Shown: piece after piece, positions 1 to 64,000 of the stretch | Layout of the letters: the number at the start of each line of letters is the position of its first letter | Position numbering within the stretch: the first letter of the stretch is position 1 | Source: Alphaproteobacteria bacterium | GTDB taxonomy: Bacteria; Pseudomonadota; Alphaproteobacteria; UBA6615 | DNA: 64,000 nucleotides | Assembly (NCBI GenBank): GCA_039980135.1 | Contig: JBDXCV010000003.1 | Coordinates: forward strand, 1 to 64,000 | Direction of reading: 5' to 3' | The notes under the pieces: model-generated | Told to the model about the DNA's origin: nothing | What the model saw: the letters and a program-made list of their open reading frames with translations, nothing else | Databases searched by the model: none | Program-made: the position numbers and the translations under genes

Positions 1-800
1 CACCGTTGTCCACGTCGCTCGCGTCGAGGTCGCCCGTCGCCTGAAGCGTCACGTCTTCCTCGACCGCACCCGAGACATCGCCACCGTCGGCGATCACCGG
101 ATCATCGTTGGTCCCCGTGACGGTGACCGTGACGGTCTCGGCGTCGGTCGCGCCGTGCTCGTCGGTGACCACCACCGTGAACACCTCGTCATGGGACTCG
201 CCGTCGGCGAGCGCCTGCACATTGGCGTCGCCGTTGCGCAGGTTGTAGGTCCAGGTGCCGTTGCCATCGACCGACAGGTCCCCATAGGTCCCGGCCCCGC
301 CGCCGGCCACGCTCCACGCCGCCGTCGCACCATTGTCCACATCGGTGGAGTCCAGGTCACCCGAGACGGACGTCGGCGCATCCACACCGTCCTCATCCAC
401 CGTACCCGCGACATCGCCGCCCGCCGTGATCTCAGGGTTGTCGTTTGTGCCCGAGACATCGATCGTGATTGTCTCGGTATCGGTCGCGCCCTGGTCGTCG
501 GTCACGGTGATTGTGAACACTTCATCGTGGGTTTCGCCCACAGCCAGCGCCTGCACATTGGCGTCGCCGTTGCGCAGCACGTAGGTCCAGGTGCCGTTGC
601 CGTCGACCGACAGGTCGCCATAGGTCCCCGCACCGCCGCCGGCAACCGACCATGCCGCCGTCGCGCCGTTATCGACATCCGTAGAATCCAGATCGCCCGA
701 CACGAATGTCGGCGCATCGACGCCGTCCTCGTCGACCGTGCCCGCAACATCACCACCGGCCGTGATCACCGGCGCATCATTCACACCGGTCACTTCGATC
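1..800 (-). repeat. 336-bp in-frame tandem repeats encoding VCBS domains
   Basis: Near-identical segments recur at a 336-bp spacing. The stretch around 226-266 matches 562-602, and 384-438 matches 720-772, with a third related copy starting near 48. The period equals 112 codons, one VCBS domain. High nucleotide identity suggests recent unequal recombination. The array continues past the left edge, so the copy number is unknown. Confidence 0.8.
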
Positions 801-2116
801 ATGACTGTCGCCGTCGAGGTCTCGCCCGCAAGATCGGAGATCGTGTAGGTGAAGCTGTCCAGGGCGGTTTCGCCCACGGCGAGCGCCTGCAGGAATGTCG
901 CCGACGTCGCGTCATAGCTGTAGGTGCCGTCCGGATTGACCGTAACGGTCGCGCCAAACAGGCTCGTGGCATCAAAGCCGGTGACCGTCAGCACATCGAG
1001 ATGATCGGGATCGGTATCGTTGGCGATAAGGCCTGCAGCCACATCGCTGACCACCAGAACCGTGTCTTCGTCCGTCGCGCCGGAATCATCATTGGCCGTC
1101 GGGCCGGTGTTGATCAGCTCAACCGTATAGCCTTCCCAATCGGTCAGATCGAGGGTCGCAAACGACGTGAAGTTGTAGGTCGGACCGTCATCAGTCGTCG
1201 GGTCGCTGTTGGCCGCCAGGAACGCTTCAAACGCCGCCAGGTCGGCGATCACACCCGCATCCGCAGCCTCGCCATGGGTCAGCGCAAACCGAATCGCGTC
1301 TGTCCCCGTGCCGCCATCGTAGATATCGGTGGCGCCGAGATTGTCCTGCATCGTCCAGGCGCCGATATCGTCGCCCTGCTGCCCGAACACCAGATCGTCG
1401 CCGGCACCGCCGTCGAGATAGTCGTTGAAGCTGACGTCGGCGTCGCTGCCCGAGCCACTGCCATGGTGGGAGCCAGAGCCCGATCCACTGCCCGAACCCT
1501 TGCCATTTTGGCCACTGCCCGAACCGGACCCCTTGCCCTTTTTGCCTTTTGCACCGCCGGAACCGCTGCCATGGCCGGCGTGGCTGCCTGAACCAGAGCC
1601 GGCGCCATTGTCGCCATAGAGAACGTCGTTCCCGGTGCCACCCAGGAGCGTGTCGTCACCCGCACCGCCGACGATCAGGTCGTCGCCCGCGCCACCATCA
1701 AGATAGTCGTCAAAACCAGCGCTGCCCGAACCGCTGGCGGACGCACCGCCCGAACCCGAGCCATCACCAAACAGCGTGTCATCACCGTCGCCGCCGTAGA
1801 GCGTGTCCGAACCCTTGCCACCGACCAGATCATCGTCGCCGAGCCCGCCCCATAACTCGTCGTCGCCCTTGCCCGCCTTCAGCCGGTCGTTGCCTTCACC
1901 ACCGTCAAGGAAGTCGTTGCCCTTACCGCCGTCGAGGGTATCGTCGCCGCCCTCGCCGAACAGCGTGTCGTCGCCCTTGCCACCCTTGACCTTGTCGTCG
2001 CCATCGCCCGCATGGACCGTGTCGTCCCCGTCCTTCGCGTCAATGTCGTCAATCCCCGAGGTCCCAAGCAGATCGTCGTCTGAGTTCGTACCCTTGATCT
2101 TGTTCTTCTTAGCCAT
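1..2116 (-). CDS. RTX / VCBS-repeat giant secreted protein (N-terminal part, cut by left edge)
   Basis: The reading frame is open from ATG at 2116 to the window edge, about 705 codons, so the C-terminus is missing. There is no signal peptide. Residues 8-115 carry RTX-like nonapeptides (GGxGxD type), predicted to bind Ca2+ and typical of type I secreted proteins. RTX blocks recur near 138-170 and 234-250. Between them lie low-complexity Gly-Ser-rich linkers (about 119-134 and 171-224) with a Lys-rich patch. From about residue 330 come an Ig/cadherin-like domain and then VCBS-type repeats (TIGR01965-like) of 112 residues. A GAAGGGGG Shine-Dalgarno sequence lies just upstream of the ATG. Likely role, by inference from the family, is a cell-surface adhesin or S-layer-like matrix protein. 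No secretion ATPase or membrane fusion protein is visible nearby. Confidence 0.85.
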
Positions 2117-2457
2117 GCTACGCCCCCTTCACTTTTCGTGCTTCCAGAATACGAAACAACACGCGAGCGCAACTGGATCTCGGAACGTCCTTCCGGCCAA
2201 GAAAACATGCTTTTTAAGTACGGATATGCTCTCCCCAGCGCATTCTCAGGAAGAATACTGCGCCAATTAACTCAGCTTGTACGAGTCGAAAACATAATCA
2301 CTCGCCAGAAAATCGCTTCACTTGATCCGTAACCATTCGTCAAAAGTCGGGGTTTTTGGTTTCTCCTCAAACACTTGTGCTTGATTCCGGTTCGGTTGGA
2401 ACCAAAGCACAGATTTGTCCGTTAAAGTCCGTGATCGACAAGCAGAAGACTCGTTTG
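2117..2457. other. Intergenic region, 5' of the RTX gene
   Basis: This AT-richer stretch lies between the RTX gene start and the first IS6-like element. It should hold the RTX promoter on the minus strand. I see no convincing gene, and the short plus-strand frames here have no ribosome binding site or family resemblance. Confidence 0.5.
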
Positions 2458-2495
2458 GGAGCTGTCAGTCTAATGCGAACCAGTCTCCGAATGCC

Positions 2496-2525
2496 CTGGC
2501 ACATCACATTCTGGCACATCACATT
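2496..2525. repeat. 15-bp tandem duplication inside IS copy A
   Basis: CTGGCACATCACATT occurs twice head to tail, beside the 3' end of the transposase frame. It is absent from the other two copies. Confidence 0.9.
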
Positions 2526-3220
2526 CAGGCAGCAAGCTGGCGCCACTCGGCTAGCGCTACCGAGCGGCTCTGTTTGAAAGTTTCGCGTGGATTGAGATAA
2601 CGGTCGAGATTGAAATGATTGTGGATCGAAGCGTGAACGGAAGCGAATTGCTGAAGGGCCTTTATGTCCCTGAATCTCGACATCGCTCCCTCTCTCCGCC
2701 GGAACGGCTGGTGTGAGTTTTCAGCGCGATTATTGAGCCACCGACCACATTCCTGATCGGCGGTGTTCCCAATCAAATTCATTGCCGCTCGATACGACCG
2801 AAGGCGATCCGTGACAATTACCTTTGGACAGCCATACCGCTTCATCGCTCGCTTCAGAAAATCAAGCGCCGCCCTGCGATTCCGCCGTTACGTGACGAAT
2901 ACCTCAAGCACCTCACCTTCGTGATCGACCGCGCGCCAAAGGTAGTGTGTCTCGCCGTTGATCCGTACAAATACCTCGTCCAGGTGCCAGCGCCAGTTCG
3001 AATATGAATGGGTTTGAACGCGGCGTTTTCGGATATCGGCACCGAACATCGGACCGAACCGATTCCACCACAGCCTCACCGTCTCATGACAGATATCCAT
3101 GCCGCGCTCGAACAAAATGTCTTCGATCTGGCGCAGAGAAAGCGGGTACCGGATATACAACATCTCCGTCAGGCGAATAATCTCGGGCGACGAATTGAAA
3201 TAGCGGAACGGGTTTTTCAT
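2525..3220 (-). pseudogene. IS6-family transposase, interrupted by a nonsense codon
   Basis: A single frame of 231 codons matches the other two copies along its whole length, starting MKNPFRYFNSSPE and ending ALAEWRQLAA. At 2888-2890 a TAA replaces the Lys codon of the FATKRR stretch seen in copies B and C, splitting the protein after about 110 residues. No frameshift is needed to join the halves. The DDE residues of the family (HLDE, VTDR, NRAEN) are all still encoded. It was probably inactivated by point mutation, though the IS ends could still be mobilised by an intact transposase. Confidence 0.85.
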
Positions 3221-3278
3221 CCGAGGAGTAAACGGACCACCCCGTCCCGGTTCAACACGGTTTGCTCTGACAGTGCCC

Positions 3279-4340
3279 TTAGAGTGGTTGCGGCGCGTCT
3301 GAACTCAGGAGCCGGCGAATCTCGTCGGTTTTGAACCCCAGCGCCATCGGCCGTCGCACCCCCGGCAGAATCGCGACATCGTAGAGCTCCTCGATCAACC
3401 CCTCGAGTCGCAGCCAGTGGACGATATCGCCCGACTTCAGGTCGATCACGATCAGCCCGCTGCGCGCCTCGGCATCCCGCGCGGCCAGGTTGTCTTCCAG
3501 TTCGAGGCCGGAGAAGCTGCCGTCGCGTGGCTTCGACAGACCGACGATGGCAAATCCCTTGTGGAACGCGAGCCCCCGCGCATAGCCGGGGCAGAAGGTG
3601 ACGGGCTCGAACTTCCCGGCGGCCGTGTCGACGTACCCGAACCAGCCGGTCCCGGAATTCAGCACCCACAGCTTGCCGTCATGCACGCGCGGCGAATGGG
3701 GCATCGACAGGCCGTCCACGATGATCTCGCCGTCCGGCACCCCGATCACGCAGCCACCGTCCGTACGCCGGTCACGCCAGCCATCGGCGACACCGCTCTG
3801 GCTGACAGCCGTCACATATCTGGGCTTGCCGTCTTGCATCGCCAGCCCGTTCATATGGCAACGGTCCTCGGCGGCAAGCTTGCTGATAAAGGGCGGCGAC
3901 CACAGCGGCGTGAAGCTGTGATCCGCGCTGGTCGTCGCCAGGCAGCTGAACAGCGTGTTGACAAAGACGACGCGACCTTCCCCGTCGACGGCGACGTCAT
4001 GAATATCGAGATCGCCCGTCGTGAAGGATTGGCGCGGCACGTAAAGCCGGTCGTAACCCTCATGCCCCTGGCCCGACTGGAGCGCATTCGTGAAGCGCCA
4101 CAATTGATACAGCGAACTCAGCCACAACCCGTCATCGGTCGCATACAGACCCATACTGCGATTGAAGAAGCGCTCGAAAATCGACAATTTCCGCTCGGAA
4201 TTCGTGCCAATGAGAAACAGCCGGCCTGCCTGATAGGTCGTGAAGGCCAGGCTGAGCTCATGCTCGATCAGCCAGTCGGGAAACTGACGCGAGGACGACA
4301 CCGATGATGGCGGTGAATCAGGTTCTTGAGTGTCGGGCAT
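3279..4340 (-). CDS. TIGR03032-like (DUF4915) protein of unknown function
   Basis: This 353-residue cytosolic protein has no signal peptide. Motifs recall the TIGR03032 family as I know it: an N-terminal LIEHELSLAFTTYQAGRLF stretch, a central CHMNGLAMQDGKPRYVTAV segment, a GLSMPHSPRVHDGKLWVLNSG block and a C-terminal VAILPGVRRPMALGF. The repeated beta-rich blocks suggest a propeller-like fold. Family members are often near sulfotransferases or surface repeat proteins, and its function is not established. The stop codon lies 2 bp outside the right end of IS copy A, so the extreme C-terminus may have been set by the insertion, although the length looks complete. It is one of two passenger genes between IS6-like copies. 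Confidence 0.7.
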   Translation of the reverse strand: MPDTQEPDSPPSSVSSSRQFPDWLIEHELSLAFTTYQAGRLFLIGTNSERKLSIFERFFNRSMGLYATDDGLWLSSLYQLWRFTNALQSGQGHEGYDRLYVPRQSFTTGDLDIHDVAVDGEGRVVFVNTLFSCLATTSADHSFTPLWSPPFISKLAAEDRCHMNGLAMQDGKPRYVTAVSQSGVADGWRDRRTDGGCVIGVPDGEIIVDGLSMPHSPRVHDGKLWVLNSGTGWFGYVDTAAGKFEPVTFCPGYARGLAFHKGFAIVGLSKPRDGSFSGLELEDNLAARDAEARSGLIVIDLKSGDIVHWLRLEGLIEELYDVAILPGVRRPMALGFKTDEIRRLLSSDAPQPL

Positions 4341-4596
4341 GATTCTCTCTAGAAATTTGGATCGAGACCTTAGCGATCTCGATCAACAAAAGGTACTTTC
4401 CAATCATGCGTGCTGGCTATCCAATCATGCGTGCTGGCTATGCGATAAAACTGAATAGCCCCTAGATTTGTAGACGTCTTCTTCCCCAATCTTGAAGCAA
4501 GGAGGACAAGGACACCTGCCCTTAGTAGGGTTGGATCATGCTTTTCCGGCACGGCTTTCAGCTGCATCCAACTGAAGTCGAAGGATAGGTAGAAGA
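4341..4596. other. Intergenic region between the TIGR03032-like gene and IS copy B
   Basis: No gene is supported. It contains the 21-bp tandem duplication at 4400-4441 and should hold the promoter for the minus-strand gene below it. Confidence 0.5.
4400..4441. repeat. Perfect 21-bp tandem duplication
   Basis: Two identical 21-bp units (4400-4420 and 4421-4441), each beginning CCAATCATGCG, abut exactly in the upstream region of the TIGR03032-like gene. Confidence 0.95.
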
Positions 4597-5402
4597 GGTG
4601 GTGTCAGACCAATGCGAACCAGTCTCCAAAATTGCCGACGACCCCGTCTTCATGCCGCCAACTGACGCCACTCGGCCAGCGCGGCGGAGCGGTTCTGTTT
4701 GAAGACGGAGCGGCTGTTGAGGTGGCGGTCGAGATTGAAATGGTTGAAGGTTGAAGCATGAACTGCGGCGAACTTCTGCAGGGTTTTTACGTCCCGGAAT
4801 TTCGACATCGCCCCTTCCCTTCGTCGAAACGGTTGATGTGAGTTTTCCGCTCGGTTGTTAAGCCAGCGGCCGCGTTCCTGATCGGCGGCATTCCCGATCA
4901 CATTCATCGCTGCCCGGTATGACCGAAGCCGGTCGGTGACAATCACTTTCGGATGTCCATACCGCTTCATCGCACGCTTCAGAAACTGAAGAGCAGCCCT
5001 ACGATCCCGGCGTTTCGTCGCGAAAACTTCGAGCACCTCGCCTTCGTGATCGACCGCGCGCCACAGGTAATGCGTCTCGCCATTTATCCGAACAAAAACC
5101 TCGTCCAGATGCCAACGCCAGTGCGAATACGAACGATTATGAACCCGGCGCTTCCGGATCTCCGCGGCGAACATCGGCCCGAACCGGTTCCACCAGAAAC
5201 GAACCGTCTCATGGCAGATATCGATGCCACGTTCGAACAGCATGTCCTCAACCTGGCGCAATGACAGCGGATAGCGGACATACATCATCACCGTCAGGCG
5301 GATCACCTCCGGCGAAGAGTTGAAATAACGGAACGGATTTCTCATCCGCAAAGGCTATGGAACGGACCTCGCCACCTCAAGGCGTTTTGCTCTGACAAAG
5401 CC
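4597..5402 (-). mobile_element. IS6-family-like insertion sequence, copy B (806 bp, intact)
   Basis: The ends GGTGGTGTCAG (left) and GGCTTTGTCAG (right, read inward) flank a complete DDE transposase frame. No 8-bp target duplication is apparent (GTAGAAGA versus TTCGAATC). Copy B has diverged in sequence from A and C, so these are not very recent duplicates of each other. Confidence 0.8.
4650..5345 (-). CDS. IS6-family transposase, intact
   Basis: This 231-residue DDE transposase has an N-terminal helix-turn-helix-like part (YPLSLRQVEDMLFERGI, HETVRFWWNRFG) followed by the catalytic core. The presumed triad is D81 (HLDE), D138 (VTDR) and E167 (NRAEN). The start at 5345 (MRNPFRYF) aligns with the start of the other copies; a TTG two codons upstream is also possible. 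It is the only uninterrupted transposase of the three and could act in trans on the ends of A and C. IS6-family elements move by replicative or cointegrate routes and often sit in the same orientation around passenger genes, as seen here. Confidence 0.9.
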   Translation of the reverse strand: MRNPFRYFNSSPEVIRLTVMMYVRYPLSLRQVEDMLFERGIDICHETVRFWWNRFGPMFAAEIRKRRVHNRSYSHWRWHLDEVFVRINGETHYLWRAVDHEGEVLEVFATKRRDRRAALQFLKRAMKRYGHPKVIVTDRLRSYRAAMNVIGNAADQERGRWLNNRAENSHQPFRRREGAMSKFRDVKTLQKFAAVHASTFNHFNLDRHLNSRSVFKQNRSAALAEWRQLAA

Positions 5403-5538
5403 TTCGAATCTCTTTTGAGAATAAATAAAGAGAAGGACTTAGTGGCGGTGGACGGAGTCTTCGGCGAACCCGTCTCTGCCGTATTTCTATATTTTAATGG
5501 GAATGAAAAACGGCATCAGTTGCCTCTTCGCACGAATG

Positions 5539-6381
5539 TTAACGAGCGCCCGTATGTTCTGCAAAAAATCCTACAATTCGGTCATAGGCATCCTGGGCGG
5601 ACGCGGGATTGCTACCGGAAGTTGAACGGCCCGATGCGTGTTTATATTCTTTGACCGGTTGGTTGATGTTATCAAATCCATGATGGGTATCTGCGTATAT
5701 CTTCAATTCCATCTCTGCGCTGTGAGGACTTTTCTCTCTTATCAAATCCTCACATTTTCCGGCGGGCTCCCAATTGTCATTTTCACCAACAACAATCAGC
5801 ATCGGAGCATATGGTGAATAGGGTGAATTTCCGCCCCCACCTCTGCAAGGCGGGTAGAACAGTGCTGCCGCAGAGAAAAGCTGCTCCGTTCGGCTAACGA
5901 GATTGTTGCGGGTATTCATTGTCTCTAAAGAACCCGGCCCCCAACCAACTAGGACAATACTCGCATCGGGATACATTTTTTTTATGTACGCGGCAGCGCC
6001 AATGTGATCATCAATGCGCTTTGCGGGAGTGGCTGACCGGTGCGCGTCTTTTGTTTTACAAATGTTGTTTTTCCCACGAGAATTGTGGCTATCAACCAGA
6101 AAACTCGAGACGCCGTTTTCTTTAAGTTGGAACGCCATAGCGCTATACTTTTCGCGAATGTCACCTTTTCCATTTAAAACCCCATTACATGCATGGGCCA
6201 ATACAGCCCAACGGTTACTACCGCCCGTACCACTTCTCAAAATGTAACCGGTGATCGTAGTCTCCCCGGTAACATTGGGAAACTCGATTCGGTCGTATCG
6301 TTCATCTCCAGCCGATGGGGTTGCTGACAGGCCGAGAACCGCCACGGAAACTGTCATGATGATTGATATCAAGTGTCTCAT
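5539..6381 (-). CDS. Secreted dienelactone-hydrolase-like alpha/beta protein with Gly at the nucleophile position
   Basis: This 280-residue protein has an N-terminal signal peptide (hydrophobic residues 4-20, likely cleavage after SAG near residue 25). The core fits the dienelactone-hydrolase type of alpha/beta hydrolase: AVLAHACNG (oxyanion region), LVGWGPGS around 145-151, a late acidic turn (GENDNWEP) and DTHHGFDN as the His region. The elbow that normally reads G-x-S/C-x-G reads G146-W-G148-P-G150, so the nucleophile is missing. It may be inactive, non-hydrolytic, or use another residue. Base composition is AT-richer than the housekeeping genes. Together with its position between IS6-like copies B and C, this suggests transfer. 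Confidence 0.65.
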   Translation of the reverse strand: MRHLISIIMTVSVAVLGLSATPSAGDERYDRIEFPNVTGETTITGYILRSGTGGSNRWAVLAHACNGVLNGKGDIREKYSAMAFQLKENGVSSFLVDSHNSRGKNNICKTKDAHRSATPAKRIDDHIGAAAYIKKMYPDASIVLVGWGPGSLETMNTRNNLVSRTEQLFSAAALFYPPCRGGGGNSPYSPYAPMLIVVGENDNWEPAGKCEDLIREKSPHSAEMELKIYADTHHGFDNINQPVKEYKHASGRSTSGSNPASAQDAYDRIVGFFAEHTGAR

Positions 6382-6438
6382 TGTGCGAAACCATCCCTAG
6401 TAGAATTATTCAGCGCAAAGTAACATATCTTAAATATA

Positions 6439-7244
6439 GGTGCTGTCAGTCTAATGCGAACCAGTCTCCAAATTGGCGACCAACGCCAACTTCATGCCGC
6501 CAGTTGACGCCACTCGGCCAGCGCGACCGAGCGGTTCTGCTTGTAGACGGAGCGGCTGTTGAGATGTCGGTCGAGGTTGAAGTGATTGAAGGTTGAGGCA
6601 TGAACAGCGGCGAACTTCTGCAGGGTCTTTATGTCCCGGAATTTCGACATAGCCCCTTCCCGTCTTCGAAAAGGCTGATGTGAGTTTTCGGCCCGGTTGT
6701 TCAGCCAGCGACCGCACTCCTGGTCAGCGGCATTCCCAATCACCTTCATCGCCGCCCGGTAAGACTTTAGTCGATCCGTCACAATTATCTTTGGCCGACC
6801 GTACCGCTTCATCGCACGTTTGAGAAACCGCAGCGCAGCCTTGCGATTCCGCCGTTTCGTCGCAAACACCTCGAGCACCTCGCCCTCGTGATCAACGGCG
6901 CGCCAGAGGTAGTGCGTCTCCCCGTTGATGCGCACAAACACCTCGTCCAGGTGCCAGCGTCAAATCGAATGCGATCGATCATGAACGCGACGTTTCCGGA
7001 TCTCCGCAGCGAACATCGGACCGAACCGATTCCACCAGAACCGGACTGTCTCGTTGCAAATGTCGATGCCGCGCTCGAACAGTAGATCCTCAACTTGGCG
7101 CAGCGACAGCGGGTAGCGCACGTACATCATCACCGTCAGGCGGATGACTTCAGGCGAACTATTGAAATAGCGGAACGGATTTGTCATCCGCGGAGGCTAC
7201 GGACCGGCCTCTCCAGGCTCAAGCCATATTGGCCTGACACTGCC
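6439..7244 (-). mobile_element. IS6-family-like insertion sequence, copy C (806 bp)
   Basis: The ends GGTGCTGTCAG (left) and GGCAGTGTCAG (right, read inward) enclose a transposase frame with one nonsense codon. It has the same orientation as copies A and B and the same length as B. The flanking 8-mers do not match. Confidence 0.8.
6492..7187 (-). pseudogene. IS6-family transposase, interrupted by TGA
   Basis: The 231-codon frame aligns throughout with copy B. At 6960-6962 TGA replaces the first Trp codon of the W-R-W-H-L motif that precedes the first catalytic Asp, cutting the product after 75 residues. All DDE residues lie in the downstream part. A TGG to TGA change is a simple point mutation, and nothing suggests readthrough. 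Confidence 0.85.
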
Positions 7245-7374
7245 CAATTGGCGCACCAAGTTCGTCTCTGTCGTTGGTTGCCTCGCGCACTATCGCGCTA
7301 ACCCACGGAAGTGACGGACGAATTACGACGCGTCTGAAAAACAGAAAGTCGTTGGGTGTCTACGAGAGGTAAAG

Positions 7375-7464
7375 TGGCGGAGGGAGAGGGATTCGAACCC
7401 TCGAAACGGTCGCCCGTTTACACGCTTTCCAAGCGTGCGCCTTCAGCCACTCGGCCACCCCTCC
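7375..7464 (-). tRNA. tRNA-Ser (anticodon GGA)
   Basis: The minus strand folds as a class II tRNA. The acceptor stem GGAGGGG pairs with TCCCTCC, the discriminator is G, and the CCA is encoded. The anticodon stem-loop ACGCTTGGAAAGCGT carries anticodon GGA, the variable arm is long, and the T-arm contains GGTTCGAATCC. It reads UCC and UCU serine codons. A promoter-like pair lies directly upstream. Confidence 0.95.
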
Positions 7465-7476
7465 GCACTGGGGCAC

Positions 7477-7505
7477 TGGATAGCCGACCCGACCCACGCT
7501 GGCAA
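7477..7505 (-). promoter_or_regulatory. Sigma-70-type promoter for tRNA-Ser
   Basis: On the minus strand, TTGCCA (7505-7500) and TATCCA (7482-7477) are separated by 17 bp and end 12 bp before the mature tRNA. The same TTGCCA -35 with 17-bp spacing is seen upstream of rpmI. Confidence 0.55.
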
Positions 7506-7545
7506 CCGCCGAGCGCTTTCATAAAATTGAACGGGAGTAAGGCTT

Positions 7546-7944
7546 GTGTCCGACGCGCCGAGTGCGGTTAAACTTGCCCCAGAGCCTAAACAAGAAAAAC
7601 GGAAACGCGGGGCCCGCAGGGCCATGATAATTGGCCGAATCATAGGCTGGATATTTCTGATCGCGGCGCTGGCGGTGCTGGCGCGGGATGTGCTCGCGTC
7701 GATCGATGCCGGCTCGCTGAGCCTGATCGCCGCCGGCGAGCTTTGGTTCAGTCTGCACCAGACCAGCCTGCAGGTCGCCGAACCCGCGATCGCGCGCCAT
7801 ATTCCCGTGATCGGACCGTGGCTCTGGCATCCCGTGATCTCGACAATCCTGACCTGGCCCGCCCTGTTCGTGTTCGGCGTACCGGGGCTGGTGTTGACGT
7901 GGATGTTCCGCGCACGGCGGCGCAAGACCGGGATGTTTACGTAA
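7546..7944 (+). CDS. Small two-helix inner-membrane protein, unknown function
   Basis: This 132-residue protein starts at GTG 7546 with a GGGAGTAAGG ribosome binding site just before it. A charged cytoplasmic N-terminus (KQEKRKRGARR, residues 16-26) precedes a first membrane helix (about 28-47). A second helix lies near 98-118 and the protein ends in a basic tail, RARRRK. The pattern is common among short alphaproteobacterial membrane proteins annotated only as hypothetical. It stands alone between tRNA-Ser and an intergenic palindromic repeat. Confidence 0.7.
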   Translation: MSDAPSAVKLAPEPKQEKRKRGARRAMIIGRIIGWIFLIAALAVLARDVLASIDAGSLSLIAAGELWFSLHQTSLQVAEPAIARHIPVIGPWLWHPVISTILTWPALFVFGVPGLVLTWMFRARRRKTGMFT

Positions 7945-7962
7945 GTTAGATATTCACTGGAT

Positions 7963-8080
7963 CGTCATGCCCGGACCCGCCCTCGCGCTTTGCGCGTTGG
8001 CGGATAAAAACCGGATCCGCGCATCTCACTTACATCAGCCAGTTTTCAGACGAGATGCCCGGATCAAGTCCGGGCATGAC
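7963..8080. repeat. Dispersed palindromic intergenic repeat, copy 1
   Basis: Contains the hairpin ATGCCCGG-ATCAAGT-CCGGGCAT at 8055-8077 plus an outer inverted CGTCATGCCCGG at the other end. A CGCTTTGCGCGTTGG block inside is shared with the copy near 18360. It sits between convergent genes, so it could also end transcription. Confidence 0.8.
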
Positions 8081-8097
8081 GTGACTTAATCTGCGAT

Positions 8098-9900
<1,803 letters not shown>

Positions 9901-10344
9901 TCAACGCTAGCCAAATCAAAGAACGAAACATGAAAATTGGTTGTCACAATTGCCGGCACATGCTGTGTGAAAAGCGGGGATAAGTCTCATATTCGGGGTT
10001 TCAGGAATAGTTCAAGGACTAATTACGGGAGTTATATGACACATTGGTTTCATTATTTTACGTTATAAAACAAATATTTATGTTCCTTATCACCACAATC
10101 CACCGACTTGTCATATTCACGGATGCGACCGTCATCCCACTGTCATTTTATCCACAGCAACCTGTGGGCAATCAGCGCGGGAGAACACCCCCCGCAAATC
10201 CCGTCCCGCGGCCCGTAACGCCACACTTCGGGGACCCTGGACACCTCTGCCGCTCAAACTGGTTGGATAGATGGATGTTCTCGACCCATCTGTCCAGCGC
10301 GAAGTCACGCGTCCGGCCCTGCATCGGCCAACACGCCAGGCGTG
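9901..10344. other. 444-bp gap with an AT-rich tract and DnaA-box-like sequences
   Basis: No gene is supported. The region has an AT-rich tract (about 10036-10086) and a perfect DnaA-box consensus TTATCCACA at 10148-10156. Two-mismatch relatives are TTATCACCA at 10087-10095 and TTATCCCCG on the minus strand at 9983-9975. A CCACAG/CTGTGG hairpin (10152-10167) overlaps the perfect box. It lies between two co-directional genes, so it also contains the lepA promoter. Origin function is only a possibility. Confidence 0.4.
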
Positions 10345-12750
10345 TTACCCCCGCAGACTTCCGCCGGTCGCCTTCTCGACGGCCGCGACGATCTTCGCGG
10401 CGATCTTGTCGATTTCCTCGTCGGTGAGGGTCGCCTCGACCGGCTGCAACGTGACCTGGATCGCCAGCGATTTCTTGCCGTCCTCAATATTCTTGCCGTC
10501 ATAGACGTCAAACAGATCGACACCCGAAATCAGGTCGCGCTCGGCACCGCGCGCGGCGCGGATCACGTTGCCCGCCTCGACATCCGTGTCGACCATGAAC
10601 GCGAAATCACGCCGCACCGGCTGCAGCGCCGACAGGTGCAGCGGTGGCCGGGCCGCGCCCTTGTCCTTGCGGTCGGGCAGCGCATCGAGGAACACCTCGA
10701 AGCCGATCGAGGGGCCGCGCACGTCGAGCTTGCGCAGGACACCGGGATGAATCTCGCCGAACCAGGCCAGCACGTTCTTGCCGAGGCGCAGCCCGCTCGA
10801 GCGGCCCGGGTGATACCAGGCCGGCGCGTCGCGGCTGACCTGGAGATTGGCCGTGGGCGCACCGGCGGCGTCCAGCGCGGCCAGCGCATCGGCCTTGGCA
10901 TCGAGCGCGTCGGCGGCGCGCGCCGCACCGGACCAGTGGGGCGGGTGGGCGTTGCCGTGGCGTACGCCGGCGGCGACCAGAAGCTGGCCGTCGGGGCTGG
11001 CATTGCGATAGGCAGGGCCAAGCTCGAACAGGCCCAGATCGGCGAAACCCCGGTCGGCGTTGCGCCCGGCGGCGAGCAACAGATTGCCCAGGATCGATGG
11101 TCGCATCGCGTCCAGCTCGCTGGAAATCGGATTGGCCAGCATCAGATCGTCCATGCTGATTTCAGCACCCGCGAAAAGCTCGGCTTGCCCGCGACCCATG
11201 AAGGACCAGGTCACGGCCTCGTCGAGGCCCTGTGCGGCGAGCGATCGGCGCACCCGGCTGGCGCGCAATTGCGACGGCGTGATCGCGGCGGGCGGCAGTG
11301 CTGTGTCGCGGTCGAGCGAGACCGGCGCGATCTCGTCGAAGCCATGAATACGCGTGATTTCCTCGACCAGGTCCGGCTCGCCATGCACGTCCGGCCGCCA
11401 GGGCGGCACGGCGGCGGTAATGATGTCGCCTTTGGTCTCGGTCTCGAAACCAAGCCCATTCAGAATTTCCGCCTGGCGCGCGGGCGCGATTTCCACGCCG
11501 CCCAGGGTCGCGACGCGGTTTGTTCGTAGTTCGATCTTGTGCTGCCAGTCCGGCATGGACCCGGCGGTGACATGCGCGCTCGTCTCGCCGCCACAGAATT
11601 CGAGGATCATGCGGGTGGCGACATCCGCACCCCAGTTCGCGGATTCCGGATCGACCCCACGCTCGAACCGGTAGCGGGCATCGGAATCGATCGCCAGTTT
11701 GCGGCCGGTTGTCGCGACAGAGACCGGGTCAAACAACGCCACTTCAAGGAACACATCGGTGGTCTCTTCGGTGCAGCTCGAATCGAGCCCGCCCATGACG
11801 CCGGCGACCGCCTCGGCCTTGTCGCCGTCGCCGATCACGGTCATCTCGCCGTCGAGCGTGTATTCCCGCTCGACCAGGGCCATGAAATCCTCGCCGTCGC
11901 GGGCGCGTCGCATGGTCAGCGTGTTGGAACCGAGCTTGCCCGCATCGAACACATGCAACGGTCGGCCGAGATCGATGGAGACATAGTTCGTCACATCGAC
12001 CAGTGCGGAGATCGGCCGCAGGCCAATGGCGCGCAGGCGGTCCTGCACCCATTGGGGCGACGGCCGGTTGGTCACGCCACGGAAATGTCGGCCCACCACA
12101 TAGGAACACGCATTGTCGTCATCGGCGATCGCCCAGGCGACCGGGCTGTCATAGCTGCCGTCGATAGGCGCTGCGCTGTCAAAAGGCTTGAGGCTGCCGA
12201 GCCCGGCGGCGGCCAGATCGCGGGCGATGCCGCGCACACCGGTGCAGTCGGGGCGGTTCGGCGTCAACTCGATGTCGATCACCGGATCGTCGATCCCCAG
12301 TACGCCGGCAAACGGCGCACCCAGCGGCGCGGCGTCGGGCAGCTCGATGATGCCGTCATGTTCGTCGGATAGGCCCATCTCGCGTTCGGACACGAGCATG
12401 CCATTGGACTCGACGCCGCGGATCTTGGTTTTCTTCAACTCGACATCGATACCGGGGACATACGTCCCGGCCGGGGCGAAGACGCCCTTCATGCCCGCGC
12501 GCGCATTCGGCGCACCGCAAACGACCTGGACCTGCTCCTCACCCGTATCGACGGTACAGACCTGCAACCGGTCGGCATCGGGATGGCGTTCGGCCGAGAC
12601 GACATGCGCGACCGTGAAAGCCGCCAGCTTGGCGCCGGGGTCATCGACCGTGTCGACCTCGAGCCCGATGCGGATCAGCGTCTCGACGATTTCATCAACC
12701 GACGCGTCGGTCTCGAGATGGTCTTTCAGCCATGCCAGCGTGAACTTCAT
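10345..12750 (-). CDS. pheT: Phenylalanyl-tRNA synthetase beta subunit
   Basis: This 801-residue PheT charges tRNA-Phe as part of the alpha2-beta2 enzyme. It starts MKFTLAWLKDHLETDASVDE and has the tRNA-binding (EMAP-II-like) domain near 40-150. The B3/B4 editing region follows, then B5 and the catalytic-like core, and a C-terminal ferredoxin-like anticodon-binding domain (LQPVRRDFAFMVD). I chose ATG 12750. A further 18 in-frame codons upstream come from the palindromic intergenic repeat (they read VPAFAGTT, a well-known spurious translation) and should not be counted. It follows pheS with about 120 bp between, filled by that repeat. The stop overlaps a small inverted repeat (10330-10346). 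Confidence 0.97.
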   Translation of the reverse strand: MKFTLAWLKDHLETDASVDEIVETLIRIGLEVDTVDDPGAKLAAFTVAHVVSAERHPDADRLQVCTVDTGEEQVQVVCGAPNARAGMKGVFAPAGTYVPGIDVELKKTKIRGVESNGMLVSEREMGLSDEHDGIIELPDAAPLGAPFAGVLGIDDPVIDIELTPNRPDCTGVRGIARDLAAAGLGSLKPFDSAAPIDGSYDSPVAWAIADDDNACSYVVGRHFRGVTNRPSPQWVQDRLRAIGLRPISALVDVTNYVSIDLGRPLHVFDAGKLGSNTLTMRRARDGEDFMALVEREYTLDGEMTVIGDGDKAEAVAGVMGGLDSSCTEETTDVFLEVALFDPVSVATTGRKLAIDSDARYRFERGVDPESANWGADVATRMILEFCGGETSAHVTAGSMPDWQHKIELRTNRVATLGGVEIAPARQAEILNGLGFETETKGDIITAAVPPWRPDVHGEPDLVEEITRIHGFDEIAPVSLDRDTALPPAAITPSQLRASRVRRSLAAQGLDEAVTWSFMGRGQAELFAGAEISMDDLMLANPISSELDAMRPSILGNLLLAAGRNADRGFADLGLFELGPAYRNASPDGQLLVAAGVRHGNAHPPHWSGAARAADALDAKADALAALDAAGAPTANLQVSRDAPAWYHPGRSSGLRLGKNVLAWFGEIHPGVLRKLDVRGPSIGFEVFLDALPDRKDKGAARPPLHLSALQPVRRDFAFMVDTDVEAGNVIRAARGAERDLISGVDLFDVYDGKNIEDGKKSLAIQVTLQPVEATLTDEEIDKIAAKIVAAVEKATGGSLRG

Positions 12751-12767
12751 CGTGAAGATCCCACTGC

Positions 12768-12862
12768 GCGTCGTTCCCGCGAAGGCGGGAACCCATAATC
12801 GCAAACGGCTGCCCGGCCGGGCGCCTGTGTATATGGATGCCCGCCTGCGCGGGCATGACGAT
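12768..12862. repeat. Dispersed palindromic intergenic repeat between pheS and pheT
   Basis: Two perfect hairpins are present: GTTCCCGC-GAAG-GCGGGAAC at 12773-12792 and ATGCCCGC-CTGC-GCGGGCAT at 12837-12856. This is the type that gives false PAFAGTT translations. It sits inside the pheS-pheT transcript, so it may affect mRNA processing. Confidence 0.85.
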
Positions 12863-12874
12863 TAAAGTGACCCA

Positions 12875-13963
12875 TCACAGCCCCCGCACCATGGACGGCA
12901 CGGCGAGCGGCACGAAGCCGTAATGCTTGAGCCAGCGAATGTCGGCATCGAAGAAGGTGCGCAGATCGGGGATGCCATATTTCAGCATCGCGATCCGGTC
13001 GATCCCCATGCCGAAGGCGAAGCCCTGATATTTGGCTGAATCGATGCCGCCATATTCGAGCACCCTGGGATGGACCATGCCGGACCCCATGATCTCGAGC
13101 CAGTTGTCGGCCCCCTCGCCGAAATTGCCTATCTTGAGTTCGCCGCCCTCGCGCGAGCAGCCGATATCGACTTCCATCGAAGGCTCGGTGAAGGGGAAAT
13201 GGCTCGGCCGGAAACGTACGGGCAGATCGGGGATGTCGAAGAAGGCCCGGCAGAAATCGATGATGCAGCCCTTGAGGTGGCCCAGATGGGTCGTCTCGTC
13301 GATGACCAGCGCCTCGATCTGGTGGAACATCGGCGTGTGGGTGGCATCGGAATCGCTGCGATAGGTCCGCCCCGGCGCGATAACCCGGATCGGCGGCTTG
13401 GCGGTTTCCATCGTGCGGATCTGCACGGGCGAGGTGTGGGTCCTCAGCACGGGCTGGGCCGCACCCTCCTGTCCTTCAAGATAGAAGGTGTCGTGCATCT
13501 GGCGGGCCGGATGCTCGGGCGGGATGTTCAGCGCCGTGAAGTTGTGGAAGTCATCCTCGATGTCCGGCCCCTCGGCGACGGTGAAGCCCATCTCGCCGAA
13601 GATCGCGATGCATTCTTCCGTCACCTGGCTGACCGGGTGCAAATGCCCACCCGGCCGCGGGCGCGGCGGCAGGGTAACATCGATGGTCTCATGGGCGAGC
13701 CGTGCCTCAAGCGCGACCGCATCGAGATCGGCCTGGCGCGACGTGATCGCCTCCTGGACCGCGTCCTTCACCCGGTTGAGGGCCTGACCCGCCTCCTTGC
13801 GGGCCTCGCCATCGAGCTGGCCCAGGCCCTTCATCTGATCGGTGATGCGGCCCTTCTTGCCAAGCGCGGACACGCGAACGGCCTCGAGCGCGTCGAGGCT
13901 GTCCGCTGCCGACACTTCTGCCAGCAGGGATGCTTGCAACTCGGTGACGTCAGGCGCGGTCAT
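12875..13963 (-). CDS. pheS: Phenylalanyl-tRNA synthetase alpha subunit
   Basis: This 362-residue protein has an N-terminal coiled coil (about 1-90) for tRNA binding and a class II catalytic domain. Motif 2 includes [12 protein letters not shown] and [19 protein letters not shown]. Motif 3 is [18 protein letters not shown] near the C-terminus. It aminoacylates tRNA-Phe with PheT. The order rpmI-rplT-pheS-pheT on one strand is the usual bacterial arrangement, here without infC, which is about 4 kb away next to thrS. Confidence 0.98.
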
Positions 13964-14009
13964 GGCGTACCCCGTTCGACCCGACTGAGCGACCCCTTGC
14001 GGGACCGGT

Positions 14010-14375
14010 TCAGGCGGATGCGTTGAGGGCGGCCTGCGCCTGATCGACCAGGCTCTTGAATGCCTCGGGCTCGCGGATCGCCAGATCGGACAGGACCTTG
14101 CGATCGAGCTCGATGCCGGCCTGCTTCATGCCGTTCATGAACTGGGAATAGGTCAGACCATGCTCGCGCGCACCTGCATTGATGCGCTGAATCCAGAGCG
14201 AGCGGAAGTTGCGCTTGCGGACCTTTCGATCGCGATAGGCGTATTGCAGGCCCTTCTCGACCCGCTCTTTCGCGACGCGATAGACCTTGGAATTGCGGCC
14301 CTGGTAACCCTTGGCGGCCTTGAGAACCTTCTTCCGGCGCGCGTTACGCTGGACGGTATTTTTTGCGCGTGACAT
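14010..14375 (-). CDS. rplT: 50S ribosomal protein L20
   Basis: This 121-residue basic protein starts [19 protein letters not shown] and has the L20 signature region [20 protein letters not shown]. It binds 23S rRNA early in 50S assembly. It follows rpmI after 3 bp. In other bacteria L20 represses its own operon; no such site could be assigned here. Confidence 0.98.
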
Positions 14376-14378
14376 CGG

Positions 14379-14585
14379 TTAGCCCCTCTTCGCATAGGGC
14401 ATCATCGGCCGGAGAATCTTCTCATCCGACTTGGCGATGTTGCCGATCTTGCGCGCCTTGCGCTTCATGGATTGGGAGCGCTTGCGCATGCCGTGTCGCA
14501 TGCCCGAAGGCTTCATTCGGATTTTGCCGGAGGCCGAGACGCGGAATCGCTTCTTGACCGACGCTTTGGTCTTCATCTTGGGCAT
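14379..14585 (-). CDS. rpmI: 50S ribosomal protein L35
   Basis: This 68-residue, very basic protein begins MPKMKTKASVKKRFRVSASGKI, the L35 signature, and is of standard length. It is the first gene of the rpmI-rplT-pheS-pheT unit, with a promoter-like sequence about 100 bp upstream and an AGCGAGGAC ribosome binding site. Confidence 0.97.
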   Translation of the reverse strand: MPKMKTKASVKKRFRVSASGKIRMKPSGMRHGMRKRSQSMKRKARKIGNIAKSDEKILRPMMPYAKRG

Positions 14586-14684
14586 TTTGTCCTCGCTTTG
14601 ATTTCGCGTGATTTGCTCGACGGCTGGGCTGCCCCGGGCGTTAATTTTCGCCCTGCCGCACCGTCGCTGTTCGGAATGCGCGGG

Positions 14685-14713
14685 GTTATAGCCCCGCAGG
14701 GCCCGGCTGGCAA
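14685..14713 (-). promoter_or_regulatory. Sigma-70-type promoter for rpmI-rplT-pheST
   Basis: On the minus strand, TTGCCA (14713-14708) is followed after 17 bp by TATAAC (14690-14685), a near-consensus pair. The transcript would have a leader of about 90 nt before rpmI. The leader contains no obvious Phe-rich leader peptide. Confidence 0.65.
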
Positions 14714-14798
14714 GGGATATCCCCCGGATTTCATTGCCTTACGGGAACCGCCTCACTAGGGTCCGTGCAAATCAAAAACACGAAGCAGGGGGACTATC

Positions 14799-15581
14799 AT
14801 GGATCTGGAACTCAACGGCAAAACCGCGATCGTGACCGGCGCCAGCAAGGGCATCGGCAAGGCCGTCGCCGAGGTGCTCGCCGAGGAAGGCTGCTCGCTG
14901 CATCTGGTCTCGCGGACCGAGGCCGACCTCAACACCCTGCGCGACGATCTGAACGACCGGTTCGGGGCCCAGGTGACCGTCCATGCGCTCGATCTGTCGA
15001 AACCCGAGGCCGTGAAAACCCTGGCCGCAGCGGCGGGCGACGCGGACATTCTGGTCAACAACGCCGGCGCAATTCCCGCCGGCGACCTCACCCGGCTCGA
15101 CGACGACACGATCAAGAGCGCCTGGGATTTGAAAGTCTTCGGCTTCGTCGGGCTCATCCGGGGAATTTATCCGCGCATGTGCGAACGCGGCTCTGGCGCG
15201 ATCGTCAACGTCATCGGCATGGCGGGCGAACGCCCCCGCGCGGGCTATATCGCGGGCTCCATGGCCAATGCGGCCCTGATGCAGCTCACCCGAGCACTGG
15301 GAGCGGAAAGCCTCGACCACGGCGTGCGCGTCGTCGGCATAAATCCCGGCCCGATCGAGACCGAGCGGCTGGTCAGCCAGGCCAAGATCAACGCCGACAT
15401 GGAGTTCGGCGACGAATCCCGCTGGCGCGAGACCCACAAGAGCCTGCCCGGCGGACGCCCCGGACTGCCCGAAGAAATGGGCTGGCTCGCCGCCTATCTG
15501 GCCAGCGCACGCGCATCCTGGGTCTCCGGCACCGTCGTCATGGCCGATGGCGGCCAGCATTCGCGCTCGGCGCGGGGATAA
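14799..15581 (+). CDS. SDR-family oxidoreductase with altered YxxxK site
   Basis: This 260-residue Rossmann protein has TGASKGIG (13-20), the cofactor loop, and NNAG (87-90). The NPGPIETERL segment after the active site and a terminal SGTVVMADGG are typical of SDR enzymes. The catalytic region is unusual: Y150 is followed by IAGS, so Ser154 stands where Lys is expected, and the NVIG stretch lacks the usual Ser. The same YIAGS pattern exists, as I recall, in a divergent SDR subgroup, so this may be a subfamily trait and not damage. Substrate unknown. It is divergent from the rpmI operon. Confidence 0.85.
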   Translation: MDLELNGKTAIVTGASKGIGKAVAEVLAEEGCSLHLVSRTEADLNTLRDDLNDRFGAQVTVHALDLSKPEAVKTLAAAAGDADILVNNAGAIPAGDLTRLDDDTIKSAWDLKVFGFVGLIRGIYPRMCERGSGAIVNVIGMAGERPRAGYIAGSMANAALMQLTRALGAESLDHGVRVVGINPGPIETERLVSQAKINADMEFGDESRWRETHKSLPGGRPGLPEEMGWLAAYLASARASWVSGTVVMADGGQHSRSARG

Positions 15582-15589
15582 GCATAAAC

Positions 15590-15672
15590 CGTCATGCGCG
15601 GACTTGATCCGCGCATCTCATCTCGCGCGCGACCTGTGTCACCAGATGGCCGGATCAAGTCCGGCCATGACG
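15590..15672. repeat. Dispersed palindromic intergenic repeat, copy 3
   Basis: Carries GTCATGCGCGGACTTGATCC at one end and a hairpin GATGGCCGG-ATCAAGT-CCGGCCATG at the other. It is the same architecture as the copy at 7963-8080, with compensatory changes that keep the stems paired. Confidence 0.8.
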
Positions 15673-15701
15673 AAGATGCATATGCGCGGTAACATCCGCG
15701 C

Positions 15702-16700
15702 ATGAGCGACATGCACGTCCCCGTCATCGACATCGCGCCCTATCTTTCGGGCGACGCGGCGGCGCAAGCGCGCGTGGTCGATATCGTCCGCGCGGCGTGT
15801 GAAGGGATCGGCTTCTTCACCATCACCGGGCACGGGGTGGAGCCCGAAATCATCGATAATTTGCGGAACAATGCGCGCGGCTTCTTCGCCCGGCCCGCCG
15901 ACGAGAAGCTGGGGGTCCACCACGCCAACCCGGCCCTGCCCCGCGGCTACCGGGCGATCGGCGACGAGGGCCTCGCCTATGGCGCGGGTGACGAGACGCC
16001 GCCGGACCTGAAGGAAGTGTTCCACATGGGCCCGCCGGATTTCCCGGATGAGGACTACTTCACTTGCGAGGCTGCCGCCGCCCACTTCATCGAGAATGTC
16101 TATCCCGAACAACCATCTGAATTCCGCACCGCGGCCAGCATCTATTACCGCCGCCTCGAACAACTCGGCCAGACGATCGAGGAAATCTTCGCCCGCGCGC
16201 TCGACCTGCCGCCGAACTTTTTCCGCAAATACACCGACCGGCAGATCGCGGCGCTGCGGATTATCCGCTACCCCCCGACACAGGCCACACCCTTGCCGGG
16301 GCAGCTGCGGGCCGGCGCCCACACCGACTATGGCACCTTCACATTGCTGCTCAGCGAGAACCGCCCCGGCGGGCTGGAGGTCCAGACCCGCACCGGCGAC
16401 TGGATCAGCGTGCCCACGCCCGCCGACGCCTTCGTCGTCAATATCGGTGATCTCCTGATGCGCTGGACCAATGACCGGTTCGTCTCGAACCCCCACCGCG
16501 TCGCCATCCCGCCCGACGACGCGGGCGATGCGGCCGACCGGCTGTCGGTCGTGTTCTTCCACCATCCCAATTACGACGCCGAGATCGCCTGTATCCCGAC
16601 CTGTACGGATGCGGACAATCCGCCGAAATACGACCCGGTCTTTTCCGGGCCCTACCGCGTGTCCATGTACACCGCGACCCGCCTCGAGAAAGACGACTGA
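15702..16700 (+). CDS. Isopenicillin-N-synthase-like 2-oxoglutarate/Fe(II) dioxygenase
   Basis: This 332-residue enzyme of the non-haem iron dioxygenase superfamily starts with the N-terminal DIOX_N segment (PVIDIAPYL, ACEGIGFFTITGHG). The jelly-roll core has the iron ligands in AHTDYGTFTLL (H and D) and SNPHRVAIP (distal H). A following Arg region, with RLSVVFFHHPN, would bind 2-oxoglutarate. Substrate cannot be predicted. The next gene starts 2 bp after its stop, so the two are probably co-transcribed. Confidence 0.9.
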   Translation: MSDMHVPVIDIAPYLSGDAAAQARVVDIVRAACEGIGFFTITGHGVEPEIIDNLRNNARGFFARPADEKLGVHHANPALPRGYRAIGDEGLAYGAGDETPPDLKEVFHMGPPDFPDEDYFTCEAAAAHFIENVYPEQPSEFRTAASIYYRRLEQLGQTIEEIFARALDLPPNFFRKYTDRQIAALRIIRYPPTQATPLPGQLRAGAHTDYGTFTLLLSENRPGGLEVQTRTGDWISVPTPADAFVVNIGDLLMRWTNDRFVSNPHRVAIPPDDAGDAADRLSVVFFHHPNYDAEIACIPTCTDADNPPKYDPVFSGPYRVSMYTATRLEKDD

Positions 16701-16702
16701 AT

Positions 16703-17440
16703 ATGGCGACCTTCCTTCTGATACATGGCGCATGGCAGGGCGCCTGGGCATGGCAAATTCTGATACCCCATCTGGAAACCGCGGGTCACACGGCAATCGC
16801 GGTCGATCTGCCGGGGGACGGCCATGACGACACACCGCCGGAAACCGTCACGACGATGCTGTGCGCCGAGAAGGTCGCCGGGCTGATCGATCAGGCCGAG
16901 GGGCCTGTCATCGTCGTGGGGCATTCCATGGGCGGCACGGTGGCCTCGCAGGTCTGCGAGCTCCGGCCGGACCGGATTGCCGTGGCCGTCTATCTCTGCG
17001 CCTTCCTGCTGGGAGACGGGGATTCCTGCATCGATTTCTACGCGCGGGCCTGGAAGGACTGGATGACCGGGGCTCATGCGCGGGTGACCCATTCCGAAGA
17101 CAGGCTGGTCTCGATGATCGACCCGGAAGCCGCCATAGATGTGTTCTTCAATACGACCGACCCGGCGGCGGCCCGCGCTGCGGCGGCGCAACTCACGCCG
17201 CAGCCGGAAGCCTCGCGGCGCTCGCGCCTGCAGCTCAGTGACGAAAAATACGGCACGGTACCGCGCGTCTATATCGAGACGCTGCGCGACCAGTCGGTGT
17301 TCCCGGAATTACAGAAGCAGATGTACACCGAGACACAAGTCGACAAGCTCTATTCCCTCGACACGGATCACGCGCCGCTGGTGGGCGCGCCGGAAAAGCT
17401 GGCCGCGATATTGCTGGAGGTGGCGGACGATCACACGTGA
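16703..17440 (+). CDS. Alpha/beta hydrolase, plant-esterase/EstC type
   Basis: This 245-residue hydrolase has HGAWQGAWAW near the N-terminus (oxyanion region). The nucleophile elbow GHSMGG is at about 73-78, and a C-terminal SLDTDHAPLV supplies the His. The pattern resembles small soluble esterases related to plant methyl-ester esterases. It starts 2 bp after the dioxygenase, suggesting an operon and possibly a shared small-molecule pathway. A 40-bp tandem duplication lies just downstream. Confidence 0.85.
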   Translation: MATFLLIHGAWQGAWAWQILIPHLETAGHTAIAVDLPGDGHDDTPPETVTTMLCAEKVAGLIDQAEGPVIVVGHSMGGTVASQVCELRPDRIAVAVYLCAFLLGDGDSCIDFYARAWKDWMTGAHARVTHSEDRLVSMIDPEAAIDVFFNTTDPAAARAAAAQLTPQPEASRRSRLQLSDEKYGTVPRVYIETLRDQSVFPELQKQMYTETQVDKLYSLDTDHAPLVGAPEKLAAILLEVADDHT

Positions 17441-17476
17441 TCCGCGACGTCACGCCGCACAATCAACCTTGGCACC

Positions 17477-17556
17477 CTGCCTGCCGCAACCCACATAATC
17501 ATTGAGGAATCGCGTTCTGCCTGCCGCAACCCACATAATCATTGAGGAATCGCGTT
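17477..17556. repeat. Perfect 40-bp tandem duplication upstream of the alternative oxidase gene
   Basis: Units 17477-17516 and 17517-17556 are identical and abut exactly. The second ends 32 bp before the AOX start codon, so the duplication lies in its leader or promoter. Confidence 0.95.
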
Positions 17557-17588
17557 TACCCTTGAAGATGACAAAGGAGCAACGTGAG

Positions 17589-18266
17589 ATGACCATCCAC
17601 CGTCAGATACCGGCCGCTGAATATGCGTCGCCGCACCGCGCACCACACGGCTTCAGCGATCGGTTCGCCTTCGCACTCGTAAAGTTTCTCCGCTTCTTCG
17701 CGGACTGGTTCTTCGCCAAACGCTATGGCCACCGCGCCATTGTGCTCGAGACCGTCGCCGCCGTTCCCGGCATGGTCGGCGGACTTCTCCAACATCTCAA
17801 GGCGTTGCGTCACATCCGCGACGATCAGGGCTGGATCCGCGAACTTCTGGACGAGGCAGACAATGAACGCATGCATCTGATGACGTTCATCCAGATCGCC
17901 CAGCCGACGTCATTCGAACGCTTCGTGGTCATGATGACCCAAGCGGTCTTCTACAATTTCTATTTCTTCCTCTACCTCTTCGCGCCGAAGACCGCCCATC
18001 GGGTGGTCGGCTATTTCGAGGAGGAGGCCGTCATCAGCTACACCCATTATCTGGGCGAGATCGATGCCGGGCGGCATCCCAATGTGCCCGCCCCGCAGAT
18101 CGCCATCGACTATTGGAACCTGGACGCCAACGCGACCTTGCGCGACGTGGTGATTGTTGTGCGCGAAGACGAAGCCGGCCATCGCGACCGGAACCATGGC
18201 TTCGCCGATCAGCTCGAACGCGGCGAGCAGCCGACGGGCTCGGGCCCGTCCGTGGCGAGCAACTGA
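17589..18266 (+). CDS. aox: Alternative oxidase (cyanide-insensitive ubiquinol oxidase)
   Basis: This 225-residue membrane-associated di-iron quinol oxidase transfers electrons from ubiquinol to O2 without proton pumping. All ligand motifs are present: LET (E54), NERMH (E93, H96), EEEA (144-147) and DEAGH (E195, H198). Two hydrophobic helices (about 53-70 and 110-133) anchor it on the membrane face. I chose ATG 17589 because AAGGAG lies 9 bp upstream; an ATG seven codons earlier has no ribosome binding site. AOX is known in some alphaproteobacteria and in mitochondria. It is monocistronic. The duplicated 40-bp unit in its leader is a candidate regulatory element. Confidence 0.95.
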
Positions 18267-18297
18267 AGGTTCGTCGGGCGCGCTCACATTATTTTCA

Positions 18298-18410
18298 TCG
18301 TCATGCCGGCACTTGATGCGGGCATCTCGTCTCGGTCATTGCAAGATGCGCGGATACCGCCCTTGCGCTTTGCGCGTTGGTGGAAATGCATCAAGCCGGC
18401 GCATGACGGA
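18298..18410. repeat. Dispersed palindromic intergenic repeat, copy 4
   Basis: Begins CGTCATGCCGGCACTTGATG and ends CATCAAGCCGGCGCATGACG, an imperfect outer inverted repeat. The internal TTGCGCTTTGCGCGTTGG block is also found in the copy at 7963-8080. It lies between the convergent AOX and infC genes. Confidence 0.75.
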
Positions 18411-18431
18411 CAAACATGAAGCGCACAATGC

Positions 18432-18457
18432 AAAAGCCCCGCACGTAGCGGGGCTTT
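18432..18457 (-). terminator. Rho-independent terminator after infC
   Basis: A perfect 10-bp stem, AAAGCCCCGC-TACGT-GCGGGGCTTT on the minus strand, is followed by a short T run. It lies 28 bp beyond the infC stop. Confidence 0.85.
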
Positions 18458-18484
18458 CGGAACTAGTTCGTGAAACGGGTTCGC

Positions 18485-19024
18485 CTAGCGCGGTGAAATC
18501 ACCATCACCATCTGGCGGCCTTCCATCTTCGGCATCTGTTCGACCTTGGCGATCTCATCGAGTTCCGTGCGAACCCGTTCGAGCACCTGGGCGCCCAGAT
18601 CCTGATGCGCCATCTCGCGACCACGGAAGCGAAGGGTCACCTTCACCTTGTCACCGTCGTCGATGAACCGGCGGGCGTTGCGCATCTTCACGTCGTAATC
18701 ATGGGTGTCGATGTTGGGGCGAAGCTTGATCTCCTTGACGTCGATCGTCTTCTGCTTCTTGCGCGCCTCGTTGCGCTTCTTCTGCTCCTGATATTTGAGC
18801 TTCCCGTTATCGATAATCTTGCAAACCGGCGGATCGGCGTTCGGCGACACCTCCACCAGGTCGAGCCCCACCTCAAAGGCGCGCTCCAGCGCGGCGGCCG
18901 TATCTACAACGCCGACCTGTTCGCCATTCTCGTCAACGAGGCGTACCTGCGGAACGCTGATATCCTCGTTGGTGCGCGGTCCGTCTTTCTTCGGGGGACT
19001 CTGATCTACTGGTCGTCTAGCGAT
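18485..19024 (-). CDS. infC: Translation initiation factor IF-3, with a non-canonical start codon
   Basis: This 179-residue IF-3 binds the 30S subunit and checks start-codon fidelity. The N-terminal domain includes [21 protein letters not shown] and the segment through [19 protein letters not shown]. The C-terminal domain includes [13 protein letters not shown]. The only ATG/GTG/TTG-type start in frame (18871) would delete most of the N-terminal domain. The natural start is AUC at 19024-19022, 7 nt after an AGGAG ribosome binding site; an in-frame AUU lies two codons upstream. A rare start codon is the known basis of infC self-regulation in Escherichia coli, which uses AUU. It lies 42 bp downstream of thrS. 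Confidence 0.93.
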
Positions 19025-19036
19025 TACAATTCTCCT
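19022..19036 (-). promoter_or_regulatory. infC ribosome binding site with AUC (or AUU) start codon
   Basis: On the minus strand AGGAG (19036-19032) is followed after 7 nt by ATC (19024-19022). ATT (19030-19028) is in frame but only 1 nt from the Shine-Dalgarno, which favours ATC. IF-3 rejects such starts, which gives negative feedback. Confidence 0.75.
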
Positions 19037-19066
19037 TCCGGGGCAATTTCAGTTGAATAATCCATC

Positions 19067-21079
19067 TCAGGCGGCGTGTTTCGCCGCCGGGCTTTCGGCC
19101 TCGGCGCCTAGTTTGCCGACCGCGTCGCCCAACGCAAGCACTTCCTGATCCTTCGAGCCGAGTCGCCGCACGGCAACCGTACCTTCCTCGGCCTCGCGGC
19201 GGCCCACCACCAGGATCGCCGGGACATGCGCGTGGCTGTGCTCGCGCACCTTGTAGTTGATCTTTTCGTTCCGCAGATCGGCCTCGACTCGCAGGCCCGC
19301 CGTCCGGCACGCGGCCGCAACCTCTTCGGCATAATCATTGGCATCGCTGGTGATCGTCGCCACGACAATTTGGGTCGGCGCCAGCCAGAGCGGGAACCGG
19401 CCCGCATGGTTTTCAATCAGGATTCCGAGGAACCGTTCGAAGGATCCGAGGATCGCGCGATGCAACATGACCGGCCGCGCCTTCTCGCCACTCTCGTCGA
19501 TGTAGCTGGCATCGAGGCGCTCGGGCAGCACGAAATCCACCTGCAGGGTGCCGCACTGCCAGTCCCGGCCGATGGCATCGCGCAAGACAAACTCGAGCTT
19601 CGGCCCGTAGAAGGCGCCCTCGCCCGGGTTGAGCGTGAAATCGAGCCCGGCGGCCTTGGTCGCTTCCATCAGCGCCTGTTCCGCGCGGTCCCAGGTTGCG
19701 TCATCGCCGGCGCGCACCTCGGGTCGGTCGGAGAACTTCACCGCCACCTCTTCGAAACCGAAGTCCCGATAGACCGACAACAGCAGTTCGCAGAAGGACT
19801 TCGTCTCCTCAACGATCTGATCCTCAGTGCAGAAGATATGCGCATCGTCCTGCGTAAACGCGCGCACTCGCATGATGCCGTGCAGCGCGCCCGACGGCTC
19901 ATAGCGATGACAGGAGCCGAACTCGGCCATGCGCAGCGGCAAGTCTCGATAACTCTTCATGCCGGAGTTGCTGAAGATCTGCACATGACAAGGACAGTTC
20001 ATCGGCTTCAGCGCCAGCATCCTGTTCGTCGCCGTCGAGGGCGCGTCGTGATCATGATCATGGCCGTGCGCGGCGGGATCGCTTTCGTCCACTTCCGCGA
20101 CAAACATGTGCTCGCGGAATTTTTCCCAGTGGCCCGAGCGCTCCCACAGCGCGCGATCGACGAGCTGGGGCGTCTTCACTTCCGTGTAGCCGGCCCCGTC
20201 GAGCCGGGTGCGCATATATTCCTCGCACGCCCGGTAGAGCGTCCAGCCCTTGGGGTGCCAGAACACCGAGCCGACGGCGGCTTCCTGCATGTGGAACAGG
20301 TCCATCTCGCGGCCGATCCGGCGGTGATCGCGCTTCTCGGCCTCCTCGATCATCGTCAGATGGGCCTTGAGCTCTTTCTCGTTCCGCCAGGCCGTGCCGT
20401 AGATACGCTGGAGCTGATCGTTCGCCGCATCGCCACGCCAGTAGGCGCCGGCGAGTTTCATCAGCTTGAAGGCTTTGGGCAGCTTGCCCGTCGATGGCAG
20501 ATGCGGGCCGCGACAAAGATCGACCCAATCACCCTGGCGGTACATCGTGATGTCTTCGCCGTCGGGCAGTTCGCCGACCCATTCGGCCTTGAACGTCTCG
20601 CCGTTCTTTTCGAAGTAGGCGCGAACCTCATCGCGCGACCAGACCTCGCGGATGATCTCCTCGTCGCGCGACACGATCTCTTCCATCTTCTTCTCGATGG
20701 CCGCGAAGTCATCCGACGAGAAGGCCTCGGCCCGGTGGAAGTCATAATAGAAGCCGTCTTCCGTCGACGGGCCGAAGGTGATCTGCGTGCCCGGGAACAA
20801 TTCCTGGACCGCCTCGGCCAGCACATGGGCCGCGTCGTGGCGGATCAGCTCGAGTGCGTCCTCGTCCTTGATCGTGATGATCGAAACTTCGGCATCGGCC
20901 TCGATGGGCCGGGCGAGGTCGCGGATCTCGCCATCGACCCGGACGGCGAGCGCCGCCTTGGCCAGGCCGGGGCCGATGTCGGCCGCCAACGCAGCTCCGG
21001 TCACCGTGCCGTCAAAGACGCGCGTGCTGCCATCGGGCAGTGTGATCGTGACCTGGTTCGCGGATGCTGGGTCTGCCAT
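19067..21079 (-). CDS. thrS: Threonyl-tRNA synthetase
   Basis: This 670-residue enzyme starts [20 protein letters not shown]. Domains in order are TGS, the N2 editing domain with the [12 protein letters not shown] zinc-like motif, the class II catalytic core and the C-terminal anticodon-binding domain ([10 protein letters not shown] onward). The core has zinc-ligand motif MNCPCH and motif 3 near [18 protein letters not shown] prefer ATG 21079; a TTG 15 codons upstream adds residues not typical of the family. A GHDHDHDA His-Asp-rich insertion lies before [10 protein letters not shown]. thrS-infC linkage is common in bacteria. Confidence 0.97.
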
Positions 21080-21145
21080 ATCGGTTCCGTTGTCTCTCGA
21101 ATATCCAAACGCCCGGTTAACCAAAACCGGGCGCGTGTGCGGGAT

Positions 21146-22075
21146 TTAGTCCAGTCGGAGCGCGGCATCAACCTCATCGACGGAAAGATCCGCCAGAAGA
21201 TCGCTGCGCAGAATGGTCACATCGTCGCCTTTCTGTGCGCACAACGCCGGGTCGGAAGCAAAGGAATAGAGCGCGACTGACGGGCAACCGGCCGTCGCGA
21301 TAACATGCATCGGCCCCGTGTCGTTGCCGACCGCGCCTTTCGCGCCTCGCGCCAGCACGACGATTTCGGCGAAGCTCGTGTCGGACGTCAGGTCGATTGT
21401 CCCGGGGCAGAAGGACGCGATGGTGCCGGTCGCATGGGCATCGGCACCCGCGCCGATCAGCACCGGCGTCACGCCGCGCGCGACGAGCCGCCGCGCCAGT
21501 TCGGTGAACGAACCCACCGGCCAGCGCTTCTCGGGGCGATGGGCCGACCCGCCGGGCACGAGCAGAACATAAGGTCCCGTGATGCCGAACCGCGCCGTAT
21601 CCGCCCGCACCCAGTCAAGCGAGGGTGCCGGGACATGCGCGATTCCCGCGACGGCGAGTTGATCGATTTGCCGGTCGATCGTGTGCATCTCGTCGCGGTC
21701 GGGATTCTTGTGCCGCAGTGCCGCGCCGCGCGCGATACCCGACCATTCGGGCCGCGGCCCCGGCAACATGAGCTGATAGTAGAGGCTAGATCGATCGGAC
21801 GTCTGGAGATCATAGACACGATCGAACATGCCGTATCGCAAGCGGAACCGCAGTCGATACCAGCCCCAGAAGTTTTTCCAGCCCGGTCGGTCATCGACCC
21901 AGACCTCGTCGAACCAACCGGAGGCGCCGAGAAAATTGCTGAAGGCCGGTGATGTCAGAAGGGTGATATGCGCGTCGGGGTGATGGGCGCGGATCGCGGC
22001 AAACGGGCCCGTCGCCTGAACAACATCGCCCAGCGCCCCCAGCTTGATCACCAGGATACGGGCAAGATTCTTCAT
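21146..22075 (-). CDS. Glycosyltransferase family 9 (ADP-heptose:LPS heptosyltransferase-like)
   Basis: This 309-residue GT-B fold enzyme has VIKLGALGDVVQATG at the N-terminus and a C-terminal donor-binding region with VLLVPGGSAHRPEKRWP and GNDTGPMHVIATAGCPSVALYS, both characteristic of GT9. The likely reaction is addition of a heptose or similar sugar to the lipopolysaccharide core at the cytoplasmic face. Its start codon overlaps the stop of the upstream glycosyltransferase by 4 bp (ATGA), so the two are translationally coupled. Confidence 0.9.
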   Translation of the reverse strand: MKNLARILVIKLGALGDVVQATGPFAAIRAHHPDAHITLLTSPAFSNFLGASGWFDEVWVDDRPGWKNFWGWYRLRFRLRYGMFDRVYDLQTSDRSSLYYQLMLPGPRPEWSGIARGAALRHKNPDRDEMHTIDRQIDQLAVAGIAHVPAPSLDWVRADTARFGITGPYVLLVPGGSAHRPEKRWPVGSFTELARRLVARGVTPVLIGAGADAHATGTIASFCPGTIDLTSDTSFAEIVVLARGAKGAVGNDTGPMHVIATAGCPSVALYSFASDPALCAQKGDDVTILRSDLLADLSVDEVDAALRLD

Positions 22076-23328
22076 GCCCGCGCCTCATGGAGCGCGGCGT
22101 AAACCCGCAACGTGTCGGCGCACATGCCGGCCTTGGAAAAATTCTCACGCACATGCACGGCAGCACGCACGGCGAGCGCCTCGCGTCTCGCGGCATCGAG
22201 AGTCAGCGCGGATTCGAGCGCGTCCGAGAAGGTCTCGGGGTCACCCGGCGTGAACAACCAGCCGGTCTCACCGGCGAGCACCTGTTCGGTCGCCCCGCCA
22301 TGATCGGCCACCACCACCGGCCGGCCCATGGCCTGGGCCTCGGCGATCACCCGGCCGAACGCTTCGGGGTCGGTCGAGGCCGACACCACCACGTCGGACA
22401 GCATGTAGGCGGCAGGCATGTCTTCACAATGACCGACGATTTGCACGTTGCCCCCGAGGCTCTTTTCGGAAATCTTCTCCTCAAGCTCACGCCGATAGGC
22501 CTCGCGCCCCTGATCGGACCCGACCAACAGGCCGGTAATGCGAAATCCCTCCGAGCCCCGCCGCGCCTTGAGCCGCGCCAGCGCCTCGATGAACAGGAGC
22601 TGGCCTTTCCAACGGGTCAACCGCCCCGGCAGCGTGATGACGGCATTCTCATCGTCAAGCCGCCAGCGGGTGGAGACATCGATCATCCGGTTGGGGTTGA
22701 ACCCCTCGGCATCGAAGCGCGCTGTATCGATGCCGCGCGGGATCGTGCGGATCCGCGCGTCGGGGACCGCATAGTTGTCCTTGATATGGGCCGTGATGAA
22801 TTGCGAATTGGCGATCACGATATCGCCGTCGGCCATCACGGCGTTGTACCGCTTCTTCAGGGCGCCGAACGTCCCGCTGCCGAAATTATAGGTGCCGTGG
22901 AATGTGGTGACGAAAGGCAGCCCCGCCTCCCGGGCCGCTGCGCGGGCGCTCCATGCGGGTGCGCGGGAACGGGCATGCACCAGCTCCACATGTTCACGCT
23001 CGATGAGTTCGGCCAGCCGCGCGATGTTGCGGCGGATGATCAGGGGGTTCTTGGACGCGAGCGGCAGCTCGACATGGCGTACGCCACGGCGTTCGAGCTC
23101 CGCAACCTGTCTGCCCCCCGAAGAGGCGACGATCGCCGTCTTACCCGCCAGGACCAGCGCTTCGGCCACATCGATCGCGCTTCGCTCGACTCCGCCGCCG
23201 CCGACATCGAGCGACGGCAACACCTGCAACACCACCGGCAGTCGCGCCGCCGTCTCACGCGCTATGGCTTCGCTGGCCGCACTCGCCGCAGCATCCGCCA
23301 GGGTGTTAGAATCGGGACCGTCGTTCAT
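22072..23328 (-). CDS. Glycosyltransferase family 4 (GT-B)
   Basis: This 418-residue protein has an acceptor domain with LPSLDVGGGGVERSAID and HARSRAPAWSARAAA. The donor domain has RLTRWKGQLLFIEAL, VSASTDPEAFGRVIAEAQAM (the E-x7-E-like motif) and GRPVVVADHGGATEQV. It is probably a lipopolysaccharide or exopolysaccharide glycosyltransferase paired with the GT9 gene. Its start lies only 20 bp from the divergent alpha/beta hydrolase start at 23349, so either promoters overlap the coding ends or one start is further inside. Confidence 0.9.
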   Translation of the reverse strand: MNDGPDSNTLADAAASAASEAIARETAARLPVVLQVLPSLDVGGGGVERSAIDVAEALVLAGKTAIVASSGGRQVAELERRGVRHVELPLASKNPLIIRRNIARLAELIEREHVELVHARSRAPAWSARAAAREAGLPFVTTFHGTYNFGSGTFGALKKRYNAVMADGDIVIANSQFITAHIKDNYAVPDARIRTIPRGIDTARFDAEGFNPNRMIDVSTRWRLDDENAVITLPGRLTRWKGQLLFIEALARLKARRGSEGFRITGLLVGSDQGREAYRRELEEKISEKSLGGNVQIVGHCEDMPAAYMLSDVVVSASTDPEAFGRVIAEAQAMGRPVVVADHGGATEQVLAGETGWLFTPGDPETFSDALESALTLDAARREALAVRAAVHVRENFSKAGMCADTLRVYAALHEARA

Positions 23329-23348
23329 TCCGCTAAGTTCTTGTCCTG

Positions 23349-24212
23349 ATGGTTTCCGCCGACATCCACACTGTCAACGCCGCAGACGGTACCGCCCTCG
23401 CATATTGCGCGACGCCGGTGCAAGCGCCGGTCGCCGACACGCCGATTACGCAGGCACCCGGCCCCAGGCCCGGTGTCGTGTTCCTGGGTGGTTTTATGTC
23501 CGATATGACCGGCCAGAAGGCAACTGTTTTGGAGGCATGGGCACGCGCAAGCGGCCACGCGTTCCTGCGGCTGGATTATTCCGGCCATGGCGCGTCGGGC
23601 GGTGCGTTCCGTGACGGGACCATCGGGCGCTGGCGCGACGACGCGCTCGCCGTGATCCGTCATGCGGGCCATACAGTGCCGGGGTTGGGCGGGGACCTGG
23701 TGCTGGTCGGTTCATCCATGGGCGGCTGGATCGCAACCCTCGTGGCGAAGGCGCTCATCGAGCAAACCGACGCGCAAAACGTCGCGGGACTCGTAACGGT
23801 CGCCGCGGCGGCGGACTTCACCGAGGATCTGCTGCCCGCGCGGCTGGGGCCCGAGGCGCTGGCGCAGATCGCCGCGACCGGCTCCTTCGAGGCACCTTCG
23901 GAGTATGCCGAAGACCCCTATGTGATTACCGGGGCATTGCTCGACGAGGGCCGCAACCATCTGGTTCTGAAAGCACCGCTGGCGCTGGACATCCCCGTGC
24001 GGCTGATCCACGGAACCGCCGACCCGGACGTGCCCTGGACGCAATCGCAGAATCTCATGGATGCGCTGACGTCGGACGATGTCGAACTCATCCTGATCAA
24101 GGACGGCGACCACCGCCTGTCGGAGCCCCGCGACCTGGCGCGAATGATCGGTGTGGTCGAACGCCTGTGTGATCAGCTGTCCGACAACAGCGCCGCCAGC
24201 CCCGTCCGATAA
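23349..24212 (+). CDS. Alpha/beta hydrolase
   Basis: This 287-residue protein has VVFLGGFMSDMTGQKA (oxyanion side), LDYSGHGASGG, nucleophile motif GSSMGG, LIHGTADPDVPW as the acid region and IKDGDHRLSEP supplying the His. This resembles bacterial relatives of mammalian ABHD10/RBBP9-type serine hydrolases. No strong ribosome binding site is seen at ATG 23349. Its 3' end overlaps the convergent NAD-dependent epimerase gene by 40 bp, a tail-to-tail overlap in different frames. Confidence 0.85.
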   Translation: MVSADIHTVNAADGTALAYCATPVQAPVADTPITQAPGPRPGVVFLGGFMSDMTGQKATVLEAWARASGHAFLRLDYSGHGASGGAFRDGTIGRWRDDALAVIRHAGHTVPGLGGDLVLVGSSMGGWIATLVAKALIEQTDAQNVAGLVTVAAAADFTEDLLPARLGPEALAQIAATGSFEAPSEYAEDPYVITGALLDEGRNHLVLKAPLALDIPVRLIHGTADPDVPWTQSQNLMDALTSDDVELILIKDGDHRLSEPRDLARMIGVVERLCDQLSDNSAASPVR

Positions 24213-25048
24213 TCGGGATAGGCCAGTTCCACGCCGAGCTCTTCCTTGATCCGTCGGTTCGAGACGCGTTTGGATTCCGCATAGAAACTACGGCCCATTA
24301 CGGACATCTCGGCGTCTTCGAACGGTATCTCCGGCGGCGGATCGATCCCCAGAAGCGCGCACGCATGGGTCACCACGTCCTGGGGCGGTGCCGGATCGTC
24401 GTCGCAAACATTATAGGCCGCGCCCGGATCGGGTCGCGTGATCGAGGCCGCCAAAACCGTCGCGATATCCGCCACGTGGATGCGGCTGAACACCTGACCT
24501 TCCCTGACCACGCGACGCGCCATGCCCTTGCGCACCGTCTCCAACGCGTTGCGCCCGGGACCGTAGATTCCCGCGAGACGAAACAGATGGATCGGCAAGC
24601 CATACTCGCGCCAAAGCCGGCACCAGCCGGCCTCGGCCGCGACCCGACGCAGGCCGCGTTCGGTCGCCGGTGCGAGTTCGGATGTCTCGTCCACCCAGCC
24701 GCCCGCACGGTCGCCATAAACTCCGGTGGTGGAGAGGTAGCCGGCCCAGGCGATGTCGCCCGCCCGCGCCGCAATATCGCCACCATGCAGGCCCAGAACA
24801 GGGTCGCCGTCCGCACCGGGCGGTACCGATAAAAGGAGGTGGCTGACACCCTCGAACGCAGCATCCACATCCGCGATCGGCGCCGTCCCGTCGAAAAGAT
24901 GCGCATCGATGCCGTCTGCCCGCAACGCCGCAACCTTCTCGCCATCACGCACCGTGGCACGCACCTGCCAACCCGCCGGCCGGAGCCGGTCCACCAGGAC
25001 CCGGGCGCTAAAGCCCAGGCCGAACACCAGTAGAGTTGGAGACGTCAT
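24173..25048 (-). CDS. NAD(P)-binding epimerase/SDR-like protein (YeeZ type)
   Basis: This 291-residue extended-SDR-like protein starts MTSPTLLVFGLGFSARVL, with a GxGxxA nucleotide-binding loop. YLSTTGVYGDRAGGWVDE and an IYGPGRNALE stretch follow the pattern of YeeZ and similar putative nucleoside-diphosphate-sugar epimerases. I trimmed 55 upstream in-frame codons that overlap the TPR gene's leader and have no family match. It overlaps the hydrolase at its 3' end. Substrate unknown. Confidence 0.85.
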   Translation of the reverse strand: MTSPTLLVFGLGFSARVLVDRLRPAGWQVRATVRDGEKVAALRADGIDAHLFDGTAPIADVDAAFEGVSHLLLSVPPGADGDPVLGLHGGDIAARAGDIAWAGYLSTTGVYGDRAGGWVDETSELAPATERGLRRVAAEAGWCRLWREYGLPIHLFRLAGIYGPGRNALETVRKGMARRVVREGQVFSRIHVADIATVLAASITRPDPGAAYNVCDDDPAPPQDVVTHACALLGIDPPPEIPFEDAEMSVMGRSFYAESKRVSNRRIKEELGVELAYPDYRTGLAALLSDS

Positions 25049-25145
25049 GACTGCCTTTTGATCGCTCTTGTCCGCCATCCTGTCAGGAGCATTTTGCGCG
25101 GATCGCCTGGCACTGCTAGACCAGAATGACAGAATAGGAGCCCGC

Positions 25146-25961
25146 GTGTTGCGCCGTCTATCACCACCCGCCCCCAGGTCCAGCCTGCTTGTCGCCCTGT
25201 CGCTGGCCGTCATGCTTGTGGCCGCGTCGTTATTTGTGGCACCCCGCGATGCGCAGGCGCAGGATCGCTACGCGGACATGCCGCCCGGGCAAGCCTACCA
25301 GACCTGCCTCGCGACCGCCCGGAGCGACCCTGAAACGGGATTCGAGGCCGCCATTACCTGGCGCGACGAGGGCGGCGGCGCGCCGTCGCGCCATTGCGTG
25401 GCGCTGGCACTGTTCGGGCTGGGCCAGTTCACCGAGGCCGCCACGCGCCTCGAAGCGCTCGCCGCCGACATGCCAACAGCCACCACCCGTGAGCAATCCG
25501 CGGTCCTCGGGCAGGCCGGCAGTGTCTGGCTCCACGCCGGCGATCTGAGCCGCGCGCATACGGTGCTTACCCAGGCCCTTGAATTCGACTCGACAGACCC
25601 CGAAATCTGGATCGATCGCGGCGATGCGCTGGCGCGCGGCGGGGAATATTGGGACGCGGTGGATGATTTTTCGGCCGCGCTCGACCGGGACCATCGCCGA
25701 CTCGACGCACTGATCTTTCGTGCTGCCGCCTATCGACTCCTCAACGTCCCCGACCTGGCGCGTGACGACATCGCCCGCGCACTCGTGGTCGACCCCGACA
25801 ACCCCGACGCATTGATGGAACTCGGTGCGGTCCAGGCCGGCGTCGGGGAGTTCGACGCCGCGCGCGAATCCTGGCTGCGGGTGCTGGCCATCGCGCCGGC
25901 CTCGCGCGCAGCCGGCGCCGCGCGCGAAGCGTTGCAACAAATGGACGCGAAGGCAGAATAA
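25146..25961 (+). CDS. Exported TPR-repeat protein
   Basis: This 271-residue protein starts at GTG 25146 with AGGAG 6 bp upstream. The N-terminal signal peptide has a hydrophobic stretch at about 13-32 ending ...AQAQ. The rest is helical tetratricopeptide repeats, for example PEIWIDRGDALARGGEYWDA and PDALMELGAVQAGVGEFDAA. TPRs mediate protein contacts, so this is probably a periplasmic or outer-membrane-associated scaffold. It is similar to small TPR proteins near envelope genes in other alphaproteobacteria. Confidence 0.85.
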   Translation: MLRRLSPPAPRSSLLVALSLAVMLVAASLFVAPRDAQAQDRYADMPPGQAYQTCLATARSDPETGFEAAITWRDEGGGAPSRHCVALALFGLGQFTEAATRLEALAADMPTATTREQSAVLGQAGSVWLHAGDLSRAHTVLTQALEFDSTDPEIWIDRGDALARGGEYWDAVDDFSAALDRDHRRLDALIFRAAAYRLLNVPDLARDDIARALVVDPDNPDALMELGAVQAGVGEFDAARESWLRVLAIAPASRAAGAAREALQQMDAKAE

Positions 25962-25988
25962 AGGATTTCCGTCCGGGCCGGTCCGGCC

Positions 25989-26672
25989 CTAGAAATCCGG
26001 GTCCGCGTAATGTTTGGGCGGCGGGATGCCGGGAATATGGTCGGCGAGTATCGGCCGCATGCTGGGGCGTGATTTGACCCGCGCGTACCAGCTCTTCGCC
26101 TCGGGGAAATCTTCCCATGGCACGTCACCGACATAATCGACACAGGATATCTGCGCGGCCGCGGCAATATCGGCGAGCGAAAAATCCGGGCCGGCCAGCC
26201 AGTCCCGCCGTTCGATGAGATATTCCACATAGGCCAGATGCGTCCCGATATTCACGTGGCCGGCGCGGATCGCGGCGGATGACGGCGCCCCCAGTCCCAG
26301 GAAACGCTTGTTGATCTTCTCATCCACCAGATTGACCGTCACTTCGCGCTGGAATTTCTGATCGAACCAGGCCGCCAGGCGGCGGGCCTCGGCGCGCGCC
26401 TCGGGTTCGGCCCCCAACAAGCCGGGCTCGGCACAGATTTCCTCGATATATTCACAGATGATGGCGGAGTCCGAGAGCACAATCGGCGGCCCGTCTTCAC
26501 TGTTCGCCTCGATCATGACCGGCACCTCGCCCGCCGGGTTCAGGGCGAGAAACTCTTCGCGGCGCTCCCATACCTTTTCGATCTCGAGTTCGAAAGGCAG
26601 TTTCTTTTCCGCCAACGCAATTCGAACCTTGCGTGCAAAGGGGCAAAGCCAGAGGTGATAGACGGTCCGCAT
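25989..26672 (-). CDS. Glutathione S-transferase family protein
   Basis: This 227-residue cytosolic protein has a thioredoxin-like N-terminal domain (MRTVYHLWLCPFARKVRIAL, NPAGEVPVMIE, LSDSAIICEYIEE) and an all-helical C-terminal domain (DFSLADIAAAAQI). The CPFARK near the first helix is typical of the omega/beta-like GST lineages with a Cys in the active site. Substrate unknown. It is divergent from the PEP-hydrolase-family gene. Confidence 0.88.
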   Translation of the reverse strand: MRTVYHLWLCPFARKVRIALAEKKLPFELEIEKVWERREEFLALNPAGEVPVMIEANSEDGPPIVLSDSAIICEYIEEICAEPGLLGAEPEARAEARRLAAWFDQKFQREVTVNLVDEKINKRFLGLGAPSSAAIRAGHVNIGTHLAYVEYLIERRDWLAGPDFSLADIAAAAQISCVDYVGDVPWEDFPEAKSWYARVKSRPSMRPILADHIPGIPPPKHYADPDF

Positions 26673-26794
26673 CGCGCGCGCAGCCTAGACGACGCGCGCG
26701 ATTCAAGGGAAGCGGAGACGGCTCATTCGGGCAGAGAAAAGCGCAACGAATGCCGTTATGCTGCGCGCTTGATCTTGCCTGGAGGAATGAACAC

Positions 26795-27634
26795 ATGGCG
26801 TCCCAACTGACCCACGAAGCAATCATGCAACGCCTGCACGCCGAACGCGATGCGGGACGCACCATTTATGACGCCCTGTGCGGGTCCGGAATCACGGCAA
26901 AGATGGCCGCGCGCGGCGGTGCCGACATGATCACCACCCACATCCTCGCCTATTTCCGCATGCAGGGGCACAGCTCGATGGCCGGCTATCTGCCGATCGG
27001 CGACGCGAACGCGATTACCCTGGAACTCGGCGAACGTTCGTTGCTCAATGTCATCGACGATTGCCCGGTCATCGCCGGTATCCTTTGCGTCGATCCGACC
27101 CGCGACATGAACCGCTTCGTCGACCAGCTCGCCGCCGCGGGCTATCACGGCGTGATGAACTGCCCGACCGTCGCGCTCATTGACGGGAAGTTCCGTTCGG
27201 ACCTGGAAGAGACGGGCACCGGCTATGCCCGCGAGATCGAGGTGCTCGGCTATGCCAGCAATCAGGGTCTGTTTACGAAAGCCTTTTGCACCACGCCGGA
27301 CGAATGCCTGTCGATGGCCGAAGCGGGCGTCGACAACATCATCGTCCATTTCGGCAATTCCTCGGGCGGTACCATCGGCTCTGAAACGGTCATGAACTAT
27401 GACGACATGGCACAGCGCGTGGCCATCTGTACCGACGCGCTCGCCGCCAAATATGCCGACCGGATCATCACCTGCCATGGCGGGTCGATCGAGACGCCGG
27501 AGCATTTCGCGGAGTTCATCAAACTGGCGCCGCAGCTTCACGGCTATGTCGGCGGTTCGTCGGCCGAGCGGTTCCCGATTGAGGATTCGGTGCCCGCGGT
27601 CACGCGCGGCTTCAAGGCGGTGAAGACCCGGTAA
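26795..27634 (+). CDS. Phosphoenolpyruvate-hydrolase-family TIM-barrel protein
   Basis: This 279-residue protein has GGAGGA 8 bp before ATG 26795. Conserved features are AGRTIYDALCGSGITAKMA, GADMITTHILAYFRMQGHSS, AGILCVDPTRDM, GVMNCPTVALIDGKFR and a final CHGGSIETP. This matches the TIM-barrel family called PEP hydrolase (PF09370-like), whose biochemical role is poorly settled. It is possibly related to carbon-phosphorus or PEP metabolism. No operon partner is visible. Confidence 0.8.
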   Translation: MASQLTHEAIMQRLHAERDAGRTIYDALCGSGITAKMAARGGADMITTHILAYFRMQGHSSMAGYLPIGDANAITLELGERSLLNVIDDCPVIAGILCVDPTRDMNRFVDQLAAAGYHGVMNCPTVALIDGKFRSDLEETGTGYAREIEVLGYASNQGLFTKAFCTTPDECLSMAEAGVDNIIVHFGNSSGGTIGSETVMNYDDMAQRVAICTDALAAKYADRIITCHGGSIETPEHFAEFIKLAPQLHGYVGGSSAERFPIEDSVPAVTRGFKAVKTR

Positions 27635-27658
27635 CGGCGCGGCACCGGCTCGCGGCGC

Positions 27659-27814
27659 TCAGCTGCGTTTGCCGCCAAACCCCCAACCCAGCACCTTGAA
27701 GACGAACGCCAGAACCACCCAAATCGCGCACAAGGGTGCCGCGACGATGCCGACCGGCGGCGCCACGAAGATCAGAATGATCGAGACCAGCAGGGCGACG
27801 ATGGCAACACCCAT
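27659..27814 (-). CDS. 51-residue hydrophobic membrane peptide
   Basis: The ATG at 27814 begins a frame of 51 codons: a long hydrophobic helix-turn-helix (MGVAIVALLVSIILIFVAPP then GIVAAPLCAIWVVLAFVFKV) and a basic end, GGKRS. The start lies 4 bp after the stop of the preceding hydrolase gene, so coupling is likely. The composition is that of a real membrane peptide resembling small YqaE-like or hypothetical proteins, but I do not recognise a family. Confidence 0.6.
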   Translation of the reverse strand: MGVAIVALLVSIILIFVAPPVGIVAAPLCAIWVVLAFVFKVLGWGFGGKRS

Positions 27815-27817
27815 GGC

Positions 27818-28822
27818 CTAGGCCCGCCCGTGGCCGCCCGGGCCGCCCTGGCCCTGCCCGAGCGCGCGACCGAGGAACGTCGCCGCGTCATTGACCAGAC
27901 GCTTCGCCTCGTCGACGACCCCCGAATAGCCGAAAAAGGCATGCAGCATGCCGGGATAGACCTCGAGCACGAAGAAATGCTTGGCGGCCTTCAGCGTCGC
28001 GGCAAAGGTCAGGGAATCGTCGCGGATCGGGTCGAGTTCCGCCGCCGCAATGAAGATCGGCGGCAGGCCCGTCGGATCGACCCTGGCAGCAAACGCACGC
28101 GGGTCGGATTGGTCGGCCGCATCGGGCACATACCCGTCATAGACCATCTGTGTGTATTCGGTGGTGAGCATGAAGTCGCCGCCGCCGAGTTCCTTCATGG
28201 AATCCGATTCCAGATTGTAATCGAGGACGCCGTAAAAGGACGAGATGGCCTTCAGGAGATCGCCTCGGCCCTTGTCGCGCAGCGTGATCGCCACGCCGAG
28301 CGCGATACTCGCGCCGGCGGACGCCCCGCCGATCGCGATCCGGCCCGTGTCGAGACCCCAGTCGCCGCCGTTCTCGGCCAGCCACTCGACCACCGCGACA
28401 ATCTCGTCCACCGGGTCGGGGAATGTGTGTTCCGGCACGTGCACATAGTCGGCACTGACCACCGCCCCGCCCCACGCCGCCGCGATCTCGCGCATCTGGC
28501 GATCGTTGGAAAGCGGGCTGCCGATCCGGAAACCGCCGCCGTGGAGATAGACAAACACGGGCAAAGCACCGTCCGCGGACGGCCGATAGAACTGCACCGG
28601 AACGTCGCGGAACGGGCCGGGAACCGTCCGCGCCTCGTTGAGCGCCATCTCCGGGCCACCCTCGTTCCAGACCACACGCGCCGCCTCGGCATGCGCACGC
28701 ACCGCTTCAATGCCTTCGCCTGGGTCACCGAGCTCGGCGACGATTTCGGCGTTGCGCTTGAGCGCGGCGGCCTGCTGCGTATGGATGCGGTCAGTCGGCT
28801 TGACCATGTTGTCGTTCGGCAT
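27818..28822 (-). CDS. HSL-type alpha/beta hydrolase (esterase/lipase)
   Basis: This 334-residue protein has the hormone-sensitive-lipase signature HGGGFRIGS (oxyanion hole), the elbow GGASAGAS (nucleophile Ser), an Asp region ELDPIRDDS and a His region YPGMLHAFFGY. A cap-like N-terminus precedes these. I trimmed 36 upstream codons: ATG 28822 has a GGGGGC ribosome binding site, and the family alignment begins there. A Gly-rich tail (GQGQGGPGGHGRA) ends the protein. Substrate unknown. Confidence 0.88.
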   Translation of the reverse strand: MPNDNMVKPTDRIHTQQAAALKRNAEIVAELGDPGEGIEAVRAHAEAARVVWNEGGPEMALNEARTVPGPFRDVPVQFYRPSADGALPVFVYLHGGGFRIGSPLSNDRQMREIAAAWGGAVVSADYVHVPEHTFPDPVDEIVAVVEWLAENGGDWGLDTGRIAIGGASAGASIALGVAITLRDKGRGDLLKAISSFYGVLDYNLESDSMKELGGGDFMLTTEYTQMVYDGYVPDAADQSDPRAFAARVDPTGLPPIFIAAAELDPIRDDSLTFAATLKAAKHFFVLEVYPGMLHAFFGYSGVVDEAKRLVNDAATFLGRALGQGQGGPGGHGRA

Positions 28823-29027
28823 GCTGCCCCCTTGTTCATAAATCCGGCGGGTCAAATATCTGCCGGACACTAGCATCTCGAACCGCCGGGGCAATATGCC
28901 CCGATCAGATGTTTCAGATGCCGAATGCAAGCCATCGAAAACGGTATCCAGGCATGACCAATCTCATATCCCGGCGCGTGGCCGGGTGGTATAAGGCGAG
29001 TCTCTCCCAGTGTCGGAACCAGGCGTC

Positions 29028-29831
29028 ATGCCGTTATTCGAAATCGCCATTCTCGCCGTCATTCAGGGCCTTACGGAGTTCCTGCCGATCAGTTCCTCGG
29101 GCCATCTCCGCCTGGGTTCGGAACTGCTCGGACTTTCGGAAAACACGCTGATCCTGGATGTGGCCGTGCATGTGGGGACGTTGTTCGCCGTGATGGCCTA
29201 TTTCTGGCGCGACCTGCTGTTTATGCTCGCCGGCCTTTTCGACAATCTACGCGGGCGCAAGCATGACGGCGGCCGTCTGGCGGGCTATCTGACGCTCGCC
29301 ACCATCCCGATCATCGTCGCCGGCTTCTTCGCGCAGGACCTGGTCGAGAATCATCTCCGCACCCTGGAAATCGTCGGCTGGGCAACCATCGGGTTCGGGG
29401 TGTTGCTGTTTCTGGCGGACCGTGCGGGCATGACGATCCTGAAACTCGACCACCTGACCGTTTCCAATGCCCTTATCATCGGCATCGCGCAGGTGCTGGC
29501 ACTGATTCCCGGTACCAGCCGCGCCGGCATCACCATCACGGCGGCGCGCTTCCTCGGCTACGACCGCAGCGAGGCCGCGCGCTTCTCGATGCTGATGTCG
29601 ATCCCGGCGATCGGCGGTGCGGGATTGCTCATCGGCCTGCAATTGATCGAAACCGGCAACCCAGTGCTGACCCGCGACGCGCTGATCGCGGCGGGCCTGT
29701 CATTCGTAACCGCACTGCTTGCAATCGCACTGTTTCTGCGTTGGCTGCGGTTTGCCGGGTTTGGACCATTCGTGATCTACCGGCTGGCGCTCGGCGCTCT
29801 GATCCTGGGCTGGGTGTACGGCGCCTTTTAG
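29028..29831 (+). CDS. uppP: Undecaprenyl-diphosphate phosphatase
   Basis: This 267-residue polytopic membrane enzyme recycles the lipid carrier for peptidoglycan and surface polysaccharides. Signature motifs are QGLTEFLPISSSGHL at the N-terminus and LALIPGTSRAGITI in the middle, with the conserved Glu, Ser and Arg. Hydrophobic helices fill the rest. ATG 29028 gives the usual short N-terminus; a GTG six codons upstream (29010) is also possible and has an AAGGCGAG ahead of it. Confidence 0.95.
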   Translation: MPLFEIAILAVIQGLTEFLPISSSGHLRLGSELLGLSENTLILDVAVHVGTLFAVMAYFWRDLLFMLAGLFDNLRGRKHDGGRLAGYLTLATIPIIVAGFFAQDLVENHLRTLEIVGWATIGFGVLLFLADRAGMTILKLDHLTVSNALIIGIAQVLALIPGTSRAGITITAARFLGYDRSEAARFSMLMSIPAIGGAGLLIGLQLIETGNPVLTRDALIAAGLSFVTALLAIALFLRWLRFAGFGPFVIYRLALGALILGWVYGAF

Positions 29832-29848
29832 TCGGCGTACACGCGCTT

Positions 29849-30802
29849 CTACTGCGCCATCGACGTGCGGCCGAACCGCCCGCCGCGCCGGTAGCGATGC
29901 AAATAGGTCGGCAGGATCGATTCCATCGCGGTGGGGGATATTCCCAGATCGGCCAACGTGAACGCATCCGCACTCACCACATTGTCCGCGCGCAGGGACT
30001 TCATCTGGTCGCGGGTGACCGGCGGGTTCGGCAGGATGCCGACAAGGCTCGCCTGGATATCACCGACGAAAAACGGGATCGGCACCAACAGACGGTTGCG
30101 GCGGATCTCGCCGAGCATCAGCGCCATCAACTCCGCGAAGCTGGCGACCTTCGGTCCGCCCAGTTCATATGTCCGGCTGCGGGCTGCCGGATCGGTGAGC
30201 CCTGCGACAATCGCATCGGCGACGTCGGCGACATACACCGGCTGAAATTTGGTTCTACCCCCGCCGAACAACGGCAAGGCCGGTGACATGCGTGCCATAC
30301 CGGCGAACAGATTGAAGAAGCCGTCCTCGGGTCCGAAGATCACGGACGGGCGCATGATCACCGCGTCGGGAAACGAGCCGCGGAGTGCGTCCTCGCCAGC
30401 CGCCTTCGAGCGGGAATATTCCGACGGCGCGTTGGCGGCCGCGCCGAGTGCGGACACATGCACAAGGGATTCGACGTTTGCGCCGGCCGCCGCAATCCCG
30501 ATTGCCGCCGGCGCATCCACATGCACGGACTTGAACGTTTGGCGGCCTCGCTCGGCCAGAATCCCCACGAGATTGATGACACCGTCCGCGCCATTTACCG
30601 CGCGGGCCACGGCGGCGGCATCGGTCACATCGCAGGCAAAGGGTGTGACCTGCCCGACCTGACCGAGTGGCCGCAGATGCTTGGCGGCCTCGGGGTCACG
30701 AACGGCCACCTGCACGGTCAGATCACGGTCGGCCAGCCGCTCGACCACGTACCGACCGAGAAAGCCCGACCCGCCAAATACCGTCACCCGACGTAACGCC
30801 AT
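29849..30802 (-). CDS. NAD(P)H-binding protein, complex I NDUFA9-like
   Basis: This 317-residue atypical SDR starts MALRRVTVFGGSGFLGRYVV, the nucleotide-binding GGSGFLG. DGVINLVGILAERGRQTF and the EYSRSKAAGEDALR region with YxxxK match the NDUFA9 / complex I 39-kDa-type subfamily commonly found in alphaproteobacteria. It may assist respiratory complex I or quinone metabolism, by homology only. It is convergent with uppP. The 24 codons before ATG 30802 are excluded. Confidence 0.88.
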   Translation of the reverse strand: MALRRVTVFGGSGFLGRYVVERLADRDLTVQVAVRDPEAAKHLRPLGQVGQVTPFACDVTDAAAVARAVNGADGVINLVGILAERGRQTFKSVHVDAPAAIGIAAAGANVESLVHVSALGAAANAPSEYSRSKAAGEDALRGSFPDAVIMRPSVIFGPEDGFFNLFAGMARMSPALPLFGGGRTKFQPVYVADVADAIVAGLTDPAARSRTYELGGPKVASFAELMALMLGEIRRNRLLVPIPFFVGDIQASLVGILPNPPVTRDQMKSLRADNVVSADAFTLADLGISPTAMESILPTYLHRYRRGGRFGRTSMAQ

Positions 30803-30957
30803 CTCTTTACTCCACTGATGCACCGCATGCGCGGACCCAACCGCTGTATAGCGCCGGGCCGCGCATTCTGCCAAGCTCAGTTGACAGGCGCCACAGCGGG
30901 AGTTAGCAACCGCTCGCGCGACGGCGCATCGTGCCCCATCAACTTCGGGACTTCATC

Positions 30958-31581
30958 GTGGATATCGAGCTTCACCAAAACGACCTGCCCGACGGCATCG
31001 ATCTGGGCGAGGTGATCGCCGTCGATACGGAGACCATGGGGCTCAATTCGTTGCGTGACCGGCTATGCCTGGTGCAATTGTCGGCGGGCGACGGGGTCGC
31101 CCATCTGGTCCAGTTCCCGGCCAACGCCGGCGATGCCTACGACGCACCGAACCTGAAGGCGCTTCTGGCCGACCGCAACCGCCTGAAGCTCTATCATTTC
31201 GCGCGCTTTGATCTCGCCGCCATCAGCCGGTATCTCGGCATCGACGCCAGCCCGGTCTACTGCACGCGCACGGCATCGCGGCTGGTCCGCACCTACACGG
31301 ATCGGCACGGCCTCAAGGATCTGTGCCGCGAACTGCTCGGCGTCGAAATCTCGAAGCAGCAGCAATCGTCGGACTGGGGCGCGGATGAACTCAGCCGCGA
31401 GCAGCTCGAATATGCCGCCAATGACGTGTTCTTCCTGCATGAGATCAAGCTGCGACTGGACGCCATGCTCGAGCGCCATGACCGGACGGGGCTGGCGCAG
31501 TCCTGTTTCGATTTTCTGCCCGCGCGCGCCGCGCTGGACCTGGCCGGCTGGCCGGAAATCGATCTGCTCGCGCACAGTTAG
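30958..31581 (+). CDS. RNase D-like 3'-5' exonuclease (short form)
   Basis: This 207-residue protein consists of the DEDD exonuclease domain alone, without the HRDC domains of full RNase D. Motifs are AVDTETMGLN (Exo I, D-x-E), KLYHFARFDLAAI (Exo II) and YAANDVFFLHEI (Exo III, Y-x3-D). It likely trims RNA 3' ends. The GTG at 30958 fits the usual family N-terminus; a GTG nine codons upstream is possible. It precedes kpsF, a linkage I know from many alphaproteobacteria. Confidence 0.88.
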   Translation: MDIELHQNDLPDGIDLGEVIAVDTETMGLNSLRDRLCLVQLSAGDGVAHLVQFPANAGDAYDAPNLKALLADRNRLKLYHFARFDLAAISRYLGIDASPVYCTRTASRLVRTYTDRHGLKDLCRELLGVEISKQQQSSDWGADELSREQLEYAANDVFFLHEIKLRLDAMLERHDRTGLAQSCFDFLPARAALDLAGWPEIDLLAHS

Positions 31582-31728
31582 CGCAGCGCGTGGTTTCATC
31601 CACCGAAATCAGGTGGCGGGTTTGACGAGTCATACGGTACAACCCATACTGCAACCGATTGATTCACGGGGATTTCTTGCCATTCACGTGGATCGGCCAC
31701 CGTTTGAAAATATCCGATTGACCCAACC

Positions 31729-32721
31729 GTGACCGGGACCGCCAAAACCAATCCGAATCCGCCTGCGGCGTCGCGCGATATCGACGCGGCGCAGCGCGTT
31801 TTCCGGCTCGAGGCCGACGCATTGCGCGTGATGAGTGACGCGCTCGACGAAACTTTCGTTACGGCAGTGGACCTTGTTCATCGTGCCCCCGGCCGGACCG
31901 TCGTCACCGGGATGGGCAAAAGCGGCCATATCGCCCGCAAGATTTCATCGACCCTGTCGAGCACGGGCACCCCGTCATTCTATGTCCACCCGGGCGAAGC
32001 CAGCCATGGCGATCTCGGCATGATCGCGCGCGACGACGTGGTGATCGCGCTTTCCAATTCCGGCGAGACACCGGAATTGAGCGATGTGATCAACTATTGC
32101 CGTCGCTTCAACGTACCGCTGATCGCGATCACCGGGCGCGCCGGCTCATCTCTGGCCGACAATGCGGACTGCACACTGCTCCTCCCTGCCGTCGCGGAAG
32201 CCTGCCCGATGGGCCTGGCGCCCACCACATCGACCACGGCGATGCTGGCGGTCGGAGATGCACTCGCCATCGCACTCCTCGACCGGCGCGGGTTCACGGC
32301 CGAGGATTTCCAGGTCCTGCATCCGGGCGGTCAACTGGGCCAGAACCTGCTGCGCGTCGGCGACCTGATGCACAGTGAAGAAGCGTTGCCGTTGCTCGAC
32401 GCAGATGCGACCGTCGGCGATGCCATCCTGGAGATGACCACCAAGGGATTTGGCTGCGCCGGCGTGATCGACGATCAAGGCCGGCTCGCGGGCATTATCA
32501 CCGACGGTGACCTGCGCCGCCACATGTCGGACACATTGCTGCAGCTAACATGCGGACACGTCATGACAGCCGATCCCAAAACCATCCGCGCCCAGGCGCT
32601 GGCCTCCGAGGCGCTCGGCCTGATGAATGCGAGCCAGATCACCAGCCTTTTCGTGGCCGAAGACCGGCATCCGGTGGGCATCCTTCACATTCATGATTGC
32701 CTGCGCGCGGGCATCGCCTGA
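31729..32721 (+). CDS. kpsF: Arabinose-5-phosphate isomerase (KpsF/GutQ family)
   Basis: This 330-residue protein converts ribulose-5-phosphate to arabinose-5-phosphate for KDO synthesis. An N-terminal SIS domain (GMGKSGHIARKISSTLSSTG, HGDLGMI, LSNSGETPE) is followed by two CBS domains from about 205 (LMHSEEALPLLDADA and HVMTADPKTIRAQALASEA). The start is GTG 31729. It is followed after 7 bp by lptC, so this starts an LPS-export operon. KDO feeds the LPS that LptABC exports. Confidence 0.95.
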   Translation: MTGTAKTNPNPPAASRDIDAAQRVFRLEADALRVMSDALDETFVTAVDLVHRAPGRTVVTGMGKSGHIARKISSTLSSTGTPSFYVHPGEASHGDLGMIARDDVVIALSNSGETPELSDVINYCRRFNVPLIAITGRAGSSLADNADCTLLLPAVAEACPMGLAPTTSTTAMLAVGDALAIALLDRRGFTAEDFQVLHPGGQLGQNLLRVGDLMHSEEALPLLDADATVGDAILEMTTKGFGCAGVIDDQGRLAGIITDGDLRRHMSDTLLQLTCGHVMTADPKTIRAQALASEALGLMNASQITSLFVAEDRHPVGILHIHDCLRAGIA

Positions 32722-32728
32722 ACGCGGC

Positions 32729-33433
32729 ATGAGCGACGCGGGAAACACGGCCCCACAGAGCGAGATGCCGGGCGAAACACGCCGGCAGCGCCAGTCGCGA
32801 ATGGGTTCGGCACCGCGGCGGCGGCGCAGCGGGTTCGCGCGCTCGCGCATTGTCTCGACGATGAAGTATCTGCTGCCGAGCATCGCGTTCGCGTTGTTGG
32901 TGCTGGTCGCGGTGTGGCCGCGCCTGTCGCCGGACGAGGACCGGTTTCGGATCGATCTCGAGGCCGTCGGCCCGGCCGGCGGGGCCAAACCCCAGGTGCT
33001 CAACCCCCGCCTGCAGGGCATCGATTCGGCCGCGCGGCCGTTTCAGGTCACCGCCGATTTCGGCGCCCGCGGCGACGCCCTCGATGGCGGTGAAATCTAC
33101 GACCTGACCAACCCGAAGGCCGACATTGTCCTCGCCGATGGGTCATGGGTTGCCCTCACTGCCAATGACGGACGGTTCGAAGCCGAGACCAACATCCTGC
33201 ACCTCGCCGGAGACGTGAACCTGTTCCACGATCAGGGTTACGAGTTCCAGACCACCACTGCCCAGGTCGATCTGGCGACGAGCACGGCATCGGGCGACGA
33301 ACCGGTCAAGGGTCAGGGTCCGTTCGGGATTCTCGACGCCGAGGGATTCCGGGTGCTCGATTCCGGCGCGCGGGTTTTGTTTCTCGGTCCGGCACGGCTG
33401 ACGGTCTTCGAGGGGGCGACGCCGCCCCAATGA
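32729..33433 (+). CDS. lptC: LPS export protein LptC
   Basis: This 234-residue bitopic inner-membrane protein has a basic cytoplasmic segment, a helix near 47-64 (YLLPSIAFALLVLVAVW) and a periplasmic beta-jellyroll (FQVTADFGARGD, YDLTNPKADIVLADGSWV). It links the LptB2FG pump to LptA. The start is ATG 32729, 7 bp after kpsF, and the stop overlaps the lptA start by 4 bp. Confidence 0.9.
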   Translation: MSDAGNTAPQSEMPGETRRQRQSRMGSAPRRRRSGFARSRIVSTMKYLLPSIAFALLVLVAVWPRLSPDEDRFRIDLEAVGPAGGAKPQVLNPRLQGIDSAARPFQVTADFGARGDALDGGEIYDLTNPKADIVLADGSWVALTANDGRFEAETNILHLAGDVNLFHDQGYEFQTTTAQVDLATSTASGDEPVKGQGPFGILDAEGFRVLDSGARVLFLGPARLTVFEGATPPQ

Positions 33434-34266
33434 TCCGGACATCTCATATTCTGGCCCTCGCGGCATTGTTATGGGTCACCACGCCCGTTTCCGCTGGCGC
33501 CCAGTCGCTCGGCTTCAGCCGGGGGGGCGAAGGTCCGATCGAAATCGAAGCGGATGACGGGATCGAATGGCAGCGCGCCAATCAACTCTACGTGGCGCGC
33601 GGGAACGCCCGGGCCCGTCAGGGGGGCGTAACGGTCGAGGGCGACGAACTGGTCGCGTTCTACCGGCCGAACGCCGCGGGCGAGAACGAGATTTTCCGCA
33701 TCGACGCCAACGGGAATGTGCGGATATTTTCCGCGAACGAAGTCGCGCGATCCGACAAGGCCGTCTACGACATAGACAGCGGCGTGCTGGTGATGACCGG
33801 CGACAATATCCAGCTCGACACCGCGGAAGACACCATCACCGCGCGGGACAGCCTCGAATATTACGAGACCAGGCAACTCGCCGTGGCCCGGGGCGACGCG
33901 CTGGCCATCCGCGGCGACCGTAGGGTTCGCGCCGATGTCCTGACCGCGCATTTCGGCGATGGTAGCCAGCAGGCCGCGATGGAGCGGATCGATGCCCTGG
34001 GCAATGTGCTGGTCTCGACCCCGACCGATATCGTGCGCGCCGAGAAGGGCGACTATGATCCTTCCCGCGGCATCGCGACGGTGACGGGCAATGTAAAAAT
34101 CACCCGCGGAGACACCCAATTGAACGGCGAGCGCGCAGAGGTTAATTTGGATACCGGTGAGAGTCGTCTTCTGTCCTCGCCGTCCGGCGAACGGGTGCGG
34201 GGACTGTTCCTTCCCAAGGCCAAAAGCCCGTCTACACCCAACCCGGGATCGACTGGAAACCAATGA
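33430..34266 (+). CDS. lptA: LPS transport periplasmic protein LptA (OstA-like)
   Basis: This 278-residue protein has a signal peptide (hydrophobic 7-22, cleavage near SAGAQ) and OstA-type beta-jellyroll repeats (GPIEIEADDGIEW, LYVARGNARARQGG, ATVTGNVKITRGDTQLNGERAEVNLDTG). It forms the periplasmic bridge for lipopolysaccharide. The ATG overlaps lptC and the stop overlaps lptB, giving tight coupling. It is longer than Escherichia coli LptA, as is usual in this class. Confidence 0.92.
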   Translation: MIRTSHILALAALLWVTTPVSAGAQSLGFSRGGEGPIEIEADDGIEWQRANQLYVARGNARARQGGVTVEGDELVAFYRPNAAGENEIFRIDANGNVRIFSANEVARSDKAVYDIDSGVLVMTGDNIQLDTAEDTITARDSLEYYETRQLAVARGDALAIRGDRRVRADVLTAHFGDGSQQAAMERIDALGNVLVSTPTDIVRAEKGDYDPSRGIATVTGNVKITRGDTQLNGERAEVNLDTGESRLLSSPSGERVRGLFLPKAKSPSTPNPGSTGNQ

Positions 34267-35048
34267 CGGACCAAATAAACACTCGCGAAACCGGCGCCGA
34301 CGGAAAGCCGCGGCTGGTCGCCAGCAATGAAGGCCTGGTCGTCCAGAATATCGGCAAACGGTTCCGCAAACGCCCGGTGATCCGCGACGTGTCGCTGGTT
34401 GTGAAACAGGGAGAAGCCGTGGGGCTGTTGGGGCCCAACGGCGCCGGGAAGACGACCTGTTTCTACATCATCACCGGCCTGCTTACGTCTGATTCCGGGT
34501 CCATCTCGCTAGACGGACACAACATCACCGAACTGCCGATGTACCGGCGTGCGCGCCTCGGTGTGGGATACCTGCCCCAGGAGGCATCCATCTTCCGGGG
34601 CCTGTCGGTCGAGCAGAATATCCGCTCGGTGCTCGAAGTGATCGAGCCCGAACGCGACCGGCGCGAGGCCCTGCTTGACGATTTGCTGGCGGAATTCTCG
34701 ATCAGCCATCTGCGCCGAACCCCGGCACTGGCCCTGTCGGGCGGTGAACGGCGGCGCGTCGAAATCGCGCGCGCACTGGCGAGCCAGCCCCACTTCATCC
34801 TGCTGGATGAGCCGCTCGCCGGCATCGATCCGATTGCCGTGGCGGACATCCGCGACCTCGTCAGTCACCTTAAGGATCGTGGTATCGGCGTATTAATTAC
34901 CGATCATAATGTGCGTGAGACCTTGGATATCGTCGACCGGGCATATATCTTGCACGAGGGTACCGTTCTGATGAGCGGTGCGCCGTCCGAAATCGTATCC
35001 CATGCCGATGTAAGACGTGTTTACCTCGGCGAAAGATTCAGTCTGTAG
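34263..35048 (+). CDS. lptB: LPS export ABC transporter ATP-binding protein LptB
   Basis: This 261-residue ATPase has Walker A GPNGAGKTT (57-65), signature LSGGE (158-162), Walker B LLDEP and a conserved His in ITDHNVRETL. It powers extraction of LPS from the inner membrane with LptFG, which are not in this window. An N-terminal extension of about 20 residues precedes the core. It lies directly before rpoN, the usual order. Confidence 0.97.
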   Translation: MTDQINTRETGADGKPRLVASNEGLVVQNIGKRFRKRPVIRDVSLVVKQGEAVGLLGPNGAGKTTCFYIITGLLTSDSGSISLDGHNITELPMYRRARLGVGYLPQEASIFRGLSVEQNIRSVLEVIEPERDRREALLDDLLAEFSISHLRRTPALALSGGERRRVEIARALASQPHFILLDEPLAGIDPIAVADIRDLVSHLKDRGIGVLITDHNVRETLDIVDRAYILHEGTVLMSGAPSEIVSHADVRRVYLGERFSL

Positions 35049-35060
35049 AAGACGTTAACC

Positions 35061-36527
35061 ATGGCTCTGACAACGCGTCTCGACGTCCGACAGACGCAGG
35101 CGCCGGTCATGACGCCACAGTTGCAGCAGGCGATCAAGCTGTTGCAACTGTCAAATCTTGAACTGGCGGCCTTCGTTGAATCCGAACTTGAGGAGAATCC
35201 GCTCCTCGAGCGCGAAGACGCGATCATTGAAGATGAGAGTGCGCCGGCCGAAACCGTGACCGATGACGGCGACGCCGTAACGCTCACCGAGCGCGAGGGG
35301 CTGGGTTCGGACGAAGCACCCCTCGACACCGACTACACGAATGTCATGCAGGACGACCCCTTCCGGTCGGCCGGCGGCGGTGCGCCGGCACCCCGCGGCG
35401 ACAGCGATTCGCTGCCCGGCATCGACCAGACGATGGCCAGCGAAGTCACGCTGCGCGAACATCTGACCGACCAGCTCGACCTTTCGATCGCCGACCCGAC
35501 GGACAGGCTGATCGGACGCGCGCTGATCGACTCGCTCGACGAGCGCGGTTTTCTGACCGCCAGCATCGAGGAAATGGCCGGGCAACTGGGTTGCGACGTT
35601 TCCCTCGTCGAACGCGTACTCGACATCCTCCGCGGGTTCGAGCCGACCGGTGTCTTCGCGCGCGATCTGATCGAATGTTTCGCCCTGCAGCTGGCCGAAC
35701 GCGACCGGCTCGACCCCGCCATGCAGGCGATGCTCGACAATCTCGATTTCCTGACCAAGCATGATCTGCCGGGGCTGCGCCGCGCGTGCGGCGTGGATGA
35801 AGAAGATCTGGTGGACATGCTGGCGGAGCTGAAGTCGCTGGATCCGAAGCCCGCGGCAGAGTTCGAGAATACCAGCACCGAGTACATCACGGCCGATGTG
35901 ATGATGCGCCCCAAACAGGGCGGCGGCTGGGAAATCGAGCTCAACAACGACACCCTGCCGCGCGTTCTGGTGAACCGGGCCTATTACGCCGAAATCACCA
36001 GTGTGGCGCGCGAGAAGGATGACAAGGAGTTCGTGCAGGAACGGTTCCAGGCGGCCAACTGGCTCGTGCGGGCGCTGGACCAGCGCGCACGGACCATCCT
36101 GAAGGTGGCCACAGAAATCATCCGCCAGCAGGACGCGTTCTTCCGCCTCGGCGTGGCACATCTCAAACCTTTGATTCTCGCCGACATCGCTGAAGCCGTG
36201 AGTCTGCATGAAAGCACCATCAGCCGGGTCACCACGAACAAATACATGGCCACCCCGCGCGGGCTGTTCGAGCTGAAATACTTCTTCACCACGGCGATCG
36301 GCAGCACCACCGACGGCGAGACCCATTCGGCCGAATCGGTGCGCCACAAGATCAAATTGCTGATCGACAACGAATCCGCCAAATCCATCCTCTCGGATGA
36401 CAAGATTGTGGACATGCTGCGCGGCGAGGGTGTGGAAATCGCCCGCCGGACCGTTGCCAAGTACCGGGATTCGCTCAAGATTCCGTCTTCTGTGGAACGC
36501 CGCCGCATGAAACGGGCGGCGGGCTGA
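35061..36527 (+). CDS. rpoN: RNA polymerase sigma-54 factor
   Basis: This 488-residue protein has region I, rich in Gln and Leu (TPQLQQAIKLLQLSNLEL), an acidic region II, a core-binding domain, a helix-turn-helix (LHESTISRVTTNKYM) and the RpoN box ARRTVAKYR at 461-469. It directs transcription from -24/-12 promoters with activator ATPases. Next to it are hpf and ptsN, as in many proteobacteria. Confidence 0.97.
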   Translation: MALTTRLDVRQTQAPVMTPQLQQAIKLLQLSNLELAAFVESELEENPLLEREDAIIEDESAPAETVTDDGDAVTLTEREGLGSDEAPLDTDYTNVMQDDPFRSAGGGAPAPRGDSDSLPGIDQTMASEVTLREHLTDQLDLSIADPTDRLIGRALIDSLDERGFLTASIEEMAGQLGCDVSLVERVLDILRGFEPTGVFARDLIECFALQLAERDRLDPAMQAMLDNLDFLTKHDLPGLRRACGVDEEDLVDMLAELKSLDPKPAAEFENTSTEYITADVMMRPKQGGGWEIELNNDTLPRVLVNRAYYAEITSVAREKDDKEFVQERFQAANWLVRALDQRARTILKVATEIIRQQDAFFRLGVAHLKPLILADIAEAVSLHESTISRVTTNKYMATPRGLFELKYFFTTAIGSTTDGETHSAESVRHKIKLLIDNESAKSILSDDKIVDMLRGEGVEIARRTVAKYRDSLKIPSSVERRRMKRAAG

Positions 36528-36809
36528 TTATCTTTTAATCCCAGACCGTTACTTGAAACATCAGCGCCCCTGCCCATCTCGGAAAAAGGGCGGCACACCG
36601 TATTGACACCCATCCGGCGCCTGACTAAGTTCCGCGCCGCGAACCGAGACCGCAGAACGAACGGTCGGTACGAACGTAGACGACATACAGCGCAACGACC
36701 GGCATTGATGCAGGTCACGCGCATAACGGGAAACGAAGCGTTGAATACCGAGGCCACCTTGTAGCGGCCCGCAGCATTCCTTTTCCAACCACGAACGGCG
36801 TTCCAAACC

Positions 36810-37403
36810 TTGCAAATCAATGTAACAGGACAGCAGATCGATGTGGGCGACGCGTTGCGCGGTCATATCGAGGATGCGATCGAAGATACAACGGACAAAT
36901 ATTTCGCCGACGCGATCGATGCGAGTGTCGTGCTGTCGCGCGAATCCTATCGGATCCGTGCCAGCATCAACATGCATGTCGGCCGTGGCATTCATGTGCG
37001 CGCCCATGAGGAAGCCGACGACCCCTATGCGGCGTTCGACGTCGCCCTGGCGCATCTGGCCAAGCGGCTGCGGCGGCACAAGCGGCGTCTGCGCGACCAT
37101 CACCAGGATCGCGAAACCATCAGCACACCGACCATGCCCGAATATGTCATCGCGGCCTATTCCGGTGACGAGGACTCGTCTGAAGAGGTCCAGTCAGACG
37201 ACAACCCGGTCATCATCGCCGAGAACCAGACGTCAATCGAAAGCCTGACGGTCTCGGAGGCAGTCATGCGCATGGACCTGGCGGACGGCCACGCGCTGGT
37301 CTTCCGCAACGCCAAGCATGGCGGCATGAGCGTGGTCTTCCGCCGCGCGGACGGCAATGTCGGCTGGATCGATACGCCGGACGGCTCGGAAGACGAGGCC
37401 TAG
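36810..37403 (+). CDS. hpf: Ribosome hibernation promoting factor, long form
   Basis: This 197-residue protein has an N-terminal RaiA/HPF domain (MQINVTGQQIDVGDALRGHI, VHVRAHEEADDPYAAFD-like) and a C-terminal dimerisation domain (ENQTSIESLTVSEAVMRMDL, GNVGWIDTPDG). Long-form HPF joins two 70S ribosomes into inactive 100S particles in starvation. The start is TTG 36810, chosen by family alignment; no clear ribosome binding site is visible. 282 bp separate it from rpoN, so it may have its own promoter. Confidence 0.92.
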   Translation: MQINVTGQQIDVGDALRGHIEDAIEDTTDKYFADAIDASVVLSRESYRIRASINMHVGRGIHVRAHEEADDPYAAFDVALAHLAKRLRRHKRRLRDHHQDRETISTPTMPEYVIAAYSGDEDSSEEVQSDDNPVIIAENQTSIESLTVSEAVMRMDLADGHALVFRNAKHGGMSVVFRRADGNVGWIDTPDGSEDEA

Positions 37404-37413
37404 CGGACAGCCC

Positions 37414-37896
37414 ATGAATATCGAAGACATCCTTGAACCGGGCAGCGTCATCGCCAGCCTGCACGCGACCAGCAAGAAACAGGTCCTGCAGGAGCTTTCG
37501 AAGGCCGCCGGCGGAATTCTGAAAACCGATGCGCGCCGGGTGTTCGACATCCTCGTCGAACGCGAACGGCTGGGTTCGACCGGTGTGGGCGCCGGCCTCG
37601 CAATCCCCCACGGAAAACTGCCCGGGCTCGACCATCTCCAGGGCGTGTTCGCGCGTCTCGAAAAGCCGGTGGATTTCGACTCGATCGACGATGAGCCGGT
37701 CGACCTGGTTTTCCTGTTGCTCGCCCCGGAGGGCGCCGGCGCCGATCATCTCAAGGCGCTCGCGCGGGTTTCTCGAATCATGCGCGACCGATCATTCTGC
37801 GACAAGCTGCGCGGCTCCGACAGTCCGGATGCCATCTACGCACTGCTGATCGAGACCGGCCTCACGCCCGCCGAGAGCCTTCGCGCCGCCAGCTAG
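37414..37896 (+). CDS. ptsN: PTS IIA-like nitrogen-regulatory protein (PtsN, EIIA-Ntr)
   Basis: This 160-residue PTS EIIA domain of the fructose/mannitol type has the phosphorylated His in GLAIPHGK (H66) and supporting LLAPEGAGADHLKAL. It relays phosphate from PtsP-NPr and regulates potassium and nitrogen responses, not sugar import. ATG 37414 lies 10 bp after hpf, giving an hpf-ptsN operon. Confidence 0.95.
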   Translation: MNIEDILEPGSVIASLHATSKKQVLQELSKAAGGILKTDARRVFDILVERERLGSTGVGAGLAIPHGKLPGLDHLQGVFARLEKPVDFDSIDDEPVDLVFLLLAPEGAGADHLKALARVSRIMRDRSFCDKLRGSDSPDAIYALLIETGLTPAESLRAAS

Positions 37897-37921
37897 GCCC
37901 TCGCAATTTCGGTACACGGCG

Positions 37922-38131
37922 TCAGTGAACGCTGACGGGCTCCATGTCATGCTGCTTGACCGCCGCGAACGCGATATCGCGCTCGGCCATCATGCCCATT
38001 TCATTGCCGTTGGCGTTGTGGATCGTATAGACGGTGCGCCCGTCCACCACGGCGGGGCGCACATAGGCGACCCGGTCAACGCCAAGCGCGGCAAACTGAT
38101 CCGGGCTGAACTTTTCGTTTCGCATGTTCAT
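37922..38131 (-). CDS. DUF1150 family small protein
   Basis: This 69-residue protein contains QFAALGVDRVAYVRPAVV and a YTIHNANGNEMGMMAERD core, matching DUF1150. In alphaproteobacteria it is regularly downstream of an IbpA-type small heat shock gene, as here, where start and stop overlap by 4 bp. Function unknown; a role in heat-shock proteostasis is only inferred from linkage. Confidence 0.88.
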   Translation of the reverse strand: MNMRNEKFSPDQFAALGVDRVAYVRPAVVDGRTVYTIHNANGNEMGMMAERDIAFAAVKQHDMEPVSVH

Positions 38132-38589
38132 GATGCCTGTCCTTTCGTCTCTACTTCGAGCGCGGGCGAGCCTTCGCCCTCAATCTCGATCTTGCGCACA
38201 TTGCGTTCGGGACGCGGCAGGGACACGTCGATATGCAGCAAGCCGCTGTCGAGCGACGCCGATGTCACCTCCACCCCATCCGCGAGCACGAAGCTGCGCT
38301 GGAACATGCGCGTCGCGATCCCACGGTGCAGATACTCGCGCGTCTCCTGCGCCGCCTGGCGACCGCGGACGGTCAACTGGCTGTCTTCGAGCTCGATATC
38401 GAGGTCTTCGCGCGCAAATCCGGCCACCGCGAGCGTGATCCGCAACCGGCTCTCGCCCGTACGTTCGATATTGTAGGGGGGATAGCCGTCCGAAGAGGCC
38501 TTGGAGATGCGCTCGAGCGTACGTTCGAATTCATCGAACCCGAGCAGAAGCGGGCTGTTGAGCGGGGACATACGTGACATTGCCGTCAC
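38128..38589 (-). CDS. Small heat shock protein, Hsp20 family
   Basis: This 153-residue alpha-crystallin-domain chaperone holds unfolding proteins. The N-terminus is PLLLGFDEFERTLERISKA and the domain (YNIERTGESRLRITLAVAGF through HRGIATRMFQRSFVL) is complete. The C-terminal I-x-I/V-type tail is weak. AGGAGGAG is a very strong ribosome binding site. It is coupled to DUF1150. A heat-shock sigma promoter is expected, but I could not place one with correct spacing. Confidence 0.93.
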   Translation of the reverse strand: MTAMSRMSPLNSPLLLGFDEFERTLERISKASSDGYPPYNIERTGESRLRITLAVAGFAREDLDIELEDSQLTVRGRQAAQETREYLHRGIATRMFQRSFVLADGVEVTSASLDSGLLHIDVSLPRPERNVRKIEIEGEGSPALEVETKGQAS

Positions 38590-38769
38590 TCCTCCTTTTG
38601 AGCGAGTTCCGGGCCGCGACCCTGTCCCTGGTTTGCTAACAGAAGCCGGGATCGCAGTCCTTGGGGCCCGATACCGGCGCCCCGGGTTTCAAACACCATG
38701 CGCTCACATGAGCCGCACAGCGTAGACATTAAATGGTTTCGAAAGAGCGAATTTCAAGGCGCCCGGGCG

Positions 38770-39180
38770 TCAGGGCGCGGCGGCATTGCGAACGCGCGCG
38801 GGACCGGGGATGGCACCCGATCGCATCAGGGTCAGGAACACCAGCGCGTCGCGATCACCCGATTCCGCCAGGCGCCGCAGCCGCTCCCAGCCCGCCCGGT
38901 TCCGGTCATCGCGAAACGTCCCGGCCGGGGGTGGTGTCCAGCGCACATCTGTCCGCCGGTTTTGCGCTTCCATATGATCTGGCGCGCGAGTTGGGATGCC
39001 GGCAGGCGCCTCAAACGCCGGTGGCTCTTGCCGGTCCGGCGCCATGCGCGCCACATCCGGCATCCCAGACCCTGCAGACGGCGCGCGTATCGGTGCGCCG
39101 TCGGTCAAGGCGAGCGTCGCGGCAAACGCCACGACAGGCAGACCGCCTATGACCCATGCAACCACCGTTAATCCGCGCAA
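38770..39180 (-). CDS. Single-pass membrane protein with short Sel1-like tail, unknown
   Basis: The TTG at 39180 has GGGAGGAG 7 bp upstream, which makes it the best start and gives 136 residues. A hydrophobic N-terminal segment (VVAWVIGGLPVVAFAATLAL) could be a signal or anchor. A Pro-rich low-complexity middle follows. The C-terminus WERLRRLAESGDRDALVFLTL resembles one Sel1/TPR-like helix pair. No family recognised. Plus-strand frames in the same place lack a ribosome binding site. Confidence 0.55.
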   Translation of the reverse strand: MRGLTVVAWVIGGLPVVAFAATLALTDGAPIRAPSAGSGMPDVARMAPDRQEPPAFEAPAGIPTRAPDHMEAQNRRTDVRWTPPPAGTFRDDRNRAGWERLRRLAESGDRDALVFLTLMRSGAIPGPARVRNAAAP

Positions 39181-39366
39181 ACCGTCTCTCCTCCCTGACA
39201 GGGCTGATTGAAGGCTGACGGCGCAACGGGGCCGTCCGGTGTCCGGATTGGGGCAATTCCGTGCCAAACGTCAAATGAGCGACGAAGGGCCTGGCATTCA
39301 GGATTGTTTCGGCCGTGTACAGCGGCATGCGGAGGTATACAATTTCCACTGCGAGCAGGAATCTGG

Positions 39367-40305
39367 GTGCAATATCGTCGAATGACCGAAAATCACACAC
39401 GGCTCACGGGTGGCGGCGATACGCTCATCGAGCCCTGGTTCCATCGTGCCGAACACAAAGACGCCAACCTGACCGACGACGAAGCCGACGTCGTACGCCA
39501 GCTCAAGACCGAGGGCCTTGCCGTCATTGATCTGTTGGTCGAAGAGGATGATGCGTATTTCGACCAATTCCTGACGAGCCTCGGCCCCGACTACGGGTCA
39601 TTGCCGCGGCAGGGAAACCTTTGGAAACGGAGCGCTCCCGCCCGCGCAATCGCCGGCCATGAGCGCGTACTGAACTATCTGCGCAAGGCATACGGCCGCG
39701 ATCCCTTTCCGTTTCAGACCCTCAATTTTCCCCACGGCACCGAGCAGGCCACACACAGCGACACGATCCACTTCAACACCTACCCCGAACATTTCATGTG
39801 CGGCGTCTGGGTCGCGCTGGAAGACATCACACCGCAAAACGGACCGCTTCACTACTACCCCGGCAGCCACATGCTCCCCAGCTATGCGCTGTCCGACATC
39901 GGCATCGTCAGCAACGGGAAACGAAGCCACGCTGCATATGAGCGTTTCTATGAGCCGTTTGTCCTTGCCCGGATCGAGCAGCTGGGCCTGGAGCGGGTCG
40001 AACTCACGGTCAAGCGAGGGCAAGCCGTGATCTGGTGCGCCAACCTGCTGCATGGCGGCAGCCCGATCCTCGACAAAAGCCGCACGCGGCACAGCCAAGT
40101 CACGCATTATTATTTCAAGGGATGCGTTTACTACACGCCGATGTTCAGCGATCCGATGCTGCGCAAAATCGCCTATACCCGGCCCCATGACATCCGCACC
40201 GGCCGCCGGGTCAACCCAAGCTATCTCGGGAAAAATGTATCGATTCCGATCCGCCACCGGGTGGTCGACTGGATGCGGGACATCCGGGACATATTGGGTT
40301 TATAG
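39367..40305 (+). CDS. Phytanoyl-CoA dioxygenase-like Fe(II)/2-oxoglutarate oxygenase
   Basis: This 312-residue PhyH-family enzyme has the iron ligands in ATHSDTIHFN (H-x-D) and a distal His in the ANLLHGGSP stretch. The Arg after it in KSRTRHSQVTHYY would bind 2-oxoglutarate. PLHYYPGSHMLP is typical. I chose GTG 39367 because AGGA lies 6 bp upstream; ATG 39382 is the alternative. Substrate not predictable. The convergent SMP-30 gene ends 9 bp away. Confidence 0.87.
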   Translation: MQYRRMTENHTRLTGGGDTLIEPWFHRAEHKDANLTDDEADVVRQLKTEGLAVIDLLVEEDDAYFDQFLTSLGPDYGSLPRQGNLWKRSAPARAIAGHERVLNYLRKAYGRDPFPFQTLNFPHGTEQATHSDTIHFNTYPEHFMCGVWVALEDITPQNGPLHYYPGSHMLPSYALSDIGIVSNGKRSHAAYERFYEPFVLARIEQLGLERVELTVKRGQAVIWCANLLHGGSPILDKSRTRHSQVTHYYFKGCVYYTPMFSDPMLRKIAYTRPHDIRTGRRVNPSYLGKNVSIPIRHRVVDWMRDIRDILGL

Positions 40306-40314
40306 CCACGCGCC

Positions 40315-41235
40315 CTATCGGGGATACGATGCCTCCGACAGCCCCGCGACCCCGGCGTCGATGGCGAAGAGCGCACCCGCAAGCGGCTCACGCGCCAATT
40401 CCTCGGGGCTCAGCATGATCTTCGCGGTGGTGACATACAGCGTCGCCAGATCCGGCCCGCCGAACATCGGGCAGGTCACCCGGCTGACCGGCAGCGCGAT
40501 CTGGCGGTCCACCTCTCCCTCCGGCGACAAACGCGTCACGCGGCCGGCGCGAAACTCCGCCACCCAGACCCCGCCCTCGGCATCGACGATCGCGCCGTCC
40601 GGCGTCCCGCGACCTTCATCTTCAGGAAATGTCGCGAACACGCGCTCATTCTCGATATCCCCCGTCGCCGGGTCATAGTCCCGGGCCAGCATGGTGCGCG
40701 TCGGCGAATTCGCCGTGTACATGGTCTTCCCGTCGGGTGACCAGCACAACCCGTTGGACACCAAAATCCCGTCGATCATCCGATGCATGGACCCGTCCGG
40801 GTCGAGGCGATGAAACGCGCCCACGGGTTCGCGCTCGAAATAGGTATCCGGCGGCCCGTCGGGGTCATGCATCGATCCGGCCCAAAAGCGGCCCTGCCGG
40901 TCCGCGCGGCCGTCGTTCAGCCGGTTCAGCGGCATGTCCGGTTCCGGGTCGCCGATCCAATCAGGCTCGATGGGCTCACCCGGCACGCCCACGTCGAAAA
41001 ACGCGAACCCGCCGCGTAGCGCGCCGACCAGCCCGCCGCCTTTTCGCAGGACGATCGAGCCCGTCTCCTGGGGCAGCGGCCAGGTATCATCGATACCCGA
41101 CGCCGGATCGTAGCGGTGGAGTGCCGGCGCCTTGATATCGAGCCACCAGAGCACGCCTTCGTCCGGCGACCAGACAGGGCTTTCACCCAGAGTCGCCCCG
41201 GCTTCGACGACATTCAGAATCTTCGCGTCTTCCAT
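40315..41235 (-). CDS. SMP-30/gluconolactonase family protein
   Basis: This 306-residue six-bladed beta-propeller has metal-binding features of the family: LGESPVWSPDEG (Glu ligand), NRLNDGRADRQGRFWAGSM (Asn), LVSNGLCWSPDG (Asn) and RGTPDGAIVDAEGGVWVA (Asp). Family enzymes hydrolyse sugar lactones. ATG 41235 has GGAGAGG upstream. No sugar operon is next to it, so substrate remains open. Confidence 0.9.
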   Translation of the reverse strand: MEDAKILNVVEAGATLGESPVWSPDEGVLWWLDIKAPALHRYDPASGIDDTWPLPQETGSIVLRKGGGLVGALRGGFAFFDVGVPGEPIEPDWIGDPEPDMPLNRLNDGRADRQGRFWAGSMHDPDGPPDTYFEREPVGAFHRLDPDGSMHRMIDGILVSNGLCWSPDGKTMYTANSPTRTMLARDYDPATGDIENERVFATFPEDEGRGTPDGAIVDAEGGVWVAEFRAGRVTRLSPEGEVDRQIALPVSRVTCPMFGGPDLATLYVTTAKIMLSPEELAREPLAGALFAIDAGVAGLSEASYPR

Positions 41236-41357
41236 GCGCCTCTCCGATACCGCAGCGTCTTTCAACCGCCATCAAAGGGTGTCACGATACACCCATCAGG
41301 CTAGGCGGCAACCGCACACGGCCACTGTTGAATAGATAACTCGGGGGAGACAAGCGC

Positions 41358-42011
41358 ATGATCGTCGACGCGCGCAGATACGCCATCAAGCCGGGCCAGA
41401 TGCCCGCATTCCTGAAGAATGTCGCGGAGGTCGGACAGCCTCTGCAGAAGAAGCACGGCTTCGAGCCCGTCGGCTATTACACCGTCGAGACCGGCGAGAT
41501 AAACTCCGTCGTCCACTACTGGAAATGGGAAAACGCGCAGATGCGTCAGGATTGCCGCGCGGCCCTCTATGCCGACCCGGAATGGACCGAGTACCGCCAA
41601 GGGAGCAGCGACAAGCTGGTCTCGCAAACCAACCGGCTTTTGCAGGCAACCGATGTGGTCGAGCCCTTCGCCTTCATGGGCAACGGCAGCCCCAAGGGCT
41701 TCGTCGACGAGCGCACCTACACCATCGCCTACACGCAAGTGCCCAACTATGTGGCGATCACCAAGGCGCTGGCCAAGCCCCTCGTCCAAGAGATGGGCTG
41801 GCAGCTCATCGGCTATTTCTTCTCGATCACCGGCAAGATCAATCAGGTGGTCCATCTCTGGTACTGGGACGACCATGCGCAGCGCGAAGCGTGCCAGGCC
41901 AGGGCCGTGTCCGACCCGCGCTGGGCGCTTTATCAGGCGGGCAACGGCCACCGTGTGGTCGACCAGCAGAACCGCTACCTGGTGCCGACCTCTTTCTCGA
42001 CCGTCAAATAG
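41358..42011 (+). CDS. NIPSNAP family protein (two domains)
   Basis: This 217-residue protein is a tandem of two ferredoxin-like NIPSNAP domains. The first begins MIVDARRYAIKPGQMPAFLKN, the second begins near 118 (FVDERTYTIAYTQVPNYVAI). Each ends in an H-x-W-x-W(Y) element (VVHYWKWENA and VVHLWYWDDH). Molecular function unknown. It is followed by the Nudix gene after 20 bp, so these are probably co-transcribed. Confidence 0.88.
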   Translation: MIVDARRYAIKPGQMPAFLKNVAEVGQPLQKKHGFEPVGYYTVETGEINSVVHYWKWENAQMRQDCRAALYADPEWTEYRQGSSDKLVSQTNRLLQATDVVEPFAFMGNGSPKGFVDERTYTIAYTQVPNYVAITKALAKPLVQEMGWQLIGYFFSITGKINQVVHLWYWDDHAQREACQARAVSDPRWALYQAGNGHRVVDQQNRYLVPTSFSTVK

Positions 42012-42031
42012 CCTTCGAGGGTTTGCCTGGC

Positions 42032-42670
42032 ATGGCTGAAACGCCCAAGCGCTCGCGGCGCCCCGTCGACGCCGCGACCATGGTCGTCTGGCGCCGCCGT
42101 CGCGGCACCGTCGAGGTCCTGATGGGACGGCGCCACCACAACCATGTCTTCATGCCCCACGCCTATGTGTTTCCCGGCGGCCGGGTGGAACGCGCGGACG
42201 GCAGACTGAAGCCCGCAACCGAACTTCGCGCGGACGTGCAGGCGCGGCTCGAACGGGCCGCCACCCCGTCGCGTGCGCGGGCCATCGCGGCGGGTGCTGT
42301 ACGCGAGACCTGGGAGGAGACCGGGCTGCTGATCGGGCAGACCGACGGCGACCTGCTCCAGCCTGATTTGGCAGGCCTCGACTATTTCTTCCGGGCGATC
42401 ACCCCGCCGGGCCGGACGCGCCGCTTCGACGCGCGATTCTTCCTGGTGGAGGCAGACAAGGCGAGCGGCAAGCTCGCCGGCGACGGCGAGCTGGTCGACC
42501 TGGCGTTTCGTAGTTTTGACGATTCACGCCTGCTGGACGTAGCCGGGATCACCCGCATCGCCATGGCCGAGGCCGAACGCCATATCCACAACCCGCCCAA
42601 GCCTGACCCGGCGCGCCCGGTGCCCCTCTCGCGCTTCCTGCGGGGGCAGTACTACATCACGCCGGAGTAG
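42032..42670 (+). CDS. Nudix hydrolase with split Nudix box (NUDT19-like)
   Basis: This 212-residue protein has AYVFPGGRVERADGR followed, after an insert of about 35 residues, by GAVRETWEETGLL, the R-E-x2-E-E core of the Nudix box. Such an insertion is known in NUDT19-type enzymes that cleave CoA derivatives; substrate here is inferred only. Its last 17 coding bases (42651-42667) recur exactly at 44448-44464, beyond the reverse transcriptase gene, marking this 3' end as an integration edge. Confidence 0.9.
   Translation: MAETPKRSRRPVDAATMVVWRRRRGTVEVLMGRRHHNHVFMPHAYVFPGGRVERADGRLKPATELRADVQARLERAATPSRARAIAAGAVRETWEETGLLIGQTDGDLLQPDLAGLDYFFRAITPPGRTRRFDARFFLVEADKASGKLAGDGELVDLAFRSFDDSRLLDVAGITRIAMAEAERHIHNPPKPDPARPVPLSRFLRGQYYITPE
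42651..42667 (+). repeat. 17-bp direct repeat, left copy (3' end of the Nudix gene)
   Basis: ACTACATCACGCCGGAG is the last part of the Nudix coding sequence (YYITPE). The identical 17-mer is found at 44448-44464 on the same strand, so the two flank the reverse transcriptase module. Confidence 0.9.
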
Positions 42671-42719
42671 GCTTACGGTATCCACTTAACGAGTTGCGAT
42701 CACGTAGGAGCCTTCAAAC

Positions 42720-44330
42720 ATGGGACTGAAACAAGACCTGCTAGGAAAAGGTTACCTGCCCGAAAATATGCCTCCCGCATTCACAACCAAGGCAGCCGCA
42801 GCTGCAATCGATGCATTCAGCATTGGTGTTTACTTGAGTCAGGCACGTGTTCGTCCGGCGGTATACAGCGCCTCTAAGCGCGGAATGACGCGCAGACAGT
42901 TCTCGTTTGTTCACCCACAGACCGCTCACGACAACGCTTTGTTCATTTCAAGCCACTGGGACAAGATCGAGAAATTTTTTGATAGCAGCGGCTTCAGTGA
43001 ATCCGCTCCACGCTGGAATGAAGATAGTGATCGTGCGCTGGAGATAAGCCCTCACAGCCATGTGGAGGTTACAAAGGCGAAAAAACTGTCCGCTTACCGA
43101 TTCATCGCCACGACAGATATTTCCCGATTCTATCATTCCATTTACACCCATTCGATTCCGTGGGCATTCCATGGCAAGAAATCATCTAAAGCGGATAACA
43201 GTGAAAGTTCGAAAGCTGTTTTTTTCAATCGCGCCGATTTTACGACGCGGCGCGGACAAGACGGCCAGACAATAGGCATACCAGTCGGACCAGACACTTC
43301 GCGTGTCCTAGCTGAGGTCGTATCAACAGCAATCGACGTCGACTTTGCTAGTAACTGCACTGTCAAAGATTTCGAGGTAGTTCGACACGTAGACGACGTT
43401 TGGATCGGGACGAACACACACGCAGACGCTGAACGAGCGCTTTCAGAATACAGAGGTGCAATTCGGCAATATGAACTGGACATCAACGAGTCAAAAACGA
43501 AAATATTCTCGTCGGACTTCAGGTTTTCAGACGACTGGCCAACAGAAATTGCCAGTAAGTTTGATACTGCGATTTCATCAAGATCATCAAACCTAGTCGA
43601 GGAACGTCTGCGTGCGGCCTTTGAACACGCCTTCGCACTTGCCGTTCATAGAAGCGACGATGCGATACTGAAGTATGCGATCAGATACATCGACCGAGGT
43701 GTTTCAAGATGGGCGCACTGGTCCACGGTCGAACCATTTCTGAAAAGAGCGGTGGTCCATTACGGCCATTCAATCGATTACGTTGCGCGAGTACTTATAT
43801 GGAGGCAACTAGTCCAAGGCGACGTAGATACAAATTCTTGGTCAAATATACTTAACTCAGTTCTGCAAAGGCACGCAGAACTCGGAAACGATAGCGAAGT
43901 TTGTTGGGCCACCTACGCTTGTCTGCGACTGAACATAAAGATTGACGAAAATATTGCTAAGCTAATCGTTCAGAGATGTGGGCCAATGTCGCTTTTAGCC
44001 ATCTTGAATTCTGCTGAATCTGGAATTGTTCCAACTAGCCTGTTCAATAGCGCCAAGAATGTTGTCACCGGCGAGAATGCAAGGGGAGCAATGTGGCCAA
44101 TTCTTCTGGAATGGAAATCACGCAAATGGCCGAACCATGGCGATGTGGAAATTGGAGACGAGTTAATTGGGCACTTGGTCGAGAAAGAAGTGACCATTTT
44201 TGATCCGGATCAACTTACTGTCGTCTTTTCTGAAAATAGCGATTCTGAGTACTCGTCGATTGGCCATGCGATAGAAAAACGGACCAGCATGTATGACGAA
44301 GATGAGGAGGACGAATTCCCAGATTTTTAG
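42720..44330 (+). CDS. Abi/UG-type reverse transcriptase, candidate anti-phage protein
   Basis: This 536-residue protein has TAGGAGCC upstream of ATG 42720. Polymerase motifs: motif A TTDISRFYHSIYTHSIPW (D133), motif B GQTIGIPVGPDTSRVLAE (182-199), motif C R-H-V-D225-D226, then ELDINESKTKI. The SIYTHSIPWA and GIPVGPDTSR blocks and the divergent H-V-D-D in place of Y-A-D-D are typical of Abi/UG-group reverse transcriptases, many of which defend against phages. The residues from about 290 to 510 are alpha-helical and repeat-like, as in that group. No maturase, integrase, retron or group II intron RNA is visible. The acidic tail MYDEDEEDEFPDF is unusual. The gene is clearly AT-richer than its neighbours. 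Its exact class cannot be fixed by eye. Confidence 0.82.
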   Translation: MGLKQDLLGKGYLPENMPPAFTTKAAAAAIDAFSIGVYLSQARVRPAVYSASKRGMTRRQFSFVHPQTAHDNALFISSHWDKIEKFFDSSGFSESAPRWNEDSDRALEISPHSHVEVTKAKKLSAYRFIATTDISRFYHSIYTHSIPWAFHGKKSSKADNSESSKAVFFNRADFTTRRGQDGQTIGIPVGPDTSRVLAEVVSTAIDVDFASNCTVKDFEVVRHVDDVWIGTNTHADAERALSEYRGAIRQYELDINESKTKIFSSDFRFSDDWPTEIASKFDTAISSRSSNLVEERLRAAFEHAFALAVHRSDDAILKYAIRYIDRGVSRWAHWSTVEPFLKRAVVHYGHSIDYVARVLIWRQLVQGDVDTNSWSNILNSVLQRHAELGNDSEVCWATYACLRLNIKIDENIAKLIVQRCGPMSLLAILNSAESGIVPTSLFNSAKNVVTGENARGAMWPILLEWKSRKWPNHGDVEIGDELIGHLVEKEVTIFDPDQLTVVFSENSDSEYSSIGHAIEKRTSMYDEDEEDEFPDF

Positions 44331-44432
44331 ACTGGTTCCACCCTATTCGCGCCCTGTTCCGCATCGCACTCACCCGTCATCCAGTCAGTCTCGACCATGC
44401 GGATCAGACAGGCCAGCACCGAGGGTAGCGGA
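44327..44432 (-). pseudogene. 3' remnant of a metallo-beta-lactamase-fold gene
   Basis: A minus-strand frame of about 35 codons ending at TAA 44329-44327 reads SVLACLIRMVETDWMTGECD, matching SVLAHLLHMVETERVHVDGD at the C-terminus of the intact gene at 45648-46550. By eye, 30 of 41 bases agree between 44382-44422 and 45706-45746. The stop overlaps the reverse transcriptase stop tail to tail. It is a diverged piece of a second allele, not a duplication of the resident copy. Confidence 0.75.
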
Positions 44433-44447
44433 TTCTGTGGATATAGC

Positions 44448-44464
44448 ACTACATCACGCCGGAG
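44448..44464 (+). repeat. 17-bp direct repeat, right copy (remnant of Nudix 3' end)
   Basis: Identical to 42651-42667. It lies directly beyond the metallo-beta-lactamase remnant and before the nucleotidyltransferase operon, with no intact Nudix frame ahead of it. Confidence 0.9.
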
Positions 44465-44478
44465 CGAGGTACATTCTT

Positions 44479-44607
44479 CTAATCATCTTTCTTTTCTTTT
44501 ATTTTCTCGATCATTTCATCGATCAATTTGGATGGTCTCTTCACTGTATTATTTGAGGTTTGATAGTAATGACCTTTTTTTGATCCACTATCTTTGTCAT
44601 CAGCCAT
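44479..44607 (-). CDS. 42-residue charged protein next to the nucleotidyltransferase
   Basis: The ATG at 44607 has an AAGG 9-10 bp upstream and gives MADDKDSGSKKGHYYQTSNN, then a helix rich in Lys, Glu and Ile (SKLIDEMIEKIKEKKDD). It lies 13 bp after the nucleotidyltransferase stop on the same strand, in the same AT-rich composition. It may be a partner, inhibitor or antitoxin-like subunit; this is inference from position only. No family recognised. Confidence 0.6.
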   Translation of the reverse strand: MADDKDSGSKKGHYYQTSNNTVKRPSKLIDEMIEKIKEKKDD

Positions 44608-44620
44608 TTTATCCGCCTTA

Positions 44621-45610
44621 CTAGCTATCTCGAAGTGAACGTCGAAGTGCATTCACACCAGCGATAAATTCGTCCAACAATTCGGGTCTTTCCTTTGATT
44701 TAAACAATCCAACCAAACGTTCAAAACAGACGATGTTCTCTTCTCCGTGCACGAGCTTACCCATATTTGAAACTTTCGAAAGCGCATATACATCCGCCAC
44801 ATCGACAAGATCACTCATCTCTTCGACCGCACGCAGTTGAATTAGAGTGCAGGTTAAATTGTACGCGGAGACCACAACATCATATGGATTCTTAGCGTAA
44901 ACATCAGACTCATACTCTCGAGTAAACGCAGTCAGATCATTCTGCAGTTCCTCGGCGATATCCACTTTCTGATAGTTAGTTCTGACCGCAATCATTTGGA
45001 GGAATGCAAAGTAGTTCGGATGCATCTGATAACTGTGTTCCACCAAACCATCGATAGCGACACTCAACTCATATGGCTTTCCTTTAAGCAATCCGAATAA
45101 GAAACCGTCAAAAAGTCGTTTTTGAACGTCGAGTGACCTGGAATCAGGAATGTCAGGGGGCGCTGATACACCCAGCGTCTCCTTCTTCGATTCTTCGGTA
45201 TAATAGTTTCCATGAACAAGAATGAGCCAATCCTCATCTGTTTCAACATGAGGATTCGACACAGACGATCCATACCGGATCGCCAATATTCCAGCATCGC
45301 TGCCGTAATCTGATACAATTTTTTTCTTTACGTATTCGAAATCAAAACGATTCGGCGGCCCATCGTCGTTTACTTTGTCTAATTTATTTGATTTTTTGTC
45401 TAATTCTTTAACATCCTTTATTTTGTCAATGTTGTTAAACAAATAAACAACAACACCAAAAACTATGGCCGTTTGCGTAATTACAAATATTGCCTCCGCA
45501 CCGCTGAATTCTGTGTCACGTACAATTTCCAAGATAATGTACATACATAAAGCGCCGGCGACCCACTTTTTGTCTAACTTCGTTTTCAGAATTTCTGCCA
45601 GATCTGTCAT
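44621..45610 (-). CDS. Membrane-anchored nucleotidyltransferase-like protein
   Basis: This 329-residue protein has two N-terminal membrane helices (about 16-30 and 39-58) and a Lys/Asp-rich linker (61-82). A cytoplasmic domain carries a Pol-beta/MNT-type motif, IRYGSSVSNPHVETDEDWLILV: G114-S115 followed by D125-x-D127. The third carboxylate may be in YELSVAID (181-187). The C-terminal part (190-325) is helical. No HEPN motif (R-x4-H) stands out. Such domains transfer nucleotides to proteins, RNA or small molecules, and defence systems use several. The gene is strongly AT-rich. A family name cannot be given; the pairing with a reverse transcriptase is striking. Confidence 0.68.
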   Translation of the reverse strand: MTDLAEILKTKLDKKWVAGALCMYIILEIVRDTEFSGAEAIFVITQTAIVFGVVVYLFNNIDKIKDVKELDKKSNKLDKVNDDGPPNRFDFEYVKKKIVSDYGSDAGILAIRYGSSVSNPHVETDEDWLILVHGNYYTEESKKETLGVSAPPDIPDSRSLDVQKRLFDGFLFGLLKGKPYELSVAIDGLVEHSYQMHPNYFAFLQMIAVRTNYQKVDIAEELQNDLTAFTREYESDVYAKNPYDVVVSAYNLTCTLIQLRAVEEMSDLVDVADVYALSKVSNMGKLVHGEENIVCFERLVGLFKSKERPELLDEFIAGVNALRRSLRDS

Positions 45611-45618
45611 GAGATTGT

Positions 45619-45647
45619 ATTCTAAAGAACTTGGTTTCTATGGGTAA
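45619..45647 (-). promoter_or_regulatory. Possible promoter for the nucleotidyltransferase operon
   Basis: On the minus strand TTACCC (45647-45642), 17 bp, then TAGAAT (45624-45619), 8 bp before the ATG. The -35 is weak. If used, the mRNA would be nearly leaderless, in line with the absence of a clear ribosome binding site at 45610. Confidence 0.35.
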
Positions 45648-46550
45648 CTAAGAAACTTGCACCCGATACTCCGCCGCCGCACCGGCATCCCCGTCCACAT
45701 GCACCCGCTCCGTCTCCACCATGTGGAGCAAGTGCGCCAGCACCGACCGCGCGGCCGCCGGGTAGAGCTTCGGGTCCACGTCGGCATACATGCGCGGCAC
45801 CATCTCGGCGATGGTCGCCGGTCCCGCCGCGAGCTCGGCCAGGATCTGCTCTTCGCGCTCGTGGCGGTGGGCGAGTAACGCGGCCACATAGGGCTTGGGG
45901 TCGTCGATCGGTGCGCCGTGGGTGGGGAAGTAACGCTGCGAGGCGTGCCGCCCCACCTTCTCCAGCGAGGCCATATAGTCCGCCATATCGCCATCGGGCG
46001 GCGAGACGATCGAGGTCGACCAGCCCATCACGTGATCGCCGCACAGCAGCGTCGATTCCTCTTGCAGGGCGAAACACAGATGGTTCGAGCAGTGGCCGGG
46101 CGTGTGCACCGCCTCGACCGACCAGCCCTTGCCCGTCACCACGTCGCCATCCCCCACCACATGATCCGGCGCGAAATCGTAATCCGCCCCGCCCTCGCTG
46201 GCGCCGTCCTCGGGCCGGGTGCCGTGGGGGCCGTAGGCGTAGCTCGGCGCACCCGTCGCGGCCTGCACGGCATTGACCGCGGGTGAGTGGTCGTTATGGG
46301 TGTGGGTCACCAGGATATGGCTCACGGTCTCGCCCCGGATAGCCTCCAGCAGCGCGTCCACATGCTCGGCCAGGTCCGGGCCGGGGTCGACGATCGCCAC
46401 CTGGCCATGGCCGACGATGTAGGTACCGGTGCCGTGGAAGGTGAACGCGCTGGGGTTGTTGGCGATCACCCGGCGCACCAGCGGCGTGAGCGCGTCCACC
46501 CGGCCATATTCGAAGTCGAGCTCGCGGTTGTAGGGGATTTTTGTGGCCAC
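45648..46550 (-). CDS. Metallo-beta-lactamase-fold hydrolase with C-terminal winged helix
   Basis: This 300-residue protein has THTHNDHSP (the H-x-H-x-D-H zinc motif), HTPGHCSNHLCF, LLCGDHVMGW and a late PTHGAPIDDP His. The C-terminal 70 residues (HEREEQILAELAAGPATIAEMVPRMY) are the winged helix seen in LACTB2-like proteins, possibly RNA or thioester hydrolases. GTG 46550 (VATKIPYNREL) has AAGGAG upstream and is 4 bp after the CoA-transferase stop. Its 3' end borders the AT-rich island. Confidence 0.9.
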   Translation of the reverse strand: MATKIPYNRELDFEYGRVDALTPLVRRVIANNPSAFTFHGTGTYIVGHGQVAIVDPGPDLAEHVDALLEAIRGETVSHILVTHTHNDHSPAVNAVQAATGAPSYAYGPHGTRPEDGASEGGADYDFAPDHVVGDGDVVTGKGWSVEAVHTPGHCSNHLCFALQEESTLLCGDHVMGWSTSIVSPPDGDMADYMASLEKVGRHASQRYFPTHGAPIDDPKPYVAALLAHRHEREEQILAELAAGPATIAEMVPRMYADVDPKLYPAAARSVLAHLLHMVETERVHVDGDAGAAAEYRVQVS

Positions 46551-46554
46551 GCCG

Positions 46555-47745
46555 CTAGCTCTCCTTCCGCCCGATCGCACCCGCCGCCTTCAGCGCCTCG
46601 ATGTCGTCCGCCGGCAGGCCCCAGGCCGCGAGCGCGGATTCGGTATGCTCACCGGGCACCGACGGCGGCGAGTGGATCCGACCCGGGGTGCGCGAGAATT
46701 TCGGCGCCGGGCCCGGCTGGGTGATCCCGGCCACCTCGACGAAATTGCCCCGCGCCTGGTTGTGCGGGTGGGTGTGGGCCTCCGTCATGGACATCACCGG
46801 CGCGAAACACACATCGCTGCCCTCCATGATCTCGACCCACTCGTCGCGGGTCTTGGTCGCGATCACCTCGGCGAAGCGCGCCCTGAGTTCGGGCCAGCGA
46901 TCCCGATCCATCTGGTCGGGCAAATCCGCGTCGTCGAGGCCGAGCTTCTCCAATAGAATCGCGTAGAACTTCTTCTCGATGGACCCGATGGAGACGAACT
47001 TGCCGTCGGCGCATTCGAACGCGTCATAGAACGGTGCACCACCGTCAAGGATGTTCGAGGCGCGCTCGTCGGTGAAATAGCCCGACGCGTGCAGCCCGAT
47101 CACCGGGATCATCAGGCTGGCCGCACCATCGACCATGCCCACATCCACGACCTGGCCCTGGCCGCTGCTGCGCGCCTCATAGACCGCCGCCATGACGCCG
47201 AAGGCGAGATACAGCGCGCCGCCGCCGTAATCGCCGATCAGGTTCAGCGGCGGGGTCGGCTTGTCCTTGCCGCCGATCGCGTGCAGCGCGCCCGACAGCG
47301 AGATGTAGTTGATGTCATGCCCGGCCGCCTTGGCGAGCGTGCCCGTGCCGCCGAAGCCGGTCATCCGCGCATAGACCAGCTTGGGGTTGCGGGCCATGCA
47401 ATCGTCGGGGCCGAGACCGAGCTTTTCGGTCACGCCGGGGCGATAGGGCTCGATCAGCACGTCCGCGCTCTCGACCAGGCGCAGGACGGTCTCGACGCCT
47501 TCGGGGTTCTTCAGATCGACGGCCACAGAAGGCCGCGACCGGGTCGCCAGGTCGAATTCGGCACCGCGCGGCACGCCGAGGCCCGCATCCGCCGGCCGGT
47601 CGATCTTGATGACGTCGGCGCCCAGATCGGCGAGCAGCATGGCGGCGAAGGGTCCGGGGCCGATGCCGGCCAGCTCCACCACCTTGAGCCCGACCAGCGG
47701 GCCGGATCGTGTGCGCGTATCGCATTGTACGGTTGCGTCGGACAT
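46555..47745 (-). CDS. CaiB/BaiF CoA-transferase (alpha-methylacyl-CoA racemase-like)
   Basis: This 396-residue family III enzyme has VVELAGIGPGPFAAMLLADLGADVIKID, DLKNPEGVETVLRLV, ADVLIEPYRPGV, and FGGTGTLAKAAGHDINYISLSG with the conserved Asp. GGGALYLAFGVMAA also fits the racemase branch, which epimerises 2-methylacyl-CoA esters, though other substrates are possible. It is upstream of and close to the metallo-hydrolase gene, suggesting a short operon for acyl-CoA or thioester metabolism. Confidence 0.92.
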   Translation of the reverse strand: MSDATVQCDTRTRSGPLVGLKVVELAGIGPGPFAAMLLADLGADVIKIDRPADAGLGVPRGAEFDLATRSRPSVAVDLKNPEGVETVLRLVESADVLIEPYRPGVTEKLGLGPDDCMARNPKLVYARMTGFGGTGTLAKAAGHDINYISLSGALHAIGGKDKPTPPLNLIGDYGGGALYLAFGVMAAVYEARSSGQGQVVDVGMVDGAASLMIPVIGLHASGYFTDERASNILDGGAPFYDAFECADGKFVSIGSIEKKFYAILLEKLGLDDADLPDQMDRDRWPELRARFAEVIATKTRDEWVEIMEGSDVCFAPVMSMTEAHTHPHNQARGNFVEVAGITQPGPAPKFSRTPGRIHSPPSVPGEHTESALAAWGLPADDIEALKAAGAIGRKES

Positions 47746-47871
47746 GGTTCCTCTTTTCCCCCGTTTGGCAGTACCCTGCGGGCTAAGACAGCCGAGTGCA
47801 ATGGTCTACACGACCCGCAGCAAGGCCCTCAACACGCCCCTTGCGACACCCCAGCCGAGACAAGCCATTTC

Positions 47872-49137
47872 ATGACCGATCAACCCGCCCCGCGATCCTT
47901 CGCCGCGCTGCGCCACCCCGGCGCGCGGGCCTATCTGCTGGGGACCGCGCTCGCCATGAATGCCGACGCGATCGAGCATGTGATCACTTATCTGGTCATC
48001 TGGGAGAAGTTCCAGTCGCAGACCCTGGGCGGTTTCGCGGTGGTCGCCCACTGGCTGCCGTTCCTGTTCTTCTCGATTCACACCGGCGCGCTGGCCGATC
48101 GGTTCGATCCGCGCCGGGTAATCCAGGCGGCGATGCTCCTGTTCATGGCGGTCTCGGCCGCCTGGGGCTTCCTGTTCATGACGGACAGCCTCCAGATGTG
48201 GCATGCGGTGATCCTGCTGATATTGCATGGGCTGGCCGGCGCGCTCTGGGCGCCCGCGTCTCAGCTCATGATCCACGACATCGTCGGGCGTGATCTGCTC
48301 CAGTCCGGTGTGCGGCTGCAGGCCACGGCGCGCACGCTCGGTATCCTGCTGGGACCCGCTATCGGCGGCGCACTGCTGTTCGTCGTCGGGCCGGTATGGG
48401 GCATCTTCATCAACATCCTGATCTATGTGCCGCTGACATGGTGGCTGATCGGTGCCCCCTACGGGCCGGCATTCCGCACCGGCGCGGAGGCCGCCGCGGC
48501 GACCAGCCGTCGGGCCATCAAGGGCTTCTCCGACATTCTATCGACGATCCGAACGGTCTCAACCGACCGGGTCATCATGCCGATGACCCTTGTGGTCGGC
48601 GTCGCGGCGATGATGGTCGGCAATGCCCATCACCCGCAGATGCCCGAATTCGCGCTGGATCTCGGCAGCACGGGCGGTGGCCTGCTCTACTCCATCCTGC
48701 TGGCCGCAAACGCGGCGGGCGCGATGACCGCGGGCGTGATCCTGGAAACCCGCTCTCTCCTGCCGGCACGCCGGAACACGGTGTTCATCCTCGTCATCCT
48801 CTGGTGTCTCGCGATGGGCGGTTTCGCGCTGACGTCGGACATCCGGGTGGCGCTGCTGCTGTTGTTTGCGGCCGGATTTCTGGACCTGTCCTACAACTCC
48901 ATGGCCCAGACCCTGGTGCAGCTCAACGCCGCGCCGGAAATCCGTGGCCGGGTCGTCGGTCTCTACGTCATGGCGGCCTTCGGGCTGCGCGCCGTTTCCG
49001 GGGTGACCATCGGCATGGCCGGCAGCCTGGTCGGCATCCACATGTCACTGGCTGTCAGCGCGGGGATCGTGTTCGTGGTGGCGATGGGTCTGATCACGCG
49101 GACGTTGTTGTCGGAGCCGCGCGCAGCCAGGAGCTGA
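47872..49137 (+). CDS. MFS transporter (enterobactin-exporter-like, MFS_3)
   Basis: This 421-residue protein has about 12 hydrophobic helices. Typical loop motifs are TGALADRFDPRRVIQ between helices 2 and 3 and SQLMIHDIVGRDLLQSGVRLQ, followed by GPAIGGALLF. The second half repeats the fold. It is likely a drug or metabolite exporter; the substrate is not visible. ATG 47872 follows a GC-rich leader that is antisense to the CoA-transferase start. Confidence 0.88.
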   Translation: MTDQPAPRSFAALRHPGARAYLLGTALAMNADAIEHVITYLVIWEKFQSQTLGGFAVVAHWLPFLFFSIHTGALADRFDPRRVIQAAMLLFMAVSAAWGFLFMTDSLQMWHAVILLILHGLAGALWAPASQLMIHDIVGRDLLQSGVRLQATARTLGILLGPAIGGALLFVVGPVWGIFINILIYVPLTWWLIGAPYGPAFRTGAEAAAATSRRAIKGFSDILSTIRTVSTDRVIMPMTLVVGVAAMMVGNAHHPQMPEFALDLGSTGGGLLYSILLAANAAGAMTAGVILETRSLLPARRNTVFILVILWCLAMGGFALTSDIRVALLLLFAAGFLDLSYNSMAQTLVQLNAAPEIRGRVVGLYVMAAFGLRAVSGVTIGMAGSLVGIHMSLAVSAGIVFVVAMGLITRTLLSEPRAARS

Positions 49138-49292
49138 TATCCACAGCGCAGGAGCCTCCCAATCACGGCCCTGTGTATTTGATTTATTGGCGTTTTCTCC
49201 GGCGCCCGCCCTGTGGTATTTAAGTACCTGCTGGGCAATCAGTTTCCGGGAACGCGCATGGCCTTCCTCGAATAGGGGTGTTGGGGGCTTAC

Positions 49293-50834
49293 ATGAGTAT
49301 TCGCATCACGGGCATCGCCCTTGTTTTAATCGGCACATTGGCGGCATCACCCGCATTCGCATCGGCGGAATCCGACGAGTTGTCGCGCGACGGGCTGCGC
49401 CAGCTCCAGGCGGGCAACCCGCAGGCGGCCGTCAAGAGTTTTGTCAACGCGACAAAGGCCGACCCGGACGACGGGCGGGCCTATTTCTATCTCGGTGTCG
49501 GACTGAACCGGACCGGCGAACCCCATGTCGCGCTTACGGCCTTTCGCCGCGCGATCGCGCTGAAGGCCATCCACAAGGATCTGGGCTTCGAAGCCGGCTG
49601 GGCGGCGCTCGAAGCGGGCGACTATGGTGCTGCGGCCGTCATGCTGGGCGGGCATCTCGAACTGAACCGGGACCACGCCAAGACCCATGAATTGCTCGGC
49701 CGCACCTATTGGCGGCTGGGCCAGCTCGATCGGGCCGAGAAGCTGTTGCGCCGTGCCATGGAACTCGATCCGGCGCTCGAATCCACGGTACTTCCCGTTC
49801 TCGCGGCGATCGATCTGGCGCGCGGCAATACGCAAGGCGCCGGCGAATCCCTGGTGGCCGTGTTGAACAAACCGGCGAATGACCCGGTGCGGAGAAGCCT
49901 GCTCCAGTCTCTCGAACCGCCAGAGCCGACCCCGGCCGACGCGAAACCCTGGGCCGTGTTCGGTTCCACGGCAATCGGCCGCAACAGCAATGTCATCGCC
50001 CTGAGCGACGAAATCGTCCAGCCCGCGGACATCACGCGCACCGCGTCACGTTATTTCGATATCAGCGCGGGCGGCCAGTATCGTTTGCCGATCGACGCCA
50101 CATCGGCGATCACGGCTCGGCTTACCCTGGGCCATCGAAACTACAAGGATCTCCCGGCCAAGGACACTCACACGGCCAATCTGCAGGCGGCCTATCAGCG
50201 CGCCGTCAACCGCAACCTTCTGGTGTCACTGACGACCAACTACGGGCACACACGCGTCGATGGCGACAAGTTCCAGACCACGTTGGGGGTCAGCCCGTCG
50301 CTGCGCTACCGGATCAATGACCGGGTGCGGTTCGACGCGGTCTACAGTTTCAGCAAGATCAACCTGCCGGAGCCGACGACCTCGGCGGTGAACCTGGACC
50401 GCGATTCGGGTCTGCAGAGCCTCGGCGGCAAGATCAGTATCGCGTTTCCGGATCTGAAAACCGACATCAATTTCGGCGCGACGATCCTGCACAACAGCGC
50501 CGTCGGCAATGACTACACCTACCGGGCGAGACGCCTGACGTTGGGGGCGCGTACCCAGCTGCCGTGGGAACTGGTGGGCGGCATCGGCGTCACCCGCACC
50601 GCCTATGACTACGCGAATTTGAACAGCCTCGCGCCCACGACCCCGGCCGGCGCGACGGGGTTCGGGTTCGCCCGTGACGATGCGATCACAAGCGTTTCTG
50701 CCAATCTGACGCGCCCGATCAATGAAACCGTTTCGGCATTCGCGCGCTTTACCCGCACCAACGCGAACTCGAACCTGGCCGTGTTCAAATATGACCAGAA
50801 AGACATCCAGATCGGCGTTACGGCGCAATTCTGA
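49293..50834 (+). CDS. Outer-membrane TPR plus beta-barrel protein (Slam/DUF560-like)
   Basis: This 513-residue protein has a signal peptide (hydrophobic 5-20, cleavage near SPAFASA). TPR repeats cover about 25-180 (DELSRDGLRQLQAGNPQAA, AKTHELLGRTYWRLGQLDRA). From about 215 alternating amphipathic strands form a barrel, ending YDQKDIQIGVTAQF with the C-terminal Phe typical of outer-membrane barrels. This order resembles surface lipoprotein assembly modulators (Slam) and other TPR-barrel exporters; the assignment is by architecture. The next gene, 15 bp on, is a plausible cargo or partner. Confidence 0.75.
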   Translation: MSIRITGIALVLIGTLAASPAFASAESDELSRDGLRQLQAGNPQAAVKSFVNATKADPDDGRAYFYLGVGLNRTGEPHVALTAFRRAIALKAIHKDLGFEAGWAALEAGDYGAAAVMLGGHLELNRDHAKTHELLGRTYWRLGQLDRAEKLLRRAMELDPALESTVLPVLAAIDLARGNTQGAGESLVAVLNKPANDPVRRSLLQSLEPPEPTPADAKPWAVFGSTAIGRNSNVIALSDEIVQPADITRTASRYFDISAGGQYRLPIDATSAITARLTLGHRNYKDLPAKDTHTANLQAAYQRAVNRNLLVSLTTNYGHTRVDGDKFQTTLGVSPSLRYRINDRVRFDAVYSFSKINLPEPTTSAVNLDRDSGLQSLGGKISIAFPDLKTDINFGATILHNSAVGNDYTYRARRLTLGARTQLPWELVGGIGVTRTAYDYANLNSLAPTTPAGATGFGFARDDAITSVSANLTRPINETVSAFARFTRTNANSNLAVFKYDQKDIQIGVTAQF

Positions 50835-50849
50835 ACCGGAGACGAATCC

Positions 50850-52472
50850 ATGTTTCTGAACCCTGCATTCCTGAGATACGGCAAACCCCTGGTCGCCGCG
50901 GCGCCGATCATGCTGGCGCTGACCGGGCTGCCGACAACGGCCCATGCCTGCACCGGCGACGCCGCCACCGACCCCAACCTCTGCGTCAATGACGGGCGGA
51001 CAGTCAACGGATTCGGCGAGTTCTTCAATTCCGACCTGACGGGCGTCCCCGGCGCGACCACTGCGCCCGGCAGCACGGAAGACGAATCCGAGAACCCGTT
51101 CCTCGACGCCCTGTTCAACGGACTCGGCGGCCGCAAACCGGGAGCTGAGAATGAAGACATATCAATCAGCGGCACGATCGATACGAGCGGGGATCCCGGC
51201 GGTCCATTCGGCGGCGAAGAGGACTTTTATTGGTGGGAAGATACTGACGTGGACTTCGGATTTTCCGGAATGTCGGATAACGGGCTGACCTTCTCGGGAT
51301 TCACCGACAACGGTCTGAGATTTGGCGCACGCATACGCATCATCGACGAACCCGAGCCCAGGGGCGGCGGGATCAGCATCGGTGGTCGTATCAATGAGGG
51401 GTATTTCGATTCCTTCCTCAACGACGGCGCCAACGGCGGCACCGACGCCAGCGACATTGATAACGCACCAGAAATACGCTTCAACCTGACCCGGTCGATA
51501 GTTGCCGACAACGGGCTGAAATTCGGCGTACAAATCCAGCTCGAGGAGACAGGCGGCGGCATCGACGAGTTCGACCCCTTCATCAGCGGAACTTTCGGAG
51601 AAATCCGAATAGGCGACGAATCCAGCGACCGCGCCTTCTCCTACGGCGCGCCCGATGACGTTGCCTCGGGCGGCGTCTTTCGCCCGCAGATCACCCTGGA
51701 TAACGGGATCACCATCGGCATCGATCTCCAATCGGGTTCGGGGACGGCCGGGGCCAACACGGAAGCCGGACCGAAATTCACCAACTTCAGCCCCTCCTTC
51801 GGGGGCTTCAGGCTCGATGTCGGTGACCTGGGTTCAAACGATACCGCCGGCGGCGTAAAACAGTTCGACATCGGCAACCAGTATGTCGACAGTTTCGGCG
51901 ACCTCAAGCCGGCATTGTCGGCACGCTGGGGCGTGGACAGCGCTGCCTCGAACTTCGCGGTCGGCCAGGCCAGCGCCGAAGGCTACGGAAACCTCGGGGT
52001 CGGCATCAAGAGCTTCGACTATGTGCCGCTGGACGATTACGGCATCAGGGTCCAGTACGGCCTGGACGGGAGTGCCGTGGTCGTGACGGCACCATCCGGC
52101 ACCAGGCTGGGCGGGAACGCCCCGGCACCGGCCGCGGCACCGGTGACCCCGCCACCCGCGCCCGTGACCGGCACCCAGGTCGGCACGATGAGTTTCGCGA
52201 ACCAGGGCCAGCGCAGTGAAGTCAATCTGATCCGCACCGCGGACGGCAAGACCCATGCCGTGGACACCGAGACCGGCCATGATTTCGGGACCGTCCATGA
52301 AAGCCGGTCGGGCTTCGGCTGGAGCTTCGACAACCCGCCGGTTCCCGCGCCCACGCCGCCTGACCCGGCCGCCGCCGATCCGATTTCCGCACAGGACCGC
52401 CAGGCGCTCTTCACCGACGGGTTTGAGTCTGGAAACACGTCGGCCTGGTTGACCCCTAATATCGGCTTCTAG
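50850..52472 (+). CDS. Exported porin-like protein ending in a DGFESGNTSAW motif
   Basis: This 540-residue protein has a signal peptide (cleavage near AHA, followed by Cys). An acidic Gly-rich region precedes a middle (about 140-330) rich in porin-like strands: FSGFTDNGLRFGARIRI, IVADNGLKFGVQIQLEE, FISGTFGEIRIGDES. A Pro-Ala-rich linker (PAPAAAPVTPPPAPV) leads to a C-terminal domain ending ALFTDGFESGNTSAWLT. A DGFESGxTSAWS-type end occurs, as I recall, on many exported proteobacterial proteins and may be a sorting signal. It has no terminal Phe-type barrel end except GF. It is linked to the TPR-barrel gene. Confidence 0.65.
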   Translation: MFLNPAFLRYGKPLVAAAPIMLALTGLPTTAHACTGDAATDPNLCVNDGRTVNGFGEFFNSDLTGVPGATTAPGSTEDESENPFLDALFNGLGGRKPGAENEDISISGTIDTSGDPGGPFGGEEDFYWWEDTDVDFGFSGMSDNGLTFSGFTDNGLRFGARIRIIDEPEPRGGGISIGGRINEGYFDSFLNDGANGGTDASDIDNAPEIRFNLTRSIVADNGLKFGVQIQLEETGGGIDEFDPFISGTFGEIRIGDESSDRAFSYGAPDDVASGGVFRPQITLDNGITIGIDLQSGSGTAGANTEAGPKFTNFSPSFGGFRLDVGDLGSNDTAGGVKQFDIGNQYVDSFGDLKPALSARWGVDSAASNFAVGQASAEGYGNLGVGIKSFDYVPLDDYGIRVQYGLDGSAVVVTAPSGTRLGGNAPAPAAAPVTPPPAPVTGTQVGTMSFANQGQRSEVNLIRTADGKTHAVDTETGHDFGTVHESRSGFGWSFDNPPVPAPTPPDPAAADPISAQDRQALFTDGFESGNTSAWLTPNIGF

Positions 52473-52499
52473 TCCACTGAACCTGCGCGACGACACGGC

Positions 52500-53690
52500 A
52501 TGACAACCGGCACGCCGGCCGCCCCGATTGCGCTGCTGGTGACGCTGATGGTGGTGAGCCAGGTGGCGATTACCATCTTCCTGCCCTCGCTGCCGGCCAT
52601 GGCAGACGACCTCGGCACCAGCCAGGCGCTCGCCCAGATGACCGTTTCGGCCTATCTCGGCACCTTCGCGCTCGCGCAACTGATCATCGGTCCCCTGTCC
52701 GACGAAACAGGCCGGCGGCGACCTCTCCTGGCGGGACTTGTCCTGCTCACGCTCGGCGGCCTCGCCTGCGCGCTGGCGCCGAACATCACCATCCTGATCG
52801 TGGCACGCATGGTGCAAGCCGTGGGCGGCTGCACCTGCCTCGTCATCGCCCGCGCGATCGTGCGCGATACGTCGGACGGTCCCGCGGCAACACGTGCCAT
52901 GGCCTATCTGGGCATGTCGCTCGCGATTGCCCCGATGCTCGCGCCGCTGGTCGGCGGGCAGCTCGAAATCCGCTTCGGCTGGCAATCCAGTTTCCTCCTG
53001 ACCGCGCTGCTCGGTGCGGGGGCACTTGTCGCGACCCTTCTCACCCTGGAAGAAACATTGCCGCCGGCCGCGCGACGGCAAACGCGCCCCGGCAGGCTGG
53101 CCAACACATATCTGCGGCTTTCCCGGATGAAACGCTACATGGGATACAGCCTGAGCATCGGCGCGATGGGTGCGACCTTCCAGGCCTTCATCGCCGGTAC
53201 ACCGGTCGCCTTTATCGTGGTGATGGGTGTTTCGCCCGAGGCGTTCGGGTTTTTCATCCTCACCGGGCCCGGCGGCTACATCATCGGCAATTTCATCTCC
53301 AGCCGGCTGGCCCAGAAAGTTTCGCGGGAACGCATGATCTGGACAGGCGCCACGCTGGCGGTCGCGGGCACCGGCGCGATGGTCAGCCTGGCCCTTGTCG
53401 GCCACGACACGCCCTACACGCTTCTGCTGCCGGTGATGGTCTATGCCCTGGGTTCGGGGTTCCTGGCGCCCAACTGCCTCGCCGGGGCGCTCACCGCCGT
53501 TGAACCGGCGGTGGCAGGGTCCGCGGCGGCGCTCGGCGGATTCATCCAGATCGGGGCCGGATTCCTCAGCACCCTCGTCGTCGCCTCACTGATTCAGACA
53601 TCCTTTCTGCAGCTCGGTACGCTGATGTTCGGCTGCGCTGTCCTTTCCTGGCTGTTCTTCGTGATACTGGTGCGCCCGTCCGGAAAATGA
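52500..53690 (+). CDS. MFS multidrug efflux transporter, Bcr/CflA type
   Basis: This 396-residue, 12-helix antiporter has the motif LIIGPLSDETGRRRPLLAGL between helices 2 and 3 and ARMVQAVGGCTCLVIARAIVRD, typical of the Bcr/CflA (drug:H+ antiporter-1) group. GMSLAIAPMLAPLVGG follows. It exports small toxic compounds. It is 27 bp after the previous gene but is probably separately regulated. Confidence 0.92.
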   Translation: MTTGTPAAPIALLVTLMVVSQVAITIFLPSLPAMADDLGTSQALAQMTVSAYLGTFALAQLIIGPLSDETGRRRPLLAGLVLLTLGGLACALAPNITILIVARMVQAVGGCTCLVIARAIVRDTSDGPAATRAMAYLGMSLAIAPMLAPLVGGQLEIRFGWQSSFLLTALLGAGALVATLLTLEETLPPAARRQTRPGRLANTYLRLSRMKRYMGYSLSIGAMGATFQAFIAGTPVAFIVVMGVSPEAFGFFILTGPGGYIIGNFISSRLAQKVSRERMIWTGATLAVAGTGAMVSLALVGHDTPYTLLLPVMVYALGSGFLAPNCLAGALTAVEPAVAGSAAALGGFIQIGAGFLSTLVVASLIQTSFLQLGTLMFGCAVLSWLFFVILVRPSGK

Positions 53691-53705
53691 CGGCGCGGAA
53701 TTTCG

Positions 53706-54155
53706 CTAGCGCGCAAATGCCCCGCGTTCCTGGTCCCAATCGACGAGAAACGCATCCGCCGCCTCAAGCTCGTGGGCGATCTGGCGGCTCATCAGCCGCG
53801 TCATGCCCGCCGGGCCGCCAAACTTGATGAAGGTCAACGAATCCGTGCGCGGCTCGATACGCAGCCGAACTCCCGCTTCCGTCCGATCCACCAGGCGCAG
53901 GATGGTGCGCGCGGGCGTCTCGTCATCCAGCTCGGTCGAAAGGCCGAAGGTCGCCCCGGCCCTGCGCGACGCGACGACCACATCCTCATACCGTGCAACC
54001 CAGTAGCTATCGCTCGCCCCGCTGCCGACAAAGTCCGACACCGCCGGGACGCCGCTGATCGCAGGCGACAGAAGGCTGACGGCGGGTGCCGCGCAGCCCG
54101 CAAGCGCCAGGGCGGCGGTCAGGACAAGAACCCGTTTAAGATCGGGTATCACCAT
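53706..54155 (-). CDS. Lipoprotein of unknown function
   Basis: This 149-residue protein has a lipobox (ALALAGC, Cys21) after a hydrophobic segment. The mature part has YWVARYEDVVVASRRAGATF and RLRIEPRTDSLTFIKFGGPAG; similar short lipoproteins of the DUF3568 kind have this charge pattern. Its function is unknown. It is convergent with the Bcr/CflA gene. Confidence 0.75.
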   Translation of the reverse strand: MVIPDLKRVLVLTAALALAGCAAPAVSLLSPAISGVPAVSDFVGSGASDSYWVARYEDVVVASRRAGATFGLSTELDDETPARTILRLVDRTEAGVRLRIEPRTDSLTFIKFGGPAGMTRLMSRQIAHELEAADAFLVDWDQERGAFAR

Positions 54156-54255
54156 AATTCACCTCCCGTCTCACCGCGCATTCAGCGCCGCGTGCGACTC
54201 TCTGATACAATCCATCCGAGCACATATTGTCCCGCATCGCTTGGAGCGCAACCGC

Positions 54256-54879
54256 ATGTCCGATCCCGTCACCCTCGAGGTCTTTGCCGACTACGTTTGA
54301 CCCTGGTGTTACCTCAGCACCGTGCGTGTTGAAAAACTGAAACAGGCCTACGACGTCGATATCCAGACCGTGCACTTCCCGCTGCACCCCGACACGCCGC
54401 TCGACGGCCAGTCGCTCGAACAGCTGTTCGCGGGCCGCGATGTCGATCTCGATGCCATGTATGAAGGCATGAAAGCGCGGATGGACGAGGAAGGCCTGCC
54501 CTACGGCAAGCGCACCCACACCTACAACAGCCGTCTGGCCCAGGAACTCGGCAAATGGGCCGACACCCAGCCCGGCGGCGATGCCATCCACATGAAGCTC
54601 TACGAGGCCTATTTCGTGGACGCCAAGAACATCGGCGACGTCGATCTGCTGGTGGAGATCGCCGAGGGGGTAGGCTTGGACGGGGCCGCCGCGCGCGAGG
54701 TGCTAGAGAAACGCACCTTCGAGGCGGCGATCGACGCCGACTGGGAGAAGTCCCGCCAGTATGGTGTGACCGGCGTGCCGACCTATGTGGCCGACGCCAA
54801 GGGCGTCGTCGGGGCCCAGCCCTATGAGGTGCTGGAACAGCTGATGGATGCCGCGGGGGCCAAGAAGAAAGGCGGCTGA
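54256..54879 (+). CDS. DsbA/FrnE-family thiol oxidoreductase, predicted selenoprotein (Sec15)
   Basis: Reading from ATG 54256 (GGAG 9 bp upstream), codons 1-14 give MSDPVTLEVFADYV. Codon 15 is TGA (54298-54300), followed by PWCYLSTVRVEKLKQAY and an open frame to TGA 54877, for 207 residues counting Sec. Family members read D-[FY]-V-C-P-W-C-Y there, so UGA takes the place of the first Cys, giving U-P-W-C. The rest is typical: VDIQTVHFPLHPDTPLDG, LPYGKRTHTYNSRLAQEL, GVTGVPTYVAD (cis-Pro loop). A hairpin fitting a bacterial SECIS lies just after UGA. If not read as Sec, translation would restart at GTG 54322 without the active site. A sequencing or point error is the only simple alternative. Confidence 0.88.
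54302..54346 (+). promoter_or_regulatory. Bacterial SECIS-like hairpin
   Basis: The upper stem TCAGCAC / GTGTTGA (54314-54320 with 54326-54332, one G-U) closes the 5-nt loop CGTGC, with G at loop position 2. Below it GTT/AAC (54308-54310 with 54335-54337) and CCTG/CAGG (54302-54305 with 54343-54346) can pair. The loop begins 21 nt after UGA, within the 16-37 nt range of known bacterial SECIS elements. SelB would bind here. Confidence 0.7.
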
Positions 54880-54894
54880 GCCGCGCGTCTCCGC

Positions 54895-55548
54895 CTACTT
54901 CATCTCCTCGGGAAAGTCCGGCTGGACCTGGGGCCGCGCGTCGAAGAAGGCCGGGTTCTCCAGGCATGTCTTGAAGATTCGTACGCAGTTCGGATAGGCG
55001 TCGAGCGGGATCTTGAACAACGTCGCCGCACCCACCTGGGGCACCAGGCAGAGATCGGCCATGGTCACCTGATCGCCCTCGCAATAGGTGCCTGACGTGC
55101 CGCCTTCCGCGAGATGTGTCTCGATGGCCGCGAGGCCCTTTGTCGTCCAGTTGCTGATCCACGCGCCGAGCTCTTCCTCGCTATGGCCCCAATCCTGAGT
55201 GATGTATTTGCGGATACGCGGCACCACCAGCGGATGAATATCCGCCACCAGGATCATGCAGAGCGACCGCACCCGCGCCCGCGCCATCGGGTCCTTCGGC
55301 AACAGGGCCGGCTCGGGGTAGGTCTCGTCGAGATACTCGAGGATCGCCATGGACTGGGTCAGCGTGATCCCGTCATCGGTCACCAGCGCCGGAACCACCC
55401 CCTGCGGGTTGATCTTGAGATAGTCCGGATCGAACTGCTCGCCCTTGAGCAAATCGGTCGAGACGACCTCGAAGGGCTGGCCCTTGAGGTTGAGCGCGAT
55501 GCGGACGCGGAAGGCGGCAAGCGAGCGCCAGTAGCTGAACAGTTTCAT
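54895..55548 (-). CDS. maiA: Maleylacetoacetate isomerase-like zeta-class GST
   Basis: This 217-residue protein begins MKLFSYWRSLAAFRVRIALN, the zeta-class active-site region. INPQGVVPALVTDDGITLTQSMAILEYL binds glutathione, and the helical C-terminal domain has GDQVTMADLCLVPQV. The likely reaction is isomerisation of maleylacetoacetate in tyrosine catabolism. ATG 55548 has GGGGGAG upstream. Tyrosine-pathway genes are not adjacent, so substrate is by homology. Confidence 0.88.
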   Translation of the reverse strand: MKLFSYWRSLAAFRVRIALNLKGQPFEVVSTDLLKGEQFDPDYLKINPQGVVPALVTDDGITLTQSMAILEYLDETYPEPALLPKDPMARARVRSLCMILVADIHPLVVPRIRKYITQDWGHSEEELGAWISNWTTKGLAAIETHLAEGGTSGTYCEGDQVTMADLCLVPQVGAATLFKIPLDAYPNCVRIFKTCLENPAFFDARPQVQPDFPEEMK

Positions 55549-55626
55549 GATATCTCCCCCGAATTCGGTGTTTGTTTCTTGGCCGCAGTGGGCCCCCTGG
55601 ATGGATCGCCTGTCAACCCGCAAGCC

Positions 55627-57345
55627 CTATGCCGTCACCCGCAACCCCCGCCGGTCCCGGAACAACCAGGCCGGTGCGGCGGCGGCCACACCGAACGCGA
55701 TGAATGGGAGCAGCATCTGCAACAGCGCGTAAGCGCCGATGGCGCGTCTGTCCGCACCCGACGCCAGCGATACTGCCTCGGTGGTCAGCGTGTCGAGACG
55801 GCCCGCACCGGCAAACAATGTCGGCAGATACTGGCCGATCGAAACGGTGAACCCCACGGCGGTGGCGACCAGTATCGGCCGCAGCAGCATGGGCAGCTTG
55901 ACCCGGCAGAAGACCCGCAAGGGCGACGCGCCAAGGCACAATGCGGCCCGCGCATAGCGCTCGTCCCAGGCCCGGTAGGGATCGGCCAGGGAAAGGAAGA
56001 CATAGGGCAGCACAAAAACCAGATGGGCCCAGGCCACCGCGACCCAGGCCCCGTCGAGGTCGCTCATCACCAGCAGGATCTGGGTGCCGAACAGGAAGGC
56101 AATCTGGGGCACGAGCAGCGGTACATAGAGCAAGAACAGCGCCTTGTTGGTCGCCCGTTTGCCGAATCGAGCCTCGTTCTCCAGGCAACCCACCGTCAGC
56201 GCCAGCCCGACGAGCGCCGCTGCGACCCCGATGGTCGCGGTATTCACGGTCGCGGTCGCCAGCCGGTCGGCATTGGCTGTCCAGGCGTTGAGCGAGAGTT
56301 GCGACGGCAGCGGATCGGGGAACCGCCAGCGCCCCGCAATCGACCAGAGCGCCATGCTCGCCAGCCCTAAGAACGCCGCCAGAAAACTCGCCGTCAGCGC
56401 CGTGCCCGAAGCAATACGCAACGCGAAATCCTGCCGCCCGCGGCTGCCGGCGCGGACCCAGACACGGCCCAGACACGCCACGACGCGTTCGCCCACCCAC
56501 CAGATAAATATCGCCGCGACGACGAGGCCCAGCTGCACCAGCGCGCCCGCCGACGCCACGAAGCGCAAGGCCAGATCCGGATCGTTGAACCAGCGCACGA
56601 GCTGCACGGCCAGCGGCGGCGGGGTGGAGGGCGCCAGCACCACCGAGACATCCACCACGGATGCCGCATAGGCGAGCACGGCGAACACCGGCAGGCGGAT
56701 CTGCCTGTAGACCAGCGGGAACACCGCTTTCAGCCAGGCCGCGGTGGTCCCGTAACCCAGGGTGCGCGCCAGGGTCCGGACCCGGGCCGCATCCACCTGC
56801 CCGATGGCGGCCAGGGTCATCAGAAACAGGAACGGAATTTCCTTCACGACAAGCCCGGCGATCAGCGCCAGCCCGTCCGGGTCCTGCACAATGATCAAAT
56901 CCGGCGGGCGGTCATAGCCTGTCAGCCAGGGCGACGTCAGGCGGAAGATCCAGCCCGATGGGGCCAGCAGAAACGCCAGCCCGAACGCCACCGTCACATG
57001 GGGCACGGACAAAAGCGGCGACAGCAGCTTCTGGACCCGTGCGAACGACTTTGTGCCGTGCCAGCCGGCGACGAACAGGATCACCACGGTGAACGAGACG
57101 ACCGTCACCGCCATCCCGGTCACGAAGGACAGCCGGATCGATTCCGAAACGCCCGGAGATGCAAACAGCGCCTGCCAGGGCTCGAGGCTGAACGTCGCGC
57201 GGCCCAATGCCGGGAGGTACCCGAAGGCAGGCAGAACCGTTCCAATCAGTCCGGCCAAGACCGGCCCCAGCAGCAACAACAGGGTCGCCGCCGGAACCCA
57301 GCGGAGGGGCGACGCGAAAAATGACACCCGCCCCCGCAAGCTCAA
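55627..57345 (-). CDS. ABC transporter permease, fused two-domain (YnjC-like)
   Basis: This 572-residue protein has two permease domains in tandem, each with about six helices. Binding-protein-dependent transport signatures are seen, such as VKEIPFLFLMTLAAIGQVDA in the first half and SLADPYRAWDERYARAALCLGA in the second. The architecture resembles YnjC and thiamine/Fe3+-type permeases. Its start overlaps the methyltransferase stop by 4 bp. A substrate-binding protein is two genes upstream. No ATPase is visible in the cluster, so it may be supplied from elsewhere. Confidence 0.85.
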   Translation of the reverse strand: MSLRGRVSFFASPLRWVPAATLLLLLGPVLAGLIGTVLPAFGYLPALGRATFSLEPWQALFASPGVSESIRLSFVTGMAVTVVSFTVVILFVAGWHGTKSFARVQKLLSPLLSVPHVTVAFGLAFLLAPSGWIFRLTSPWLTGYDRPPDLIIVQDPDGLALIAGLVVKEIPFLFLMTLAAIGQVDAARVRTLARTLGYGTTAAWLKAVFPLVYRQIRLPVFAVLAYAASVVDVSVVLAPSTPPPLAVQLVRWFNDPDLALRFVASAGALVQLGLVVAAIFIWWVGERVVACLGRVWVRAGSRGRQDFALRIASGTALTASFLAAFLGLASMALWSIAGRWRFPDPLPSQLSLNAWTANADRLATATVNTATIGVAAALVGLALTVGCLENEARFGKRATNKALFLLYVPLLVPQIAFLFGTQILLVMSDLDGAWVAVAWAHLVFVLPYVFLSLADPYRAWDERYARAALCLGASPLRVFCRVKLPMLLRPILVATAVGFTVSIGQYLPTLFAGAGRLDTLTTEAVSLASGADRRAIGAYALLQMLLPFIAFGVAAAAPAWLFRDRRGLRVTA

Positions 57346-58127
57346 CCCATCTCTGCGGACGGCGTCCGCTCGAAAATCAGCATCTGCTGCTCTGCATCCT
57401 GCAGCCAGGGACCGACATCCCGCACCCGCCAGGGCAGGTGACGAACGACATACTCCATATCCTCGAAACTGTAGTGAAACGGATCATGATGGGAGTAGGT
57501 AACCCGTTCGCAATGCGGATCGGAGAATGGGATTTCCGGGTCGGCGGGCGCTTCGAAATATGTCGCCAGGAACTTGCCACCGGGCTGCATGCGCGGTGCA
57601 AGCCGGGACAGGCAACGGCGCACCATATTCAGATTGATATGGGTGAACACGGAGAAGGCCATCGCGTAGTCGAACTGCTGGTCTATCCGTGCGAGATCAA
57701 AGTCCTCAATCTGAACAAGCTGGGACCGCGGCCGGCGTACATCGAGGCCGGCAGGCACCAGTTCGCGCTCCCAGCCCGCATCCAGCAAATGCCGGCTTGT
57801 ATCGACACCCCAATAGTTCCCGGGTTCGAGATACGGGATGAGATGCAATCCGCCACGCAGCGTGCCGCAACCGATATCGAGGAGGTGGTGATCCGGCAAC
57901 AGCCCGTGGCTCCGCAAACATTCAAGCTGCGCAGCGCCGACATGCTCCCATCCGCCACCGACAATCCGGCGATGATCGCCGGCTAGGATCGCGGCTTGGA
58001 CAAACGCCTCGGTGCCATAGACGTTATCGACGCCCAGCGCGGCGCGCAGTGAATCCCGTTCATCGATCAAACGCCGGATCGGCGGCAGTTTCCTGACCAA
58101 AGTCTTGAAGATGAAATTCCCTGGCAC
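57342..58127 (-). CDS. SAM-dependent methyltransferase
   Basis: This 261-residue class I methyltransferase has motif I HHLLDIGCGTLRGGLHLI at about 98-115. A GVDTSRHLLDAG acidic loop, DYAMAFSVFTHIN as motif IV-like and PGGKFLATYF after it complete the core. An N-terminal basic helical region precedes the fold. Family methyltransferases of this length act on small molecules or sugars; the target is unknown. It lies between the binding protein and permease genes, an odd position for a transport operon. Confidence 0.85.
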   Translation of the reverse strand: MPGNFIFKTLVRKLPPIRRLIDERDSLRAALGVDNVYGTEAFVQAAILAGDHRRIVGGGWEHVGAAQLECLRSHGLLPDHHLLDIGCGTLRGGLHLIPYLEPGNYWGVDTSRHLLDAGWERELVPAGLDVRRPRSQLVQIEDFDLARIDQQFDYAMAFSVFTHINLNMVRRCLSRLAPRMQPGGKFLATYFEAPADPEIPFSDPHCERVTYSHHDPFHYSFEDMEYVVRHLPWRVRDVGPWLQDAEQQMLIFERTPSAEMG

Positions 58128-58197
58128 GTTGCCGGCTCCGAAGATGACCGCCTGAGCGTCGTCAACAATCTAGCGTTCAAATTCCATTGGTGTGCAA

Positions 58198-59388
58198 CTA
58201 TCGGCCACTCGCATAGCGTTTGGCCCACTCGGCCTCGAGCGCCGCGACCCAGGAAGGGTGCGGCTCCAGCTGGGTGATGCCGAGCTCTCCCGGCGACAGG
58301 GTGGCGACACCCAGCTTAAGTTCCTGGAACGTCACCCTGGAATCCTCGGGCAGGCGCCCAACATCGAGCACCGTGAAGCTGCCCCAGACTTCCGGATTCT
58401 GTTTGTGGGCCTGGGCTTCCGGCGACATCAGGAAGTTCGCCAGCACCATCGCGCCTTCCTTTGCATTCGCGTTGAAGGGGATGGCGACGAAGTTGGTATT
58501 GCCGATGGTGCCGTTGTCGAGCACGAAGGTGCGGATCGTGTCGGGCAACTTGCCCTGGGCGATCAGGCCCGACGCCTCGGCGGGTTCGAACGACAGGGCA
58601 ATCGACACCTCACCATCATCGAGGAGGCGCAGGAGCGCCGGACCGTTCTGCGGATACACCTCGCCGCGCCGCCACATCAGCGGATGCAGCGCATCGAGAT
58701 AGGCCCACAGCGGCGCGGTGTGTTCCTGAAAATCCGCCGCCGACGCCTGGAGCACCGCCGGACTGACGACGAGTTCGATCAACGCCTGCTTGAGGAACGT
58801 GGTGCCGAGGAAATTCGGCGGCTGGGGATAGGTAAACCGGCCGGGGTTGGCTTTGGCCCATTCCAGAAGCCCCTGAACCGATCCCGGCGGGGTCTCCACA
58901 CGTTCGGTGTCATGCATGAAGACGAACTGGGCCATGCCCCAGGGGGCTTCCAGATGATCGACAGGCACGGTGAAATCCACCGTCGTGGTCTTCTTGTTCT
59001 CCGTATCCACATAGCGGTAATTCGGCGCGTCGGCCGTCCACGGGCCGAACAGCAGATTGTTCCGCTTCATCGCCGCAAAATTCTCGCCGTTGATCCAGAT
59101 AAGATCGACCGACCCGCCGTCACTGCGGCCTGCCGCCTTCTCCGCCACAACACGGGCCACCGCATCTGCCGTATCCGCCAACTTTACATGCTGCACGGTC
59201 ACCCCGTAGCGCGCCTGCACCTGGTCGCCCGCCCAGGCGATGTAGGCATTGATGCGCTCATCGCCGCCCCAGGCGTTCCAGAACACAAGCTGCCCGCGCG
59301 CCTTGTCGACGACATTGTCCCAGCTCTGGGCCATCGCCCCCGTGGATATCGATAGGAGCACCGCAAGCGCGGCAATCAGGGTTCGCAT
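58198..59388 (-). CDS. ABC transporter substrate-binding protein (YnjB-like)
   Basis: This 396-residue periplasmic protein has a signal peptide (about 1-20, cleavage at AMAQS). The two-lobe fold shows YnjB-like motifs: GQLVFWNAWGGDERIN, GSVDLIWINGENFAAMKRNN and LLFGPWTADAPNYRYVD. The ligand is not known; thiamine-like or other small molecules are possible. With the YnjC-like permease 2 genes away, this forms an importer lacking the YnjD-type ATPase in this cluster. Confidence 0.88.
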   Translation of the reverse strand: MRTLIAALAVLLSISTGAMAQSWDNVVDKARGQLVFWNAWGGDERINAYIAWAGDQVQARYGVTVQHVKLADTADAVARVVAEKAAGRSDGGSVDLIWINGENFAAMKRNNLLFGPWTADAPNYRYVDTENKKTTTVDFTVPVDHLEAPWGMAQFVFMHDTERVETPPGSVQGLLEWAKANPGRFTYPQPPNFLGTTFLKQALIELVVSPAVLQASAADFQEHTAPLWAYLDALHPLMWRRGEVYPQNGPALLRLLDDGEVSIALSFEPAEASGLIAQGKLPDTIRTFVLDNGTIGNTNFVAIPFNANAKEGAMVLANFLMSPEAQAHKQNPEVWGSFTVLDVGRLPEDSRVTFQELKLGVATLSPGELGITQLEPHPSWVAALEAEWAKRYASGR

Positions 59389-59409
59389 TTCCGTTCCTCT
59401 TTCGGTTGT

Positions 59410-60492
59410 TCAGCTGGTAGCGGCGGCGGGTGCCGGGCTCAGAATCGACAGGTCCCAATCGGCGCGGACGCGGGTAATGGTTTCCGGGTCGAGATAGTCG
59501 GCCACCCGGCCGGCAACATGGGCGACGAGCGCCTCGGCGCTCAGCTCCGCGGACCAGTTTTCGGTCGATGTCTTGCTCGCGGCGCCCATCTCTGCGGCCT
59601 GCCGGGATTCGACCCGCCACTTGGCGCACCATGTCACGGACCAGAGCCACATCATGCGCCGTAGCGGCTGCAGCCAGGGTTCGGTCGCGGCGGCCAGGTC
59701 TTCGGGCACGGCGTCGAGCCAGGCCGCATGAAAAGCACCCACCTGATCGCGGTCCAGCACCGCATGACTGTCCACGTCCCAGGTGGTCGATGTGTAGAGG
59801 GTCGCGTGCGCGAGGTCGAAGGCCGCAGCTCCGTAGCGCGCCTTTTCCAGATCCACCAGCATTGCGCGACCATCCGGCGTCATCAGGTAATTTCCCGGAT
59901 GGGCATCGAACGCAATGAGAGTCCGGGGTGGCCGCGCGTCACGGGCCAGGGTCGCGCCCGCCGCCTGAAGCTCCTCGCGAATCTGGGATTCGGCGTCGGG
60001 GTGCAGATCCGCCGTCGCGATATAGGCCGCCTGGGTCATGATCTCCATGAAGGTGTCGGCCATCGGGTCGACCGGGTCCTTAAGTGGCGCGCGTTGCTCG
60101 GGCAGTGGCAACGGCAGCGCGTGGATCGCCGCCAGGCATTCCGCCATCGCCGCCAGATCACCCGGCAGGGACAGCGGACGGCCGTTAACCAGATCGACGA
60201 TCAACGCACCCATTGTCAGCTTGTCATCCGGCGATAGTTTGTCGTGCAGATGGGGTGCGTGCCCGCTGGCCGACGCGCGCACAAAACACGCGGCCTGATA
60301 GTCGAGATTTTCCGCCGCCGCGAGGCCCAGCTGGCTCTGCTTGGGCACCCGCGCAAGCATTCCCGAATCACCGATACATACATGGTCATGGGCGAGGCCC
60401 GTATCGGGCAACGGATGCAAGTCCGCGACCGGCGCGCCGAGACGCGCGGCCAGCGCGGCGCAGACAGCGCCCACCCGCGTGTCCGCACTCAT
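59410..60492 (-). CDS. Aminoglycoside-phosphotransferase-family kinase-like protein
   Basis: This 360-residue APH/choline-kinase-fold protein has the phosphotransfer loop LIAFDAHPGNYLM, where the usual H-G-D reads A-F-D; the Asp and Asn remain. The metal-binding LVDLEKARYG follows. AADLHPDAES and GHAPHLHDKL lie upstream. Loss of the His suggests altered catalysis. The natural substrate may be a small alcohol or sugar, not an antibiotic. ATG 60492 overlaps the radical SAM stop, so the two are coupled. Confidence 0.8.
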   Translation of the reverse strand: MSADTRVGAVCAALAARLGAPVADLHPLPDTGLAHDHVCIGDSGMLARVPKQSQLGLAAAENLDYQAACFVRASASGHAPHLHDKLSPDDKLTMGALIVDLVNGRPLSLPGDLAAMAECLAAIHALPLPLPEQRAPLKDPVDPMADTFMEIMTQAAYIATADLHPDAESQIREELQAAGATLARDARPPRTLIAFDAHPGNYLMTPDGRAMLVDLEKARYGAAAFDLAHATLYTSTTWDVDSHAVLDRDQVGAFHAAWLDAVPEDLAAATEPWLQPLRRMMWLWSVTWCAKWRVESRQAAEMGAASKTSTENWSAELSAEALVAHVAGRVADYLDPETITRVRADWDLSILSPAPAAATS

Positions 60493-61529
60493 GCGGCCGT
60501 ACGTCCGTGCAGGCGTTCCTGCCGCAGACCCTCGATGATCGGCCCCAGCACCTGTTCGTGGAACCGGTCGCAGCCGATGCAAAGGTTGCGGTAGGTCTCA
60601 CCCGACGGGGTTTTGGTTTCGCTGTTCCGCCGGAAGGTCTCCTCGTCCCAACCGAACGCCGCGCCCATCCGTTCGGGCGCGCCGTCGTTCAGCGCCTCGA
60701 ACGCCGGATGCCCGGCCAGGCTGTCGAGGATGTCGGAGAGCTTCTCCTCGGTCAGGTTGCCCAGCGGTGCCTTGGTCTTCAGACAGCAGGGATAGACATT
60801 GCCATTGGGCTCGATCGAAACCTCCGAGCCCAGCTTGCCGTGGTTCATGAAATTGAGCCCGCCCGACCAGCGGTTGCAGAAATTGTCGTCGAGGGTCGCG
60901 CTGGAAAGCTCATTGTCCCAGGCCCGCCCGCGCGGCCAGATCGGGCCTATCCATTCTTCCGGGTTGGCCCCCATGAAAGAAAAGACCGGTGTCTCGGTGC
61001 CCCTGGCGTCAGTACCGTCATGGCGGCGCCCGGTCGGCGCCAGTCCCGCGGCCTCGAACATATCGGTCAGCTGTTCGATCAGGGGCAGGCGTTTCTCGCC
61101 CTCATGGCCGACGTGGAAATCGTCCATGCCGGTGATCGAGATTTGCCAGAGGCCGCGTGCCAGGAGTTCGTCGAGAATCTTTTCGGTCACCAGGTCGCCG
61201 GTCGTCTGGACCACGATCCGCACCCCGCCTGCATCGGCGTATTTCGCGCGCAGCATATCCATCACCGGATACAGCACCGGCTCGCGGATCGGATCGAGCA
61301 GCACCTCACCGCCGGACAGGATCACCCGCCCGGGCTTCTCCGGACCGCCGTCACTTTCGCGATAGGTCATGCGGTCGGGCAAATTGGCCACGACCTTCGC
61401 ATGGCTCGTCACCGCCTCATTGACCACCGCGTCGCGTTCGTCGCGCACATATGGCCGGAAACGCGTGTCGTAGCAATGCGCGCAGCGCCGGTGGCATAGC
61501 CACGAAATGACGTAGTAGATCGATTCCAT
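60489..61529 (-). CDS. Radical SAM protein with SPASM-like C-terminus
   Basis: This 346-residue protein has the iron-sulfur motif C12-x3-C16-x2-C19 (CHRRCAHCYD). GRVILSGGEVLLDP then fits the SAM-binding GGE. A C-terminal Cys-rich part (NFCNRWSGG, NVYPCCLKTK, NLCIGCDRFHEQ) would bind an auxiliary cluster as in SPASM proteins. Substrate unknown. It is translationally coupled to the kinase-like gene. Together with the methyltransferase and the YnjB/C-like importer, these form one minus-strand cluster that may act on an imported compound. Confidence 0.88.
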   Translation of the reverse strand: MESIYYVISWLCHRRCAHCYDTRFRPYVRDERDAVVNEAVTSHAKVVANLPDRMTYRESDGGPEKPGRVILSGGEVLLDPIREPVLYPVMDMLRAKYADAGGVRIVVQTTGDLVTEKILDELLARGLWQISITGMDDFHVGHEGEKRLPLIEQLTDMFEAAGLAPTGRRHDGTDARGTETPVFSFMGANPEEWIGPIWPRGRAWDNELSSATLDDNFCNRWSGGLNFMNHGKLGSEVSIEPNGNVYPCCLKTKAPLGNLTEEKLSDILDSLAGHPAFEALNDGAPERMGAAFGWDEETFRRNSETKTPSGETYRNLCIGCDRFHEQVLGPIIEGLRQERLHGRTAA

Positions 61530-61620
61530 ATTTCCCCGCTTGGCGACGCGATTGTAGCGGTCACCATGTCGGAAGGAACAGGTTCCGTGTCACGTCACGG
61601 TTTGTTGACAGGTGCTCTAT

Positions 61621-62229
61621 TCATGAACGCCGGCGTTTACGCAATGCGGCCCAGGCTGCACCGTCATCGACATCATCGAGTTTGCCCAGCATCGTCACAC
61701 GGGCGCGCTGCGGCAAACCAGCAAGCGTATCCGCCAACGCATGCTCGGTGCTCCAGCGCACGCCGCGGAACAATCCCTTTGGCACGTTCGGACGCCGCCG
61801 CGAACCGACCAGCCAGTAGCCGCCATCGACGGCGGGACCAAACACGAAATCATGGCTGCCGAGTGCGGCGAACCCGTCGGCGATGTGGCCCGCCGTAATG
61901 TCGGGAATATCCGTCCCCACGATGATCACCGGGCCCGGCGGGAGTTCCCGCATCGGCCGGGCCATGCGCGCGCCCAGATCTCCGCTGCCCTGGGGGATAA
62001 GCCGCACGCCCGGAACGGCCGGCCACTGCTCGGGCCGCGTCGCGGCCGTATCGGGTGTCACGGCCAGCCAGGTGCGCCAGCGGGGATCGCCGCCGAGCCG
62101 GCGCGTCACGTCATGCAGGGTCTGTCGATAAAAGGCGAGCGCGGGGCCGTCCCCGATATCGGCGGCGAGGCGCCGTTTGACTGCGCCGCGCCGGGGGGCG
62201 CGGGCGAATATGACGAGATGGGGCTTCAT
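61621..62229 (-). CDS. TIGR04282-type glycosyltransferase (DUF2064)
   Basis: This 202-residue GT-A-fold protein has FARAPRRGAVKRRLAADIG near the N-terminus, GSGDLGARM, then VIIVGTDIPDITAGHIADGFAAL and FVFGPAVDGGYWLVG. This family is associated with arsenosugar biosynthesis in some bacteria; here no arsM or arsS is seen, so the role is open. Its start overlaps the upstream TIGR04283-type gene by 4 bp. Confidence 0.85.
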   Translation of the reverse strand: MKPHLVIFARAPRRGAVKRRLAADIGDGPALAFYRQTLHDVTRRLGGDPRWRTWLAVTPDTAATRPEQWPAVPGVRLIPQGSGDLGARMARPMRELPPGPVIIVGTDIPDITAGHIADGFAALGSHDFVFGPAVDGGYWLVGSRRRPNVPKGLFRGVRWSTEHALADTLAGLPQRARVTMLGKLDDVDDGAAWAALRKRRRS

Positions 62230-62906
62230 CGGTAGATCCTTGCAATCATCCGTGCCGGTACACCCATGAGATACAGAAACAGGCAGATTAAATTTCGCGA
62301 CGGGCGCCGCCAGTAACCGCCATAGCGATACCGCACGGCAGACGTCATAGCGACGGTTTCAAGCCCCACCAATCTGCTTCGGCCCAGCCGCCGCGCGAGG
62401 TACACATCCTCCATCAGGGGCTGGTCCGGGTAGCCCCCGAACGCCGTGTATAGATCGCGTGCGATCGCCAGTCCCTGGTCCCCGTAGGGCAGACCCAGCA
62501 CCCGGCAGCGCCACGCCGCCATGCGCTCGACCCGGCGCGCACCGGGCGCATCGTCATTCAGCACAAGCCGGAAATACGCAGCTCGGTCACGATGGTTGGC
62601 CATGAAACCCGCCAGTTCATCTGCCCAGCCCGCGTCGAGAACCGTGTCGGCATGAACGAACAACAGCCAGTCACCCCGCACGGCCTCGACCCCTGCCGCC
62701 AGTTGTGTGCCCCGACCCTTCGCAGCGGCCATGACCCGCGCGCCAAGTCCTTCAGCGACCGCGACCGTGTCATCGTCGGAACCCCCGTCCACGACAACGA
62801 CATCAAGATCGAAGACGTCCTGTGTGAGCGCCTCAAGCGTGCGCGCGAGCCCGGCCCCGGCGTTCAGGGTCGGGATGACGACACCGAGCGTCGGTCTACC
62901 CGGCAT
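62226..62906 (-). CDS. TIGR04283-type glycosyltransferase (family 2)
   Basis: This 226-residue GT-A enzyme has LGVVIPTLNAGAGLARTLEAL, VVVVDGGSDDDTVAVAEGLG, LFVHADTVLD (D-x-D-like metal site) and YGDQGLAIARDLYTAFGGYPD. The C-terminus is hydrophobic (NLICLFLYLMGVP). ATG 62906 overlaps the MFS stop by 11 bp. With TIGR04282 it forms a common pair that often sits with transporter genes. Confidence 0.87.
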   Translation of the reverse strand: MPGRPTLGVVIPTLNAGAGLARTLEALTQDVFDLDVVVVDGGSDDDTVAVAEGLGARVMAAAKGRGTQLAAGVEAVRGDWLLFVHADTVLDAGWADELAGFMANHRDRAAYFRLVLNDDAPGARRVERMAAWRCRVLGLPYGDQGLAIARDLYTAFGGYPDQPLMEDVYLARRLGRSRLVGLETVAMTSAVRYRYGGYWRRPSRNLICLFLYLMGVPARMIARIYR

Positions 62907-64000
62907 GGGCCTCTCGTCGCTGCATGAATCGCAACATCCCGAGGACGAATATGGCGAGGAATACCATCGCGCTGCCGAAGAACATGGCGGACGCCGGGTT
63001 GCCGGTTTGATCGACGATCCAGCCTGCAAGAGCCGGACCGACGAACAGGCCCGCATGGTTCCAGGTGTGATAGAGGCCCGTCCCGGTGTTGCGATGTTCG
63101 GCCCGCACCGTCTCGACGGTCAGCGCCATCACATTGCCCGTCGGGATGCCGATGAAGATCGCGGCAAGAACGAACAGGAACAGCGGTGCTTCGACAAAGG
63201 GTATCAGGAGGATCACCACCGCGCTCATGGCAAAACACGTCACCATAACCAGGTTCGGGCGGGCGATTCTTTCCGACAGCCAGCCCCCCAGCGGGATCGA
63301 GAACATGTAAACGAAAGTGGCGTTGGCGATCAGCAAGCCGGCTGCCGTGACATCGAGGCCGCGCATCACCAGCATGGCCGGCCCGAAGGACAGCACCATC
63401 AGATAGCCGGCGTTGTAGAAGACCCAGATGATCCCGGCGAGGGAGACCTTCGCCGCCTCCACCTTCGTGATGGCGAGACGTTGCATCGGTGCCGGGGCAA
63501 TTCGCGCGCCCGGTCGATACAGCATGGCGACCAACAGCATGCCGACAAAGGAACCGATACCCGCCGTCAGGAACACCGCCTGCCAGCCCCAGGCCTCGGC
63601 CATGGCGCCTTGTGTGTAAAGGCCGGCAGCAATGCCGACGGGCCAGCTGTTCATCAGAATCGCCATGGCGGTGACGACTTCCTTGCCCTCGAACAGATCA
63701 CCCACGATCTTGACCATCAGAACGGTGATCACCACGCCGCCCGTGCCGGCGATGATCCGACCGACACTGATGACGGCAAAGTCATCGCCGAGCCACATCA
63801 CGAAGCCGCCCAATCCCATCAACCCGAGGCCGAACAGACAACCCCGGCGTTCGCCGATGCGCTGACCCAGAAAACCTGCCGGGAGCGCCGTGACAACGCC
63901 GAGCAGGCTGAAGAACCCGATCAACGTGCCGATCCTGGTGAAGTCGATGCCCAGGTCCGCGACCAGCAGCGGTGAGACCGACGCCACGGACACGAAGTGA
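62896..64000 (-). CDS. MFS transporter, N-terminus cut by right edge
   Basis: The frame is open to the window end with at least 368 codons. GTG 63991-63993 (VSVASVSPLLVADLGI) is a possible start, but the upstream bases encode HF in frame, and MFS proteins usually begin somewhat earlier. About 12 helices are present, with LGQRIGERRGCLFGLGLMG as the loop 2-3 motif. The family is CynX/NarK-like in appearance. It ends inside the glycosyltransferase start. Substrate unknown. Confidence 0.85.
   Translation of the reverse strand, partial: HFVSVASVSPLLVADLGIDFTRIGTLIGFFSLLGVVTALPAGFLGQRIGERRGCLFGLGLMGLGGFVMWLGDDFAVISVGRIIAGTGGVVITVLMVKIVGDLFEGKEVVTAMAILMNSWPVGIAAGLYTQGAMAEAWGWQAVFLTAGIGSFVGMLLVAMLYRPGARIAPAPMQRLAITKVEAAKVSLAGIIWVFYNAGYLMVLSFGPAMLVMRGLDVTAAGLLIANATFVYMFSIPLGGWLSERIARPNLVMVTCFAMSAVVILLIPFVEAPLFLFVLAAIFIGIPTGNVMALTVETVRAEHRNTGTGLYHTWNHAGLFVGPALAGWIVDQTGNPASAMFFGSAMVFLAIFVLGMLRFMQRREAHAG

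Follow-up and report, generated by a model that had tools for sequence, protein, structure and literature searches.

The window analysed here (one stretch of alphaproteobacterial DNA, 64,000 nucleotides in length) carries a gene for a FrnE-related protein of the DsbA family that, judged from its sequence and its relatives, almost certainly encodes a selenoprotein with selenocysteine (Sec) at an in-frame UGA codon (Table 1). The UGA is codon 15 and is followed directly by PWCY, and the frame then stays open to a terminal TGA. A preliminary description of the same DNA had proposed a DsbA/FrnE-type protein with an in-frame TGA at the first Cys of CPWC, and this was borne out by a Pfam match, by alignment with FrnE and by comparison with relatives, as detailed below.

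Table 1. Positions of the selenoprotein gene and associated features. Coordinates are those of the window unless a locus or contig is named.
Feature	Position	Strand	Details
FrnE-related DsbA-family selenoprotein gene	54256..54879	+	ATG at 54256; stop TGA at 54877-54879; 207 residues (translated with TGA as U)
Likely ribosome binding site, GGAG	54243..54246	+	9 nt 5' of the ATG; read in the sequence
UGA codon, predicted Sec15, first residue of U-P-W-C	54298..54300	+	26 genes have TGA, the present one among them; 71 Cys-type relatives have TGT or TGC
Resolving Cys18, TGT codon	54307..54309	+	Cys in 14/14 aligned sequences
Bacterial SECIS-like hairpin	54314..54332	+	7-bp stem, 54314-54320 with 54326-54332; loop CGUGC, 54321-54325; 20 nt after the UGA
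Second UGA gene, peroxiredoxin-like (AhpC/TSA), RGHWUPYC	L134:10246-10740 (G000:C3:836245-836739)	-	Between selC and selB, in the sel cluster

Residues 6-197 of the read-through product matched Pfam DSBA (E 1.3e-34), and residues 2-194 matched Deinococcus FrnE (E 6.4e-24) with codon 15 placed on the first Cys of CPWC. None of the NCBIfam models scored above its cut-off against the selenoprotein. Homology to relatives in the genomes of the taxonomic family begins at codon 1; the family-like codons 1-14 and the ribosome binding site described at the outset were both recovered, the former as residues conserved in homologues and the latter as the GGAG listed in Table 1. U15 and C18 are the only Sec or Cys residues in the protein. 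In the AlphaFold model (pLDDT 93.6) residue 15 lies between a strand (residues 5-11) and a helix (residues 16-31), the usual place of CxxC in the thioredoxin fold. The best match among solved structures, found with Foldseek, was FrnE (5co3; TM 0.88, 31% identity). A signal peptide was looked for in the selenoprotein and none was seen, and the product is most likely cytoplasmic. A glutathione S-transferase gene (54895-55560, minus strand) is the convergent neighbour of the gene.

The TGA at codon 15 was kept in 19 of the 24 genomes of the taxonomic family, one of the copies (in G007) being broken into frames; an order-level search returned the identical 24 genomes. The TGA form was also found in three further genomes of the class, from other families, and in four metagenome-assembled genomes (MAGs) labelled as Gammaproteobacteria (L057), Pseudomonadales (L130), Nitrosovibrio (L062) and Rokuibacteriota (L065), that is, as beta- and gammaproteobacteria and Rokubacteria, although MAG labels can err. 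The 26 UGA genes occupy 27 rows of the alignment, as L038 and L045 are two parts of a single gene. The remaining relatives, of which the 71 compared at codon 15 share at least 38% identity, have TGT or TGC there and so encode Cys, never Trp. The column therefore holds either Cys or UGA, which answers the check on relatives that had been suggested beforehand. By sequence, the closest records are MAGs from marine or Red Sea sources with Rhodospirillaceae or Alphaproteobacteria in their titles, and from these titles the host is probably a marine alphaproteobacterium.

Nucleotide changes after the TGA, relative to homologues of 67-96% identity, gather at third codon positions (6, 4 and 42 changes at the first, second and third positions against L022). 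The few changes before the TGA show the same tendency (0, 0 and 2 against L022). This bias on both sides of the codon is predicted by translation through the UGA. On a tree built with the trait column left out, three exchanges between U and C are needed, counted without direction since the tree treats gain and loss alike, and at least two are forced by well-supported branches. One UGA gene and one Cys-type gene (L062_U and L056_C) are sisters on this tree (support 100/92).

Bacterial SECIS elements are described as having a loop of 3-9 nt, a stem of 4-16 bp, a G in the first two loop positions, a spacing of 16-37 nt and a minimum free energy of -7.5 kcal/mol or lower (PMC13188914). The hairpin downstream of the UGA has a loop of 5 nt with G at position 2, a stem of 7 bp and a spacing of 20 nt, and its minimum free energy was -7.8 kcal/mol for the core and -8.6 kcal/mol for 44 nt. 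When folded alone, the 44-nt stretch of the window was no better than shuffled sequences in total (z -0.71), an alternative pairing being in competition, and among folds of this single sequence only the 26-nt core stood out (z -2.8). A hairpin scan of the window was unspecific, as 33 read-through frames passed; a hairpin alone is thus no evidence, whereas its restriction to TGA forms is. All seven pairs were present in 25 of the 27 UGA rows and six pairs in the other two; among the 71 Cys relatives the complete hairpin was never found, and six pairs were found in two. Under synonymous reshuffling, with the amino acids and the codon use of each gene fixed, a complete hairpin had a mean probability of 0.0012. 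The stem paired in 98.6% of cells, against 24-43% for slid versions, and RNAalifold recovered exactly the same hairpin. The loop reads CGGGC in some of the UGA genes. Codons within the hairpin are frozen (CTC in 27/27 rows, CGT in 27/27 and ACC in 26/27, with GTG likewise nearly fixed), and GC3 falls to 0.45 here, the mean for the rest of the gene being 0.75. Pair 21-31 is compensatory, C-G occurring with codons AGC...GTT and U-A with AGT...ATT; it is the only stem pair that covaries, and the C-G form, present in nine rows, may reflect few events.

A search for the sel genes had been put forward as a critical check, and selA, selB, selC and selD were all present, at 827-844 kb on the same contig as the window, in a genome that is 98.8% complete. 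The tRNA-Sec gene (selC; C3:829190-829281) scored 71.2 bits against a cut-off of 47, in agreement with ARAGORN, and SelA (583 bits), SelB (467) and SelD (284) all scored above curated cut-offs. Across the family, selB was above cut-off in 18 of the 19 genomes with the UGA gene and in 2 of the 5 without it (Fisher p 0.018, a rough figure as the genomes are related), and tRNA-Sec was above cut-off in 16 of those 19. In one genome with the UGA gene (G020, 87% complete) selB and tRNA-Sec were searched for and neither was found. SelD (L134:901-3123, minus strand; TIGR03169 and TIGR00476) is a fusion protein whose N-terminal part is a pyridine nucleotide-disulfide oxidoreductase domain. A nitrile hydratase alpha-like protein, encoded at L134:3422-4045 on the minus strand, also passed the cut-off of the model for NHLP leader peptides, a family of RiPP precursors.

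Three other explanations of the TGA were weighed. A pseudogene or a sequencing error, in which a Cys codon was mutated or misread, would take a single substitution from TGC or TGT, and most of the genomes are drafts. This explanation is refuted by the identical codon in all 26 genes, which derive from separate assemblies and span several classes; purifying selection moreover persists beyond the TGA and the complete hairpin is kept in the TGA forms only, which leaves it extremely improbable. Given the same codon across genomes, the TGA is taken to be neither chance nor sequencing error. An ordinary stop followed by re-initiation at GTG 54322, from which a mechanical open reading frame does exist, would yield a 185-residue protein without the UxxC site. 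Such a product would lack the active site together with the first strand, although homologues in which CPWC is unbroken share the conserved codons 1-14 and PWCY, and the GTG sits within the hairpin itself; re-initiation is accordingly very improbable.

Read-through by itself does not name the inserted residue, and UGA might stand for Trp or some other residue through a change of code or a suppressor tRNA. The chance of this is slight in the extreme, since relatives have Cys and never Trp at codon 15, the gene itself ends in TGA, and tRNA-Sec and all the sel genes are present. Insertion of Sec at codon 15 is the explanation followed below.

Further selenoproteins were sought in the window and in the sel region. 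A scan of the latter for UxxC-type patterns gave one convincing case, the peroxiredoxin-like gene of Table 1. Counting the present genome, 16 members of the family have this gene with the TGA in frame. It has the motif WUPYC and is read as the second selenoprotein gene of the genome. The sole formate dehydrogenase alpha subunit above cut-off (L135; G000:C9:38925-40979) has no in-frame stop, so that the enzyme appears to be of the Cys type in a genome with Sec decoding. In 2006 fdhA was the only selenoprotein gene in the Alphaproteobacteria then known (PMC1794560), and a Sec-decoding alphaproteobacterium with an apparently Cys-type formate dehydrogenase departs from that rule.

Selenoproteins of this kind have been known since 2005, and the gene is a new member. 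In 2005 a survey of the Sargasso Sea entered nine UxxC selenoproteins as 'DsbA-like' under COG2761 (PMC1088965), to which Deinococcus FrnE is also assigned (PMC1978522). The GOS survey of 2008 listed 63 'DsbA 1' selenoprotein sequences, commoner in marine samples (PMC2398784), and a 2026 review retains a 'DsbA-like protein form 1' (PMC13188914). By description, the present protein shares with them the PF01323 fold with UxxC at the catalytic site, which defines the family, as well as a bacterial SECIS after the UGA and widespread Cys homologues. FrnE is not named in PMC1088965, PMC2398784 or PMC13188914. The preliminary remark was that no well-characterised U-P-W-C FrnE is known in this class; the 'DsbA-like, UxxC, COG2761' entry was nevertheless already catalogued (PMC1088965), so novelty is lower than had been estimated. 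For the DsbA-like selenoproteins, the present analysis adds a hairpin with frozen codons, a tree of Sec and Cys forms and a sister-group relation to FrnE.

FrnE of Deinococcus radiodurans (DrFrnE; DR_0659; PDB 5cnw, 5co3) is described as a cytoplasmic disulfide reductase/isomerase, and regeneration of its active site was proposed to depend on a C-terminal CXXXXC, a motif that many FrnE proteins have and others lack (PMC8945050). The selenoprotein has the same DsbA-like fold, and its UPWC aligns with the CPWC of DrFrnE; it differs in having Sec for the first Cys and in lacking the C-terminal CXXXXC. Cys-type FrnE paralogues, of about 30% identity to the selenoprotein, are also encoded in this genome and in its relatives. 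One of these, from the same genus (L048), is closer to DrFrnE (E 2.1e-34, against 6.4e-24 for the selenoprotein), and the selenoprotein clade is split from the canonical paralogues on the tree by a long, fully supported branch. As canonical Cys-type FrnE occurs alongside it, the selenoprotein is placed by these comparisons in a FrnE-related sister subfamily; the earlier naming as FrnE therefore stood as to relationship and not in the strict sense. SCO1869, a putative DsbA oxidoreductase (PDB 3gl5), is a relative in fold and sequence, with the difference that Sec is the first active-site residue here, and is distant in sequence (E 8.7e-19).

By analogy with DrFrnE, a role as thiol-disulfide reductase or isomerase is somewhat favoured. 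SelA, SelB, SelC (tRNA-Sec) and SelD would decode the UGA as Sec, directed by the hairpin. The selenolate of U15 would attack a substrate disulfide, the direction of the reaction and the substrates being presumed, and C18 would resolve the intermediate with formation of a U15-C18 selenenylsulfide. As the C-terminal CXXXXC is absent, an external reductant should regenerate the U15-C18 site.

Standard annotation would begin such a gene past the UGA, and the active site would be lost. Roughly even weight is given to a wider reading, in which these genes form a distinct FrnE-related subfamily. Sec would be the norm for it in one alphaproteobacterial family, where the purpose of Sec decoding would be to serve thiol-redox selenoproteins (FrnE-related and peroxiredoxin-like); at least two exchanges between Sec and Cys would have occurred in the subfamily, and the hairpin would have passed almost intact into other classes. 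The Cys-type formate dehydrogenase that belongs to this reading was seen in the present genome only. Through pairs such as L062_U and L056_C, the clade offers natural Sec/Cys pairs among close homologues in which the contribution of Sec to a disulfide reductase may be assessed.
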